Origin: Pirellulaceae bacterium
GTDB taxonomy: Bacteria; Planctomycetota; Planctomycetia; Pirellulales; Pirellulaceae
Reading direction: 5' to 3'
Length of the DNA: 57,582 nt
NCBI GenBank assembly: GCA_030681235.1
Contig: JAUXWY010000374.1
Coordinates: 1 to 57,582 of the forward strand
Shown here: positions 1 through 57,582 of the stretch, piece by piece
How the letters are laid out: each line of letters opens with the position of its first letter
Numbering within the stretch: the first letter of the stretch is position 1
Made by a program: the position numbers and the translations under genes
Notes under the pieces: model-generated
Database searches by the model: none
Told to the model about the DNA's origin: nothing
What the model saw: only the letters and a program-made list of their open reading frames with translations

Positions 1-21
1 GGTTAGAAAAGCGACTCGCCT

Positions 22-44
22 CCAAAGGGTCAGACCCCTTTTGG
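22..44. repeat. Short REP-like palindrome
   Basis: An imperfect palindrome in which CCAAAGGG faces CCCTTTTGG across a short TCAGAC centre. Palindromes built on GGGTC/GACCC flanked by A and T runs are common as dispersed REP sequences in bacteria, from general knowledge. Only one copy was seen here and its continuation upstream is outside the window, so this is a weak call. Confidence 0.3.
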
Positions 45-152
45 GATAGGCTCTAAGTTACCTGGCCCGACATTCAAGCGTATCTTGATCGGGACCAGGG
101 ATAAAGCTGGCAGGTGAAAGTAATTCCCGGTTCGTTCAAACGGAGATGCTGC

Positions 153-158
153 TATAAT
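153..158 (+). promoter_or_regulatory. Possible -10 box
   Basis: An exact TATAAT lies 76 bases before the DUF4058 start codon at 235. No convincing -35 hexamer is visible 16 to 18 bases upstream, so this is only a candidate. A similar box (CTATAAT) precedes the Uma2 gene at 12014. Confidence 0.3.
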
Positions 159-234
159 TACGTGGATTGGCTACATGATTTTCGCGACGGAGCTGGAAGT
201 TTTGGGGGCCGATGCACATTTTGGAGTGTTCGCA

Positions 235-1017
235 ATGCCTTCTCCTTTTCCCGGTATGGACCCGTTCCTGGAACGGCCCGAAATTTGGCCTGACTTCCAT
301 GATCGGTTGATCACATATATCTGCGAGGCCATACAACCCCTATTGCGGCCCCAGTATGTGGCTTTGACACAGGATCGCTTGTTCGTCGTCGAGAACAATC
401 GTCCGATTCGCCCTGACGTCTCGATATTTGAAGTCAATCGCGGGGACGTGTCCGAGGGTGGTACAGTGACGCTGGTAGCCGACCCGGCCACTACCGTGGT
501 TGAATTTCAACGCGATGAAATCCGCCAGCCCTATATCGAGATCATCGAACCGGCTTCGGGCAATCAGGTCGTGACGGCGATTGAAGTGCTCAGTCCAGAC
601 AATAAAGCTCCGGGAGTCGGATTGAAGTCGTATCAACAAAAACAGGATGAGCTATGGGCTTCGGAAGCGAACTTGATCGAGATCGACTTATGGAGCCAGG
701 GGACGCGGATTCCACGCGTGGATGCCACCGCAATTGGTGCGGATTTGCATCGTCGATATTTGGTGACGGTGAACCGAGTCGAGCCGAGGCGGTGCGAGTT
801 TTACGGGATCGACTTGCCGCAACGCCTGCCTCGCATCTCCGTACCGCTCAAGCCCGATGACAAAGATGTGATGTTGGACTTGCAAGCCGTATTTCAGCGT
901 TGCTACGACAGTGGTCCGTATCCACAACTTTTGTACTACGACCGAACCCCACCAGTATCATTAGCCCCAGTCGAAGCCGAGTTCGTGCGAAAGTTGGGGT
1001 CGGGTCTAAAGGAGTGA
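235..1017 (+). CDS. DUF4058 family protein
   Basis: A 260-residue protein beginning MPSPFPGMDPFLE, the hallmark N-terminus of DUF4058. The frame is open back to 175, but the family start is the ATG at 235. Recognisable further on are a segment about YVALTQDRLFVVE, a PYIEIIEP stretch and the TAIEVLSPDNK block, all typical of the family. It has no signal peptide or membrane segment, so it is probably cytoplasmic. DUF4058 genes are common in planctomycetes, cyanobacteria and Chloroflexi and have no established function; they often sit near Uma2-type genes, as one does at 12 kb here. The family call is firm and the role unknown. Confidence 0.85.
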   Translation: MPSPFPGMDPFLERPEIWPDFHDRLITYICEAIQPLLRPQYVALTQDRLFVVENNRPIRPDVSIFEVNRGDVSEGGTVTLVADPATTVVEFQRDEIRQPYIEIIEPASGNQVVTAIEVLSPDNKAPGVGLKSYQQKQDELWASEANLIEIDLWSQGTRIPRVDATAIGADLHRRYLVTVNRVEPRRCEFYGIDLPQRLPRISVPLKPDDKDVMLDLQAVFQRCYDSGPYPQLLYYDRTPPVSLAPVEAEFVRKLGSGLKE

Positions 1018-1038
1018 GGTTGCCAACGAGGGAGAAAA

Positions 1039-1761
1039 ATGGACACGCACGATAGTCTTAAAATAGAAAAAACGCCGCAACGAATCTCGCTGCAGGAGTG
1101 GCGACTTTCGGATTTGATATGGTTCGAATTATCAAAGCGTAGTTTTCCGCTTCAAATGCCATTGTCCGCCGCGACAGTCTTGTATCGGCCGGGCAAAGAC
1201 TTCCCGTCGCTTGGTTCGATTTTGTTTGGATTCGAAGCGGGGTATGGTCCCAGTTCGAAGAAGATTGATAACTTCAAGCAGTCTTTCCGCTTCCCCTTTT
1301 TACTCCAAGTTCGGATTGACGAGACGGTCTATCACTTGATTTGGGAATTGTTCGATGTTCGTGGACATATCGACTTCGGCTTTCGCCGAATTATCGAGCG
1401 AGAAGCCGATGTCGAAAAATCGACAAGCGTGATCGTGACTTGGGACGAGATTTCTGAAGACGATATTATTTTCATTGTTGGATACTTGGTAGGCTATATC
1501 AAAGGGTATTGCAATACTCGGTATGAATATTGCAAACCGGACAAACCGTTCTATCGTGCCATCCCGTCGGAACTCATGCTCTACGGATTTTTCTCAGGCG
1601 AGTTGTTTACACAGCACTTTGAAGATGAGGAATCGTTCGATCGTCGTCTTGCGGAACTGAAAGCACAGGTCCCCGACGTACCGCCTGCCAAGAAAACACC
1701 TGCTGATCTTATTTTTGAGACCAAGGCCTGGATCGACCGAGCGAAGGAGCAATCTTCTTAG
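1039..1761 (+). CDS. Hypothetical cytoplasmic protein
   Basis: A 240-residue open frame starting ATG 21 bases after the DUF4058 stop, preceded by a GGGAG-like ribosome site (gagggagaaaa). I do not recognise the family. It is rich in aromatic and charged residues, has no signal peptide, and has a hydrophobic stretch near residue 155 (DDIIFIVGYLVGYIKGY) too short and polar for a sure membrane helix. The C-terminus is Lys/Glu/Pro-rich. The short spacing and shared strand suggest co-transcription with the DUF4058 gene. The frame is long and uninterrupted with normal codon use, so I treat it as real. Confidence 0.65.
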   Translation: MDTHDSLKIEKTPQRISLQEWRLSDLIWFELSKRSFPLQMPLSAATVLYRPGKDFPSLGSILFGFEAGYGPSSKKIDNFKQSFRFPFLLQVRIDETVYHLIWELFDVRGHIDFGFRRIIEREADVEKSTSVIVTWDEISEDDIIFIVGYLVGYIKGYCNTRYEYCKPDKPFYRAIPSELMLYGFFSGELFTQHFEDEESFDRRLAELKAQVPDVPPAKKTPADLIFETKAWIDRAKEQSS

Positions 1762-2119
1762 CTTAGCTTAGTGTTTGACCTTTAATAAGCTCCGGATTTC
1801 GCGCGTCGAAAAACCCGAAATGAGTTTCGAGGGCTCTGGTAATGGCTGTCAGCATCTTGCATTTTTCAATTTCCATTTTTCACTCTTCTTAATCGCGTGG
1901 GATTCAGCAAACGCGCGCATTTTGTCGCGTGATGGCTCAGGCCATTCGGTGTCTCGGCGGATACGAAGGATTGGCTCTAGGTAAAGTCGAAACGGCCGTC
2001 CAATTCGCTCGAATCAATCAAGTACAGCCCAGACACCACTTGGCACGTTTGCTCCAGATTCATTTAGCCAACTGGCATCCCTCCCAGTTTTGGCATGATT
2101 GCATCTGTTTCTACGACTA
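1762..2119. other. Intergenic region, nothing coding seen
   Basis: 358 bases between convergent genes. Short frames here lack ribosome sites and family features. An A/T-rich stretch near 1860-1882 (catttttcaatttccattttt) resembles the TCCATTTTTCATT tandem at 44.5 kb. No hairpin terminator is obvious. Confidence 0.5.
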
Positions 2120-3493
2120 TCATTGCCGAGTCAAGTTGTAACTTCGGGTTGGGTTGGGGTCGCCGGCAACCGGTGGATACGAGAGCCGGGCATCTTTGCC
2201 GGTCTTGCGATATTCGAAGGCTTGGCCGGTAAACGGATCCGCTGGTGCGGGGAACTTCAGTTGTTGCAAACTGTCCGGTAGTTCTCCTGTGTTCCGCGCT
2301 GCATGGTCACGGATGGCCTCGATGGTCTGCAGGAAGCGGACTCGGCGATGAAATTCTAAACACATAATTACTGGTCTTGATGCCCCGGAAAATGGATCGT
2401 GCTTCGAGCCGGTCTCTTGCATGATACGGTCGCTCTTTTCCTTGATCTGCCGATGAATTTCCAATGCCTCGGGTATCGACGCCGCCGACATTTGTTGGAT
2501 CTGCAAATCGAACCAGTGACGTTGAACCACGACCCAACGCATCACGCGTTCTTCAATCGCGGCTTGCTCCAGTTCAATGTTGGTCCAATCCAATTCTTCT
2601 TGCAGAAAGCGACTGGCAACCTGGTCCAGTTTCTTCGTCAAGACCTGGATCTCGGTGGCGTTGTAGCGTTCACTGCTGGTGTATTCCATCATCTTGATAA
2701 ATTCGCCAGAGATCAGCGGCCAACGCTCGGAGCCCAATTCTGGCAAGGGCTCGGTGAGACTGGGCAGCATCTTGCGAAACGCATAGGTTTCCCATTCGAT
2801 AGTGGCGGATACGTCACCGATCGTTCGGGGCAGAACAGACAACGCCCAGTACATGTTCTCGACATCGGGCGATTGTTGAATCAGCAGCTCGAGGTTGTCC
2901 AGTGCGTGCCGTGAAACGGTGTTGCCAAACAGTTGACACACTATAAAGGGAGTTGCAGATAGATGCCGGGCACAAGCCAATTGGGCTTGAATGCCTTGCA
3001 ACGCCGCCGCAAAGTCTCGCTTGGCGATTTTCTGTTTGATCCAAACGGTCATGCCGTCGCCCAAGAACTGGCGCATCACTTGAGCGTCCGGGAGTAAAAC
3101 GTCGTAAGGCCGTGAACCGTGCAACGGATATTCCCAATTCGCATCGGCCATGTTTCCCGCTCGGATAATTTGCCGGGCAAAATGATCGAAGTCAAACGCT
3201 TGTAGTTCGGCGTCGGAAGGATCTCGCTCAGCCAACTCCTTTGTAAGTTTTGGCCGCTCGTTGATCATCCAGTTCGTCATCTCGTAGGTCACCCTTAGCA
3301 AAACCGGCACCGCATTGCCAGGTTCTTGGCTGGCAGCGGGCGGAAGCAAGCGTGAGGCCAGCAGGTTTTCTGAAATCTTCTTCGGTTGAATGATGATTTC
3401 CTGTTCGATCACATCTTGACCGATCGTGGTTGCGGCGAATCCAAACCAGATTCCGCACATGGCCGTTAACAAAACTAACTTCGAATGTTTCAT
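2120..3493 (-). CDS. Secreted protein of unknown function
   Basis: A 457-residue protein with a signal peptide (MKHSKLVLLTAMCGIWFGF, cleavage probably near ATTIGQ). The start is supported by AGGAG a few bases upstream. The body is mostly helical, with several Trp-containing helices and a QEELDWTNIELEQAAIEE segment; the C-terminus (PADPFTGQAFEYRKTG) resembles the tail seen in many planctomycete secreted proteins whose last block reads like DPFSGQPLRY. It follows the sigma factor/TM pair on the same strand after a 142-base gap and may belong to that transcription unit. Function unknown. Confidence 0.7.
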   Translation of the reverse strand: MKHSKLVLLTAMCGIWFGFAATTIGQDVIEQEIIIQPKKISENLLASRLLPPAASQEPGNAVPVLLRVTYEMTNWMINERPKLTKELAERDPSDAELQAFDFDHFARQIIRAGNMADANWEYPLHGSRPYDVLLPDAQVMRQFLGDGMTVWIKQKIAKRDFAAALQGIQAQLACARHLSATPFIVCQLFGNTVSRHALDNLELLIQQSPDVENMYWALSVLPRTIGDVSATIEWETYAFRKMLPSLTEPLPELGSERWPLISGEFIKMMEYTSSERYNATEIQVLTKKLDQVASRFLQEELDWTNIELEQAAIEERVMRWVVVQRHWFDLQIQQMSAASIPEALEIHRQIKEKSDRIMQETGSKHDPFSGASRPVIMCLEFHRRVRFLQTIEAIRDHAARNTGELPDSLQQLKFPAPADPFTGQAFEYRKTGKDARLSYPPVAGDPNPTRSYNLTRQ

Positions 3494-3635
3494 GGGTTTC
3501 TCTCCTAGAGTGATGACGATGTCTTGTCGAGTTGCAGCGCAGCTCTGCCAAGAGTTTGGTTGGAAGTAGGTTAATATCGGTTCACGGTTGGGCTTGTTTA
3601 ACAGTTAGCCGGAGGCGTACTCGGTTTGTAAGGGT

Positions 3636-4211
3636 TCAAGTCCGATCCAGTAATCTTCGGTAGTCGGTGGCTCGAAGTGGCGGATCGATCGAGATAGCCG
3701 GTGACGCCTCGTTTGTCGTCGGGGTCGGTTGGGGATCAGATACCTGATCCGTCCAGTGCGATCGAACGGAAGTAGCCCGAAGCTGGTCGACTGGCTCTTT
3801 TGTTGATTCGGCCAAAACGGGAGACGTCCCGGGCCAAATCTGCGGCAGGGAAGGCTTCGCATTTTGCGGAGCCAGCTCAGTTTGCAGCTTGCTAACAGCC
3901 GCCAACGGTGACGGAGCAGGGGGCCAGCGATAAGCTTGGAGCCCAACCGAGGCGACCAATAGAACTGACAGGGCGAGGGCCAAATTCTTCCACATCGAAA
4001 CGCTTCTGCGAGTCGTCTTGGTTTGATCCTGCAATTGAACTTCGAATTGCGATAACGCAACGGCGTATCCACTGTCGTACATCAACCGATCGCGACGCTG
4101 GACAGTTGGTCCTGCGGATGTTGGAGTCTCGCGCAGTTGTTGTTCGAACTCGGACAAGATATTGGGCAATCGGTCGTCGGGAAGGTGGTCGTCGGGTAGA
4201 GATTGGCTCAT
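3636..4211 (-). CDS. Single-TM protein coupled to the ECF sigma factor, putative anti-sigma
   Basis: 191 residues starting MSQSLPDDHL. Its ATG overlaps the sigma factor stop as ATGA (4208-4211), so translation is probably coupled. The N-terminal ~75 residues are hydrophilic. One membrane segment (NLALALSVLLVASVGLQAY) follows near residues 78-96, then a Pro/Thr-rich region outside. This topology and position fit an anti-sigma factor or its planctomycete equivalent, although no zinc HxxxCxxC anti-sigma motif is visible. The frame continues upstream to 4724, but that part is the shadow of the sigma gene. The TM and coupling are seen; the anti-sigma role is inferred. Confidence 0.65.
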   Translation of the reverse strand: MSQSLPDDHLPDDRLPNILSEFEQQLRETPTSAGPTVQRRDRLMYDSGYAVALSQFEVQLQDQTKTTRRSVSMWKNLALALSVLLVASVGLQAYRWPPAPSPLAAVSKLQTELAPQNAKPSLPQIWPGTSPVLAESTKEPVDQLRATSVRSHWTDQVSDPQPTPTTNEASPAISIDPPLRATDYRRLLDRT

Positions 4212-4684
4212 CTGGATAATCCTTGTTCGTAATGACTTCGCAGTTGTTGAATTGCTGACTGGTACATTCGCCACACGGTGGCCTTGGGAAGTTCGACGGC
4301 GGTGGCGATTTGATCGAATGTCAAGGCACCCCAAATCCGAGCAACGACAATCTGTCGATCTTGTGGACTCAGTTGTTCCAGTGTCGCTCGCAGTGCTTCC
4401 GAATCTATCGCTGATGATGTATCGGCGGTCTGCCGCAGGTCGCCGGCGATTTGCTCGCGTTGTCGTCGGCGTTGGGTGGCTTTCAGCTCGTTCCAGGCCA
4501 GCCGACGGCTGACTTGGAACAACCAAGCCGGGCAATCGGTGGGCGGCGGCGATTGGGCAGCCAACTTGATAAATGCCGTTTGGACCACGTCTTCCGCAAA
4601 CGAATGTTCCCACCCCACCCAAGCCACCAAAGTGCTCCAATACTGGTCCAGCAATAGGCCAAGTTCGTCTGGACTGAGGGGCAT
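4208..4684 (-). CDS. ECF-type RNA polymerase sigma factor
   Basis: 158 residues from the ATG at 4684 (MPLSPDELGLL); a GTG at 4714 would add ten residues but has no better ribosome site. Region 2 is seen as LLDQYWSTLVAW followed by AEDVVQTAFIKLA, and region 4 as LSPQDRQIVVARIWG with FDQIATAVELPKATVW as the helix-turn-helix. ECF sigma factors bind core RNA polymerase to transcribe a small regulon, usually under an anti-sigma encoded next door, which fits the overlapping TM protein. The size is typical. The regulon may include the secreted protein just downstream (inference). Confidence 0.88.
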   Translation of the reverse strand: MPLSPDELGLLLDQYWSTLVAWVGWEHSFAEDVVQTAFIKLAAQSPPPTDCPAWLFQVSRRLAWNELKATQRRRQREQIAGDLRQTADTSSAIDSEALRATLEQLSPQDRQIVVARIWGALTFDQIATAVELPKATVWRMYQSAIQQLRSHYEQGLSR

Positions 4685-5230
4685 GGTTCGTTCGCAGGGG
4701 AAGTGTTGGTTCACCAGTAGACAACGCCGACCGGTCGTTGTTTCAAATTCGTGGTTTAGATTGTGGTTTTTCGAGAATCGATCTTAACACAAGGCCAGGA
4801 TCTGCGGCACGATCTGTGTGCATCGGGGCTCGGGGCGTGCCGGGCGTGCCCCCAAACATTCCTGGTCCGGCGCGCAAGCAAACTTATACCGTACGAGGCC
4901 GGAAGTTCGCAGGGAGGTGGAACTTGTATCGGAAAATAGCGTGAACCGTTCACGAATTCAGATCACCACTCGTGAAATACTATCGATGTTTGCTGATAGT
5001 TGAGCGAGCGCCCCGATCGCTCCGGCAGAGTAAAGCCACCGCGCAGACCGCTTTTATGCTGGTTTTAGAAAAAACGAGAGCGGTGAGATCGGATTTTTTA
5101 CTTCCAGTAAAAATTTGAGAGGTGGTTGGAATCAGCTTCAGGGCACGATCGGGGCGCTCGTGCTACTATCATCTCTGTTGCGTGTTTATGGTATGCTCGT
5201 TGCCGTTGGGCAAACATAAGGAGTAGCACC
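4685..5230. other. Intergenic region between divergent genes, with inverted repeat
   Basis: 546 bases between the divergently transcribed sigma factor and beta-lactamase-like genes, so promoters for both should lie here. It contains a GC-rich direct repeat (gggcgtgcc twice, 4835-4853) and the 15-base inverted repeat listed separately. No convincing reading frame was found. Confidence 0.5.
5005..5168. repeat. 15-bp inverted repeat, part of a dispersed repeat
   Basis: CGAGCGCCCCGATCG at 5005-5019 is exactly reverse-complementary to 5146-5160. The right arm continues into GCTACTAT (5162-5168 region). Almost the same 23 bases recur at 44638-44660, just before a tandem GGGCTACT array. The repeat therefore exists at two distant places. 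Confidence 0.7.
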
Positions 5231-6424
5231 ATGAAGCCGGATCTGGAAGTCTCCAATCGAGTGGGTTGGTTGATTGTTGTTGCATTAGTTTCTAGTTGTT
5301 TGACACCGGGTCTATTGTCAGCGCAAGTGGCCTTACGTGAGGAGACCACCGAGCGTTGGGCGTTGGATTCGAGTCGGCAACAAAAAGTTGATCAGGCCGT
5401 GATGGAGGAAATGGAACGCCAGAAACTCGTTGGGGTTGCTATTGGAGTCATCGAAGGCGGTGAAGTTGCGTACGTCAAAGGATACGGGTGGGCCAATCGC
5501 GAGGCCGAAGTGCCGCTGGACGAAACGACGGTGATCAATTGGGCGTCGAACTCCAAACCTGTCAGTGCGGTGATTGCGGCTGGTTTGGTCAAAGCCGGAC
5601 GGTTGGATCTGGATGCCGATATTCGCACGTACTTGCCCGATTTTCCAGACAAGGGACAAACGATCACGACGCGGCAGTTGCTTTGTCATCAAAGCGGGAT
5701 GCCGCATTATAGCAATGGCAGGATTGTGCCGGGCGAACCGTTGGCCAGTCGTTTTCCACACCCGCAGCCGCTGCCTGATTTACCTGAATGGGATCCAGCG
5801 GTCGCGGTGGCGAGGTTTGTTAATTCGCCGTTGATTCATCAACCGGGACATGTGGAAGATTATTCGTCATATGCTTATGTTTTACTGTCGGCGGTGCTTC
5901 AAGCCGCTGCTGATCAATCGCTGCACGAGCAGATTCAAGTCGCCGTGATCGAGCCGTTGCAACTGAGCAGTTTCCAATTGGATATGCCATGGCATCCGTC
6001 TCGGCAAGAAATGCAAGCCAAGTGGGCGGCTGGTTATCGACGATTGTCATCCGGGAACATCGTCGTGATTCCTGACGTGGCACACTATTGGAAGCACGCC
6101 GCCGGCGGGTACAAGTCGAATGCGAATGATTTCAGTCGTTGGGCAGCTGCGCTGTTGGGTGAAACCCTAATGGACAAATCGTCGAAAGAGATTTTTTGGA
6201 AGCCTCAACAGACTGCTGATGGTAAAATTGGAGCGTATGGTTTGGGGTTTGCTGTGGATGGCCGTGGTCAAAACTTTCGAGTGGCTCACGGAGGATCGCA
6301 GGACGAGACGAAGACGCGAATGGTCTTGTACCCCGAACAGCGGCGAGGCGTGGTCGTGATGAGCAATTGCAATCATGCCGATCCTGGTAAGATTTCGACA
6401 GCTGTTTTCTCCGCCATTCGTTAG
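5231..6424 (+). CDS. Secreted serine hydrolase, class C beta-lactamase/PBP-like
   Basis: 397 residues from the ATG at 5231, which has AAGGAG eight bases upstream; the open frame before it is not needed. A signal peptide covers about residues 1-31 (ends LLSAQ). The catalytic Ser-x-x-Lys is S106-N-S-K109 in NWASNSKPVSA. LCHQSGMPHY and the DYSSYAYVLLS block (where YxN is usual, here YSS) and VAHGGSQ near the C-terminus complete the beta-lactamase/transpeptidase fold. Such proteins are usually esterases, D-aminopeptidases or peptidases, not drug-resistance enzymes. Replacement of the Asn in the second motif is a mild deviation. Confidence 0.85.
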   Translation: MKPDLEVSNRVGWLIVVALVSSCLTPGLLSAQVALREETTERWALDSSRQQKVDQAVMEEMERQKLVGVAIGVIEGGEVAYVKGYGWANREAEVPLDETTVINWASNSKPVSAVIAAGLVKAGRLDLDADIRTYLPDFPDKGQTITTRQLLCHQSGMPHYSNGRIVPGEPLASRFPHPQPLPDLPEWDPAVAVARFVNSPLIHQPGHVEDYSSYAYVLLSAVLQAAADQSLHEQIQVAVIEPLQLSSFQLDMPWHPSRQEMQAKWAAGYRRLSSGNIVVIPDVAHYWKHAAGGYKSNANDFSRWAAALLGETLMDKSSKEIFWKPQQTADGKIGAYGLGFAVDGRGQNFRVAHGGSQDETKTRMVLYPEQRRGVVVMSNCNHADPGKISTAVFSAIR

Positions 6425-6468
6425 GGTAGTGTTCGGCCTCGAGAGGTTTTAAACATGGAGATTTTATA

Positions 6469-7710
6469 ATGCGTTCTTGGAAACAGATGGTTTGCGCGCT
6501 CGTTTCATGGATTGGCTGCTGCTTCAGCAGCGGCTTATGCTCGGCGCAAGACTTGCAGGACTTCGTCGCGAAAGCCCAGTATTCACAAGCGATCGGCAGG
6601 TACGAGCAAGTCTTGCGCGATCGGCCCGATGACGATGAAGCACGGTTTCGCTTGGACGTGGCCCAATTCTTGCAAACGCTAGAAGTACTGGGGCAGGCTT
6701 GGCACCGTCATGGTCAAGTGGATGGTTTCTTGACCAGCATGGTTCCATTGTTGCGATTGGATGTTCCGGAAAATCCGCAGCCCGAACCGATCACTTACGA
6801 ACAATTTCGAATGATCATTCAACAAACATTGGATCGTTTGCAAGTTAGCGAAGCGACCTTGGCAAGCATCAAGTCGAACGATGTAGCGTTGGAGCTGGAC
6901 TTGTTGAGCATCAGTATGGACTGGGAAGCGGATCAGAAAGTGGATCGGCATGACAATTTACTGCGAAGTTTTCGTCAAGTCATCGGCAATCGAGTGCCAA
7001 TGGATCCAGCGCGGGGATTTGTGGTTCGCTTTGATGCAGCGGACGTGCAATGGTTACGTGGCTATTGTCAGTTGTTGATGGCCATGTGCGAGTTCGGATT
7101 GGCGTATGAGCAAGAGGATTTTTGGAATGTAACCGCGCGGCGCGTTTTCTCGCAGGCCCAGACGCCGTTCGATTTTCTGAATGAAGAACCACGTATTGAT
7201 GACAATTGGGATATGAACCTGATTTTGGATGCAATCGCCGGAATTCATCAGTTGCGATTTCCTATTCGCGAACCAGAACGCATGCCGCGAGCACTGGCTC
7301 ATGTCAAACAAACGATCCAATTGAGCCGTGACATGTGGAAGTTGGTGGAGGCCGAGACAGATAATGATCGCGAATGGATCCCCAATCCTCGGCAGAAGCC
7401 ACCGTTTCCAGGAGCGGAAGTGTCGAAGGAAATGATCGCGGGTTGGCACGATTTCCTGGACGAAGCGGAAGCGATTTTGGAAGGCAAGATGCTGGTTCCG
7501 TTTTGGCGGGGAACGAATCGCCAACGCGGCGTCAACATTCATCGCTTCTTTGTCGAGCCGACAGATTTTGATCTCCTGCTGTGGTTTCACGGCAGCGGCG
7601 CGGCGGATTATCTCCAGGAGGACTTGCCGGTCACAACGCCAGAGACCTGGCGCCGTTTTGAACGTATTTTTCGCGGCGAGTTCATCGGTTTTGCAATCTG
7701 GTTCAATTGA
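6469..7710 (+). CDS. Secreted TPR-like protein of unknown function
   Basis: 413 residues with a signal peptide (ends SSGLCSAQ). The start has GGAG eight bases before the ATG. An N-terminal tetratricopeptide-like helix pair (QYSQAIGRYEQVLRDRPDDDEARFRLDVAQFL is the typical spacing) is followed by a long helical domain with many Trp and Asp residues. It lies 44 bases after the beta-lactamase-like gene on the same strand, possibly the same transcript. The 29-bp tandem hairpins begin 12 bases after its stop. I recognise no enzyme motif. Confidence 0.68.
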   Translation: MRSWKQMVCALVSWIGCCFSSGLCSAQDLQDFVAKAQYSQAIGRYEQVLRDRPDDDEARFRLDVAQFLQTLEVLGQAWHRHGQVDGFLTSMVPLLRLDVPENPQPEPITYEQFRMIIQQTLDRLQVSEATLASIKSNDVALELDLLSISMDWEADQKVDRHDNLLRSFRQVIGNRVPMDPARGFVVRFDAADVQWLRGYCQLLMAMCEFGLAYEQEDFWNVTARRVFSQAQTPFDFLNEEPRIDDNWDMNLILDAIAGIHQLRFPIREPERMPRALAHVKQTIQLSRDMWKLVEAETDNDREWIPNPRQKPPFPGAEVSKEMIAGWHDFLDEAEAILEGKMLVPFWRGTNRQRGVNIHRFFVEPTDFDLLLWFHGSGAADYLQEDLPVTTPETWRRFERIFRGEFIGFAIWFN

Positions 7711-7721
7711 GCCGAGCCAAT

Positions 7722-7822
7722 GTGCGTCGCGTGTCCCACGCGGCAGAATTGTGCGTCGCGTGTCCCACGCGGCAAGATTGTGTGTCGCGTGTCCCACGCG
7801 GCAAGATTGTAGGTCGCGTGTC
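7722..7822 (+). repeat. 29-bp tandem hairpin repeat, 3.5 copies
   Basis: Units at 7722-7750, 7751-7779 and 7780-7808 plus 14 bases of a fourth. Each unit carries CGCGTG-TCC-CACGCG, a perfect 6-bp stem. Copies differ at only a few positions. The array ends exactly where the broken Uma2 homology begins, suggesting the repeat marks the breakpoint. There are no unique spacers, so it is not a CRISPR. Confidence 0.85.
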
Positions 7823-8029
7823 TTGGGACTGGTTTTGCGGATCACAGATTCAGAATTGAACTTGTTCGATCCGAAGACCAAAGAGCGACTCTTGACCAGT
7901 GCCGAGTTGGCGGTCGCTGACGCGGAGGCTCGGCAACACGAAGCGGAAGCTCGGCAACGTGCCGAAGCGGAAGTGGAGCGGTTGAAAGCCCAGTTGGCCC
8001 GATTTCAAGGGCCGGATGCAAAATTCTAA
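7822..8029 (+). pseudogene. Uma2-family C-terminal fragment
   Basis: From 7822 the + strand reads LGLVLRITDSELNLFDPKT and then an Ala/Glu/Arg-rich coiled tail ending in TAA at 8029. This matches the C-terminus of the intact Uma2 protein at 12014-12772 (LGLILRVTDGDLNLFDPNS and similar tail). The N-terminal nuclease-like domain is missing; its place is taken by the tandem hairpins. An open frame from 7550 runs through by chance, but its first half is the shadow of the preceding gene. This is a 5'-truncated remnant. Confidence 0.75.
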
Positions 8030-8181
8030 CCGCCAAATGTGCGACGGCCCGCGTGCGGGCGGAAACGGATACACAATTTTTGAGGGTCATCAAGTGACGG
8101 GGTGATCAGTTGCAACTATGCTGGAGGGTTCCCAGAGGCCGAGTTGGTCGCTTGGCATGATACGAAAAAGAGATGTAGAAA

Positions 8182-10023
8182 ATGCGCAAGACGGTTGGAT
8201 GGTTTTTAGGTTTAGGGTTGCTTTGGTGCGCTGGAGGCGTTGGCGGTGATTCGCTAAGTGCAAAGTTTCAGCAAGTTGATGAAACGATCCCCGCGTCTTT
8301 GGAAGGCTACGCGACCTATGCTGAAATGGATACTCGGCTGAAAACGCTCGCCGAATCGCCCTGGGCCGAGTTGAGCTCGTTGGGTGAGACGCAAGGCCAG
8401 CGGTCGCTTTGGCTGTTGAAAATCTCGTCGGACCCGCAAGCGACTCGGCCGGCGATTTTAGTCGTGGGCAATGTCCAGGCGTCCCACGTCGTGGGCCGCG
8501 AATTGGCTTTGAGAATGGCGGAGCGTTTGGTGAACGCGGGAGACTCTCCGGCGATCGAACAATTGCTGGCCAATTACACGGTGTACATAATCCCTTGTCC
8601 GAGTCCGGATGCCACGGAAAAGAATTTTACCAGTCCGGCGCGGGAGCGGAATGGCAACCTGACTCGTACGGATGATGATCGCGATTTTGAGACGGGCGAA
8701 GACCCACCGGTCGATCTCAATGGTGACGGATGGATTACGATGTTGCGAATCGCTGACGAATTCGGAACTCATCGCACCCATCCATCGGATCCGCGCGTGT
8801 TGATCCCGATCGACGGGAAGAAGAACGAAGTGGGCGGCTTTCGCTTGGAGGTTGAATCGCGGGATACCGATCAAGACAAGTCGTTTGGCGAAGATGCGAG
8901 TGATGGCGTTGACTTCAATCGCAACTTCACATTCAACTATCCGTACTTTGGCAAAGGCAGTGGACCGCATCAGGTGTCGGAGATCGAGACCCGAGCCGTG
9001 GCTGATTTCATGTTCGACCATCCGAACATCGCTGGTGTCTTGTGCTTCACGCCCGAAGATAACTTATTCAATACTGGGAAAGGTTCCGCCCAAACCGACA
9101 GTGCTCGGATCAAGACGAAGATCTTGACGGAAGATCAAGTTCCGATGGATCGCTTGGCGGAGGCGTTTCGCACAGCGCATGGCGGCAAGAACGCACCGGA
9201 GTCACCGACGGGGGCTGGCTCGTTTAGCGAGTGGTCGTATTTGCATTACGGACGATGGACCTTTGCATCCCGAGCTTGGTGGGTTCCCACGGCCGAAGCA
9301 CCGAAGGCGAGCGAGAAGTCAGCTGAAGCGGAGGTTGCTGAAGCGGCGTCTGCCGAGGACAAGACAGATGAAGGAATCGCTGAAGCAGCGCCTCCGCAAG
9401 AGCCGGCCAAACCAGCGACCGAGGTGAAGGCGGACGCGGGACTGGCTAAAGATGACAAACGAGGGGCGACGGAATTGAATGCTTTGGCTTGGTTCGAGAG
9501 TCAGGGGATCGACGCATTTGTACCATGGCAAATGATCGAGCACCCGGATCTGCCGGGCAAGCAAGTGGAAGTGGGCGGCTTCAAACCGTTCTATTTGTTG
9601 AACCCGCCGGCCGCACAGATCGAGCCGTTGGTTGAACCGCACCTTGGGCTCCTCAATGCCATGGTCGAGAATTGGCCGAAGTTGGCGGTCCGGGATTTGA
9701 AAGCCAAACGTCTGGGCCCGGGCCTGTACGACATCACTTGTCAAATCGTGAACACGGGAGGGCTGCCGACCATGCCGCAGATGGCGGCGGTCAACGGGCA
9801 GTGGCATCCGATTCAAGTTCAACTTCAGGGCTTGGGGGAAGTTCGCTGGATACAGGGCAGTCAGCGACAAGCGGTGGGGCGCTTGGCAGAAAATGGCGGT
9901 AAGACGGAAGTCCGCTGGGTTTTTCAAGTTTTGGAAGGTGACTCGGCCGAGCCCGCGCTGAAAATTCAGGCCGTCTCGCCGACTTTGCATTCGGTCGAAG
10001 TGGAGGTCGTCGTCGGCGACTGA
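8182..10023 (+). CDS. M14-family carboxypeptidase paralogue, apparently catalytically inactive
   Basis: 613 residues with a signal peptide (first ~22). The fold matches the gene immediately downstream: the paired blocks are GNVQASH against GGIHANE, VDLNGDGWIT against NDLNGDGHIT, GVDFNRNF against YDPNRDW, and GVLCFTPEDN against GAQTYHNTGG. By that alignment the zinc ligands His, Glu and His are Gln99, His102 and Thr290, and the catalytic Glu is Arg364 (TFASRAWW). The Asn-Arg substrate-binding pair (FNRN, residues 245-248) is kept. An Ala/Glu/Lys-rich insert spans about 371-425. Probably a secreted pseudoenzyme that binds peptide or partners its active neighbour; the role is inferred. Confidence 0.8.
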   Translation: MRKTVGWFLGLGLLWCAGGVGGDSLSAKFQQVDETIPASLEGYATYAEMDTRLKTLAESPWAELSSLGETQGQRSLWLLKISSDPQATRPAILVVGNVQASHVVGRELALRMAERLVNAGDSPAIEQLLANYTVYIIPCPSPDATEKNFTSPARERNGNLTRTDDDRDFETGEDPPVDLNGDGWITMLRIADEFGTHRTHPSDPRVLIPIDGKKNEVGGFRLEVESRDTDQDKSFGEDASDGVDFNRNFTFNYPYFGKGSGPHQVSEIETRAVADFMFDHPNIAGVLCFTPEDNLFNTGKGSAQTDSARIKTKILTEDQVPMDRLAEAFRTAHGGKNAPESPTGAGSFSEWSYLHYGRWTFASRAWWVPTAEAPKASEKSAEAEVAEAASAEDKTDEGIAEAAPPQEPAKPATEVKADAGLAKDDKRGATELNALAWFESQGIDAFVPWQMIEHPDLPGKQVEVGGFKPFYLLNPPAAQIEPLVEPHLGLLNAMVENWPKLAVRDLKAKRLGPGLYDITCQIVNTGGLPTMPQMAAVNGQWHPIQVQLQGLGEVRWIQGSQRQAVGRLAENGGKTEVRWVFQVLEGDSAEPALKIQAVSPTLHSVEVEVVVGD

Positions 10024-10110
10024 GACTCGATTGACGAATGACACATGACCCACACGACACACATGATTTGTAATTTCTCACCCATGCGACCACAAGCGAA
10101 AAGCGTTTCG

Positions 10111-11892
10111 ATGAAGACCTTGTTTCATAGTTTGATATTTTCGGCGGCACTGATCAGCTTCCCGGTAACGAAGGTTTCCGCCGTCGCTCCGCAGGCGGAC
10201 GTTCCAGCCCATCAAGTCTACAAAGCGGTTGGCGGTCCGACTCAACCGAAAGTCCCGGTCTATTGGAACCGGTATCACGACCATGCTGAGATCACCCAAA
10301 TGCTGCAGGACTTGGCGGCAGCCTATCCGCAGTTGTTCAAGATCGAGTCGGCCGGAAAGTCAACAGACGGTCGGGAAATGAGGGTGGCGACGATCACGAA
10401 TTTTGAAGTGGGCGATGCGTCGCGCAAGCCCGGCTTTTGGATCGACGGTGGCATTCACGCCAACGAGATCCAGGCGACCGAAGTGGCGCTGTACACGGCT
10501 TGGTTCTTGGCCGAGATGCATGGTGAAAACAAGTTCGTGCAGGAATTGCTGCGCGACCGCGTTTTTTATATTCTGTCCGACATGAGCCCTGATTCGCGGG
10601 AAGCCCATTTCTATGAGCCAAACTCGACCAATACTCCGCGAACGGGTCAACGTCCCGTGGACGACGATCGAGACGGACTGATCGACGAAGACCCGGCCAA
10701 TGATCTCAACGGCGACGGGCATATCACTCAAATGAGGATTCGCGACCCGAACGGCCAATTCAAGTCGCATCCCAAGTATCCGAACTTGATGGTCCGAGCC
10801 AATGTGGAAGTTGGAGAGAAGGGCGAATACACGTTGCTCGGGATGGAAGGCAGTGATCTGGATGGCGATGGACGGAGCAACGAGGACGGCGACGGTTCTT
10901 ACGATCCCAATCGCGATTGGCCGTGGAAATGGGAACCTCGTTATGTCCAGAACGGGGCCTTTCGCTATCCGTTTTCCTTGATTGAAAACCGGAACATGGC
11001 CGAGTTCGTCAAGCAACGTCCAAATATCGCTGGGGCTCAAACCTATCACAACACGGGCGGCATGTTGTTGCGCGGGCCGGGTTCAAAGCAAGACGCTTAC
11101 GAAGCGGGCGATTTGCAAGTTTATGATCAGATTGGTAAAGTCGGCGAACGCATGTTGCCCAAGTACCGCTACATGAATGTGGCCAACGACTTGTACGAAG
11201 TATGGGGTGGCGAGATCGATTGGTTTCATCAGATGTTGGGCGTGTTCACGTTCACCAACGAATTGTTCACTCAGTACAACTACTTTCACGATGCGGTGGG
11301 TGGTGGGGGCGAGCAGTCTTACGAGTTCGATAAGTTGTTGCTGTTTGGCGACGGTTTGGTCAATTGGCAAGAAGTCGATCATCCGGTCTATGGCAAAGTG
11401 GAAGTGGGCGGGCTGAAGAAGAACTGGGGGCGACAACCGCCCGGATTTATGTTGCAAGAGGAGTGCCATCGCAACATGGCATTTACCTTGTACCATGCCG
11501 ATCAAATGCCATTGGTTCGAATCAAGGAAGTGACCTCCAAGTCACTAGGGAATGGCCTGACCGAAGTGACCGCGATTGTGGAGAACACAAAGTTGACTCC
11601 GACGCACTCGGCGATGGATCGCAAGCAAAAAATCACGCGACCGAATTTGGTTTCGTTCAAAGCGGATGGTGTACAAGTGATCATGGGCCAGTACGGGAAT
11701 GACTTCTTGATGCGAAACGCGACGATTCAAGATCGCAACCCGGACGTCATCAAATTGCCGGTGGTCGGTGGTCAGAGTTTGGTTTACGTGCGCTGGATTG
11801 TCACTGGAACCGGGCAGGGCGAGATTGTTTTGGATACAATCAAGGGCGGGCAGGCCAGTGCCACAGTATCCGTCGCGAATCCAACACCCTAA
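10111..11892 (+). CDS. Secreted M14-family zinc carboxypeptidase
   Basis: 593 residues from the ATG at 10111, giving the signal peptide MKTLFHSLIFSAALISF; ATGs at 10045 and 10084 are alternatives. Zinc ligands are seen as H116-x-x-E119 in GGIHANEIQATE and His313 in TYHNTGG; Glu384 in TFTNELF is the likely catalytic glutamate and NRDW near 267 the substrate-binding Asn-Arg. Two DxNGDG/DxDGDG loops (about 198-206 and 249-262) look like calcium sites. It lies 87 bases after its inactive paralogue on the same strand. M14 enzymes remove C-terminal residues from peptides, here outside the cytoplasmic membrane. Confidence 0.88.
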   Translation: MKTLFHSLIFSAALISFPVTKVSAVAPQADVPAHQVYKAVGGPTQPKVPVYWNRYHDHAEITQMLQDLAAAYPQLFKIESAGKSTDGREMRVATITNFEVGDASRKPGFWIDGGIHANEIQATEVALYTAWFLAEMHGENKFVQELLRDRVFYILSDMSPDSREAHFYEPNSTNTPRTGQRPVDDDRDGLIDEDPANDLNGDGHITQMRIRDPNGQFKSHPKYPNLMVRANVEVGEKGEYTLLGMEGSDLDGDGRSNEDGDGSYDPNRDWPWKWEPRYVQNGAFRYPFSLIENRNMAEFVKQRPNIAGAQTYHNTGGMLLRGPGSKQDAYEAGDLQVYDQIGKVGERMLPKYRYMNVANDLYEVWGGEIDWFHQMLGVFTFTNELFTQYNYFHDAVGGGGEQSYEFDKLLLFGDGLVNWQEVDHPVYGKVEVGGLKKNWGRQPPGFMLQEECHRNMAFTLYHADQMPLVRIKEVTSKSLGNGLTEVTAIVENTKLTPTHSAMDRKQKITRPNLVSFKADGVQVIMGQYGNDFLMRNATIQDRNPDVIKLPVVGGQSLVYVRWIVTGTGQGEIVLDTIKGGQASATVSVANPTP

Positions 11893-11950
11893 AGCGGTGC
11901 TCGCGGATCCTCGCGGGTGACTCAACGGTGTTTTTGTGCTCGGATGGAGC

Positions 11951-11956
11951 TATAAT
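11951..11956 (+). promoter_or_regulatory. Possible -10 box of the Uma2 gene
   Basis: Exact TATAAT 58 bases before the Uma2 ATG at 12014, in the context GAGCTATAATG. The DUF4058 gene at 235 has a similar CTATAAT. No clear -35 is seen. Confidence 0.3.
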
Positions 11957-12013
11957 GCAGTTGGGCGGTTCGGCAATCGTACGGACGGAGTCGCGTGGAC
12001 TGAAGGTGTGACG

Positions 12014-12772
12014 ATGAATCTCGTTAAACTGAAGACCGTGGAATATCCAGAGTCGGACGGGCAACCCATGGGAGAAACGGACGAGCACCGCGATGCCATG
12101 ATTCGGATTATCGAATTATTGAAACGGCATTTTAGGAACCAAATGGTCTATGTCAGCGGTGACCTGTTGGTGTACTACGAACAAGGCGACCCGTCGAAGT
12201 TCATCGTTCCTGACGCCTTTATCGCCAAAGGGGTGGAACAGAAGCGGCGTCGAATTTACCGGCTGTGGCACGAAGGCGTTGTGCCGCAATTGGTCATCGA
12301 AACGACTTCGAAGTCGACGCGGGCTCGGGATACCAAAGACAAACCTGAATTGTTTGCCAAGTTAGGTATCCACGAGTATTTCTTGCACGATCCGACGGGC
12401 GAGTACTTGGAGCCTTCGTTGCAAGGTTACCGATTGATAAATGGCGCGTACCAACAGATCGATCCCGATTCTCAAGGTGGCCTGTTCAGTGAGGAATTGG
12501 GCTTGATTTTGCGAGTGACCGATGGCGACTTGAACCTATTTGATCCCAACTCCGGCAAGCGACTTTTAACAAACGCCGAAACAGCGAAAGCGGAAGCTGC
12601 GGCTCGCAAGCAAGCCGTCGCGGAACGCAAGCAAGCCGTTGCGGAATGCAAGCAGGCAGTGGCCGCTCTCAATGAAGAGTCCAAGGCTAGGCAGCGAGCC
12701 GAAGCGGAGAAGCAAGCCGCCGAGGTGGAGATCGAGCGGCTTCGATCCGAACTTAAAAAGTACAGGTCATAG
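12014..12772 (+). CDS. Uma2 family (putative restriction endonuclease fold) protein
   Basis: 252 residues from the ATG at 12014; the frame is open from 11936 but the earlier part is not family-like. The core shows FIVPDAFIAKG, PQLVIETTSKSTRARD, and the helix KPELFAKLGIHEYFLHDP, the PD-(D/E)xK-like set of Uma2/DUF820. The C-terminus is a coiled coil containing three near-identical seven-residue repeats (KQAVAER, KQAVAEC, KQAVAAL), encoded by a 21-bp tandem repeat near 12607-12669. The biological role of Uma2 proteins is not settled. An M14 tail fragment begins at its stop codon. Confidence 0.85.
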   Translation: MNLVKLKTVEYPESDGQPMGETDEHRDAMIRIIELLKRHFRNQMVYVSGDLLVYYEQGDPSKFIVPDAFIAKGVEQKRRRIYRLWHEGVVPQLVIETTSKSTRARDTKDKPELFAKLGIHEYFLHDPTGEYLEPSLQGYRLINGAYQQIDPDSQGGLFSEELGLILRVTDGDLNLFDPNSGKRLLTNAETAKAEAAARKQAVAERKQAVAECKQAVAALNEESKARQRAEAEKQAAEVEIERLRSELKKYRS

Positions 12773-12848
12773 CTTGGTTCATGTGCGTTGGACCATGAGC
12801 GGAGCAGGGCAGGGCGAAGTTGTTCTGGATCCGATCAAGGGCGGGCAG
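12771..12848 (+). pseudogene. M14 carboxypeptidase C-terminal fragment
   Basis: The 78 bases here align without gaps to 11776-11853, the 3' end of the active M14 gene; I count 61 identical bases. In frame they read SLVHVRWTMSGAGQGEVVLD, matching SLVYVRWIVTGTGQGEIVLD. The rest of the gene is absent. It abuts the Uma2 stop codon exactly, marking a duplication or deletion breakpoint. Confidence 0.8.
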
Positions 12849-12857
12849 TGCCTGCCT

Positions 12858-14738
12858 TTACAGTGGGAGTGGTGCCTTGGTCGAGTTGGTTGATTTTCGG
12901 CGCACGAGCGAAATGATCGTGTATTTAGGCTGAGGCGGTTTTCGAAGTTCGCCCGAAACGATTTGTAGTTGGCGTTTTGTGTCCATGACAAATAACGGCT
13001 GGGCATCGGGACCATGAGCGGAGCGGAATTGTTCCCAACCAAATTCCTGGGTCAGCGTTGTCGCGCGGAATTCGTAGCCATCGCTCAGTTTGGCTTTGAT
13101 CGATTGAGCGTTGAGGCTGCCGTCGAAGAGTACTCGACCAGGTAGATGCATCCGGATCGTGGTTCGGTTCCCGGCTTCTTTTGTATTCAAGGGCAATTGG
13201 AAAACATTGGCACGCCCGAATTGATGGGCATACTCGGAACAGGCCAATAAATTGACTTCGTCGTTGCTGGTGAGGGCCAGGAGGCGTCCCGCACCGCTCA
13301 AATCAGCTTGCTCGTGGATCGTGTCCGACAGAATGCTGGCGCAGGAGGCTCGGAGGCCAAGCATTCGAGAGGCTGAAATGTTGCGGTAGTTGGTGTCGAC
13401 CAAGATCAGTGGCACTCCTTGCTTGTGCAGGACTGATGCGAGTTCACGTACCCAGGGCTCCCCACCGGCGATGACGAGTCCTTGCGGGTCGGCGTTCGAA
13501 AGTCTCAGCCGTTTGGCCAACGGCGCGGCCGTGAGACCGTAAAAAGTGACGGTCCCAATGATCACGAGAAATGTGATCGACACGAGTTGACCGGCCTGAT
13601 CCGCGTAGATCTCTAAGTTGGGCTCAGCGGACGATAAAGCTTGTAACTTCAGGGCAAAGAGGCTGGCGATGGCCGCGGCCACGATCCCGCGTGGTGCTAA
13701 AAAACTCAGGAACAATCGTTCGTTCCAGGTGGTGTTGGTTCGCCACAGTCCGATCAGGATACTGGCGGGACGAATGACGGCGATTAGCAATACCAAAAAC
13801 GCCAGCCCGCGCCAGCCGAGAGCCAGGATCTGAGAGACATCTAGTCGGGAGCCGAGGACAATAAACAAACACGAGATAAGTAGCACTCCAAGATGTTCTT
13901 TAAATTCGATAATGTGTCGTACGGAGACCAGGCGTTGATTCGCCATCGCAATTCCCAAAACGGTCACCGTGATCAAGCCAGATTCGTGCCGCAACCAATG
14001 CGAAATCGCAAACGTCGCCATCACGACGGCTAGAATTAGGATGGCGTGCAGATAGTCGGGGACCCAATACCAGGCTAGGACAAAGGTCAAGACAGCGGCG
14101 GCCAATAGTCCGATGATCAAGCCGACCGCGCATGTGGCCACCAGAGTCCATACGGCGGTGGCAATGGGGTATTCTCCGCTACTAGCCAACCGCATTTGTT
14201 CCAAGACCAAGACGGCCAGAACCGCACCGATGGGATCGACGACGATCCCTTCCCACTTGACCATGGATGCCACTTTGGGGATCGGGCGAATATTGCGGAG
14301 CAGTGGCGCGACGACGGTCGGCCCAGTGACCACGAAAATGGCGCCCAACAAAGCGGCCAGATGCAAGTGCAACCCGAGGACCCAATACAAAGCGGCGGTC
14401 GTCAAGCCCCAGCTCAAGAGCACGCAGACCGTCGTCAGTCGTAAAACGGAGCCGCCGGCTTCCTGCAACTCACTAATCTTGAGCGACATTCCCCCTTCAA
14501 ACATGATCACCGCCACGCTGAGCGCGATGATTGGAAACAAGAGTTGGGCCGGAACCGATGGATCTTGCACCCCAGTCACTGCCAGGAGGGTCTGATCGAT
14601 GCTGACCCATTGGCCTAGCCCCAAGCCCATCAGCAGCAAAAACACAATGGCGGGAACTTTAAAACGCCATGCCAGCCATTGGCTCACAATACCGAGGAGG
14701 GGTATGAGCCCAATCAATAAAAACAGTTGCTGGTTCAT
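12858..14738 (-). CDS. Cation/proton antiporter with TrkA-N-like C-terminal domain
   Basis: 626 residues from the ATG at 14738 (MNQQLFLLIGL). The open frame extends to 15410 only as the antisense shadow of glgC. About twelve membrane segments occupy residues 1-400, with VVTGPTVVAPLLRN (near 137-149) and WEGIVVDPIGAVLAVL (near 162-177) as the ion-exchange motifs typical of CPA1/NhaP-like proteins. Residues ~430 on form a Rossmann-like regulatory domain (LVIAGGEPWVRELASVL, ILVDTNY, LLALTSNDEVNLLA), similar to TrkA-N. It should exchange Na+ or K+ for protons across the cytoplasmic membrane, possibly nucleotide-gated. It is divergent from glgC with 111 bases between. Confidence 0.85.
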   Translation of the reverse strand: MNQQLFLLIGLIPLLGIVSQWLAWRFKVPAIVFLLLMGLGLGQWVSIDQTLLAVTGVQDPSVPAQLLFPIIALSVAVIMFEGGMSLKISELQEAGGSVLRLTTVCVLLSWGLTTAALYWVLGLHLHLAALLGAIFVVTGPTVVAPLLRNIRPIPKVASMVKWEGIVVDPIGAVLAVLVLEQMRLASSGEYPIATAVWTLVATCAVGLIIGLLAAAVLTFVLAWYWVPDYLHAILILAVVMATFAISHWLRHESGLITVTVLGIAMANQRLVSVRHIIEFKEHLGVLLISCLFIVLGSRLDVSQILALGWRGLAFLVLLIAVIRPASILIGLWRTNTTWNERLFLSFLAPRGIVAAAIASLFALKLQALSSAEPNLEIYADQAGQLVSITFLVIIGTVTFYGLTAAPLAKRLRLSNADPQGLVIAGGEPWVRELASVLHKQGVPLILVDTNYRNISASRMLGLRASCASILSDTIHEQADLSGAGRLLALTSNDEVNLLACSEYAHQFGRANVFQLPLNTKEAGNRTTIRMHLPGRVLFDGSLNAQSIKAKLSDGYEFRATTLTQEFGWEQFRSAHGPDAQPLFVMDTKRQLQIVSGELRKPPQPKYTIISLVRRKSTNSTKAPLPL

Positions 14739-14849
14739 CCGTCTGGCTCTCCCGACTTGATTTTTGACCTTGCTCCCAGTAACTTCGACGGGTGGGCGTT
14801 GAAGGAATAGACGGTAGACCAATCGGCCATCATTGTATAGGGTGTCGGT

Positions 14850-16145
14850 ATGCGAAACATCGTGGCGTTGATTCTGGGCGGTGGCCGAGGGACTCGGTTG
14901 GCACCATTGACTTCCATCCGAGCCAAGCCTGCGGTGCCGTTGGCGGGCAAGTACCGTTTGATCGACATTCCGATCTCGAATTGCATCAACAGCGAAATCA
15001 CAAAAATCTACGTGCTGACCCAGTTTTTGTCGGTCAGTCTGCATAGCCACATTCGACGCACCTATTCGTTTGACCAGTACAGCGGCGGGTTTGTCGAGTT
15101 GTTGGCGGCTCAAGAGACTGGCAACGAAGGCACGGATTGGTATCAAGGAACCGCCGACGCGGTGCGGAAAAACCTCCGATACATGGAACAGCAGGGGATC
15201 GACTATGTGGCGATTCTGAGCGGCGATCAACTGTATCGCATGGACTATCGCGATATGTTGGAAACGCATATCAAAAACAAGGCGGATGTGACGATCGCTG
15301 GGCGACCCGTGGACCGCGAAGCGGCTCGGGGTTTCGGCATCATGCGGATCGATGCGACTGGCCGGGTCGTCGGTTTTCTGGAAAAGCCAAAAACCGAAGA
15401 AGAAATTCAAATGGTGCGAATGGATCCTGAGTGGTTGGATAAACAGGGGATCAAGTCGATGGGGCGAGATTGTCTGGCGAGTATGGGGATTTATATTTTT
15501 AATCGCCAGACACTGTTGGACGTCTTGACGAAGACCAACTACGCGGACTTTGGCAAAGAGGTCTTTCCGGCGGCGATTCGTTCACGGAAAGTGCAGGTCC
15601 ATGTATTCGACGACTATTGGGAAGACATCGGAACGATTCGTTCGTTTTATGAAGCGAATCTGGAACTGTGTCGTCCGGATTCGCCCTTCGATTTGGTGTC
15701 GCCCAACACGCCGGTTTACTCGAGAGCCAGATACCTTCCGCCGACAACCCTGCGCGACGCGTCCGTCCGCCACAGTCTGATCGCCGATGGTTGCCAAATT
15801 GGAGATGGCGCGGTGATCGAAAACAGTATCATCGGACTGCGGTCGGTGATTGGCGACAACGTGACGATCAAGAATTCGATCATCATGGGTGCTGATTTTT
15901 ATGCGGGAAGCATCAAGGCTGGGGACGAGCCTGGTCAAGTACCTTTAGGGATCGGCAACGGCAGTTTCATTCAAGGGACGATCGTGGACAAAAATTGCCG
16001 AATTGGACAAAACGTCAAGATCGATGTCTCGCCCGACAGCGCCGACACCGACATCGATCATTCGCAGTTTGTAATCCGCGATGGCGTGGCGATTGTGGTC
16101 AAAGACGCGAATTTGCCGGACGGTTGGGAATTGGTTCGAAAATAA
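14850..16145 (+). CDS. glgC: Glucose-1-phosphate adenylyltransferase
   Basis: 431 residues, a normal length. The nucleotide-binding loop ILGGGRGTRLAPLT is at residues 8-21, followed by KPAVPLAGKYRLIDIPISN, LSGDQLYRMDY and VVGFLEKPKT. The C-terminal third is a left-handed beta-helix with hexapeptide-like repeats (GAVIENSIIG, GDNVTIKNSII). It makes ADP-glucose from glucose-1-phosphate and ATP, the committed step of bacterial glycogen synthesis. No other glycogen genes are nearby. Confidence 0.95.
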   Translation: MRNIVALILGGGRGTRLAPLTSIRAKPAVPLAGKYRLIDIPISNCINSEITKIYVLTQFLSVSLHSHIRRTYSFDQYSGGFVELLAAQETGNEGTDWYQGTADAVRKNLRYMEQQGIDYVAILSGDQLYRMDYRDMLETHIKNKADVTIAGRPVDREAARGFGIMRIDATGRVVGFLEKPKTEEEIQMVRMDPEWLDKQGIKSMGRDCLASMGIYIFNRQTLLDVLTKTNYADFGKEVFPAAIRSRKVQVHVFDDYWEDIGTIRSFYEANLELCRPDSPFDLVSPNTPVYSRARYLPPTTLRDASVRHSLIADGCQIGDGAVIENSIIGLRSVIGDNVTIKNSIIMGADFYAGSIKAGDEPGQVPLGIGNGSFIQGTIVDKNCRIGQNVKIDVSPDSADTDIDHSQFVIRDGVAIVVKDANLPDGWELVRK

Positions 16146-16149
16146 AGCG

Positions 16150-17541
16150 TCAGGGCAAGATTTCTTGAACGACTCGGCCGTGGACATCGGTCAAACGAAA
16201 GTCGCGGCCCGCGTGTTTGTAGGTCAGTTCCAAATGGTTGAGGCCCAATTGGTGGAGGAGTGTGGCGTGCAGGTCGTGCATGTGAATGCGGCCTTGAATG
16301 CCCTGAAAGCCAAACTCGTCGGTCTCGCCATAAGCAAAGCCTGGCTTGAATCCACCACCGGCCACCCACATCGTAAATCCGTTGGGGTTATGGTCACGGC
16401 CGGTGCCGTTGTTTTCCGAATAAGGCGTGCGCCCAAATTCGCTGCCCCACCACACGATGGTATCTTCCAACAATCCGCGTTGTTTGAGATCTGCCAATAG
16501 TGCGGCGATCGGCTGATCGACAGCTGCCGCATGTTCGGCGTGTTTCGGAAGATTCGAATGTTGATCCCAGGCGGGATTGGCTGAGTTGTCGCCATAGTTG
16601 ACTTGAATAAAACGCACGCCCGCTTCACACAATCGCCGCGCCAACAAACAACGGCGACCGTAAGACCGAGTCTGTGGTTGATCCAGTCCGTAAGCCTGAT
16701 GAGTTTCTGCCGTTTCGTTGGTCAGATCCAGTACTTCTGGAGCGACTGCCTGCATTCGCCACGCCAGTTCATGTGATTCCAGCACGCCATTCAATTCATC
16801 GGAAGCACCTAGCTTCGCAGCTTGGTGTTGATTGACTTGACGAAGTAGTTCACGCCGCGCCATTTCTCGTTCATTCGAAAAAGGCGACTGCAACGCAGCT
16901 ATCTCTAAAAGTTCAGTGCTGGGAGAACCAATCGGCGAGCCTTGGCAATTCGTGGGTAAGAAAGCACTGCCGAAATTTCGAACGCCTCCGTTGCCCAATG
17001 ACGGGGCAATCGAGACAAACCCCGGCAGATTTTGGTTTTCAGCCCCCAGGCCATACAACACCCACGAACCAAACGAAGGACGAGCCTCTTGCATGGCACC
17101 ACAGTGCAAGAACAGGGTCGCCGGGCCATGAGCCACTCCATTGGTGTGCATCGCATGAAGAAAACAAAGGTCGTCGACGTGTTTCGCCATGTGGGGAAAC
17201 AATTCGGAAACCCAGCGGCTGGATTGCCCATGCTGAGAAAAGCTCCAAGGCGTTGGCAACAAAGTTTGTTCCGTGTTTCGGCCGACTTTGGCCAATTGCC
17301 TCGCGTCCGCAAAGGTCAAGACTTCGCCGGCTCGTTGATTGATCAAGGGTTTGTAATCGAACGAGTCAACTTGACTCACTCCGCCTTGCATGAACAAAAA
17401 AATGATACGTTTGGCGGTTGGCAGACGTGGCGTCGAAGTACCTGCTAACGATGGAGTGGCCAATAGGCTTTGTAGCGCCAACGCGCCAAAACCGCAGGCA
17501 GATCCTTGCAGCCAACGTCGTCGTCCCAGTGTCGAGGCCAT
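16150..17541 (-). CDS. DUF1501 protein, Tat-exported
   Basis: 463 residues beginning with a twin-arginine leader (GRRRWLQGSACGFGALALQS). KRIIFLFMQGGVSQVDSFDYKP and HAMHTNGVAHGPATLFLHCG are DUF1501 hallmarks, as are FGRTPYSENNGTGRDHNPNG and the C-terminal IHMHDLHATLLHQLG. DUF1501 belongs to the alkaline-phosphatase/sulfatase superfamily by fold, and in planctomycetes is nearly always encoded next to a PSCyt1/DUF1549 gene, as here (6-base gap). The stop lies 4 bases from the convergent glgC stop. Confidence 0.92.
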   Translation of the reverse strand: MASTLGRRRWLQGSACGFGALALQSLLATPSLAGTSTPRLPTAKRIIFLFMQGGVSQVDSFDYKPLINQRAGEVLTFADARQLAKVGRNTEQTLLPTPWSFSQHGQSSRWVSELFPHMAKHVDDLCFLHAMHTNGVAHGPATLFLHCGAMQEARPSFGSWVLYGLGAENQNLPGFVSIAPSLGNGGVRNFGSAFLPTNCQGSPIGSPSTELLEIAALQSPFSNEREMARRELLRQVNQHQAAKLGASDELNGVLESHELAWRMQAVAPEVLDLTNETAETHQAYGLDQPQTRSYGRRCLLARRLCEAGVRFIQVNYGDNSANPAWDQHSNLPKHAEHAAAVDQPIAALLADLKQRGLLEDTIVWWGSEFGRTPYSENNGTGRDHNPNGFTMWVAGGGFKPGFAYGETDEFGFQGIQGRIHMHDLHATLLHQLGLNHLELTYKHAGRDFRLTDVHGRVVQEILP

Positions 17542-17547
17542 GAGTCG

Positions 17548-20496
17548 TTACTCCAAAAAGCGAAACTCGAGGGAAGCAAACAACGCCTGGACCAAGTCCA
17601 CCAAGGGGTCTGGGTCGTCGCTCAGATTCATCGTCAAATACTTGACTCCGGTTTGTATTTCCCCGTCGGTTGCCGACCTGCGGAGGCAGGCCTGATACGC
17701 CCATTCTATCAACTGGTGCTCGCTATTATCGAAGGTCGAGAGTTCTTTCAAGTTTTCTCGCAAGCGTCGAGCGGTCGCTTGGGCTCGGTCCGTGACCCAC
17801 GCCGAGTTCATCAACATCAGGCTCTGGGCGGGAAGCGTGGACCGATTTCTTTGACCGATCGAACGTCCGGGATCTGCAAAATCAAACTCGCGAAACAATG
17901 GCGGTAGCGAATTCCGAAATACGGATTGATAAACACTGCGTCGCAAGGATTGATGTGGATAATCGTAGTCCGCGACGGTTCCCGCTTGAATCGACGAGCC
18001 GGCGGTTTGGACGTCCAGTTCGCCACTGGCCAACAACATGGCGTCACGCAGGGCTTCCACTGAAAGCCGCCGTCGATAACCCGATGCATATAACGAATCA
18101 TGGGACGTGGCATCGGCGTTGGCAATGTGCCGTTGGTACGCATTGGAAGTCACAATCAAGCGAACCAGATGTTTGGTCGACCAACCACTATCGATCAGTT
18201 CGCAGGCCAGCCAATCCAGCAGTTCCGGGTGAGTGGGTTCGTCGCCGGTGGTGCCAAAGTTGTTCATTGAACCGACGAGCCCGCGACCCATCAGCCAGGA
18301 CCAAATTCGATTGGCATAGACTCGAGCCGTCAGGGGATTGTCACGCGCTGTCAACCACTGCGCCAACTCGAGCCGTCCATCCGAATCGGGTTTAAATGAA
18401 ATAGAAGTTGGAAACCCCTTGGCGGATAAAAAACCGCGCGGGACAAGTGGTCCAGGCCGTTTGTGATCGCCGCGAACCATGATGGGCAAATCGATGGTGG
18501 TCGGTTTGCGATTCAAGGTCATGAATTTGGGTCGGGAATCACGCTCGCGCTGCCACGTTCGTAATTGCCCCTCGCGCTGCGAAATTTGTTGGCGAAGTTC
18601 GGCCTCGCGGGAGGAAGGGGCATTCGCTGGATCTGTCGTTTGATTGAGTGTGGCCTCCGCCGGAGCTTGTGGCGGAGTGTCGGAAGCGACTTGCGGAAGA
18701 AACTGGACCGCATCAATGATCACGTGGCCATCGGCATTCTGATTCGAGATCATCACGTAGGCCTGCCCGTTGGCCTCGAAGCGAAACCTGCCCAGCGAAT
18801 GCCACAGGCCATCCACATTCGGTCGCAGGCGTTGATTGACGAGTTTCGTCGCTTGACCATCCGCGCTAAACACGTCCACCATCGCGTTGGTCGCTCGGTT
18901 GTCGCCTTTGGAATAGGCGATTCGCACGTCGTAATGCCCCGGCGTTAAGTTGGTCGGTTGAAACGTGGCTGTTTTTTGGCCCCGGTCTTGGGCTTCATCG
19001 TGTCGATAGCCCGCCTCCAAAAAGGGAGCCGTGTGCTGTGATTCGACCCAGCGACCGACCAACTGGGCATGTTGATCATCGACGACGATTCCGGCCACCG
19101 TCGAGATCGATACGTGGCGTTGTTTCTCGACGGTTGGCTCCAACTGAGATTTGAGCTGTTGCAGTTGCCGTTCGGCTTGGGCAATATTCTCCAGGAGTTG
19201 TTGATGAGTTTTGGCCTCGGTCGGCGAAAGCGGTAAAGAGGCTTCGACCCAAGTGGAAACATTGTCGTGTATCAAACCAGTCGAACCATCCAGAATTCCG
19301 GCCAATGCGTAATAGTCTCGAGTGGGGATTGGATCAAACTTGTGGTCGTGACAACGAGCACAGGAAATCGTCTGGGCCAAAAAAGTTTGGCCGATCACGT
19401 CCAATTGTTCGTCGATATAATCCAGCTCTAAAGCCCGTTTGTCTTGCGTTTCTAAGTTGGTGTTGCCCAGGGTCAAGAACGTCGTGGCGACCAGTTGTTG
19501 ACGGTATTGCTGCAGGACAAGCGGGTCGAGCAATTGTTCGGTCATAGGAGTCGCCAAGTGATCGCCCGCGATTTGTTCCAAGATCATTTGATCAAACGGT
19601 TTGTCGGTGTTGTACGAATCGATCAGATAGTCTCGATAACGCCAAGCGTTCGGTAAAACGAACCCTCGAAGAGTTACCGAGTCCGCGTATCGCACGACAT
19701 CCATCCAATGCCTCGCCCAGGTCTGGCCAAATGTTTCGTCCGCCAACAAACGCTCGATCTGCGATTGATAGAGTTGTTGGAACTCGACCGAGCGAGCATC
19801 GGGTGGCAAATCGGTGGGAAACTCGGGTGGTAGCCCGCTGAGGTCGAAGTGCAGTCGTCGCCAAATGGCTTGGGTTGATGCTGGCGGCAATGCTGTCAGT
19901 TGTCGTTGATCTAGTTGATGTTCGATGAATTGATCGATTGGATGGGCGGTGTCGATGTCTTTGTTCGGAAGTGATGGTCTGTTCACGGGACGATAGGCCC
20001 AATGTTGTTGGGCGTCGGCGGGACCCAGTGCCGCGTGGGACGGTGGGTTCATGGCCGGCGGAGCGTCTCGCGGGTCGACGGCTTGGTTCAGGATCCAACT
20101 TCGAACGTCTTGGATTTCAGCGGCCGAAAGTTTACCGGATGGCGGCATTTGTAGGTCGGGGTCTTCGTAAGAAATCGCTCGCCAGAGAAGGCTAGGTTCG
20201 AGATCTCCCGGCGAGATCGCTGGTCCGGAATCGCCACCGGTTTGCCAGCCTTGACGCGAGTCCAATCGCAACCCGCCACTGGCTTCGGCGTCGGAGTGGC
20301 ATTCCAGGCAACGTTCCACCAACAGCGGCCGAATGCGTTGCTCGAAGAATTGGACCGCGTCCTGGTCGAGTATCGAGGTTTGACCGAATGTGCGGACTTC
20401 CAGCATACAGACCACAGCGACTGTGATCAGCGAAGCGACCACGACTCGGGCCTCGCGTGTTTCGAACAGTCGATGTTTGATTGCCTGCATTGGCAT
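17548..20496 (-). CDS. PSCyt1/DUF1549/DUF1553 planctomycete cytochrome
   Basis: 982 residues with an N-terminal membrane anchor or signal (about 18-35). The first haem-type site is C63-L-E-C-H67 (PSCyt1). DUF1549 follows and ends with SCARCHDHKFDPIPTRDYY, holding a second CxxCH. A central beta domain (YRHDEAQ, then GHYDVRIAYSKGDNRATN and GHVIIDAVQFLP) resembles the golvesin/xanthan-lyase carbohydrate-binding-like module. DUF1553 occupies the C-terminus (LAQWLTARDNPLTARVYANR, NNFGTTGDEPTHPELLDWLA). Function of this family is not established; a redox role in degrading polymers is often proposed. It is the middle gene of a Uma2-DUF1549-DUF1501 operon. Confidence 0.92.
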   Translation of the reverse strand: MPMQAIKHRLFETREARVVVASLITVAVVCMLEVRTFGQTSILDQDAVQFFEQRIRPLLVERCLECHSDAEASGGLRLDSRQGWQTGGDSGPAISPGDLEPSLLWRAISYEDPDLQMPPSGKLSAAEIQDVRSWILNQAVDPRDAPPAMNPPSHAALGPADAQQHWAYRPVNRPSLPNKDIDTAHPIDQFIEHQLDQRQLTALPPASTQAIWRRLHFDLSGLPPEFPTDLPPDARSVEFQQLYQSQIERLLADETFGQTWARHWMDVVRYADSVTLRGFVLPNAWRYRDYLIDSYNTDKPFDQMILEQIAGDHLATPMTEQLLDPLVLQQYRQQLVATTFLTLGNTNLETQDKRALELDYIDEQLDVIGQTFLAQTISCARCHDHKFDPIPTRDYYALAGILDGSTGLIHDNVSTWVEASLPLSPTEAKTHQQLLENIAQAERQLQQLKSQLEPTVEKQRHVSISTVAGIVVDDQHAQLVGRWVESQHTAPFLEAGYRHDEAQDRGQKTATFQPTNLTPGHYDVRIAYSKGDNRATNAMVDVFSADGQATKLVNQRLRPNVDGLWHSLGRFRFEANGQAYVMISNQNADGHVIIDAVQFLPQVASDTPPQAPAEATLNQTTDPANAPSSREAELRQQISQREGQLRTWQRERDSRPKFMTLNRKPTTIDLPIMVRGDHKRPGPLVPRGFLSAKGFPTSISFKPDSDGRLELAQWLTARDNPLTARVYANRIWSWLMGRGLVGSMNNFGTTGDEPTHPELLDWLACELIDSGWSTKHLVRLIVTSNAYQRHIANADATSHDSLYASGYRRRLSVEALRDAMLLASGELDVQTAGSSIQAGTVADYDYPHQSLRRSVYQSVFRNSLPPLFREFDFADPGRSIGQRNRSTLPAQSLMLMNSAWVTDRAQATARRLRENLKELSTFDNSEHQLIEWAYQACLRRSATDGEIQTGVKYLTMNLSDDPDPLVDLVQALFASLEFRFLE

Positions 20497-20505
20497 GAAT
20501 TCGTC

Positions 20506-21174
20506 TTAGGTCTCTGGTTGGAGAAATCTCGCAATGATCAGCAGATTTTCTTGTTCGTCGAAAATAGCCGAGATGGGGAATTCTAGGTTGGCGATCACTT
20601 GGCTGCGGAGTTGGCCCGAGCTTGACTTCATATGGAGCCGATATTGGTGGGCACTCAACAGGTATTGTTCAACGACCTGGGCATCGGCGTTCACGATCCA
20701 GTATTCGCCGACACCATTTGCGGCATAGTCTTCGTATTTGACGCCACGGTCTCGTTCGGCGGTGGATTCCGATAAGACTTCGACGACCAAATCCGGGACG
20801 GGAAACTTCATGGTATCGGCGTGGAAGCTGTTGGCTTTCTCTGGTCCAAAGAACACGACGTCTGGTTCGTAATCGTTCCGGGGAAACACGCACAGACACT
20901 TTTCGTGTTTGACTTGGCCCACTTGGCGGATCAGTACATAGGTCGAAAGCAGCCTAAACAAATTGCCAGTGGCGTCCAAGTGCTTGTTGCGGGCTGGTGA
21001 GTGCAGCACGATTTCGCCGTCGATAAACTCTACCTTTTGTTCGGGCGTCATGTCGGCATAAAACCTCTGTCGCCGTTGTTGTTCGCGGTTAAATTCGTGT
21101 TGCAGCATGGACAGGATCTGCGGCAATTGGGGCGAGTGACGCAGTGATTGCAGGAGGTTGTCGAAAGAGGTCAT
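20506..21174 (-). CDS. Uma2 family protein
   Basis: 222 residues. The core motifs KVEFIDGEIVLHSPA, YEPDVVFFG, PDLVVEVLSESTAERD and KYEDYAANGVGEYWIVN match Uma2/DUF820 with its PD-(D/E)xK-like active-site residues (Asp in EPDVV, Glu in VVEVLS). It has no signal peptide. The stop lies only 9 bases before the start of the PSCyt1/DUF1549 gene on the same strand, so all three genes probably share a transcript. The coupling of a cytoplasmic nuclease-fold protein to exported DUF1549/DUF1501 proteins is unexplained. Confidence 0.88.
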   Translation of the reverse strand: MTSFDNLLQSLRHSPQLPQILSMLQHEFNREQQRRQRFYADMTPEQKVEFIDGEIVLHSPARNKHLDATGNLFRLLSTYVLIRQVGQVKHEKCLCVFPRNDYEPDVVFFGPEKANSFHADTMKFPVPDLVVEVLSESTAERDRGVKYEDYAANGVGEYWIVNADAQVVEQYLLSAHQYRLHMKSSSGQLRSQVIANLEFPISAIFDEQENLLIIARFLQPET

Positions 21175-21266
21175 CGGTCAAGTCTCGCTATGGAATACAC
21201 GTCCAGTCCAGTCGATATTATAAGCGATCTGGCGTATTTCGCAACGCAAGCCTTAGGCCGTGCCAG

Positions 21267-22256
21267 TTACCTGCCGGTTCTTGATCTGTTTTTTCGCGAC
21301 TCGCGTACGACGCGAACTAGGTTGTTTTTCATGGCTCGCGTTGTTCGGAGCGGATCGAATTTTTCAAAGTTGTATTTTCCGGCCCACTCCGACATTTCAT
21401 AGTGCTCCTCGTGTTCGGGATCGGAGATCGCAGCTAAGAAGTCTGCAAATCCCCAAACCCCACCGACGTCTTCGGGTGGACAGCTGTGTTTGCCATCTAG
21501 GCAACGCGGGAACTCCGACGCGGGAGCTGTCGAGGTCTCCACTTGTTCCAGCGAAACGGTATGAGACCAACCGTCGCCGAAATCATACAGGAACTTCATT
21601 TTTAACGTGGGTCGCTTGGTGGGCACCAAGTCGCTCAGACGGTAGTCCGCCTCGTTGTGGTAATCTTCCGTCTCGCCCATCATTTCCAGATCGGCATATT
21701 GCTTTCCTTTAATGGTGAACTGGTGAAGGTGGTAACTCTGCCATCCCATGGCGGCTTCGATGACAGCCGCTAGTTCGAATAGGTTCAGATCAAGTGTTTC
21801 TATCAGCCGCCAAATCTTCGGTTTGAATTCGTCAAGTTGGATATTCAGGCGATAAACGAGCACCTCCGCTCCTTTAGTGCTCGCCTCTTGAGTTTGGGTT
21901 GTATGCTTGGATAGTTCACGCCGTTCCTTGCGTTGGGAAATAATCTGGTCCATGATCCGATCCAGGTCTTCTTTCGAGGCGTTGTTCTGAGCCCAAAAGG
22001 AAAAACCCGACGACAACTTCTTTTTCCATTTCGGCAACAGCTCGGGATCGACCAAAACCTCGATGGAGCGAGCGGTTTTGGGTTGTCGTTCGATCAGGCC
22101 CTTCTGTTCTAGCGACTTCAGCATGTTGTTGACGGACGGCACCGAGACCTTCAAGGTGTCGCCGATTTCGGACATCGAAGGCGCCTGTCCAAATGCCTCC
22201 GTATAAGCATGGATAAAAGACAAATAACGCCCTTGTGTCTCAGTAAATAATGTCAT
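21267..22256 (-). CDS. LexA-type HTH fused to PRiA4 ORF-3-like domain
   Basis: 329 residues. The N-terminal ~65 residues look like the LexA DNA-binding winged helix (RYLSFIHAYTEAFGQAPSMSEI, SVPSVNNMLKSLEQKGLIER). No LexA peptidase domain follows. After a charged linker comes a plasmid pRiA4b ORF-3-like domain from about 130: VYRLNIQLDEFKPKIWRLIE, MGWQSYHLHQFTIKG, FLYDFGDGWSHTVSLE and CPPEDVGGVWGFADFL. The latter family is widespread in mobile-element and defence neighbourhoods with no proven function. The combination suggests a DNA-binding regulator; its targets are unknown. Confidence 0.85.
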   Translation of the reverse strand: MTLFTETQGRYLSFIHAYTEAFGQAPSMSEIGDTLKVSVPSVNNMLKSLEQKGLIERQPKTARSIEVLVDPELLPKWKKKLSSGFSFWAQNNASKEDLDRIMDQIISQRKERRELSKHTTQTQEASTKGAEVLVYRLNIQLDEFKPKIWRLIETLDLNLFELAAVIEAAMGWQSYHLHQFTIKGKQYADLEMMGETEDYHNEADYRLSDLVPTKRPTLKMKFLYDFGDGWSHTVSLEQVETSTAPASEFPRCLDGKHSCPPEDVGGVWGFADFLAAISDPEHEEHYEMSEWAGKYNFEKFDPLRTTRAMKNNLVRVVRESRKNRSRTGR

Positions 22257-22643
22257 GCGATTTCTTTCGACGAATTGGAAAACAATGGAACGGGGGCGAA
22301 CATTAATGAACCCGGTCGCTGGCCCAGCGGCCTGCCCATCGTATCATAAAACGATGGATTTACGAACTCGCTATCGAATAGGATTTGTCCTGAAATACAT
22401 TCCGGATTTCGACGGCTCTGCCGATCCAAAGGCAATTTAGCGAGTGCTGGTGTACCGGCTTCAGCCCAATTCCGCTAATTTACCGTCGACCAATTCATCG
22501 ATAGACTCGAAGTGGCTAGCAACTATCGAGTCAAGTGCTGGTTTTTTGTATTGACCAGGCGAGATGAACCGTTAGACTTTATCTCGGAGAGGGCTCTCAT
22601 TTGTTTTGGGCTCTCATTTGTTGTAATGGGAAAGGGAAAACGC
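22257..22643. other. Intergenic region upstream of cassette A1
   Basis: 387 bases between divergent genes. Holds a small hairpin (CCATCGT...ACGATGG near 22337-22358), a truncated copy of the palindromic repeat (listed separately) and the presumed A1 promoter. The A1 frame is open from 22512 (GTG), but the sequence before 22644 is not signal-peptide-like. Confidence 0.5.
22424..22467 (+). repeat. Half copy of the palindromic repeat element
   Basis: TTTAGCGAG-T-GCTGGTGTACC and onward through GGCTTCAGCC (22436-22467) matches the left arm at 56303-56334 with one mismatch. The preceding bases CCGAT-CAAAGGCAA also match the left flank of that copy. The right arm is missing, so this is probably an internally deleted copy. 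Confidence 0.75.
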
Positions 22644-23441
22644 ATGGCAGATCAGTTGTTTCGAAAATGCCTCTTTTGTCTCTCAATATCGCTCCTGTTA
22701 ACACAGGGTATTGAAAGAACGGAGGCCCAGACATACGCACATGGGTTCCAGATTCATTGCCGTAAATTTATTCCGGGTGGGCCTGGATTAATGAACTTCT
22801 TTATAGAAGTTCCGATGACCGTACCTGGAGTCCAAGACGGGTGGGGTGAGGTTAAGCACTATTCGCAGTACGATCCCAATCACAATCCACACCATTCTAG
22901 CTGTAACGGGTTACCGTATCCGTATGGTACCGTAACTATCGACCCGGCGTGGACAGTAAACCACCCATTCTTCGGGCAAGTGACTGGAGGGAATACGAGG
23001 TTTTTCTTTGACTGGGTGTACGAAGACTACAACCAGCCAGCTGGTCTTGATTATAGCCAAAATTGTCATGGGTATGCGTTTGATAAGGGTGATTGGCCGG
23101 ACAGTGCTTACTATCTCGTGAGCTTTATTCCGTTTGTGAACAATTGCTTTGTACCATGTTACCCCAATGAAGCGTCAAAAGTTTCGAACTTAAGCAGACA
23201 TTCATTGAAAGTGACCGGTACGATGTGCCCGGACCCATTTATACCTTTGTTTCAAAAGCCAAAGTACATAACTAGCTCCGAGCAGTACGCAACTAGCGGA
23301 ATCTACACCCGTGCCAACGGGTGCCCATTTGGTTTAGATGAAGGCGGTCGAAGTGTTGTATGGGCGCACCGTGCTGAGAAATGGGATTGGCAACCAAACT
23401 GGAGCCCGACACAATTTTCCGGGTATAAGCCAGGGAATTAA
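22644..23441 (+). CDS. Cassette protein A1: secreted Cys-rich protein, putative cysteine hydrolase
   Basis: 265 residues from the ATG at 22644, which has an AAAGGG site; the ATG at 22626 is an alternative. A signal peptide ends near TEAQ29. No family is recognised. It is clearly homologous to the protein at 54256-55062: shared blocks are YDPNH, DWVY, DYS-NCH (Cys141-His142), PCY, RHS-KVTGTMC (His186), SSEQ-ATSG-YTR (Glu213), NGCP-GLD, KWDW and YKP. A conserved Cys after Asn, a later His in a beta-strand-like context and a conserved polar residue fit an NlpC/P60- or CHAP-like cysteine hydrolase, but this is inference. Several paired Cys suggest disulfides. Followed 67 bases later by B1. Confidence 0.7.
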   Translation: MADQLFRKCLFCLSISLLLTQGIERTEAQTYAHGFQIHCRKFIPGGPGLMNFFIEVPMTVPGVQDGWGEVKHYSQYDPNHNPHHSSCNGLPYPYGTVTIDPAWTVNHPFFGQVTGGNTRFFFDWVYEDYNQPAGLDYSQNCHGYAFDKGDWPDSAYYLVSFIPFVNNCFVPCYPNEASKVSNLSRHSLKVTGTMCPDPFIPLFQKPKYITSSEQYATSGIYTRANGCPFGLDEGGRSVVWAHRAEKWDWQPNWSPTQFSGYKPGN

Positions 23442-23508
23442 GGCATTATTCATTACGGCAGATCGGTTTCGATCGGTGATTTGCATTTGTTTGACAAAGG
23501 AAATTGGA

Positions 23509-24378
23509 ATGACTGAGTTAGTTAAGATCTTGGTTTTTGTATGTTTTCTTGCACTATCGTGTGTCCATGGAATACTTGGGCAGGATATTCCTCCAGACGG
23601 CCAACATCAATTTGATCGCGTCGCCAAGTTTAACGAGGTTCGGAATCGATCGTTCGACGAGAATCTAAAGGCCATTACCACCGACGACGGAGGATTAGGC
23701 AGTTGGCTGATCATGGGTGTCCTGACAAACACTCTGGGTTGGAAAGACTATTTCTATCCAGTATTTGCGGACCCGAGGATGCGTCGGATGCACGAGCAAT
23801 TGGCCGGCATGGATAAAGCCGCGCGTCACGCAGCATTATCGCAAATTGCCGGGTCAATCGTTCAAAGCCTTGAGTCAATGAAATCGGATGATATCGCTGC
23901 CGGTGACTTTAGTTTGGCGCATGGTTCGCGATGTATGTTATTCGTGCTCTGTGAGTACGACGATCCTAGATTAGAAGAGGTGGTCGATCAATGGCGAGAG
24001 GTCCGTGAATTCATCAAGGCAAAGTACCCGCGTGGTTTGACCGTCGATGAGAATGGCAATAAGGTCGGGCTTTACACTCCGGTCGAGAGCATTGACGAAA
24101 TCTACCTGTACAATGTCTACTTTCAAAAACTCGTTCGACTCAAAGGACGGCAAGACGCGGAGCGACAAATCAATGAACACGCCCGAATGGCAGACATATA
24201 CGAACCATTCTGGTTTATCAAAGAACTGACTTGGATGAACGAAGGAAAGGATGAGCGAGTATTTGCGGCGGTGTTGGGTTCAGGCGGAGCAGGCCGACAA
24301 TTGAGTTTGGACACACTCCCTGGATCGGAGTTGCTAAGAATGCTGCGTGAAGAGGTTTCAAAGTTAGACGCGGAGTGA
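23509..24378 (+). CDS. Cassette protein B1: secreted helical protein of unknown function
   Basis: 289 residues from the ATG at 23509, with AAAGGA upstream; the open frame before it overlaps A1. Signal peptide ends near ILGQ. Homologous throughout to the protein at 53309-54202: shared blocks are DR-AKF-EV-NR-F-ENL, T-DGGLGS, MG-LT, DPRMRRMHE, HG-RCMLF, QK-VR-KG, DER-F and GAGR-LS. It is predicted mostly helical, with no known enzyme motif. Conserved order after A in both copies suggests the two proteins work together, for instance as enzyme and binding partner or inhibitor (inference). The A1-B1 region looks more A/T-rich than its neighbours. Confidence 0.7.
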   Translation: MTELVKILVFVCFLALSCVHGILGQDIPPDGQHQFDRVAKFNEVRNRSFDENLKAITTDDGGLGSWLIMGVLTNTLGWKDYFYPVFADPRMRRMHEQLAGMDKAARHAALSQIAGSIVQSLESMKSDDIAAGDFSLAHGSRCMLFVLCEYDDPRLEEVVDQWREVREFIKAKYPRGLTVDENGNKVGLYTPVESIDEIYLYNVYFQKLVRLKGRQDAERQINEHARMADIYEPFWFIKELTWMNEGKDERVFAAVLGSGGAGRQLSLDTLPGSELLRMLREEVSKLDAE

Positions 24379-24498
24379 ACCTGGTGTAAAACTTGGTGTT
24401 TTTTCGCAGAATCGGCACGGAATAGCATCGATAGGAACGGGAACCACACGAGATTCGAAGTTTGCAGAATTCATCGCTACGTTTGTGTTCTGCGAACT

Positions 24499-25623
24499 TC
24501 ACTTTGGCGACGCAAATCTTGGGTTGGGTCGAACTAGAAAGTTTTTTTCGAAGCGGACTTGATAGTCGGGAAATCTAGCGTCGGCGTTCCAGTAGTCTGT
24601 GCTGACGAATTGCGCGCCGCTGGCGATGGCTTTGTCGCGTTGACTGGGGTCGTTGACTCGCGCTTGAAAAGTACTGGCGTCGGCCCGAGTTCGTACAATA
24701 AGACCTTGTTTCACCGACTGGCGAATCTCGTCGAATTGCCCGAACGGGTCGTTGAGTTTGCGAAAGGCCGCCGCCGGATGATCGGGTCCAACCGACGCCA
24801 ACATCGCACGACCTTCTAATGATGGATTGTCTTCCAGGTACCGATCTCGAACCGCTCCTTCATTGTCGAGTGCGAAAAAGATTTTGCCGCGACAATCTTT
24901 TAAACGTGGCCAACCATCCGTCCGAATTGCGTCCCGAAGACTGGCGTGAGTGCCGCGAAACTCGTCAGGAGTCAGTAAACGCTCGGTTGCAATGCCGGCT
25001 CGGATTTCCTCGTCGACGCCCAGCAGTTGGGCTCGGTCAAACGGCAGCAACTTCAACGAGGAGGGTACAGCCGATTGTTCTTTCAATTCGACCAAGACCA
25101 GAATCGGTACGTGGTCGGAGTTTTCTAGCGACCATCGATCGATCTCTTGCAATGCGTCCAGGAACGTCTCGTTTCGTGTCGCGTAGTCGAAGTTCGGATC
25201 GTGAATGATCTTGAGTCCGGGCTTCAGCAATTTTCCATCGCGATTCGGAATGTACTGAGGTTCCTTGCCCGAGTCTCGCAGCATTTGCAACCCCAGCGGG
25301 TTGGCAAACAGTCCGCCTGCGGGATCGGCGTACACATCCAATTCGAATTGCCGGATGCCTTGATTCAATTGTTCGGTCAATGATGGATGCGTGTAATCGA
25401 TAGATTCGGCGATTCGCTTTCCGCCCAATCCGATGAACTTCATCAATTCCGGCTCGGGAGCCACATGATAGGAATTATGACTGCCGATGATTTGCAATTC
25501 ATTGAGACGCAGTTGATCGTGTTCGGCCGGCAATTGACCGTAGGCAGCACGGGCCAACACGGTCACTGCGAACCAAGCGCAGATGCCGGCAAACCGAAAT
25601 CGTCGAACAAACACCATAGCCAT
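24499..25623 (-). CDS. Secreted Ca2+-dependent PI-PLC-family phosphodiesterase
   Basis: 374 residues from the ATG at 25623, which has GGAG ten bases upstream; earlier residues in the open frame are not needed. Signal peptide ends near ARAAYG. The catalytic histidine block is IIGSHNSYH, followed by IRQFELDVYAD (metal-binding Glu/Asp), KIIHDPNFDY, ILVLVELKEQ, KIFFALDNEG and the C-terminal FVSTDYWNAD. These match the Ca2+-dependent phosphatidylinositol-specific phospholipase C family of bacteria. The substrate is probably a phosphodiester lipid outside the cell; which one cannot be read from sequence. Confidence 0.85.
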   Translation of the reverse strand: MAMVFVRRFRFAGICAWFAVTVLARAAYGQLPAEHDQLRLNELQIIGSHNSYHVAPEPELMKFIGLGGKRIAESIDYTHPSLTEQLNQGIRQFELDVYADPAGGLFANPLGLQMLRDSGKEPQYIPNRDGKLLKPGLKIIHDPNFDYATRNETFLDALQEIDRWSLENSDHVPILVLVELKEQSAVPSSLKLLPFDRAQLLGVDEEIRAGIATERLLTPDEFRGTHASLRDAIRTDGWPRLKDCRGKIFFALDNEGAVRDRYLEDNPSLEGRAMLASVGPDHPAAAFRKLNDPFGQFDEIRQSVKQGLIVRTRADASTFQARVNDPSQRDKAIASGAQFVSTDYWNADARFPDYQVRFEKNFLVRPNPRFASPK

Positions 25624-25755
25624 GTGATGAAACTCCGTAGGGTAAAGACGGAGTTCCATGATAGAGCACACGGGGCCAGCACGTGAGGCGCCCTAGACTG
25701 CTAGAGGCCATCAACGGCTATTAATTCACGAATTCTTCACACCATGCCACGAGAT

Positions 25756-25775
25756 TCAAATCAAATCAAATCAAA
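25756..25775. repeat. TCAAA pentanucleotide repeat, four copies
   Basis: Four exact TCAAA units. The PTPS stop codon (TGA on the - strand, 25766-25768) falls inside the array, so slippage would alter its C-terminus. Confidence 0.8.
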
Positions 25776-26245
25776 TCGCTGGCGGCGGGCAAATAATCTT
25801 CGACCAAGCTATTGAGCGTCGCCTCGGCGAACGCTTCGTCCGTTTCCCAGACCACAACTTTGGTGACCTGAACGTCGTAGCCCACAAATTCTTGGCAGAG
25901 TTCCGGGGACACGACTTCCAGCAGATATTTGGCCATGCTTTCGGCGGTTGGGTTGTACGGCAAGGTGTAGAGCTTCATCGGGATGACCTGCTGCAATGCG
26001 TTGATTGCGTTTTGGTCGTCTTCGTGGACCAAGAAACCATGATCCCAATGTTCGTCCAACCAACCTTTGAAAGTTTTCTTGAGTTGGGAAAAATCGATCA
26101 CTCGGCCCACGGCATCGGCTTCTCGACCAGTCACATAAAAATCGACCACGTAGTTGTGACCGTGGAAAAATTCGCACGGGCCGCCGTGGTTCATCAGGCG
26201 GTGCCCGGCACAAAATTTGATGCGACGCATGATGGTCATGGCCAT
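25766..26245 (-). CDS. queD: 6-pyruvoyltetrahydropterin synthase-like (QueD/PTPS-I/III type)
   Basis: 159 residues from the ATG at 26245. Zinc ligands are His15 (FCAGHRL) and His28/His30 in the block C24-E25-F-F-H-G-H. A Cys three residues before HGH marks QueD-type enzymes (CPH4 synthase, queuosine and deazapurine pathway), and Glu in the next position marks PTPS-III enzymes that bypass FolB in folate synthesis. Here both are present, the CExxHGH form reported for bifunctional PTPS-I/III proteins. Catalytic Asp/His and Glu lie in HWDHGFLVHEDD and PTAESMAKYL. Third gene of an operon with folE2 and a MazG-like gene (11-base gap). Confidence 0.85.
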   Translation of the reverse strand: MAMTIMRRIKFCAGHRLMNHGGPCEFFHGHNYVVDFYVTGREADAVGRVIDFSQLKKTFKGWLDEHWDHGFLVHEDDQNAINALQQVIPMKLYTLPYNPTAESMAKYLLEVVSPELCQEFVGYDVQVTKVVVWETDEAFAEATLNSLVEDYLPAASDLI

Positions 26246-26256
26246 GAGAGTTGTCC

Positions 26257-26628
26257 TTATTCTTCGGTCGTCAATTTCGGGTTTTGTTTGTGTCGATCTT
26301 TGTCTCTCGCCGTTTTCTTTTCCAGGTTGGCTTTCAGAGCTGCCGTCAAATCCACGCCCGTTTGGTTGGCCAGGCAAATCAGAACGAACAGCACGTCGGC
26401 AAACTCGTCGGGCAATTTCGCGGCATCTTCGCCAGCCTTGAAGCTTTGTTCGCCGTAAGTCCGGTTGAGCAAGCGAGCTACTTCGCCGACTTCCTCGATC
26501 AATTGGGCCAAGTTCGTGAGCGGCGCAAAGTAACGCACGCCAAACTGTTTGATCCAATCATCGACTTGTCGCTGGGCGTCGCCCAACGTCAAGCTGTCGG
26601 CATCCTGGGCCGGCAAGAAGTCCATCAC
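26257..26628 (-). CDS. MazG-like nucleotide pyrophosphohydrolase
   Basis: 123 residues, single all-helical domain. The metal site is seen as NLAQLIEEVGEVARLL and, after a loop, DEFADVLFVLICLAN: the ExxE and DExxD arrangement of the MazG/dUTPase-like superfamily. The start overlaps the folE2 stop by 4 bases (ATGA-type coupling). MazG-like enzymes hydrolyse NTPs to NMP and pyrophosphate. Between folE2 and PTPS it could be the enzyme that removes pyrophosphate from dihydroneopterin triphosphate (inference); house-cleaning of odd dNTPs is the alternative. The C-terminus is Lys-rich. Confidence 0.85.
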   Translation of the reverse strand: MMDFLPAQDADSLTLGDAQRQVDDWIKQFGVRYFAPLTNLAQLIEEVGEVARLLNRTYGEQSFKAGEDAAKLPDEFADVLFVLICLANQTGVDLTAALKANLEKKTARDKDRHKQNPKLTTEE

Positions 26629-27716
26629 GCGGTCATCCCACCGGGGATTCCCGCCGTTGCAATCGCCACGGCATCGTGCGGATGTAGACTTTCCATATGC
26701 CGAGCTTCCACGCGGAAGTCAGCGATCTCGGGCATGTCCAACAGCGTTGCCTTCATGCGCCGAGCGGCGTCTTCGCAGAACATTTGATTGGAGCCATTGA
26801 GCCGAGCGAACTCTTGTTCGTCTTGACGCTTGACCACTGTTTGAACGGCGGTCTTCAAAGTTCCTTCGATTCGATCGATGATTCGTTCGATCGGAAATCG
26901 CTTGAGTTCCAAGGGATTGGCAAGCTCGACATCGATCGTCGCCACACTGCGTTGGCTGTGAGGCGTGGCGATGCTGCCGTTTTCGATCAACCATTGGCTG
27001 ATGCGGGAAGTGTTGACCCAATTGTGGAATGCAAAGTCTTGTTGAAACTTTTTCTCCAACAGTTGCCGGGACAAAGCTGCGGAACAGGGGCAGGTGCTGC
27101 TGTAGACGACTTGGACTTGCAAGAACAATCGGACATGTTCGCCAGCGGCCAACTTTGCAGAATCACGCGTATCAGAAACCAGCGAAACTCGAACCGGATA
27201 ATGACGCGGCGCCGAGTAGTTGCTCAACAGTGCGGGTCGCAAAGTTGGGTGCTGGAAGGACAGCGTCAATTCCGAGCGATGACTGATCCCGGCGTGGGAC
27301 GCGAGGAAGTTTTCACAAACGCGATTCATCAAACTGGGCGTGAGGCTCTCGGATTCCATGGCCGAGGCCAGTTCCAAGAACAGGCGCGACATATGGATGC
27401 CCTTGACCGAATCGTCGTCCAAGCTGACGAACGCATCGGCGGTGGCGGGGACCAAAAACGGTGTTTGATCCGGGCCCTGCAACCGAGCAATCAGTTCGAT
27501 CCCTGACATCCCCACGCGGTCCAAGTGCCCAGAAATCTCCGGGCGATGATCGTTGGCGACGTCCGGCAAGCGATGCGGATTGGGATCAGCCGAGTTCCGG
27601 TTCGAACGTATCGAACCTTGCCCAGCGAAAGTTGACGTTCCATTTGATGGTTCAACGGGTACGGACGAGAAGCGTTCTGCCAACTCAGCGGCAGAAGGGC
27701 CTTGCGAATGGTTCAT
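26625..27716 (-). CDS. folE2: GTP cyclohydrolase IB
   Basis: 363 residues from the ATG at 27716, with AAGGAA just upstream; the frame beyond that is not coding-like. Core blocks are DRVGMSGIELIARL, GIHMSRLFLEL, SYPV-like HYPVRVSLVSD, and the signature STCPCSAALSRQ with the metal-binding Cys. QRSVATIDVE and the C-terminal HPHDAVAIA complete the family. It opens GTP to 7,8-dihydroneopterin triphosphate, first step of folate and queuosine synthesis; type IB enzymes use metals other than zinc. The N-terminal ~60 residues, Ser/Pro-rich, are longer than usual. First gene of folE2-MazG-PTPS. Confidence 0.93.
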   Translation of the reverse strand: MNHSQGPSAAELAERFSSVPVEPSNGTSTFAGQGSIRSNRNSADPNPHRLPDVANDHRPEISGHLDRVGMSGIELIARLQGPDQTPFLVPATADAFVSLDDDSVKGIHMSRLFLELASAMESESLTPSLMNRVCENFLASHAGISHRSELTLSFQHPTLRPALLSNYSAPRHYPVRVSLVSDTRDSAKLAAGEHVRLFLQVQVVYSSTCPCSAALSRQLLEKKFQQDFAFHNWVNTSRISQWLIENGSIATPHSQRSVATIDVELANPLELKRFPIERIIDRIEGTLKTAVQTVVKRQDEQEFARLNGSNQMFCEDAARRMKATLLDMPEIADFRVEARHMESLHPHDAVAIATAGIPGGMTA

Positions 27717-28178
27717 TCTATTTCCTTTTGGGAGATGTCCCGTCGTGGGCATGGTTCGGGCCGCAGTTGAATAACCAGCGGGACGAGCCAAACCAGCTAA
27801 GGCGGGTGTGTTGCTCTCAAGTTTCCGGTGAATGGACCTTCTACTTCACGCAGCCAGGAGTTCTGAAAACGCAAAATAAGAGGGTCTGCTGGACGCCCAG
27901 CAGGAGGGAGACCGCATCTGGGTCCGGACGATAACCAAGTTCGGTCGAATGAGGCGTCGTCATTATAGCAAGTTGACTGGGTTCCGCCACTATTTTTTGC
28001 CCCTTCCGGTTGGTCGTTTTGGGCAGTATCTTGGCAGATTGGTCGCTGACCGCTCCGTCGGTCAGATTTGCTTTTTCAACAAAGGGGCGGGTAGAGGATC
28101 GAGTTGGACCGTGGGAACGGTCCACTACAGAGAGTTGGACCGTGGGAACGGTCCACTACACTTTAAAGGAATCGGAAT
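27717..28178. other. Intergenic region between divergent operons
   Basis: 462 bases between folE2 (-) and the dehydrogenase (+). Contains a hairpin CTGCTGG...CCAGCAG near 27887-27904, a 7-bp stem (CTGACCG 28046-28052, CGGTCAG 28059-28065) followed by a T-rich stretch, and the two tandem hairpins at 28101-28160. No convincing gene was found. Confidence 0.5.
28101..28160. repeat. 31-bp tandem hairpin repeat, two copies
   Basis: Two units start at 28101 and 28132. Each contains TGGACCGT-GGGA-ACGGTCCA, a perfect 8-bp stem closing a GGGA loop. The second unit ends about 5 bases before the ribosome site of the dehydrogenase gene, so it would be in the 5' leader of that mRNA if the promoter is upstream. 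Confidence 0.85.
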
Positions 28179-29150
28179 TTGACGCCGCTGACGGTTGTGT
28201 TGTGTTTTCCGGTGGAATCCCACCATGTGGAGCAAATCCGACGGGCTGCGCCCGAGTTTACGGTAATCCCGGCCGAGCAAAGTGAAATTGGCCGTACGAT
28301 CTTTCAAGCCGATATTTTTTGTGGGCATGCCAAAACGCCGATCGATTGGCCAGCGGTTGTGGCGGCAGGTCGGTTGCAGTGGATTCAGTCGTCGGCAGCG
28401 GGGTTGGATCATTGCCTTCACCCGGCGGTTATCGAGTCGAACATTCCGGTCACCAGTGCCTCGGGTCTGTTTGCCAACCAAGTTGCTGAGCAAACGTTTG
28501 CGTTGTTGTTTGGATTGATTCGCACCATGCCCGCGTTTTTTCAGGCCTCGTTGGATCGAAAGTACGAACGCTTGGCAACGGATGACCTGCACGGGAAAAC
28601 GATCGGGATTGTGGGGTTAGGTGGCAACGGCTTACGGATCGCTGAGCTGTTGGCTCCCTTTGGGAATCGGATCATTGCCACGGATTATTGGCCTCGCAGG
28701 AAACCAAGTTACATCGACCAGTTGTGGTCGGCAGACCGTTTGCCAGAATTACTTGCCTTGAGCGATGTGGTGATTTTGTGCATCCCGCTGAACGAACACA
28801 CACATCATCTAATCGATGCCGAGATGATCTCGCACATGAAGCCCGGTGGCTATTTGATCAATGTCGCTCGCGGGCCAGTGGTTGACGAACAAGCATTGAT
28901 TGACGCCTTGGCCAGCGGTCATATCAAAGCGGCCGGGTTGGATGTGGCGGAAGTTGAACCACTCCCCAAAGAGAGTCCACTGTGGACGATGCCACGAGTG
29001 ATGATCACGCCGCATGTCGGAGCCCAGAGTCATCGTCGCGTTTCCGACACGGTCGATTTCTTCTGTCAGAATTTGCGGCGATTTGTTGCGAACCAGCCGC
29101 TGCGAAATTTGGTCGATAAACGATTGGGCTTCCCCGGAATCGAAGATTGA
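28179..29150 (+). CDS. D-isomer-specific 2-hydroxyacid dehydrogenase
   Basis: 323 residues with a TTG start at 28179, supported by AAAGGA eight bases upstream. The NAD-binding loop is GIVGLGGNGLRIAELL (about 147-162). Catalytic Arg, Glu and His are in NVARGPVVDE, DVAEVEPLP and PHVGAQSHRR. It resembles 3-phosphoglycerate dehydrogenase but lacks the ACT or ASB regulatory domain of full-length SerA. The serC start follows 8 bases after its stop, so it may supply 3-phosphohydroxypyruvate for serine synthesis (inference from context); glyoxylate or hydroxypyruvate reductase is an alternative. Confidence 0.85.
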   Translation: MTPLTVVLCFPVESHHVEQIRRAAPEFTVIPAEQSEIGRTIFQADIFCGHAKTPIDWPAVVAAGRLQWIQSSAAGLDHCLHPAVIESNIPVTSASGLFANQVAEQTFALLFGLIRTMPAFFQASLDRKYERLATDDLHGKTIGIVGLGGNGLRIAELLAPFGNRIIATDYWPRRKPSYIDQLWSADRLPELLALSDVVILCIPLNEHTHHLIDAEMISHMKPGGYLINVARGPVVDEQALIDALASGHIKAAGLDVAEVEPLPKESPLWTMPRVMITPHVGAQSHRRVSDTVDFFCQNLRRFVANQPLRNLVDKRLGFPGIED

Positions 29151-29158
29151 ACATTCAT

Positions 29159-30289
29159 ATGAATCAGAATACAAACCACCAAGATCGTGTCTTCAACTTT
29201 TCGGCAGGCCCCAGCGTGTTGCCGGTCTCGGTATTGGAGCAAGTCTCGCGCGAGATGTTGTGCTTGCCGGGAGCAGGTGTGTCGATCTTGGAGCTGGGGC
29301 ATCGCACGCCGCCATTCAAGAAGATTCTCTCAGACACGGTTTCTCGCTTGCGAGCGATATTGAACGTGCCGGCCGAGTACGACATTTTTTTTGTTCAAGG
29401 CGGCGGGCGTTTGATCTTCTCGGTCATGCCGATGAACTTTTGTTTGCCGGGCACCGTCGGTGAGTATTTGGTCACAGGGTCGTGGGGTGACTGCGCCTAT
29501 CAAGAAGCCTTGCGAAGTGGGCAAGGACGCCTGGTTTGGTCGGGCCAAGAGTCCGGATATTCGACGGTTCCATCGCGGGACCAGTGGACGTCGGGCCGCG
29601 ATGCCGCTTATTTGCATTGCACTTCCAATGAAACGATTGAAGGCGTGCAGTTTCCGACGGACGTTGATTCGTTGCTGGAGAACGCTCCGCCGTTGGTTTG
29701 TGACATGTCGTCGGACTTTCTGAGTCGTCCGGTCGATGTGAGTCGGTACGCGATGATCTACGCCTGTATTCAAAAAAACCTTGGTCCAGCGGGAGCGACG
29801 GTCGTGATCGCAAAACGCGAGTTCTTGGAGCGGGCCTCGGAAAAAGTGCCAGGTTATTGTCGGTTGCTGAATCATGCCGAGGGCGACCTGATGTACAACA
29901 CGCCACCGACGTTTTGTATTTACGTCGCCAATTTGGTTTTGCGATGGTTGGAAGAGACGTTCGGGGACTTGGCCACCATCGAGCAATTCAATGAACTCAA
30001 GTCGGGCTTGGTATACGAGGCTCTGTTGCGGCGACCGGAATTGTTCCGGCTTCATGCTCATGAGGTCTGTCGCTCGAAGATGAATGTGACTTTCAGGCTG
30101 CCCACGCCCGAGTTAGAAAAACGCTTCCTGCAGGAATCTGAAGCGAACGGGCTGGCGTTCTTGGCGGGACATCGCAGTGTCGGCGGGATGCGAGCCTCGC
30201 TGTACAACGCCATGCCCATCGCAGGAGCGGAAGCCCTAGCCAAGTTTATTACAAAGTGGGTTGCCAGTCCCCTGGCAGCCGGTGGTTGA
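29159..30289 (+). CDS. serC: Phosphoserine aminotransferase
   Basis: 376 residues from the ATG at 29159; a TTG at 29147 overlapping the upstream stop is less likely. VFNFSAGPS, FVQGGG and SNETIEGVQF are family blocks, and the PLP lysine lies in ACIQKNLGPAG (E. coli has GAQKNIGPAG). MSSDFLSRPVDVSRY matches the phosphate and cofactor site. It converts 3-phosphohydroxypyruvate to phosphoserine with glutamate. The last residues (KWVASPLAAGG) and the stop codon are encoded by the first unit of a 37-bp tandem repeat, so the native C-terminus has been replaced or extended. Confidence 0.93.
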   Translation: MNQNTNHQDRVFNFSAGPSVLPVSVLEQVSREMLCLPGAGVSILELGHRTPPFKKILSDTVSRLRAILNVPAEYDIFFVQGGGRLIFSVMPMNFCLPGTVGEYLVTGSWGDCAYQEALRSGQGRLVWSGQESGYSTVPSRDQWTSGRDAAYLHCTSNETIEGVQFPTDVDSLLENAPPLVCDMSSDFLSRPVDVSRYAMIYACIQKNLGPAGATVVIAKREFLERASEKVPGYCRLLNHAEGDLMYNTPPTFCIYVANLVLRWLEETFGDLATIEQFNELKSGLVYEALLRRPELFRLHAHEVCRSKMNVTFRLPTPELEKRFLQESEANGLAFLAGHRSVGGMRASLYNAMPIAGAEALAKFITKWVASPLAAGG

Positions 30290-30364
30290 AAAGTGGGTTG
30301 CCAGTCCCCTGGCAGCCGGTGGTTGAAAAGTGGGTTGCCAGTCCCCTGGCAGCCGGTGGTTGAA
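30254..30364 (+). repeat. 37-bp tandem hairpin repeat, three copies
   Basis: Three units with no differences that I can see, at 30254-30290, 30291-30327 and 30328-30364. Each holds GGTTGCCAG-TCCC-CTGGCAGCC, a 9-bp stem with one G-T pair and a TCCC loop. The first unit encodes the serC C-terminus and supplies its TGA stop. The array may also act as a transcript-end or mRNA-stabilising structure for serC. The following 220 bases up to the esterase gene hold nothing recognisable. Confidence 0.9.
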
Positions 30365-30587
30365 AAAATTCATCCCAATAGTTCCCGCAAAGATGGGGAA
30401 ATTTGGCCAAATCAAATCCTGACGTGACTGTCCCCCAATGGAATCTTTAGGTGCCGGCCGAGCTTGTGTCGGCCCGTTCGGCCCTGCGTCCGCCACGACT
30501 TCGGCTCTGGATCGGATAAGATCCTGCGGTTATGCTCAACGACGTTGAGGGCCTGCGGAGTTGGAAACCTGACCGGGAGCTGTTGCG

Positions 30588-31880
30588 ATGTGTCGTGTCT
30601 ATTCATGGATCTTTCCCAGTCTGAGTTTTGGGTTGATTGGAGTTACTTGGCTGATGGCCCAAGACGCAAACTACGATGAAGCTTTAGTTCCCAAGTACGA
30701 ACTGCCCGACCCGTTGGTCACGATTAAAGGCGATCGTGTGACGACTACCGAACAGTGGCAGCAAGTTCGGCGGCCGGAGTTATTGCGGTTGTTTGAGGAG
30801 CAGATGTATGGTCGTGCTCCAGGAGTACCATCGCAGTTGCATTGGGAGATTTTTGACGAGGACCGCAAAGCACTGGATGGCTTGGCCGTTCGCAAGCAAG
30901 TGCGGATTTACTTTGGACCAGGCAAGGCCGGGCCGAAGATGGACTTGTTAATGTGGTTGCCAAATCAAGCGACCGAAAGAGTGCCATTCTTTTTGGGCTT
31001 GAACTTTGTCGGCAATCACGGAACCAGTTCTGACCCGGCGGTTCGGATAACAGACAGCTGGATGCGGGATGATCCCAAGGCGGGTGTCGTGCAAAACCGA
31101 GCGACTGAAGAATCACGCGGCCGCGATCAGGAGAGTTGGCCGGTGCTAGACATTTTGGCGCGCGGGTATGGGGTTGGTACGATCTACTATGGAGATATCG
31201 ACCCTGACTTTGACGACCAATTCCATAATGGCGTTCATCAACTGTATCACGGTCCTGGTCAACCGCGTCCGACACCGGAAGAATGGGGCAGCATCGCCAC
31301 TTGGGCGTGGGGACTCAGCCGTGCGCTCGACTATTTGGAGTCAGATCCAGATGTCGATGGAAAACGAGTGGCCGTCGTGGGGCATTCGCGGCTAGGCAAG
31401 ACGGCCATGTGGGCCGGAGCCGTCGACGACAGATTTGCATTGGTCATTTCGAACAATTCCGGATGCGGTGGTGCCGCGCTGAGTCGTCGCCAAGTCGGCG
31501 AAACCGTCAAGCGAATCAACACTTCGTTTCCACATTGGTTCTGCGACAACTTCCAGCAATACAACGGACGAGAAGAGCATTTGCCCATCGACCAACACCA
31601 GTTGGTGGCGTTGGTCGCGCCTCGGCCAGTGTTGATCACCAGTGCCGAAGAGGATCGATGGGCAGATCCGCGCGGCGAGTTCCTGGCGGCTTACCATGCA
31701 ACGCCGGTGTATCGGCTATTCGGAAAAGAGGGACTGACGGACGACGAAATGCCGCCACTGGGACAATTGACTGGCGGGCAGGTCGCCTACTTTATTCGCT
31801 CGGGCGAGCACGCCATGACTCCAGTCGATTGGCGAGCGTATTTGGATTTTGCCGATCGAACCATGAAGTATAAACCCTAA
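30588..31880 (+). CDS. Secreted glucuronoyl esterase-like (CE15) hydrolase
   Basis: 430 residues; signal peptide ends near WLMAQ. The alpha/beta-hydrolase nucleophile is Ser267 in GHSRLGKTAMW, the CE15 G-x-S-R-x-G-K motif. The typical NSGCGGAALSRR loop follows at about 290-301, with the acid likely in TSAEEDRWADP (352-361) and His408 in GEHAMTPVDW. CE15 enzymes cleave ester links between lignin alcohols and glucuronic acid on xylan; many bacterial members have other or unknown substrates. It stands alone, with an upstream GGGAG site ten bases before the ATG. Confidence 0.85.
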   Translation: MCRVYSWIFPSLSFGLIGVTWLMAQDANYDEALVPKYELPDPLVTIKGDRVTTTEQWQQVRRPELLRLFEEQMYGRAPGVPSQLHWEIFDEDRKALDGLAVRKQVRIYFGPGKAGPKMDLLMWLPNQATERVPFFLGLNFVGNHGTSSDPAVRITDSWMRDDPKAGVVQNRATEESRGRDQESWPVLDILARGYGVGTIYYGDIDPDFDDQFHNGVHQLYHGPGQPRPTPEEWGSIATWAWGLSRALDYLESDPDVDGKRVAVVGHSRLGKTAMWAGAVDDRFALVISNNSGCGGAALSRRQVGETVKRINTSFPHWFCDNFQQYNGREEHLPIDQHQLVALVAPRPVLITSAEEDRWADPRGEFLAAYHATPVYRLFGKEGLTDDEMPPLGQLTGGQVAYFIRSGEHAMTPVDWRAYLDFADRTMKYKP

Positions 31881-31899
31881 AGCCACGAAGAATCGAGAC

Positions 31900-32301
31900 T
31901 CAGCGGCCCCAGTTGTTCCAAGTTATGCTGAGTTGCAAGATCGAGGCGATTGAAACCCAGACCAGATAGGGCACCTGCGATAGGGCGACCCATTTGTATT
32001 GGCTCCAAACGGCCACGATCATCCACACGATCGTGGCCCAGACAACCAAAATATCCAGTGTTGCTAAAGGCAGGTTTCGCCAGCCAAATTGAATTGGCGT
32101 AAACATCAGATTGGCTACCAGATTGATAGCAAACGGCAGTGCGACGACCCAGGGCACGATCCCGCGAAAACTCTGGACGAAGACAAAACTGAATGTCACA
32201 AAGATCACTGGGTACAAGCACTGCCAAATCAACCCGATTGTTCGCGGTTCGGGCGTCCAACTTGGTTTTTCTAGTGAATTGTACCATTCGATCCAACTCA
32301 T
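31900..32301 (-). CDS. tspO: TspO/MBR family membrane protein
   Basis: 133 residues with five hydrophobic segments. WYNSLEKPSWTPEP at the N-terminus, and FAINLVANLMFTPIQFG and the WATIVWMIVAVW and YLVWVSIASILQLS helices match the tryptophan-rich TspO/MBR fold. Family members bind porphyrins and act in tetrapyrrole or stress control. It is somewhat shorter than the usual 150-160 residues. It starts 10 bases after a secreted-protein gene on the same strand, so the two are probably co-transcribed. Confidence 0.88.
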   Translation of the reverse strand: MSWIEWYNSLEKPSWTPEPRTIGLIWQCLYPVIFVTFSFVFVQSFRGIVPWVVALPFAINLVANLMFTPIQFGWRNLPLATLDILVVWATIVWMIVAVWSQYKWVALSQVPYLVWVSIASILQLSITWNNWGR

Positions 32302-32311
32302 GGTTAAAACC

Positions 32312-33130
32312 TTACTTGGCGCCCAAGCTCAGGTTGACTTCCAAATCAACCGGAATGGTCACCGTACGGGTGGATCCGAAATACGTCACTTCGGCGTTGA
32401 GCGACTTTGGACTTCCGGCAACTTGATAGGCGCGCGAATAGGTCATTTGGTCGCCGAAGCCGAAACTAGAAGAACCCGCGGGCGAGGCTTCGATCTCTTT
32501 GCCTTGTTCATCAAAAAACTTTAACGAAGAAATGACGTCCAGCGATTGATTGGTTTCGAACGTGATGTTGGTCGCAGGTTCTCCGAAGTTGGATTCTTCG
32601 ACCGTTGTGATCTTCGTGGTGACCGGGCCAAGCTTCACCTTTTCATCGACGGACACTTTGAACTTGACTTTCTCTTTCTTCTCGTCGGCTCCAGCTTTTA
32701 GAATCAGCTTGCCAGTGACTTTGACGCTGGTGGCGCCTTCGGTCGGGACTTGCGTGGCGGAGACCGGCACAACGACGTAGCGGCCGTTATCCGAGATTCG
32801 CGACATGAACCCGATGTTGCTGAAGCCTTGTTCGTTCTTTAATTTCTTTCCGTTGGCGGAAAGCTCCAAGGTGGTCTTTTCTGGTCCCTCGTCGACGACG
32901 GAAATAAAGAACGATTTGGCATCTTCAGCCAAAACCATGACCTCTATTCCCGACGGGCGGCCCATCGCATAGGAACCACCGTATTCACTATCAGGATCCG
33001 GCAAGTTGACGCTGAGCCCCACGGCTTTCACGACGGCCTTGGATTCCTGTGCGGAAGCAAAGTTGGCAGAAACAAGATGGACGATCGCCGTTGCTGCGAT
33101 CAACCAAGAACCAAACGTTGTTGCTTTCAT
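32312..33130 (-). CDS. Secreted beta-rich protein of unknown function
   Basis: 272 residues with a signal peptide ending NFASAQ. The body is rich in Val, Lys, Thr and Ser with alternating hydrophobic residues and looks like two or three Ig-like beta domains (for example TSVKVTGKLILKAG and KVKFKVSVDEKVKLG). There are no Cys residues and no catalytic motif. Probably periplasmic or surface protein. First gene of a two-gene unit with tspO. Confidence 0.65.
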   Translation of the reverse strand: MKATTFGSWLIAATAIVHLVSANFASAQESKAVVKAVGLSVNLPDPDSEYGGSYAMGRPSGIEVMVLAEDAKSFFISVVDEGPEKTTLELSANGKKLKNEQGFSNIGFMSRISDNGRYVVVPVSATQVPTEGATSVKVTGKLILKAGADEKKEKVKFKVSVDEKVKLGPVTTKITTVEESNFGEPATNITFETNQSLDVISSLKFFDEQGKEIEASPAGSSSFGFGDQMTYSRAYQVAGSPKSLNAEVTYFGSTRTVTIPVDLEVNLSLGAK

Positions 33131-33327
33131 TCTTGAACCTTTCGGGAGTTTCTGAACGGCAAGAACTGGATTAAAAATGGTCGGGCGGCCGGAGCCGCGT
33201 CGCGGTCAATTGTACCTTATGGTCGTCACAACTTGAGCCACCTGGAGTGAAACAGGAAAAACATTCGGAATTTGCGGTAGATTTATGAAAATCTCTTGAA
33301 AGTCCCAAGGGATTGGCGAGAATAGCT

Positions 33328-33354
33328 GGGGAGGCAGTTGGGGAGGCAGTTGGG
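33328..33354. repeat. 12-bp direct repeat
   Basis: GGGAGGCAGTTG occurs twice in tandem, followed by GGG, in the 280-base gap before the FHA gene. Nothing else notable is seen in that gap. Confidence 0.6.
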
Positions 33355-33412
33355 GCGAACGGTCGTCGGAATGGATTGAGTCGTTGAGTCGTCGTCGCGG
33401 GTTTTGAGGTTT

Positions 33413-34069
33413 ATGGCTGAAGGCTTGGTACTGCGAATTGTCGACGGATCGGATCGCGGTCGGGTCTTTGCGGGGCTGCTAGCGCCGTTGACGATCGGCC
33501 GCGAGGAGGGCAACTCGATTCAGGTCAATGACGAACGTGTCAGCCGGTTTCATGTCAAAATCAAGCAGCAGGAAGAGGGCATTGTCCTAACCGATTTGGG
33601 GAGCACCAACGGGACCCGAGTCAACGGCGAGCGGGTCACCCTCAAGAAGCTGCGGCATGGGGACATGATCCAAATTGGCCGAACGTGCCTGTTGTACGGC
33701 TCGCGGGAACAGATCGACGCGCGATATTCGAAGCTCAAGGAATTGTCGGAAGGCAATTTGCTAGGCTCCACCAGTAACTTGAACGAATGGATCGAGCGGC
33801 ACGGGAACGTCGCTCCGAGTATCATTGGCGAGAAGCTGCTCAATAAATCGGATCCGCCTCGATTGCCGAAGCAGTTGACTCCGGGGCAGGTGCTGCAGTT
33901 GACAGAATTGTTAGAGTTCTTTCATCTTCGTCTGCGGCAGCTAGTGGCCAACGCGGAAATTGGGGAACAGGGGCAGAAGGCGACGTTTAACTTCGAAAAC
34001 TGGCAGTTGCTGTTGGATCTTCAATCGCACATTGCGGAATATTTGCAGAAGATTTCCGGCGAATCTTAA
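33413..34069 (+). CDS. FHA-domain protein
   Basis: 218 residues from the ATG at 33413 (a TTG three codons earlier is possible). The forkhead-associated domain covers about 1-95: LTIGREEGNSIQVND, VSRFHVKI and TDLGSTNGTRVNG hold the Arg, Ser-x-x-His and Asn residues that bind phosphothreonine. A helical C-terminal region (~130-218) has no known motif. It is cytoplasmic and probably reads the output of a Ser/Thr kinase; no kinase gene is in the window. Confidence 0.9.
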   Translation: MAEGLVLRIVDGSDRGRVFAGLLAPLTIGREEGNSIQVNDERVSRFHVKIKQQEEGIVLTDLGSTNGTRVNGERVTLKKLRHGDMIQIGRTCLLYGSREQIDARYSKLKELSEGNLLGSTSNLNEWIERHGNVAPSIIGEKLLNKSDPPRLPKQLTPGQVLQLTELLEFFHLRLRQLVANAEIGEQGQKATFNFENWQLLLDLQSHIAEYLQKISGES

Positions 34070-34424
34070 AGTAACTGCTCTTGCCACGGATTTTAAATTC
34101 TCATAAATCCCCACTAACGAAAAGCAACCGAACATCAAAGGCGTTTTCGTGTGTGTGGGAATTGCGGGATTTCCTCACTCCTCCCCCCTCCTGGGTTGAG
34201 CACTCCTTCCCTCGCGCTGGATTCACTGGGTCGATCTAGCCTGAGGTTGCTCGCGAAACTGCCTTTTTGAACTGAGCCCTCGGACGTTCGCGTCTTCGAG
34301 GGCTCAGTCTTTTTATATTGGTACGAATTCGGCGGCGTCGTGGGCCAATTCCAGGGCCTGCCGAAAGTCTGGGCGACTTTCGCTATGGTCCGGGGCGGAC
34401 GTTCCTTGGCATACGATTTGGGGC
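34070..34424. other. Intergenic region, possible small RNA with strong terminator
   Basis: 355 bases between the FHA gene and ogt (convergent). No reading frame is convincing. About 200 bases of C/T-rich sequence (ctcactcctcccccctcctgg near 34173) precede a strong terminator, a long distance for a simple FHA 3' end, so an independent small RNA is possible. Confidence 0.4.
34272..34316 (+). terminator. Rho-independent terminator with UUCG tetraloop
   Basis: CTGAGCCCTCG (34272-34282) pairs perfectly with CGAGGGCTCAG (34297-34307). Inside, GACG-TTCG-CGTC adds 4 bp with a super-stable TTCG loop. TCTTTTTAT follows. Orientation is +. Confidence 0.9.
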
Positions 34425-34982
34425 TTACGACACGTGCTTCTTTTCGTTCTGCAAAAGACGCTGTTTCATTTTCGTGCCATCGGGAGCGGAGAAACCAACT
34501 TGGGCCCCGTTGCTGGCAATGATCCGATGGCAGGGAACAACGAGCGGGTGTCGATTTCGAGCCATCACGCCACCCACCGCGCGGCTGGCGCCGGGCGAAC
34601 CAGCCCGCCGGGCCAGCTCGCCGTAACTCGCGGTTTCACCCCAAGGGACATCTCGGCACGCATCGATCACCCGGCAGCCGAAATCCGTCAAGTAACCTAG
34701 GTTGATTCGCAGGTCGCTCAGGTCAACCGACCGACCGGCGGCAAAGTGTTGGAGTCGGTCGATCCAATCGCGAAGGCTTGGGTTGGGGTCAAAATCGAGC
34801 TTGCTGTGCGTGCCGGTTTGTGGTCGGAGGTCCAAAGCCTCGCTGGCCAAAAGTTCGCTGGCGTGGCCAAAAGTCAGATGATCCACCTGCGGGCGATTCC
34901 ATTCGTCCGACGAAATGGTCAGGCCAATCCAGCCCAAATCGCTCGAAAACGTGACTCGATTCGAAAGTGATTGCGGATTCAT
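34425..34982 (-). CDS. ogt: Methylated-DNA--protein-cysteine methyltransferase
   Basis: 185 residues. The alkyl-acceptor motif is HPLVVPCHRIIASNG with the active Cys, preceded by the DNA-binding helix-turn-helix PWGETASYGELARRAGSPGASRAVGG. The N-terminal ~95 residues form the variable Ogt-type domain. It directly removes O6-alkyl groups from guanine in a suicidal reaction. It is monocistronic and divergent from obg with 107 bases between. Confidence 0.92.
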   Translation of the reverse strand: MNPQSLSNRVTFSSDLGWIGLTISSDEWNRPQVDHLTFGHASELLASEALDLRPQTGTHSKLDFDPNPSLRDWIDRLQHFAAGRSVDLSDLRINLGYLTDFGCRVIDACRDVPWGETASYGELARRAGSPGASRAVGGVMARNRHPLVVPCHRIIASNGAQVGFSAPDGTKMKQRLLQNEKKHVS

Positions 34983-35089
34983 CGCGAATTGGGACCTTCT
35001 GGAACAGGGGTGAGATTACTACACTGACGTTCGCTTGGTGATGTGCAGCAAGAACGGTTAGGTTTCGGTCTGATTTTAGGCGAGTTTGA

Positions 35090-36106
35090 ATGTTTGTCGA
35101 TCGTGTGCAGATTAAGGTTGAGGGCGGGCGTGGCGGCGACGGATGCGTCGGTTTTCGACGCGAGAAGTACGTTCCCAAGGGCGGCCCAAGCGGTGGAAAC
35201 GGCGGCGATGGCGGGTCGGTAACCATTGTGGCTCGCGACCAAGTGAATTCGCTGGTGGCGTTGGCCCATCGCACGCATTGGGTCGCTGAACGAGGGGTCC
35301 ACGGCCAAGGCTCCGACTGTCACGGCAAAAAGGGACCAGACATTTTGATCGAGGTCCCGGTTGGGACGTTGATCCGCGATCGTGCGACGGGGCTGGTGTT
35401 GAAGGATTTGGCCCGGGATGGTGAAGAGGTGGTCGTGGCGCTCGGGGGCAAGGGTGGCAAGGGGAATGCCCACTTCAAGACGTCCGTCAACCGAGCGCCA
35501 AGGCAGCATACAAACGGAGAAGACGGCCAACATCGTCATCTGGATTTGGAGTTGAAGGTCATTGCGGACGTCGGTGTGATTGGCAAGCCGAACGCCGGTA
35601 AAAGCACGCTTCTGAGTCGCTTGAGTCGGGCTCGGCCGGAAATTGCCGATTATCCTTTCACGACCAAGTATCCGAACCTAGGCATGGTCCAGTTGGATAT
35701 GAACCGTAGTTTCGTGATGGCCGACATTCCGGGGCTGATCGAGGGCGCCCATGCCGGAGCTGGTTTAGGTCACGAGTTTCTGAAGCACATCGAGCGGGCT
35801 GGGATCTTGGTGCATTTGGTCGAACCCATCCCGATGGATCAGACCGACCCCATCCAGAATTACCTAAACATTCGCAATGAGTTGGTGAAGTACAGCGAAA
35901 GTTTGGGGACGCGACCGGAAATTCCGGTCGTTAGTAAGGGCGAGTTGTCTGAGGCCGCCGAAGTTCAAGAAAAGTTAGCCCAAACCATCGGTCGTCCCGT
36001 GCTCATGATCTCGGCCGTGACCGGTGCTGGGTTGAAACAGTTGACCGAAGCGATCTATCAGGCGCTGGTCCAAAACCAAACCCCGGCCGGGCAACGACCT
36101 GCGTAG
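35090..36106 (+). CDS. obg: Obg-family GTPase with degenerate G4 motif
   Basis: 338 residues. The glycine-rich Obg fold (EGGRGGDGCVGFRREKYVPK, GGPSGGNGGDGGSV) covers about 1-157. G1 is G165-KPNAGKST-173, switch I is YPFTTKYPN, G3 is D212-I-P-G, and G5 is likely ISAVTGAG. The G4 motif, normally N-K-x-D, reads S282-K-G-E285, so the guanine-specifying Asp is Glu and the Asn is Ser. There is no C-terminal OCT domain. Obg proteins assist 50S ribosome assembly and stress control. It stands alone on the + strand. Confidence 0.95.
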   Translation: MFVDRVQIKVEGGRGGDGCVGFRREKYVPKGGPSGGNGGDGGSVTIVARDQVNSLVALAHRTHWVAERGVHGQGSDCHGKKGPDILIEVPVGTLIRDRATGLVLKDLARDGEEVVVALGGKGGKGNAHFKTSVNRAPRQHTNGEDGQHRHLDLELKVIADVGVIGKPNAGKSTLLSRLSRARPEIADYPFTTKYPNLGMVQLDMNRSFVMADIPGLIEGAHAGAGLGHEFLKHIERAGILVHLVEPIPMDQTDPIQNYLNIRNELVKYSESLGTRPEIPVVSKGELSEAAEVQEKLAQTIGRPVLMISAVTGAGLKQLTEAIYQALVQNQTPAGQRPA

Positions 36107-36139
36107 CGGAACTCGCCCAGAGTTTCGGGGGCCGACGAG

Positions 36140-37288
36140 CTATTCGGTGCTCATGGCAACTTCGAATCCGGATTGGCGCAAGACGGACAATCGGCGAGCT
36201 TGGTCCAGATCGTGCGTGACCATTTCGTCGACCATTTCTTCAACAGTGATTTTTGGGGTCCAGCCCAATTTAGATTTGGCTTTCGACGGATCACCCAACA
36301 AGGTCTCCACTTCGGTGGGGCGATAGTATTTGGGATCGATCCGCACCACCGTTTGGCCGACCAAGCGATTCCATTTCTCCACTTCGCGCGGATCGCGAGC
36401 ATGGGATGGGTCAATCTCAGCGACGATCCCAACTTCGTCAACGCCTTGTCCTTGCCATTTAAAGCGAATTCCCAATCGCTTGCCAACGACTTCAAAAAAC
36501 TGGCGGACACTGATCTGTTTGCCGGTCGCGATGACAAAATCTTCGGGCTGGTCTTGTTGCAGCATCAGCCATTGCATTTCCACGTAATCCTTAGCGTGTC
36601 CCCAATCTCGCAACGAGTCGATATTGCCCATGTACAAACAGTCTTGGAGCCCCAAGGCTATGTTGGCCATGCCGCGAGTGATTTTGCGTGTGACAAAAGT
36701 CTCGCCGCGGCGAGCCGATTCGTGATTGAACAGAATTCCGTTGCACGCATACATGCCATAAGCTTCGCGGTAATTCACCGTGATCCAATACGCATACAAT
36801 TTTGCGACTGCGTACGGTGAACGCGGATAGAATGGAGTGGTTTCCTTCTGTGGGATTTCTTGCACCAAGCCATAGAGTTCGGAAGTCGAGGCTTGATAGA
36901 AACGGGTCTTCTTCTCCAGGCCCAAGATTCGAATCGCCTCCAGCAATCGCAGCGTTCCGATCGCGTCAACATCAGCGACATATTCGGGTGACTCGAACGA
37001 GACCGCCACGTGGCTCATGGCGCCTAGGTTGTAGATTTCGTCGGGTTGAGTCTGTTGAACGATTCGAATCAGGTTCGAGGTGTCGCTGAGGTCGCCGTAG
37101 TGCAGAAAAAACGAGGGGTTGTCGTGAGGGTCTTGGTAAATGTGATCGATGCGTTCGGTATTGAAGCTTGACGCTCGTCGTTTGATGCCGTGGACCAAAT
37201 AACCTTTGGACAGCAGCAGTTCGGCCAAATACGATCCATCTTGACCGGTGATGCCCGTGATCAGGGCTGTTTTTTGTGGTTGACTCAT
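36140..37288 (-). CDS. gmd: GDP-mannose 4,6-dehydratase
   Basis: 382 residues. NADP loop [14 protein letters not shown] at the N-terminus, then [18 protein letters not shown], catalytic Ser/Thr-Glu in QASTSELYG, and Tyr-x-x-x-Lys in [28 protein letters not shown] is a family marker. It converts GDP-D-mannose to GDP-4-keto-6-deoxy-D-mannose. Located 90 bases downstream of fcl on the same strand; together they make GDP-L-fucose for surface polysaccharide. Confidence 0.96.
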
Positions 37289-37378
37289 GGAATTTTTTCC
37301 TGAAACAATGACGCCCGTTGCTCGGATGGCTGAGATGTCTTGTGATGGTCTTGAGTATGGTTGGGGTTCTTTCGTCCG

Positions 37379-38335
37379 TCAAACCAGCTGCAGTTTGGTT
37401 TCCAGGCCGCGAACGTGACCACTCAAAAAGTTTGCATAAGTGTTCTGGAGACCAGACCGGAAATCGATTTGTGGGCTCCAACCGGTTTGTTGGATCAATC
37501 CAATGTCGGTCCGTTTTACGGGAGTGCCGTCGGGCTTGCTGGTGTCGAAAGCAATCTGACCTTGATAACCAACGACCTCGGCAACCAAGTGAGCCAAGTC
37601 GGCGATGGAGATATCGACTCCCGTTCCGACATTGACCCAATCGGGCGGGTTATCGATTTGCAACAAGTGGACGATCGCGGCAGCCAAATCATCGACATGC
37701 AGGAACTCGCGTCTCGGTTTGCCACTGCCCCAGACGGAAACGATAGGAAGTTTCTGTGTTTTCGCTTCATGGAATCGACGCAGCAGAGCCGGCAACACAT
37801 GCGAGTCTTGTGGGTGGTAATTGTCCCCTGGGCCGTACAGATTCGTCGGCATCGCACTGTGGAACAGCACGCCGTACTGCCGCCGGTAAAACTGGCACAT
37901 TTTCAAGCCCGCAATTTTGGCCAAGGCATAGGCTTCATTGGTTTCTTCCAACGGGCTGGTCAACAGCGAGTTTTCCTGGATGGGCTGAGGCGCCATTCGC
38001 GGGTAGATGCAGGTGCTGCCGAGGAACAGGAACCGTTCGACACCACTTTGATAGGCGGCGTGAATGGTGTTCGAGGCCATCGCTAGATTGTCGTAGATGA
38101 ATTGGGCTGGATAGGTGTTATTGGCGTGGATGCCACCGACTTTGGCCGCAGCAAAAACCACGATTTCGGGGCGTTGTGCCGCAAAGAAAGCCTCGACATC
38201 GTTTTGCCGGCACAGGTCCACGGTCGTCCGGTCGGTGGTCAGGATCTGGGAAACACCCATTTTCTGCAGTCGTCGTACAACCGCGCCGCCAACCATGCCG
38301 CGATGGCCCGCCACATAAATTCGTTTTTGAATCAT
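37379..38335 (-). CDS. fcl: GDP-L-fucose synthase
   Basis: 318 residues. The Rossmann loop is [29 protein letters not shown], the catalytic LGSTCIYP and Tyr-x-x-x-Lys ([10 protein letters not shown]) are family blocks. It epimerises and reduces GDP-4-keto-6-deoxymannose to GDP-L-fucose. It is the first gene of the pair with gmd. The order fcl-gmd is the reverse of the usual gmd-fcl order. Confidence 0.96.
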
Positions 38336-38535
38336 GCATTATCTTTCAAGTTCGAGGGACGCCTGCATTTCATACCATGATTTTGACGGGGGCGGCAACG
38401 GCAACCAGCGGAAAAATGCCAGAAAACGGCCCAGACGGGCGGGTTGACAGAATCGCTCGGCTACGGCCCAATTGCAAAGCGAACGGGGCAGGGTGTTTGG
38501 ACCTTGATTATTCATTCAAAATAGGAGACAGGATC

Positions 38536-39033
38536 ATGGCATTATTCAAGCTAAAAGGCAATGATTTTAATACTTGTGGCGATCTGCCAGCGGTCGGAAG
38601 TGCTGCGCCGGCGTTTGCATTGTGCGGGATTGATCTGGGCGAAATCAACCTGGCTGGGTTGCAGGGCAAAACGGTCGTCTTGAATATTTTCCCCAGTATC
38701 GACACTCCGACGTGTGCGACCAGCGTCAAGCGATTCAATGAAGAAGCTGCTAGTCGTGCCGGAGTGGTTGTGTTGTGCGTTTCTCGAGATTTGCCGTTTG
38801 CCCAAAAGCGTTTCTGCGGTGCCGAGGGCCTGCAGAATGTGACGTCGGCGTCGGATTTCCGGACGGGCCAATTCGGTCGCACCTACGGGGTCCAAATTCA
38901 AGACGGACCATTGGCCGGGCTGTTGGCTCGATCGGTGGTCGTGATTGGTGCCGATGGAACGGTCAAGCACACCGAATTGGCTCCAGAAACGGTCAATGAA
39001 CCCAATTACGATGCGGCATTGGCCAAGCTGTAA
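38536..39033 (+). CDS. tpx: Thiol peroxidase
   Basis: 165 residues from the ATG at 38536, which has AGGAG nine bases upstream; the longer frame from 38176 is the shadow of fcl. Peroxidatic Cys60 is in DTPTCATSV and resolving Cys94 in KRFCGAEGLQNV, the atypical 2-Cys Tpx pattern; SDFRTGQFGRTYGV matches the family. It reduces hydrogen peroxide and lipid peroxides using thioredoxin. A terminator follows 31 bases after the stop. Confidence 0.95.
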   Translation: MALFKLKGNDFNTCGDLPAVGSAAPAFALCGIDLGEINLAGLQGKTVVLNIFPSIDTPTCATSVKRFNEEAASRAGVVVLCVSRDLPFAQKRFCGAEGLQNVTSASDFRTGQFGRTYGVQIQDGPLAGLLARSVVVIGADGTVKHTELAPETVNEPNYDAALAKL

Positions 39034-39064
39034 CGGGTTGAATCCTCAGTTTGAAATCAGGTAC

Positions 39065-39095
39065 AATGGGAGTGGCGCAGGTCACTCCCATTTTC
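39065..39095 (+). terminator. Rho-independent terminator of tpx
   Basis: AATGGGAGTG (39065-39074) pairs perfectly with CACTCCCATT (39083-39092) across an 8-base loop, followed by TTCGTT. Only 31 bases after the tpx stop. Confidence 0.8.
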
Positions 39096-39160
39096 GTTGA
39101 TACGATTGACGGGTGTCTAACGCGTCTGTTTGTTCGCCGCTAGGTGTTCCGGGGATTTAT

Positions 39161-39760
39161 ATGAACTCGCCATCCGACACTTCGGGCTCTTTCGACCCGA
39201 AATTACCTCCATCAGATTTCCAGAAATCAGCGCCGACGGAAACGCAAGTGCTGTGTCCCTACTGTCGGACAGTTCTTTCGGTCAACGCGGCGTTGGTTGG
39301 AGTGAGTTTGACGTGCCCAAATTGCAACGGTGTTTTCCAGTGTCCTGTCTTAGGGACGAATGCCCAAGATGCTCCCAATGGTGGTGCTTATCCCGGTTCA
39401 ACTTACGGCAGTCCGCCATTTCAAAATGTGCCGTATCAAGGTGGTCCTTACGGTGCCCCCTATGGTGGACCGGTCCATCCGGTCCAAGCGTTTGCGAGCA
39501 AGAAGGTCGCGGCCGGGATCTGCGGCATCTTGATCGGCGGGTTGGGCATTCACAAGTTCGTATTGGGTTTCAACACTGCCGGGATCTTGATGTTATTGGC
39601 GACGGTCATTGGGAGCGTGACCGGCGTTTGCCTCATCGTTCCGATCCTCGCTCCAATGGCAATGGGAGTGATTGGTCTGATCGAGGGTATTCTGTATTTG
39701 ACCAAAAGCGATGAAGAGTTCTATCAAGCTTATGCGATTCAACGGCGCGAGTGGTTTTGA
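39161..39760 (+). CDS. TM2-domain protein with zinc ribbon
   Basis: 199 residues from the ATG at 39161; a GTG at 39113 would add 16 residues. Two CxxC pairs (LCPYCRTVLS and LTCPNCNGVFQC) form an N-terminal zinc ribbon. A Gly/Pro/Tyr-rich linker follows (YGAPYGGPV). The C-terminal half is a TM2 domain: KKVAAGICGILIGGLGIHKFVLGF, then a second membrane helix region with IGLIEGILYL. TM2 proteins are small membrane proteins of uncertain function. Probably cytoplasmic zinc ribbon facing inward. Confidence 0.85.
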   Translation: MNSPSDTSGSFDPKLPPSDFQKSAPTETQVLCPYCRTVLSVNAALVGVSLTCPNCNGVFQCPVLGTNAQDAPNGGAYPGSTYGSPPFQNVPYQGGPYGAPYGGPVHPVQAFASKKVAAGICGILIGGLGIHKFVLGFNTAGILMLLATVIGSVTGVCLIVPILAPMAMGVIGLIEGILYLTKSDEEFYQAYAIQRREWF

Positions 39761-39851
39761 AGTAAATTGCCGAGTGAGCTCTTTTTGACCCAAGGGATTG
39801 CCATGGTCACCCGTGGAAATCTGCTCCAACGTGGCGACTTGGAGGCGTTCG

Positions 39852-41879
39852 TTATGACGCTGGATCTGGTGTGAGATCTTCGGGGTCTTCCGTAGCGAGT
39901 TCGGACAAAGAGCTACGTTGCCAATCGATCTCATGGCGAACGGGACGAGTGATCTGATCCAGACGCTGTTGGAGCTGGGTGTCCAATCTGGCCAACTGCG
40001 CCCAACGCCAGGGTAAGGTGACTGTGAACACGCTGCCTTTCCCGACTTCGCTTTGTAGTTTTATTTCACCACGCAGCAAATGACACAGTTCGCGGACAAT
40101 GGACAGACCGAGGCCCGTCCCCGAATGTTGCCGCGTCAAGTTATTGCCGCCCGTCGCCGACGGGCCTTGTCGGAATTTCTCGAAAATGATTTCTTGATCT
40201 TCGGGAGCGATGCCGACGCCCGTATCGGCGATCACTAGTTCGGCGTCGAATTGGCCGGTCTTGCTGTTGAGCAATCGTCGGACCGTCACGTGAATCCGAC
40301 CGCCTTCGGGCGTGAACTTGATGGCGTTGGACAGCAAGTTGGTCAGGATCTGTTGGACCTTGACCTGGTCTTGATACAGCAGCGGCAAATTCGGGGGTAA
40401 CTCGGTGTCGAGTTCGATCCGTTTCTCTTCGGCCAACGGACGCAGCAGGTCGGTCAACAGTTGCAGCACGCCGCCGATACTGAAGTCCGAGGCTTTGACT
40501 TCCATCTTGCCGGCCTCCAATTTGGCCAGATCCAAGATGTCATTGATCAGTTCCAGCAACAGTCGTCCGGATTTGCGAATGTTGGAGGCATAACGCCTCT
40601 GCCGCTGATTGAGAGCGTCGGCCGATTCCAGGACTTCCGAAAATCCGATGATCGAATTGAGTGGTGTGCGTAGTTCGTGACTCATGTTGGCCAAGAATTC
40701 GCTTTTGATCTGGTTCATTTCCATGAGCTTCATATTGAGTTGGGCCTGTTCGTCGGCGCGCCGATCCAACATTTCATTGGTGGCCAGAAGTTTTTCTTGG
40801 GCTTCCAAAATATTGCGAACCATTTTATTGAATGATGCCGCCAACGCTTCGAATTCGTCGCCGGTACTGAGATTGGCGCGAACATCAAGCCTTCCTTTGG
40901 CGATTTGGTCGGTCGTTTCGCGCAAATGTTGGATCGGTTTGGCGACGATGTAACGCACGACCATCCATATCGCCAGCACGCACAGACTGACGGTCAAGAT
41001 CGCGACTGTGGCCAAGATCGCGCGGGCTCGATTGATGGCTTGAACAATATTCTGATAGGGCAGGGTGATGCGCGCAATCAACCGAGGTGCTTCGTCGTCT
41101 TGGATCGAACTGGTTTCCAACTCCAACGTGGATCGTTGATTGACTGTTTCGACAATGTCGGTTCCGATTATGCTGGGATTGATCGTCGTGTCTTGGTCAT
41201 GGCAGGTCAGACAGATTTTCCGCTTCAGGAGAATTGGTTGATAAAACTTGTAGACCGAGACGCTCGAACCATCCGGTTGCAATTCTTCCGCGACTCGCAC
41301 CTCGGAAGGAAAAAACTCGGCGGCGGCGATCGCCGGAACCAAAGCCTTGATATCAAAGTCGGTTGGCAGATCCAGTGGCGACACGGGGACGGGTTGCTGT
41401 TTATCACCCGAGTCCGCCCGGTCGGATTCGCTGGTCGTAGGCAGCTCTGCTTGCAACAGTCGCAGCAAGATTTCCGTTTCATCCGCCCCGATGCCTTCGT
41501 CGGTCATGTCCGGCATCGAGGGTCGGATTTTGAGGTAAAGATCTTTGATTCTTGGGTCGGGGTGCATCCATTTGTAGTCGAGCACGGAGATCGACATTTC
41601 CCGGGACATTTCGCGAATAAAGTCGCGGGTGACGTCGCGCGTATCGGTGTTGTCGGCCGATTCAAAATTAATAACAGGTAGATGCAATTCCATGAGTTTG
41701 AAGTACACCAACTGGCTGGCCCGGGCCCGCATGTTGGATTGGATCAAATCTTCAGTGATTCGATTGACCCAAATGAAGGCGGTCGCGATCAAAACGAACA
41801 TGCAGAGTCCGAAGATCACCCTCAGTTTTTGCTCTAGGTTGGAACCACCCAGGATTCGTGTGATCAACCGATAAGACAT
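39852..41879 (-). CDS. Membrane histidine kinase with haem-binding DUF3365 sensor
   Basis: 675 residues. TM1 spans about 20-38 and TM2 about 287-310, enclosing a ~250-residue periplasmic domain of Tll0287-like (DUF3365) type that contains a c-type haem site, C223-L-T-C-H227. A HAMP domain (~311-365), a short coiled coil, HisKA with His401 (ANMSHELRTPLNS), and a HATPase (NLLSNAIKFTPEG, ADTGVGIAPED, GTGLGLSIV) follow. It probably senses redox state, oxygen or NO through covalent haem and autophosphorylates His401. No response regulator gene is adjacent, so its partner is unknown. Confidence 0.93.
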   Translation of the reverse strand: MSYRLITRILGGSNLEQKLRVIFGLCMFVLIATAFIWVNRITEDLIQSNMRARASQLVYFKLMELHLPVINFESADNTDTRDVTRDFIREMSREMSISVLDYKWMHPDPRIKDLYLKIRPSMPDMTDEGIGADETEILLRLLQAELPTTSESDRADSGDKQQPVPVSPLDLPTDFDIKALVPAIAAAEFFPSEVRVAEELQPDGSSVSVYKFYQPILLKRKICLTCHDQDTTINPSIIGTDIVETVNQRSTLELETSSIQDDEAPRLIARITLPYQNIVQAINRARAILATVAILTVSLCVLAIWMVVRYIVAKPIQHLRETTDQIAKGRLDVRANLSTGDEFEALAASFNKMVRNILEAQEKLLATNEMLDRRADEQAQLNMKLMEMNQIKSEFLANMSHELRTPLNSIIGFSEVLESADALNQRQRRYASNIRKSGRLLLELINDILDLAKLEAGKMEVKASDFSIGGVLQLLTDLLRPLAEEKRIELDTELPPNLPLLYQDQVKVQQILTNLLSNAIKFTPEGGRIHVTVRRLLNSKTGQFDAELVIADTGVGIAPEDQEIIFEKFRQGPSATGGNNLTRQHSGTGLGLSIVRELCHLLRGEIKLQSEVGKGSVFTVTLPWRWAQLARLDTQLQQRLDQITRPVRHEIDWQRSSLSELATEDPEDLTPDPAS

Positions 41880-42056
41880 GGAATTCCTTGACCAAAAATG
41901 CCCCGTCGACCCTGATTATACGGATTGTCGCGAAAGCCGCCACTGTCGAACAGCGCGATCCGTTGGGCACGAAGGATGACCGGATCCAAAATTCGAATTG
42001 GCCGGGATTGGCTACTACGTCGAGCGTGGCCGATCGATTAAGATCCTACCGGTTAT

Positions 42057-44273
42057 TTGTCGGACAGTATTTTTTCGTGGACGGATTTCGTGACGCCGCG
42101 TCCCTTGAGCACGAAGGATTTGTTGCGCCCGCTGCAATACGTCGCGGGAGTGGGGCCGGATCGCGCCTTATTGTTGGAGAAGTTGCAACTGCGCACCGTG
42201 GCGGATGTGCTGTTCTATTTTCCGCGAACCTACGAGGACCTGACGACAACGGCACGCATCGATCAGTTGGTGGATGGTGTCGAGTCGACCGTGGTGGGCT
42301 TGGTCCATTCGGTGGAACGTCAAGTCACTCGAGCTGGCAAAGTGATCGTCGGCGTGTTGATCGAGCAAGAGCACCAACTGATGCGAGCGTTATGGTTCAA
42401 TCCGACCTTTGGCATCAAAGATCTGCAAAAAGGAATTTGGGTTGCGGTTCGGGGGACCCCCAAGCGTAAAACCATGCGTTGGGAGATGATCCATCCTAAA
42501 GTCATGCGACTGGACTTGCCGACCGCGCCTCCGTTGGAGCAATTGGCCAAACCGGGGTTGCGGGGGGCCGACGTGGCCGCCGCCAGTTCGCGTCCGGAGG
42601 AGCCGGGGGCGGATTCGATTTGGCTGGGAAAATACCGTCCGGTTTATGGCCTGACCGAGGGGTTGATTCAACGCGAGATGCGGAAAATCACCGCCAATGT
42701 GGTGCGACGATACGCGGGCTTGTTGGAAGAGGCACTCACCAGCGACCTGATCGAACGACACGAGCTTTGCAGCATCACGCAAGCGGTCCATGGCATTCAC
42801 TGTCCGCAGCAAGCCAGCGATGTGGAGGTCGCACAGTCGCGATTGGTGTACCAAGAGTTGTTCGCCCTCCAGTTGGGCTTGGCGATGCGTCGGCATCGAA
42901 TGACGGTCAACGCGCAAGCCCCGGTGCTGGAGGATTCGGCAAAAATACGCGGCCGAATCATGCGTTTGTTTCCGTTCGAATTGACCAACGATCAAGTACA
43001 GGCCATCGATCAAGTTTGTGGCGATATGGGCCGTACGATTCCGATGAATCGCATGCTTCAAGGGGATGTTGGCAGCGGAAAGACCGTGGTCGCGATCTAT
43101 AGTTTGTTGTTGTGTGTGGCCCACGGCTATCAAGCGGCTATGATGGCTCCGACCGAAATACTGGCTCGGCAGCATTACAACACGCTGCAGAAGCAACTCA
43201 AATCCAGTCGCGTGCGGATGGGGCTTCTGACCGGGTCGCTGTCGCCGATCGATCGAGCGAAGTTGGAAAGTGAGTTAGCGGCGGGAAAGATCGACATCGT
43301 GGTGGGGACACAGTCTTTGGTGCGGGGCGACATCCCCTGGCAGAAACTGGGCTTGGTCATTATCGACGAAGGCCACAAATTTGGCGTGAAGCAGCGAGCC
43401 AAGCTCAAGCAGGACGGCTGCGACCCACACTACATGGTTATGACCGCGACACCGATCCCACGCAGCGCGGCGATGACGTTGTTTGGTGATTTGGATCTAT
43501 CGGTCATTCGCCAAACACCGCCCGGGCGTCAACCGGTCAAGTCGTATTTGGTCGAGCTGGAAAAACGCCAATCTTGGTGGCTGTTCGTGCGGCAACAGGT
43601 CGAGCAGGGCGGGCAAGCCTTTGTGGTGGTCCCGCGAATTGAGACCCAAGCGGAAGATGATCAAACCGTGACCGCGACCAAAATCTTCGAGGAGCTAACT
43701 CACGGTGCGTTGCAAGGGATGCGCGTCGAATTGTTGCATGGACAAATGTCCAGCAGCGACAAACAGCGGATCATGAAGTCGTTTCACCGGGGGCTGACCC
43801 AAGTCTTGGTCTCGACCACCGTGATCGAAGTGGGAATCGACGTTCCCAACGCCAATTGCATGGCCATCTGCAGTCCTCAGCGATTGGGGCTGAGCCAACT
43901 GCATCAATTGCGGGGACGCGTCGGGCGTGGCACTCAACCGGGATTTGTTGGCTTGGTGTTGGATGAAATGACCCAGCCGGAGACCCGCGATCGATTGCAG
44001 TTGTTTTGCCGCACCACCGATGGTTTTGAACTGGCCGAGGCGGACTTAAAAATTCGCGGCCCCGGCGATTTGTTTGGAACTCGGCAGCACGGTTTGCCGC
44101 CGCTCTTGATCGCAGACCTATTTCGCGATCAAGAATGGTTGATCAAAGCTCGCAACGATGCGCAGGCCCTGGTGAAATCCGATCCCGAATTGGCCGACCC
44201 CAGTCGCAAGAGACTGAGACAATTGGTCATGGCCAAATACGGCAAAGTGCTGGAACTGGGCGACGTCGGATAG
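42057..44273 (+). CDS. recG: ATP-dependent DNA helicase RecG
   Basis: 738 residues with a proposed TTG start at 42057 (GTG at 42090 is the alternative); slightly longer than E. coli RecG. The N-terminal wedge domain has VGPDRALLLEKL and LFYFPRTYEDL. Helicase motifs: Walker A GDVGSGKT, motif Ia MAPTEILARQHY, motif II DEGHKFG, motif III TATPIP, motif VI QLRGRVGRG, and the RecG tail DLFGTRQHGLPP. It drives fork reversal and branch migration in DNA repair. The gene stands alone. Confidence 0.95.
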   Translation: MSDSIFSWTDFVTPRPLSTKDLLRPLQYVAGVGPDRALLLEKLQLRTVADVLFYFPRTYEDLTTTARIDQLVDGVESTVVGLVHSVERQVTRAGKVIVGVLIEQEHQLMRALWFNPTFGIKDLQKGIWVAVRGTPKRKTMRWEMIHPKVMRLDLPTAPPLEQLAKPGLRGADVAAASSRPEEPGADSIWLGKYRPVYGLTEGLIQREMRKITANVVRRYAGLLEEALTSDLIERHELCSITQAVHGIHCPQQASDVEVAQSRLVYQELFALQLGLAMRRHRMTVNAQAPVLEDSAKIRGRIMRLFPFELTNDQVQAIDQVCGDMGRTIPMNRMLQGDVGSGKTVVAIYSLLLCVAHGYQAAMMAPTEILARQHYNTLQKQLKSSRVRMGLLTGSLSPIDRAKLESELAAGKIDIVVGTQSLVRGDIPWQKLGLVIIDEGHKFGVKQRAKLKQDGCDPHYMVMTATPIPRSAAMTLFGDLDLSVIRQTPPGRQPVKSYLVELEKRQSWWLFVRQQVEQGGQAFVVVPRIETQAEDDQTVTATKIFEELTHGALQGMRVELLHGQMSSSDKQRIMKSFHRGLTQVLVSTTVIEVGIDVPNANCMAICSPQRLGLSQLHQLRGRVGRGTQPGFVGLVLDEMTQPETRDRLQLFCRTTDGFELAEADLKIRGPGDLFGTRQHGLPPLLIADLFRDQEWLIKARNDAQALVKSDPELADPSRKRLRQLVMAKYGKVLELGDVG

Positions 44274-44789
44274 TGGAATCGTTTACGCCCACTGCAAGCA
44301 GATTTGGTTAACTGTGGTTAACCGCGTGGCCAGTGCAAATTTGGCGAAGTCCAACTTGGCACCAAAAACAGTCTCAGCCGCCAAAGTTGCGGCGACCCGC
44401 GTTTGGTCGTAAACGGTTACCGGATCGTAGAGCGAGTGTCCTGATCGCAGTCATTGAACAAGGGTTAATGAAAAATGGAGAATGAGAAATTCAAAATGAT
44501 TGAAACGGCAACGCCGCATTTTCCATTTTTCATTTTCCATTTTTCATTACCCATTACCCATTACTCACTTTTCATGACTCATTCCATCTTCGCCCGACGC
44601 GTGGATTCAGCTGCTTGACCGACAGGAACTGGCCGCCCGATCGGGGCGCTCGGGCTACTATTAGCGGGCTACTATTAGCGGGCTACTGTCGGGGGCTACT
44701 CTCGGCGCCGAACTCTATTTCGTTAAACTGAGACCGTCCCCGATGGGGTGTCCGGTTGTTCGACAGAGAATCGTTAGCAAAGTATCGTG
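44274..44789. other. Repeat-bearing intergenic region between recG and pyrD
   Basis: 516 bases with no convincing gene. AATGAAAAATGGA at 44467-44479 is the exact reverse complement of TCCATTTTTCATT, which occurs twice in tandem at 44522-44534 and 44536-44548. Then ACCCATT repeats, and the GGGCTACT array listed separately. The pyrD promoter should lie in the last 90 bases. Confidence 0.55.
44638..44706 (+). repeat. Dispersed 23-bp repeat leading into GGGCTACT tandem array
   Basis: CGATCGGGGCGCTCG-GGCTACTAT matches 5146-5168 (one mismatch). It is followed by four tandem units of 13-14 bases: GGGCTACTATTAGC twice (44652-44665, 44666-44679), then GGGCTACTGTCGG and GGGCTACTCTCGG. The single unit seen at 5 kb may be the unexpanded form. 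Confidence 0.75.
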
Positions 44790-45890
44790 ATGTTGTGGTC
44801 CAGCTGGATTCGGCCGATTCTATTTTGCGGTGACGCTGAAAAGACACATTACAGAGCGATGGCGGCATTAACCGCTGCTGCCAAAGTCCCCGGAGTGTTG
44901 GAACAATTGCGGTCGGTTGCCACGGTCCGGGATGATCGGTTGGCCATGGACGTGTTGGGTCATCGGTTCCTGAACCCGGTTGGATTGGCGGCTGGTTTTG
45001 ACAAGGATGCCCGTTGGCACACCTTGCTATCGGCACTGGGGTTTGGCTTCATCGAAGTGGGGACGATTACCGATTTGCCTCAAGACGGCAATCCCAAGCC
45101 GCGTCTATTCCGCCTACCCGCCGATCAAGCGTTGCTCAATCGGTTAGGGTTCAATAACGGCGGTGCGGAAGTCGCGCGGCAGCGACTGGAGCGGCAACCA
45201 TCCAACGTCGTTCTCGGAATCAACATCGGTAAGTCCAAGATTACCCCAAACGAATTGGCGGCCACCAGCTACTTGAAGAGCTTTAGGATCCTGTGGCCGT
45301 ACGCCCATTACGTCACGATCAACGTCAGTTCACCCAACACGCCCGGCCTCCGGGCATTGCAAGATCGGCAACCGCTCCTGGAATTGCTCCAGTCGATCGA
45401 ATCGGAAAATCAACGCTTAGCCCTCGAGAGTTCGCAACCAGCCAAGCCCGTCTTGGTCAAGATCGCGCCCGACTTGAACGATGCGCAAGTCGAGGACGTC
45501 GTCGAGATCGCGCTAGAGGCCAAGTTGGCGGGGATCGTCGCGACCAACACGACCATACGCCGCGATGGGCTCAAGACGCCGGCGGCTGAAGTCGGGAAAC
45601 TGGGTGACGGCGGAATTTCAGGGCGACCGGTTCACGCCCGCAGTTGCGAAGTCGTGCGGCGACTCTATCGTCGCGCTCAAGGTCAATTGACCATCATTGG
45701 CGTCGGCGGTGTTTTCGATGGCGACGACGCTTGGCGAATGATTGGTGCCGGAGCCAGTCTCGTGCAAGTGTATACTGGTTTTATCTATGGCGGCCCGTTG
45801 ATGGTTGCGGCGATCAATCGACAACTATTGGCCAAGCTCGAGTCGCACGGAATGAACCACTTGACGCAGCGAATTGGGCAAGAGTCGTAA
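44790..45890 (+). CDS. pyrD: Dihydroorotate dehydrogenase (quinone), class 2
   Basis: 366 residues from the ATG at 44790 (a GTG directly before it is in frame). The N-terminal helical extension (RPILFCGDAEKTHYRAMAAL) is the membrane-docking region of class 2. FMN-binding LAAGFDKDA, GFIEVGTIT, NRLGFNN, the catalytic Ser in TINVSSPNTPGLR, VLVKIAPDL, IVATNTTIRR and GVGGVF follow. It oxidises dihydroorotate to orotate in pyrimidine synthesis, passing electrons to quinone. Confidence 0.95.
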   Translation: MLWSSWIRPILFCGDAEKTHYRAMAALTAAAKVPGVLEQLRSVATVRDDRLAMDVLGHRFLNPVGLAAGFDKDARWHTLLSALGFGFIEVGTITDLPQDGNPKPRLFRLPADQALLNRLGFNNGGAEVARQRLERQPSNVVLGINIGKSKITPNELAATSYLKSFRILWPYAHYVTINVSSPNTPGLRALQDRQPLLELLQSIESENQRLALESSQPAKPVLVKIAPDLNDAQVEDVVEIALEAKLAGIVATNTTIRRDGLKTPAAEVGKLGDGGISGRPVHARSCEVVRRLYRRAQGQLTIIGVGGVFDGDDAWRMIGAGASLVQVYTGFIYGGPLMVAAINRQLLAKLESHGMNHLTQRIGQES

Positions 45891-45926
45891 AACAAAAAAG
45901 CCGAAACAAAGAAGCTCGAAAAAAAT

Positions 45927-45970
45927 AAAGCCTAGGTGGGCTCGGGTGAGCCGTTCCTAGGCTTTTGTTT
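45927..45970. terminator. Bidirectional terminator between pyrD and peroxiredoxin
   Basis: AAAGCCTAGG (45927-45936) pairs with CCTAGGCTTT (45956-45965), enclosing a second stem GGCTC-GGGT-GAGCC. TTTTGTTT follows on + and A-rich sequence precedes it, so it can serve both convergent genes. Confidence 0.88.
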
Positions 45971-46039
45971 CATTGTCCAACTCACGCGAATGAGTCGGAA
46001 GAATGGCCGCGATCGGAGTTCAGAAACTTGACCTTGATC

Positions 46040-46567
46040 TTAGACCTTGATCGTGGCGTCGCCCTTCTTCCAGTTGCAGGGGCACAGTTCGTCGGATTGC
46101 AACGCATCCAGAACGCGCAGGACTTCGGCGACGTTGCGTCCGGCGCTTAAAGCATTGGCCGAGACCGATTGAATGATGCCGTTGGGGTCGACCAGGAACG
46201 TGGCTCGCAGGCAGACGTTTTCTTCTGGATGCAATATGCCCAAGTCGCAAGATAGTTTTTGGGCACCGATCAAGGGAAACTTGAGGTCATTCAAATCGGA
46301 GTGGCTTTGGCACCATGCCAAGTGGGAATATTCGTTGTCCGTGCTGCCGCCGACGACTTCGCAGTCTCGGTCCCGGAATTCGCCCAATTGCTTGTTGAAT
46401 TCGGCGATTTCAGTCGGGCAGATGAAGGTGAAATCTTTGGGGTAGAAAAAATAACAGACCCATTTGCCTTTGTAGGATTGGTTATCAATCTTGGTCAGGC
46501 TTTTGGGGTCCGAGCCAACATTGGCGGGGCAGGAAAAAGTTGGGAAAGCTTGTCCGACAGTCAGCAT
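46040..46567 (-). CDS. Peroxiredoxin, AhpC/Prx1 type
   Basis: 175 residues. Peroxidatic Cys lies in KDFTFICPTEIAEF and the resolving region is ELCPCNWKKGD near the C-terminus, a CPC arrangement common in AhpC-like 2-Cys peroxiredoxins. GGSTDNEYSHLAW and RATFLVDPNGIIQ are family blocks. It reduces peroxides at the expense of a thiol reductant. No AhpF or other reductase is next to it. Its stop shares the bidirectional terminator with pyrD. Confidence 0.92.
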   Translation of the reverse strand: MLTVGQAFPTFSCPANVGSDPKSLTKIDNQSYKGKWVCYFFYPKDFTFICPTEIAEFNKQLGEFRDRDCEVVGGSTDNEYSHLAWCQSHSDLNDLKFPLIGAQKLSCDLGILHPEENVCLRATFLVDPNGIIQSVSANALSAGRNVAEVLRVLDALQSDELCPCNWKKGDATIKV

Positions 46568-46785
46568 GGGGGCACCTATGTTCCTAAAATGGGGTTCGAT
46601 GGAAAGTTGATTTTCCTAGACTCCTCCCTAGTTGCCCAACCGCATCCCATACGCGAATTGGCCCCTCGAGAGCCCCCTAACTATACCCCGATTTTCGCGA
46701 TCGCTGTAGGGGCGATCAAGCAGCTGACCCGGGCGATTAAAAAACGGAAACGCTCGGCAAGTCGAACGTTTTCGAACAAATCCCA

Positions 46786-48216
46786 CTACGAAATGCAACA
46801 CTTTTTGTACTTCTTGCCACTGCCGCACGGGCACGGGTCGTTTCTTCCAACTCTTATTTCGAGAATATGGATGGGTTGATCATGATCGTCTGACTCTTCA
46901 TCCGATGAGCTGTCCGCATCCAACCATGGCCGATCCTGTTTTCGTCTCGCTTCGATGAGACTCTGGGTACGTGCAAGAGTGTATTGGTTGAATCCTTCTT
47001 CGGAACTCATGTCGTAGCCTGCGGCCATGCCGCTCATGACTAGTGATTTCGCACGGCCGTAATTTCTCGGTTCAGCAAGTTCTTGCTGAAATTTTGGAAC
47101 GATGCTGGGTGCCGTCAAGTACCGAACAATCGAGGCGGCCTTGGGGTGCTTTAGCTCCCGTTCTTGAAACTCCCAGAAGCAAGCAAGCTCGAAGATAATT
47201 TCCGCAGCCCGATTGGGATGAACGGAGATCTTCCTTGGAGCATGATCGAATAGGAAGTCTTTCACGACACCGAGAGTCATTGTCTTCACGGTTTCTCCGT
47301 GCTGTTCCACACCGAAGCTCAGGAAACAGCCGATCCATCCGCAGTTACCCGTGCTGTCAAACACCCGTTGGCCCTCGGGTGATTGAGCGAAGGACTGAGC
47401 GGTTTCGTCCAGGTATGCGGACAGCTCCTGGTCGGTCATCTCCTCCTGGTCGGACATCTCGTCTTCGTCGTCATCAGCGGGCGGCGTGCTCAAGTCTGAA
47501 TCGAAAGGAGCCGCAGGCATTTCCAAACCGAGACCGGCAACCCCCAGTTTTTCACGAATCGCACCCCAATCGCCCGCGAATCCGACGTCCACGAGACTGG
47601 CGGCGAACGCTCGTTCCATCGCTTCGGCAACTTCAGTGATTTGATAGTCCGCCAAGTGGGCGACGACGACCCCGTTCATGAATATCGGATTTCGTTGGGG
47701 TTCTTGGATTAATGAAGTGAAAATCGCTACGACTTCGGAGCGACCGGCTTCGTTTTCGTTGACGATTTCCGCCAAACAATCCACCGCGATCATGCGAGGC
47801 AGTTCTGGTAAAGAATCGTCTTGGGCGACCCGAGCCAGGGGCGCGATTGCGGAGACGCCAATCTTGGCAAAAACAACCGGCATTTCCGCAGGAGTCCAAT
47901 CGTCATTCGGATCTTTGCCAGCGTCGCATAACAACTGGACGAGGTCCGCGACCGAATCTTCGCTGCGCAGTTCAGCCAGCGATCGCCACGCCGTGACTGG
48001 CAATAGTTCATAACGCTCTTCGTCGAAACTCGAATCGACTTCCGGCGGCCAATTTGGGTCTGCCCACTTTTGTGCGATCTGAACCAAAAGCGGAACATCA
48101 GCTGCCGTGATTTTACAGTGTGTGGTGTAGTAGGATTCTTGTTCGTCCCAGTCGTCGATCTCGCTGGGATTTTCGGCTGCCAACAGTCGTCGTTCGAGTG
48201 ATTCTAGGTCCGTCAT
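46786..48216 (-). CDS. SEC-C motif protein with HEAT-like N-terminus
   Basis: 476 residues. The N-terminal ~230 residues look like HEAT-type helical repeats ([43 protein letters not shown]). An acidic low-complexity stretch (about 250-270) precedes a second helical domain. The protein ends in the zinc-binding SEC-C motif [21 protein letters not shown] domains occur on SecA and on many uncharacterised proteins; SEC-C plus HEAT proteins have no settled role. Monocistronic. Confidence 0.85.
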
Positions 48217-48467
48217 GCGATTATCCTTCTTGCCACGCCTTCGCCAATTGTTGACGCCGGTCGGGTGTTGGTGTTTTACGTCGACCTACATTATGCGTCT
48301 ACCGGCCGAATTCACCAACACGAGTATTTTTCGGAAAATAACGAGCTCGGTCTACGGAGCGCTGACTTTGGGGTTGTTGGGTTTGAGGCATTTTTGTAGT
48401 GTCCGCAGTGATTCTCGGGCCAAGGCCCAGGGTAGCCCCGCCTTTTGTTCGCAAGGATGCGAATTTC

Positions 48468-51400
48468 GTGAAAAGAACAGCTCACACAATTCAGCGCTCG
48501 TTCGCTGGTTTGAAACGGAACGGGTACCGATGCGTCCTAACAATGGGCTCTTGCGCAGTTGCTTGTTTTGTCTTCCAGCCAGCGACGGGGACCGCTTTCC
48601 AACTTTCCCAATCAACCCAGGTTCAGCGAGCGGATTCGATCGAGTTGTGGCAAACGATCCAAGTTCCCGCAGCACAATTGGATGCGGCCGAACGTCTGCT
48701 CCAAGATTTGTTTGGCAGCCGAACCGACACAACTATCTTGCTCGACCGGCGTCGGCAGGAAATCCGAATTTCCGGGCCTGAGGAAGTCCGCCGCCAATCG
48801 CTTCGAGTCGTTGAAGCGTTTGGGTATGTCCAGCCGACCGGAACGTCACCATCGGGGCCTTCAAGCTTACCCGCGGTACCAACCGTCCCCAACACCAATG
48901 TGCCGGTCAGCTCGGACCTAGCCAGCAGTGCATCGGCCAGGTTGTTGCCGGGAACCAACGGCTTGTTGACGCCACGCAGCCGAACCCAAGTGATTCCAAC
49001 CTATCAACGGCAGGCCTACATCGATCGAGTGACGGCTTTGTTGGGCGGCAAGTTACAACGACAGACTCGGCAGGGTCAAGCAACCTACTTGTACCCCGTC
49101 GATCAACAGCGATACGTCGCGTTCTATTTTGACGACGCGACGAACCAGCTCCGCTTCGAAGGCGATCCTGAACTGGTTCGGCAAATGGAGGCCTTGACCC
49201 AGGCCTTGCTGGCCACTGCCCCGGATCCAGCCAGCGGTATCGGCTTGGTTCGTTCCCATCGAGCGGATCGTCACAAGTTGGCGCGCGTGTTGAGCGCCTA
49301 TTTGGATTCGGGAAATGGACACGAGCGTTCGACGGAACCCGCGCGGGGCTCGAACGTCACCGTTCCTTCGTCAAACGGTGGCGTGGGAACGCCGGCAGTT
49401 CCACCGAAAAATCCAAATCCGACCTCGTCGATTCCTGCGCCACGCATCATTCGGCCCTTGTCCGATCCCGCGACAGCTCGCCCGCAAGTGCGTCCGGTTA
49501 GTTTTCTGAGCCCCATCATCAGCCAAGACTTGGATGTCCCCGCCGCGACGCTCCAGTTCCAAGACGAGACCGGTCGCCCTCAGCAAGGCACGGTCCCGGA
49601 CTTCGGGCGAAACATTGAAGTCGAGTTCTTGCCGGACTTGGATGTGATCATTCTTCGTGGTCGTAACCAAGACCTGGAACAATTGGCCCAGATCATTGAA
49701 CAGTTGGAACAGTTGAGCGAACAGACCCAACCCGAGGTCGAAGTTTATCACCTGCAGCACGTTTCGGCCGATGCGATGGCAACTTTGATCTTGCAAGTGG
49801 ACAACGAGCTGATTCGCGGTCGTCAAGGTCGCGCGACGATCACTTCGCTGAGCAAGCCAAACGCCTTGCTTTTGATCGGTTGGGGCGATGCGGTGGTGGC
49901 GATCAAGGACCTGATTGCGAAGTTGGATCAGCCCGTAGCGCCGGACGCGCAGTTCAAGGTCTACCAATTGAAGAACGCCACGGCCGCTACCGTTCAGACG
50001 TCATTGACTACATTTTTGGCAAACCGCACGGCGTTGGGACTTCGCGCCCGCTTGATGGCAGATGCTCGCACCAATTCATTGATCGTCAGCGCCAGTCCGC
50101 GCGACTTCGCCGAGATCGACCGGATCGTCGACGAGATGGATCGGCCCGAAGGCATGGCGACTTCCCGAGGGCAGGTCGTCGTTGCGAAGAACGTTTTGGC
50201 AACCGACTTGGCTCAGACGCTGCAACTTGCGATTGCTGCGATTCAAACCGGCGATAGTCGTTCTGCGATCTTGGAACTGCTGACGATCGACGAATCCGGC
50301 GCCGAAGTGATTCGATCGGGCGCGTTGGACAATGTATCTGTAACACCGCAACCACGCACCAATTCCGTGTTGGTCACGGCTCCGCCTGAGTCGTTGCCGT
50401 TGCTACTTTCTTTGTTGGAGCAATTGGATCAACCGGGTTCAGCGGCCCAAATGAAAATCTTTCGGATTCAGCACAGCGATGCCGCCAGTATCGTTCAGGT
50501 CCTGCGTTCGCTATTGCCTTCCGAAACCACGACGACCCAGCCGTTTCGTTTGCCCAACAGCGGTGTCGCCAGTTCCGTGGTGCCGCTGCGGTTCTCGATC
50601 GATACCAGATCCAATAGCGTGTTGGCGATTGGAAACGAAGCAGACCTGAATGTGGTCGAAGCGCTGGTGATACGCTTGGACGAAGAAGGCGCGTTGCAAC
50701 GTAAAACAGTTGTCTATCATTTGAAAAATGCACCCGCCCGAGATATTTCGGCAGCGATCAATCAATTCTTGCTCAATCAACGTCAGTTGAACCAAGCGGC
50801 CCCGGGCTCGACCAATCCGTACCAACAACTGGAGCAAGAAGTCATTATTGTCCCTGAACCCGTCGGCAATCGCTTGATTTTGAGTGCGACCAGTCGCTAC
50901 TTCGACGAGGTTTCGAGCTTGATCCAAAAATTGGATGAGGCCCCGCCGCAAGTGATGATCCAGGTCTTGATCGCGGAAGTCTCGCTGAACAGCGCCGATG
51001 AGTTCGGGATCGAGTTGGGGTTGCAGGACACGGTTCTCTTCGATCGTAGTTTGTTGGGCGACCTGTTGACGACCGTCAATAGTACCACAACCTCCACTCC
51101 GGCTGGTGTAGTCACGGTCACCGAAGAAATCATTCAAGCCGCGTCGAATCAGCCTGGTTTCAATTTCAATTCGACGGGCCCATTGGGCAACAGCGGGTCA
51201 CAACGAGCTTTGCACAACAGCAAAGCGACCGGTGGACAAGGTGTCTCGAACTTTGCCGTTGGCCGAGTCAACAACGAATTGGGATTCGGTGGACTGGTAT
51301 TATCTGCCAGTGGTCGCAACGTAACGGCCTTGTTGCGTGCCCTGCAAGAATCACGCCGCTTGGAGATCTTGTCTCGGCCACAAATTCGGAGCTTGGACAA

Positions 51401-52046
51401 TCAGCCGGCCTACATTCAAGTCGGCCAAAAGGTTCCACGAATCACGGGTTCGGTGGTCAATCAGAATGGCCAGACGAATACGGTCGATTTGGAGAACGTC
51501 GGATTGATTCTGGGTGTGACCCCGCGGATTTCGCCCGACGGAACGGTCGTCATGGAAGTGGATGCGGAGAAGAGTCAGTTGGGCACGGAAATCGATGGGA
51601 TTCCAATCACGGTTTCCAACGACGGCACGATCATTCGTTCGCCTCGGATCGAAACGACCACGGCCCAGACGACCGTGAGTGCCGCCAGCGGCGAGACGAT
51701 TGTGTTGGGCGGACTGATCTCGAAATCGCAGCAACAAGTCAAACGTAAAGTGCCCTGGTTGGGCGATCTGCCATTGTTGGGTCGCTTGTTTCGTTTCGAC
51801 AGCGATATCGGGAAGCGAACCGAATTGGTGATCATCTTGACTCCGCATGTGATTCGATCTTCGTACGACAACGAACGAATCAAAGAGCTCGAGTTGGCTC
51901 GCATGAGTTGGTGCGCGGCGGATGTCTACGAAGTGCACGGCGATATCAACCTAACACAACGGTTTTACGATATAGAAGCTGAGACACACGTTGTCTATCC
52001 GAACGGAGCCCCTCCGGAACTGACAGGCTCGGAGGATAAGAAGTAG
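48468..52046 (+). CDS. Type II/III secretion system secretin family protein
   Basis: 1192 residues from a GTG at 48468 with AAGGA ten bases upstream; GTG 48399 and ATG 48543 are alternatives. A signal sequence ends near GTAFQ. At least four secretin N-type domains repeat the pattern VYHLQHVSADAMATLIL and VYQLKNATAATVQTSL. The C-terminal secretin core has VMIQVLIAEVSLNSADEFG, LSRPQIRSLDNQPAYI, VGLILGVTPRISPDGTV, and VPWLGDLPLLGRLFRFD with LVIILTPHVI. It should form an outer-membrane ring. No ATPase or pilin genes are nearby, only a lipoprotein one base downstream. Such large secretins are typical of planctomycetes. Confidence 0.9.
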   Translation: MKRTAHTIQRSFAGLKRNGYRCVLTMGSCAVACFVFQPATGTAFQLSQSTQVQRADSIELWQTIQVPAAQLDAAERLLQDLFGSRTDTTILLDRRRQEIRISGPEEVRRQSLRVVEAFGYVQPTGTSPSGPSSLPAVPTVPNTNVPVSSDLASSASARLLPGTNGLLTPRSRTQVIPTYQRQAYIDRVTALLGGKLQRQTRQGQATYLYPVDQQRYVAFYFDDATNQLRFEGDPELVRQMEALTQALLATAPDPASGIGLVRSHRADRHKLARVLSAYLDSGNGHERSTEPARGSNVTVPSSNGGVGTPAVPPKNPNPTSSIPAPRIIRPLSDPATARPQVRPVSFLSPIISQDLDVPAATLQFQDETGRPQQGTVPDFGRNIEVEFLPDLDVIILRGRNQDLEQLAQIIEQLEQLSEQTQPEVEVYHLQHVSADAMATLILQVDNELIRGRQGRATITSLSKPNALLLIGWGDAVVAIKDLIAKLDQPVAPDAQFKVYQLKNATAATVQTSLTTFLANRTALGLRARLMADARTNSLIVSASPRDFAEIDRIVDEMDRPEGMATSRGQVVVAKNVLATDLAQTLQLAIAAIQTGDSRSAILELLTIDESGAEVIRSGALDNVSVTPQPRTNSVLVTAPPESLPLLLSLLEQLDQPGSAAQMKIFRIQHSDAASIVQVLRSLLPSETTTTQPFRLPNSGVASSVVPLRFSIDTRSNSVLAIGNEADLNVVEALVIRLDEEGALQRKTVVYHLKNAPARDISAAINQFLLNQRQLNQAAPGSTNPYQQLEQEVIIVPEPVGNRLILSATSRYFDEVSSLIQKLDEAPPQVMIQVLIAEVSLNSADEFGIELGLQDTVLFDRSLLGDLLTTVNSTTTSTPAGVVTVTEEIIQAASNQPGFNFNSTGPLGNSGSQRALHNSKATGGQGVSNFAVGRVNNELGFGGLVLSASGRNVTALLRALQESRRLEILSRPQIRSLDNQPAYIQVGQKVPRITGSVVNQNGQTNTVDLENVGLILGVTPRISPDGTVVMEVDAEKSQLGTEIDGIPITVSNDGTIIRSPRIETTTAQTTVSAASGETIVLGGLISKSQQQVKRKVPWLGDLPLLGRLFRFDSDIGKRTELVIILTPHVIRSSYDNERIKELELARMSWCAADVYEVHGDINLTQRFYDIEAETHVVYPNGAPPELTGSEDKK

Positions 52047-52047
52047 G

Positions 52048-53304
52048 ATGATGCGATACTTCGTCCAGCCAATCGTTTTGTTCGGATTCATGTTCACCGG
52101 GCTTGTGCTCCTGAGCGGCTGCAGTTCGTTTGTTGGCAAAGAGAAGTCCACGTCACTTTGGCCGTGGCAGAAGACAGAAGAGAAGCCACAGCTTCCCACG
52201 CGAATCTTGACCATCTGGACGGACGCCGTTCACCACCAAGCGGGAGAAAAAGCCAAACGCGGCTTTGGTGGACGTGTGGTGTTTTACGCCACCGGCGAAC
52301 AACCCATTCAAGTCGATGGAACCCTGACCATCTATGTGTTTGCGGACGAGGCGGGCCAAGAGAGCCCTTCACCCGAGCGAAAGTACGTCTTTGGCGCTGC
52401 GGAGTTGAAACAGCATTACAGCAAATGCAGTTTGGGCGATTCTTATAGCGTGTGGCTGCCTTGGGATGTCGTCGGCGGAACGTCGCGGCAATTGACCTTG
52501 ATCGCTCGATTCGATTCAACCGACGGCGGAACCGTGATGTCGGATCCAGCTAAGAAAATGCTGCCAGGTTTATCCAAAAGACCAGACGCCGAGACCGGCG
52601 ACGCCACCGCGGCCGCCGAAATTTCGAACCGGACGGAAGATGGTGCATCGACCCAACTCCGACCACTCAGGCAGGCATCCAAATCAATCGCGAAACCAGT
52701 GTCTGCTAGTCGATCTGAGGGTCATGGTCCGGCAGGTACACGGCGATCCGCAGCTAGATCGATCGCCGAGGTGCTCCAAGAGCAACGTGAAGTGTCAAGT
52801 GAAGTGCCAAGTTCAACGTCGACTGACGCACAAGATCGTGACGGGCTTGATTCCGGAGTGACTCAAGTGGGATATGAGGAATCGGAATCCGATTCGAATA
52901 TCACGCCCCGCCAAAAAGAAAGTTCATCGTCGAATTCACGTGTCGAGACCATTCAATTGGGACGTTTGCGTTCGAGCACGGCGTCGGTCGTCAATGTCCC
53001 GCAGCATTGGTTGCACCAATCGGCGGCCGATTTTCAGGCCGAAACCACCGACACGTACGACGTTCACGACCCGGAACGACAAGCTCCACGTACGAACGTC
53101 TCTTATGGTCGTCCGGGTGAGAGCCGCCTGAACTCAAGTTCCAACGCATTCACGGAAACAGAAACATCCGAGTCGAGTGGCGATCCTAAAGAAGAACCCT
53201 GGCCGCGCCGAACGCGAACCATGGGCAGCGGCCGTCGCTCGATCGCCGAATCACGCCGAGACGCCATGGCCGAGCGCCGGCCGGAGAAGGCACAGCGTCC
53301 TTGA
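52048..53304 (+). CDS. Lipoprotein partner of the secretin
   Basis: 418 residues beginning one base after the secretin stop. The lipobox is VLLSGCSS, with Cys near residue 26. Residues ~40-170 form a conserved beta-rich domain (RILTIWTDAVHHQAGEKAKRG, GFGGRVVFYATGEQPIQVDG, TIYVFADEAGQE); the rest is low-complexity Ser/Arg/Glu-rich and probably disordered. The tight spacing suggests a role as pilotin-like or assembly partner of the secretin (inference). It ends 4 bases before the convergent B2 stop. Confidence 0.78.
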   Translation: MMRYFVQPIVLFGFMFTGLVLLSGCSSFVGKEKSTSLWPWQKTEEKPQLPTRILTIWTDAVHHQAGEKAKRGFGGRVVFYATGEQPIQVDGTLTIYVFADEAGQESPSPERKYVFGAAELKQHYSKCSLGDSYSVWLPWDVVGGTSRQLTLIARFDSTDGGTVMSDPAKKMLPGLSKRPDAETGDATAAAEISNRTEDGASTQLRPLRQASKSIAKPVSASRSEGHGPAGTRRSAARSIAEVLQEQREVSSEVPSSTSTDAQDRDGLDSGVTQVGYEESESDSNITPRQKESSSSNSRVETIQLGRLRSSTASVVNVPQHWLHQSAADFQAETTDTYDVHDPERQAPRTNVSYGRPGESRLNSSSNAFTETETSESSGDPKEEPWPRRTRTMGSGRRSIAESRRDAMAERRPEKAQRP

Positions 53305-53308
53305 TTTT

Positions 53309-54202
53309 CTAGGGTTCTTCCCGCAGTGCCTCTGCTCGGATGCCATCCAATAATTGTTGGCCACGTTCGGTCCGGCGTGACAACTCGCGACCGGCCCCAG
53401 TCGTTGCAATAACGATGGAAAATATTCGTTCGTCTTGGCCCTTTGTTGTCCAAGTTCGATCTTCGAATATCCAATATTGTTCAGCGTTTACTTGTTCCGC
53501 CAACGCGTCCAAAATTTTCTTTGCTTCGGACTTGCCTTTGCTCCGAACAATTTTCTGAAGATACAAATTGAACACAAAGACTTCGTCGATAATATCAAAC
53601 GGACGGCCTGCGGGCACCATTTCGCCGTCCGGTGCCTCCACAAACCTCCCACGATACTTCGTTGCAATCGTGGCTCTAATTTCGAGCCAGTTCGGGCTAA
53701 TGGAGTCAAATTCCTCGAAGTCAAATTCTGTCAGCAAGAAAAGCATGCACCGCAATCCATGGCCAAGTGGAAAATCAAATGCGGCCGCGTCGGATTCCTG
53801 GATCAGGTCGAGGTTGCTTTTGATGATTCTCGAAATTCGCGCTAACGCATCGCGACGTTCCTCCTCATTCATCATCACCAAATTCTCGTGCATTCGGCGC
53901 ATTCTTGGATCGTTAAATGTCGGGGAAAAAAGGTCAACTACATTACGCGCCGGAGTCAACATTCCCATAGCGGCCGCGCTGCCTAGACCGCCATCTTCGG
54001 TAACAACGGCACTAAGGTTTTCTTCAAACGTCCGGTTGTAGACCTCGGCAAACTTCGCAGCACGATCCGGTCCATTGCGAATCAAGTTCGGATCGTCAGG
54101 TTTTGTTTCCTGAGCATTTGCTTCCGGAGCGATGTAGGTCGTTTGCGTTGTGAGTACGGCGATTACAGCAACACTGACGATACGGCAAATTGAATTGAAC
54201 AT
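53309..54202 (-). CDS. Cassette protein B2: secreted helical protein, paralogue of B1
   Basis: 297 residues with a signal peptide ending near PEANAQ. Homologous along its length to the protein at 23509-24378: AAKFAEVYNRTFEENL, VTEDGGLGS, DPRMRRMHENL, GHGLRCMLFLL, LQKIVRSKGK, DERIFSIV and TGAGRELS. No known domain is recognised. It follows A2 after a 53-base gap in the same order as A1-B1. Charged and helical, it may bind A2 in the periplasm or outside the cell (inference). Confidence 0.7.
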   Translation of the reverse strand: MFNSICRIVSVAVIAVLTTQTTYIAPEANAQETKPDDPNLIRNGPDRAAKFAEVYNRTFEENLSAVVTEDGGLGSAAAMGMLTPARNVVDLFSPTFNDPRMRRMHENLVMMNEEERRDALARISRIIKSNLDLIQESDAAAFDFPLGHGLRCMLFLLTEFDFEEFDSISPNWLEIRATIATKYRGRFVEAPDGEMVPAGRPFDIIDEVFVFNLYLQKIVRSKGKSEAKKILDALAEQVNAEQYWIFEDRTWTTKGQDERIFSIVIATTGAGRELSRRTERGQQLLDGIRAEALREEP

Positions 54203-54255
54203 TGGATTTCCTTTGTGGACAAGATTGGTAGATTTAATTGGCGATGCGATCGAAA

Positions 54256-55062
54256 TTACGGTCCGGCCGGGAATGGCTTGTAATCACGAAAGTATGGGGG
54301 CTCGTAGTTGTTGACAAACCAATCCCACTTGGCTCGTACGTGCGCAAGACCAATATCGAGACCATTCGGACATCCGTTCATCCGCGTATAAACGCCGCTT
54401 TCATTGAATTGTTCCGAGCTAAACACGATTCTTGGAATTAGTATTGGAATCCCTGGATTGAGTTCGCACATTGTACCAGTGACCTTGATACTATGACGAC
54501 CCGGATGAGACGCAACTATGGATTCATTGGCCAAACACGGAATGTAGCATGGTTGAAACGGCGGCTCCCCAAGCAACGAATAGTCGTCGTCCGGGTGATC
54601 ATGTTTACCGTAAGTATGCGCGTGACAATTTCGTGAATAGTCCATTCCCGGCAGAGGCGGAGGCGGAATGTATCCTGCATAAACCCAATCCCAATGACGT
54701 TTGTTGTCATCAATATCTACAATACCAACCCCTGCAACAGGTTGTTGCCAATTGAGATTTACGGTAATCTTGGCGTAGTCATATTTTTGACCAAGACAAT
54801 TCTTATGATGGATATCGTCGGCGTGGTTCGGATCGTATTTCTCGTACCAATCATGTGTTGCATTTCCAATGGGTGGTTGCCCAGGCATATCACATTGTAA
54901 GAATACTGGAAAACTCTGAAGAACACCGCCTATTGACTTTCGACACAGTAATAATAGCTCAGGTTTAGCCACTTGGCCAACCGCCAAGCTTGTCAGTGAG
55001 GCAAGCATCTGGAAAACGCTCAAATGAATGACCAAACCCACAACGAGTTGTTTAAATCGCAT
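54256..55062 (-). CDS. Cassette protein A2: secreted Cys-rich protein, paralogue of A1
   Basis: 268 residues from the ATG at 55062; the frame upstream runs through a microsatellite and is not signal-like. The signal peptide covers ~1-29 (VIHLSVFQMLASLTSLAVG). Shared with A1: YDPNH, DWVY, DYSRNCH (Cys146-His147), PCY-PC, RHSIKVTGTMC (His190), SSEQ-NESGVYTR (Glu217), NGCPNGLD, KWDW, YKP. The Asn-Cys-His, later His and conserved acidic/polar pattern fit a secreted cysteine hydrolase, unproven. The 5' region contains eight TCGTTG repeats 109 bases from the start. Confidence 0.7.
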   Translation of the reverse strand: MRFKQLVVGLVIHLSVFQMLASLTSLAVGQVAKPELLLLCRKSIGGVLQSFPVFLQCDMPGQPPIGNATHDWYEKYDPNHADDIHHKNCLGQKYDYAKITVNLNWQQPVAGVGIVDIDDNKRHWDWVYAGYIPPPPLPGMDYSRNCHAHTYGKHDHPDDDYSLLGEPPFQPCYIPCLANESIVASHPGRHSIKVTGTMCELNPGIPILIPRIVFSSEQFNESGVYTRMNGCPNGLDIGLAHVRAKWDWFVNNYEPPYFRDYKPFPAGP

Positions 55063-55373
<311 letters not shown>

Positions 55374-56063
55374 CTATCTCTGACCATTCGAAATGGTGAT
55401 TTGATCGGTGACTTGCGAGACCCCTGGCTGCATCGATGTGATCAGAACGGCCAATGCTCGTTGATGTTCTGTTTCGACTTGACCGGACAGGTAGGCGACT
55501 CGATTCTCCAGGCGAACTTCTAGCGAGTGGGGTCCGATTCGATCAATGGCCTGAGTGATTTCGAGCCGGGTTTGTTCGATCCGATCGAGCGCTTCAACTT
55601 GGTTACGTGAGTTCGGCGCTGCAAGGGGCTCGAAGGCCAAGATCAAACGCGGTGCGTAGGGCTGGGATGGGCCTGCGGGAGCGAGTCGGCGATTGACTTG
55701 AGTGGCGAGGTCCGCAGCTGGCGGCAGTGACTCGACGGCCGATTGAACACGGCCGGATTCGATCACGGCACCCGACCCGACAAAACGTGTCGTCGCTTGA
55801 TCCGAACCCACAAACTCGCCCGGTCGGCGCCGATCGCGCAGAAAACGCTCGGACCCGGTAATTCCACCTGCGGACTCGGCTTCTGCCGCCACATTTTGCA
55901 ATCTTTGTGGTCCAGCCTGGCGTTGCAGTGGGCGGCCGAACGTTCGTTGCTGTTGGGCTTCGGCGACCAATGTGGTCCCAAGGCCAAAAAAAACAACGAT
56001 TGAGCATTGAAATATCAGTTTCTGCACCGGGAGCACCTTTTGGGGAAATTCCGCCTTGAGCAT
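55374..56063 (-). CDS. Secreted BON-domain protein
   Basis: 229 residues from the ATG at 56063; ATG 56117 would add a hydrophilic stretch ahead of the signal peptide (KLIFQCSIVVFFGLGTTLVAEAQ). The middle is Gln/Arg/Gly-rich and low in order. The last ~65 residues form a BON domain: HSLEVRLENRVAYLSGQVET, then ALAVLITSMQPGVSQVTDQITI. BON domains bind membranes or peptidoglycan. It stands alone on the - strand. Confidence 0.75.
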   Translation of the reverse strand: MLKAEFPQKVLPVQKLIFQCSIVVFFGLGTTLVAEAQQQRTFGRPLQRQAGPQRLQNVAAEAESAGGITGSERFLRDRRRPGEFVGSDQATTRFVGSGAVIESGRVQSAVESLPPAADLATQVNRRLAPAGPSQPYAPRLILAFEPLAAPNSRNQVEALDRIEQTRLEITQAIDRIGPHSLEVRLENRVAYLSGQVETEHQRALAVLITSMQPGVSQVTDQITISNGQR

Positions 56064-56520
56064 TCGTTTTCTGTCGTCCTCAGCTTGTCGCCACTTGATG
56101 AAATTGTACCACGGCATTTGGAATCTTCGACTTGGGTATCGAAACGAACGATTGCAAAAGCAGAAGCGATGCCCTCAGTTGCCTAGGCCTGGACGTTCGA
56201 TTATCGTGATCCGGCAAGAACTCCGTTGGACCCGCGTAAGTTCCGACACTATTTTGGAAGCCTTGCGACTTCCGCTATGGATTTGTCCCGATACAAAGGC
56301 AATTTAGCGAGCGCTGGTGTACCGGCTTCAGCCGGCGAGCAGCTGAAAAGAGCATTTTCACAACTCTCGCCGGCTAAAGCCGGTACACCAGCGCTCGCTA
56401 AACCGATACCATTTACGGGTTCTCGGATTTTCAAAGTCGGACGCTCACACAAGTCGGGAACTTGATTCGGGACAATTCCTATGTCCGAAATTCAGAACTT
56501 ACTTCGCGAGGATTACTGGG
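56064..56520. other. Intergenic region with palindromic element
   Basis: 457 bases between divergent genes, containing the complete ~100-bp palindrome at 56303-56402. The phosphatase-cytochrome gene has GAGGA nine bases before its ATG. Nothing else is seen. Confidence 0.5.
56303..56402. repeat. 100-bp palindromic repeat element, complete copy
   Basis: Arms of 37 bases (56303-56339 and 56366-56402) are reverse complements with one mismatch; the loop contains TGAAAA...TTTTCA, which can extend the hairpin. CCGATAC occurs on both outer sides (56288-56294, 56403-56409). A half copy lies at 22436 and another at 57532. Likely a REP/MITE-like element moved in trans; no transposase is in the window. 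Confidence 0.9.
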
Positions 56521-57492
56521 ATGAAGCTACAACACCTGACAAGTATTGTGCTAAGATTGTTCGCTGTGATTTCTTCGGTTGTGAGTGGACAAGAGACCGC
56601 TAGTCTGGCTACCGGGTCAACACCTCAAGAGCTGGAGCGGATCACCGCCCAACACGTTCCCAACCTGATTCGGGTCACGGCGGGGATTTATTCCGGTGGT
56701 TTGCCCGAGGGGGAAGCCGCGTTTCGCGAATTGGCTGACTTGGGGATCAAGACCATCATCAGTGTCGATGGAATGAAGCCCGACGTCGAGACGGCGGATC
56801 GGTTTGGATTGCGCTACGTCCATCTGCCACACGGCTACGATGGCATTTCTGAACAACGAAGTCAGGAGCTGGCCAAGGCAATTCGCGATCTGCCTGGCCC
56901 GATTCTGTTGCATTGTCATCACGGCCAACATCGTAGCCCCACGGCCGCTGCGGTGGCATGTGTGTTATCCGGACGCATCGATGCAGCAAGCGCCGAGTCG
57001 GTGCTTCAATTGGCTGGCACTAGCCCCCATTACCTCGGTCTGTATCAAACGACCAAACAGGCTCGGCCGCTCTCCCAGGAGCAGTTGGACGCGGTGCATG
57101 TCGAATTCAAAGAGGTGGCCGAAGTACCTCCCATGACGGAAGCGATGGTCGAGATGGAACGTCGATTGGGTCACCTGCAGTCGATCGAGAAAGCTGAATG
57201 GCAAACCCCGACGTCGCATCCGGACTTGGTCCCTGCTCACGAAGCCTTGCTGCTCCGCGAGTTGTACGCCGAGATGTTGCGCTCCGATGAAGCGGCCACG
57301 GCCACCGACGAGTTCAAGACGTGGCTGAAGGACGGCGAGCGACAACTACAAGATTTGGAACGAGATCTGGGGGCCTTGGCCACGAGCCAAGATCCTGCCG
57401 CACTTCATTTGCAGCTCGCCAAGACTCAAAAGGCCATTCAAGCCAATTGCCAAGGTTGCCATCGCCAATTTCGCGACGTCCCGCAACGTTAA
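56521..57492 (+). CDS. Secreted tyrosine/dual-specificity phosphatase fused to cytochrome
   Basis: 323 residues. The N-terminus is hydrophobic (IVLRLFAVISSVVSGQ), a signal peptide. Residues ~45-180 form a cysteine phosphatase domain: IYSGGLPEGEAAFRELADLGIK, a general-acid-like loop near HLPHGYDG, and the P-loop H131-C-H-H-G-Q-H-R138-S. Residues ~190-323 are helical and end with C310-Q-G-C-H314, a c-type haem site near the C-terminus as in cytochrome c' proteins. The single chain thus joins a phosphatase and a cytochrome outside the cytoplasm. The natural substrate is unknown. Confidence 0.85.
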   Translation: MKLQHLTSIVLRLFAVISSVVSGQETASLATGSTPQELERITAQHVPNLIRVTAGIYSGGLPEGEAAFRELADLGIKTIISVDGMKPDVETADRFGLRYVHLPHGYDGISEQRSQELAKAIRDLPGPILLHCHHGQHRSPTAAAVACVLSGRIDAASAESVLQLAGTSPHYLGLYQTTKQARPLSQEQLDAVHVEFKEVAEVPPMTEAMVEMERRLGHLQSIEKAEWQTPTSHPDLVPAHEALLLRELYAEMLRSDEAATATDEFKTWLKDGERQLQDLERDLGALATSQDPAALHLQLAKTQKAIQANCQGCHRQFRDVPQR

Positions 57493-57531
57493 TTCGGCGC
57501 CAGAAACTTCGAGAAGTCATGATGGTATCGG

Positions 57532-57582
57532 TTTAGCGAGCGCTGGTGTACCGGCTTTAGCCGGGCGGGTCGCTGAAAAGAT
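57532..57582 (+). repeat. Palindromic repeat element, cut by window end
   Basis: TTTAGCGAGCGCTGGTGTAC onward matches the arm at 56303, followed by a diverged loop containing GCTGAAAAGA. The flank GGTATCGG before it matches the reverse complement of the flank right of the complete copy. The rest lies beyond the window. Confidence 0.85.

Follow-up and report, generated by a model that had tools for sequence, protein, structure and literature searches.

Paired genes for two predicted exported protein families, A and B, in a Pirellulaceae bacterium and its relatives: a possible effector–immunity unit

A contig from a Pirellulaceae bacterium carries two copies of a two-gene unit, A–B, encoding two undescribed proteins with export-like N-termini, and the link between the two genes is one-sided: every intact A gene that we found has a B beside it, while B also occurs by itself. 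Our best explanation, which we offer tentatively and with rather less than even confidence, is that A is an exported Cys-His enzyme able to harm its maker and that B is its exported immunity protein, often present as an orphan. Such a strict one-sided gene link makes the two families a small and directly testable system, and if this reading is true they would represent an effector–immunity class in planctomycetes, whose means of competition have been little studied, that carries its own export signal.

Two copies of the unit in one window

The window, by which we mean the whole stretch of 57,582 nucleotides that was analysed, holds the first unit at positions 22644–24378 on the forward strand, where A1 (22644–23441, 265 aa) is followed after a gap of 67 bases by B1 (23509–24378, 289 aa), and the second at positions 53309–55062 on the reverse strand, where A2 (54256–55062, 268 aa) is followed after 53 bases by B2 (53309–54202, 297 aa). 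Pairwise comparison found A1 and A2 to be identical at 104 of 269 aligned positions (39%, E 1e-50) and B1 and B2 at 112 of 264 (42%, E 4e-71), a likeness far above chance, so that one two-gene unit is present twice. This bears out the claim of a first-pass annotation of the window that the gene pair is duplicated in the same order on opposite strands, and the motifs quoted there are present in both copies. A hydrophobic stretch at the N-terminus of all four proteins is consistent with export, which we predict for each of them. The G+C content of the four genes is 0.466–0.497, compared with 0.539 for the whole window. Both proteins are maintained in a genome of the same genus (G051), as the A copy there is 67% identical (with a pN/pS of 0.28 and saturation at synonymous sites) and the B copy 70% identical (dN/dS 0.09 at a dS of 2.4).

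The second unit lies in a stretch of 2,140 bases (positions 53277–55416, with no strand assigned) that is missing at this site from two genomes of the same genus, G119 and G096. The genes that flank A2–B2 in the window, a BON gene and a gene for a 418-aa protein, adjoin one another in genome G119 with 84 other bases between them, and the same two genes stand side by side without A–B in genome G096, where the absence is judged by gene order. A2–B2 comes or goes as one piece, and gain in the window's lineage is a simpler reading than loss from the G119 and G096 site.

Intact A genes are always followed by B

Profile searches of 242 genomes of the bacterial family found A in five, one of which (G029) has it only as a broken gene, and B in eight, with each family found in four of the 68 genera. 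The window's own genome (521 contigs) has two A and three B genes, the third of which (B3) is alone on contig C507, and it was the only one of 392 genomes in a sample of the phylum in which A was found. It should be noted that the genomes are metagenome-derived drafts in which single frame breaks may be errors, and that a scan of genome contigs with the A profile, which returned three loci among 42 candidate stretches, none of them new to us, relies on two short patterns and is insensitive.

B is the next gene on the same strand for all six intact A genes (A1, A2, one each in G051 and G147, and two in G134), and the six pairs occupy five different genomic places, with A1 and the G051 pair sharing one gene setting. 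The spacing between the two frames is mostly small (97 bases on contig C80 and 32 bases on contig C14 of G134, for instance) and is about 320 bases in G147. One of these B genes is shortened: on G134 C80, near the contig end, an intact A adjoins a B without some 95 C-terminal residues, although full-length B genes exist elsewhere in this genome. The distant A proteins share 26–30% of their residues with A1, and their B neighbours 17–18% with B1; these distant B genes were missed by a search with B1 only, and were spotted by position and then linked to the rest through the profile and through pairwise matches, of which some are weak. Across the six pairs, A distances and B distances are positively correlated (r 0.95 from 15 distances), which is weak evidence, as identities reach saturation and the pairs have common ancestry.

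The sole A sequence with no B nearby is a short remnant on G134 C82, where the 7.8 kb fetched hold no B. The first-pass annotation had proposed a joint function for the two proteins and had named A genes found widely without B as evidence that would speak against it; we looked for such genes and found only this remnant. Joint action of A and B is well supported.

B also occurs without A

Merging of two fragment pairs reduced 18 matches to the B profile to 16 B loci. The expected adjacency of A and B in other genomes is borne out in one direction, as B follows every intact A, but an intact A accompanies B at only six of the 16 loci. Two more lie beside a broken A (contig C25 of G029, and G119), one is a second B in tandem behind the G051 pair, and seven have no A in the 9–12 kb fetched (C507 of the window's own genome, C101 of G029, C80:2612, C128 and C65 of G134, and one locus each in G599 and G612). 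Two of the 16 loci are themselves broken, with the second B of G051 split between two frames and the C80:2612 copy of G134 also split. As G599 and G612 hold B and no A was found anywhere in either genome, B may also do something independent of A.

The broken A of G029 is without its 5' half, has an in-frame stop in the remainder and lies beside a split IS4/5-type transposase gene, and the neighbouring B has a full frame of 460 aa. In G119 all that is left of A is a run of 20 residues resembling its C-terminus (E 0.01), which lies upstream of a B that is intact; the profile scan did not report this remnant. These two broken A genes against one shortened B are too few for a test. Four of the seven solo copies sit with another B from the same genome in the B tree (B3 with B2, the two G029 copies together, and C80b and C128 of G134 with the paired C14 copy), and the others have no resolved position or come from genomes without A.

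A short recurring sequence, from which the peptide (R)IIHEAWA...ESV...IRGSDAMKRSL derives, was seen at several places in G134 (L021 at about 5000–5500, L020 at 1813–2067 and L085 at 6229–6789); one copy is beside an A remnant, and the sequence looks like a dispersed repeat.

Two undescribed protein families

The statement in the first-pass annotation that neither protein has a known family holds within Pfam, NCBIfam, PADLOC, PHROGs and PDB sequences, and we regard A and B as two undescribed families of predicted exported proteins. Pfam gave no match above chance for the four window proteins (A1 and A2 up to E 5), no family for five A members up to E 10 (PF05257 and PF00877 included) and nothing above chance for eight B members. 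NCBIfam and PHROGs gave nothing above cut-off for the window proteins, PADLOC no match for six A and nine B members, and PDB sequences no match to the A profile up to E 10. Viral contigs yielded no relative of either B1 or the A profile, and plasmids and phages gave no match to A2, the one window protein used as a query there. Touches of single B members on SLED (E 0.044) and DUF3106 (E 0.053) in Pfam and two matches of the B profile to PDB sequences (best E 0.077) were set aside, and the NCBIfam touches on lactococcin 972 (E 0.031) and a putative antitoxin family (E 0.025) were far below the cut-offs.

Twenty columns are invariant in all six A proteins, including N140-C141-H142, H186, E213-Q214 and four further Cys. 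The order of Cys141, His186 and Glu213, which is an order along the chain and not in space, is of the CHAP and NlpC/P60 type, as these enzymes have the residue order Cys, His, polar. An AlphaFold model of A1 was unusable (mean pLDDT 34.5). CHAP-like proteins (CHAP is PF05257) with an NCHGW motif share with A the NCHG stretch, a His 48–49 residues further on (42–64 in A) and then a strand with a conserved Ser/Glu, but A has no Pfam match and the alignment is limited to the NCHG stretch, with weak scores. A profile of ten such proteins from the same bacterial family, which was chosen for its motif so that its ranking against A is no independent test, placed four of the six A proteins as the top non-members among 407 frames (E 0.0085–0.22; A2 and the G134 C14 protein were not ranked), and in reverse the A profile put nine CHAP-like frames first among non-members (E 0.011–0.94). 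Alignment of the A profile with the CHAP-like profile by hhalign gave 33% over 14 columns. The earlier suggestion that A is a Cys-His hydrolase keeps its two residues, invariant in six of six proteins, but the resemblance to CHAP-like enzymes that might place A among them is weak.

Kinship of A with DUF7689 (PF24738), considered because of a motif, was not supported (hhalign probability 0.3%, at the level of the 0.6% of an unrelated B control). Among 120 genomes of the bacterial family, 10 encode the CHAP-like proteins themselves (NCHGW...HTG...ESKWG), with two in tandem in G021 (L036, L037, L051–L063); a scan for the NCHGW DNA motif found none in 199 genomes of the phylum and two in 40 relatives.

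The B proteins have only seven invariant columns. A model of B1 made with five sequences is mostly helical and of moderate confidence (mean pLDDT 76, pTM 0.74), and no solved fold stands out when it is compared with known structures.

An exported effector–immunity unit and its alternatives

The occurrence of A only in the company of B (six of six intact genes, one B being shortened), together with the multiplication of B and its persistence alone (seven of 16 loci), is characteristic of effector and immunity genes and leads us to the effector–immunity reading, and as both proteins are predicted to be exported they would meet outside the cytoplasm. Also in favour are the broken A beside a full B frame in G029, the grouping of solo B copies with others from their own genome, the absence of A2–B2 as a whole from its site in G119 and G096, the lower G+C of the four genes and the invariant residues of A. 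Against the reading stand the shortened B next to an intact A on G134 C80, the scant A remnant in G119, the two B loci that are themselves broken and the two genomes with B but no A. With an export signal of its own, A would exit the cytoplasm and act as a Cys-His enzyme, possibly of the CHAP or NlpC/P60 type, whose members cleave peptide or amide bonds in proteins or the cell wall, and its other conserved Cys would form disulfides. B, encoded by the next gene and likewise exported, would be helical and would bind A and hold it in check within the producer. The unit would move as one piece, A would be tolerated only where B is present, and B genes would multiply and persist alone through the protection that they offer against the A proteins of neighbours. 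The enzyme activity and toxicity of A, its binding and neutralisation by B, and the target of the unit are all what we infer. The enzyme–inhibitor pair suggested in the first-pass annotation is favoured by the one-sided dependence, but inhibition as such is a prediction. A more far-reaching claim seems to us rather unlikely, namely that A–B represents a new class of antibacterial effectors with their own export signal and matching immunity genes in this family of planctomycetes, A being a CHAP-like enzyme that has diverged and B forming a new family of helical immunity proteins that has spread as orphan protection.

The Tae4/Tai4 pair, as described in PMC3695027, consists of an NlpC/P60 enzyme held by a purely helical partner with a periplasmic leader that blocks the active site, and A–B is alike by prediction in joining a Cys-His enzyme with a helical exported partner. 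There is, however, no detectable sequence likeness between the two systems, and, type VI genes aside, no delivery domain, secretion genes or other delivery system tied to A was identified. Tae effectors have no signal peptide of their own and are delivered by type VI secretion, whereas A1, A2 and their relatives start with a hydrophobic, export-like stretch. Accounts of polymorphic toxin systems describe effector genes that adjoin immunity genes, helical-repeat immunity proteins (with HEAT repeats, planctomycetes included) and surplus or orphan immunity genes (PMC3482391, PMC12247911, PMC10470768). As far as these accounts go, A–B resembles such systems in gene adjacency, surplus B genes and the predicted helical nature of B, but A is without a long N-terminal delivery part and B matches no Pfam immunity family.

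Three other explanations account for the pairing too, but account less well than the effector–immunity reading for B genes that stand alone and for a range that is rare and patchy. B might serve A, a useful secreted enzyme, as its dedicated chaperone, its activator or a propiece that inhibits it, in which case A would be harmless and need B to fold or be active. This likewise predicts that A is never found without B and that both are exported, and the four further invariant Cys of A suggest disulfide folding that may need help; it leaves unexplained the solo B loci, the duplication of B within genomes and a range of five genomes for A and eight for B among 242, and we think it unlikely. Proteins of the envelope or matrix with a structural or adhesive role might also assemble together, using Cys and His for disulfides or metal binding and not for catalysis, and the export-like N-termini, the five invariant Cys of A and the lack of a convincing enzyme family would suit them. 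Such a role is improbable, as the Cys, His, polar order and the NCHG stretch recall CHAP-like proteins and a rare, accessory distribution is ill-suited to an envelope part.

B might also be a substrate or cargo that is processed or attached by A outside the cell, in which case one A could serve several B proteins, as the excess of B loci (16) over intact A genes (six) and the two intact A genes and five B loci of G134 would allow. The adjacency of two genes for proteins with export-like N-termini suits this as well. G599 and G612, which hold B with no A found, speak against this, as do the few invariant positions of B and the lack of a common cleavage or attachment site evident by eye, and we judge it very improbable.

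Other features of the window

A large secretin gene is followed by the gene for the 418-aa protein, which is of no Pfam family and adjoins B2 (positions 48399–53304), in an order common to G119 and G096. A run of GTCGTT hexamers lies upstream of A2 (55158–55229), within the stretch that is absent from G119. Near the end of the window (56521–57492) is a gene for an exported-looking protein whose weak match to Tc-R-P, a phosphatase family that takes its name from polymorphic toxin systems, is below cut-off (E 0.00015). Upstream of A1 and on the opposite strand (21267–22256), a LexA-type DNA-binding domain is fused to a pRiA4b ORF-3-like domain.
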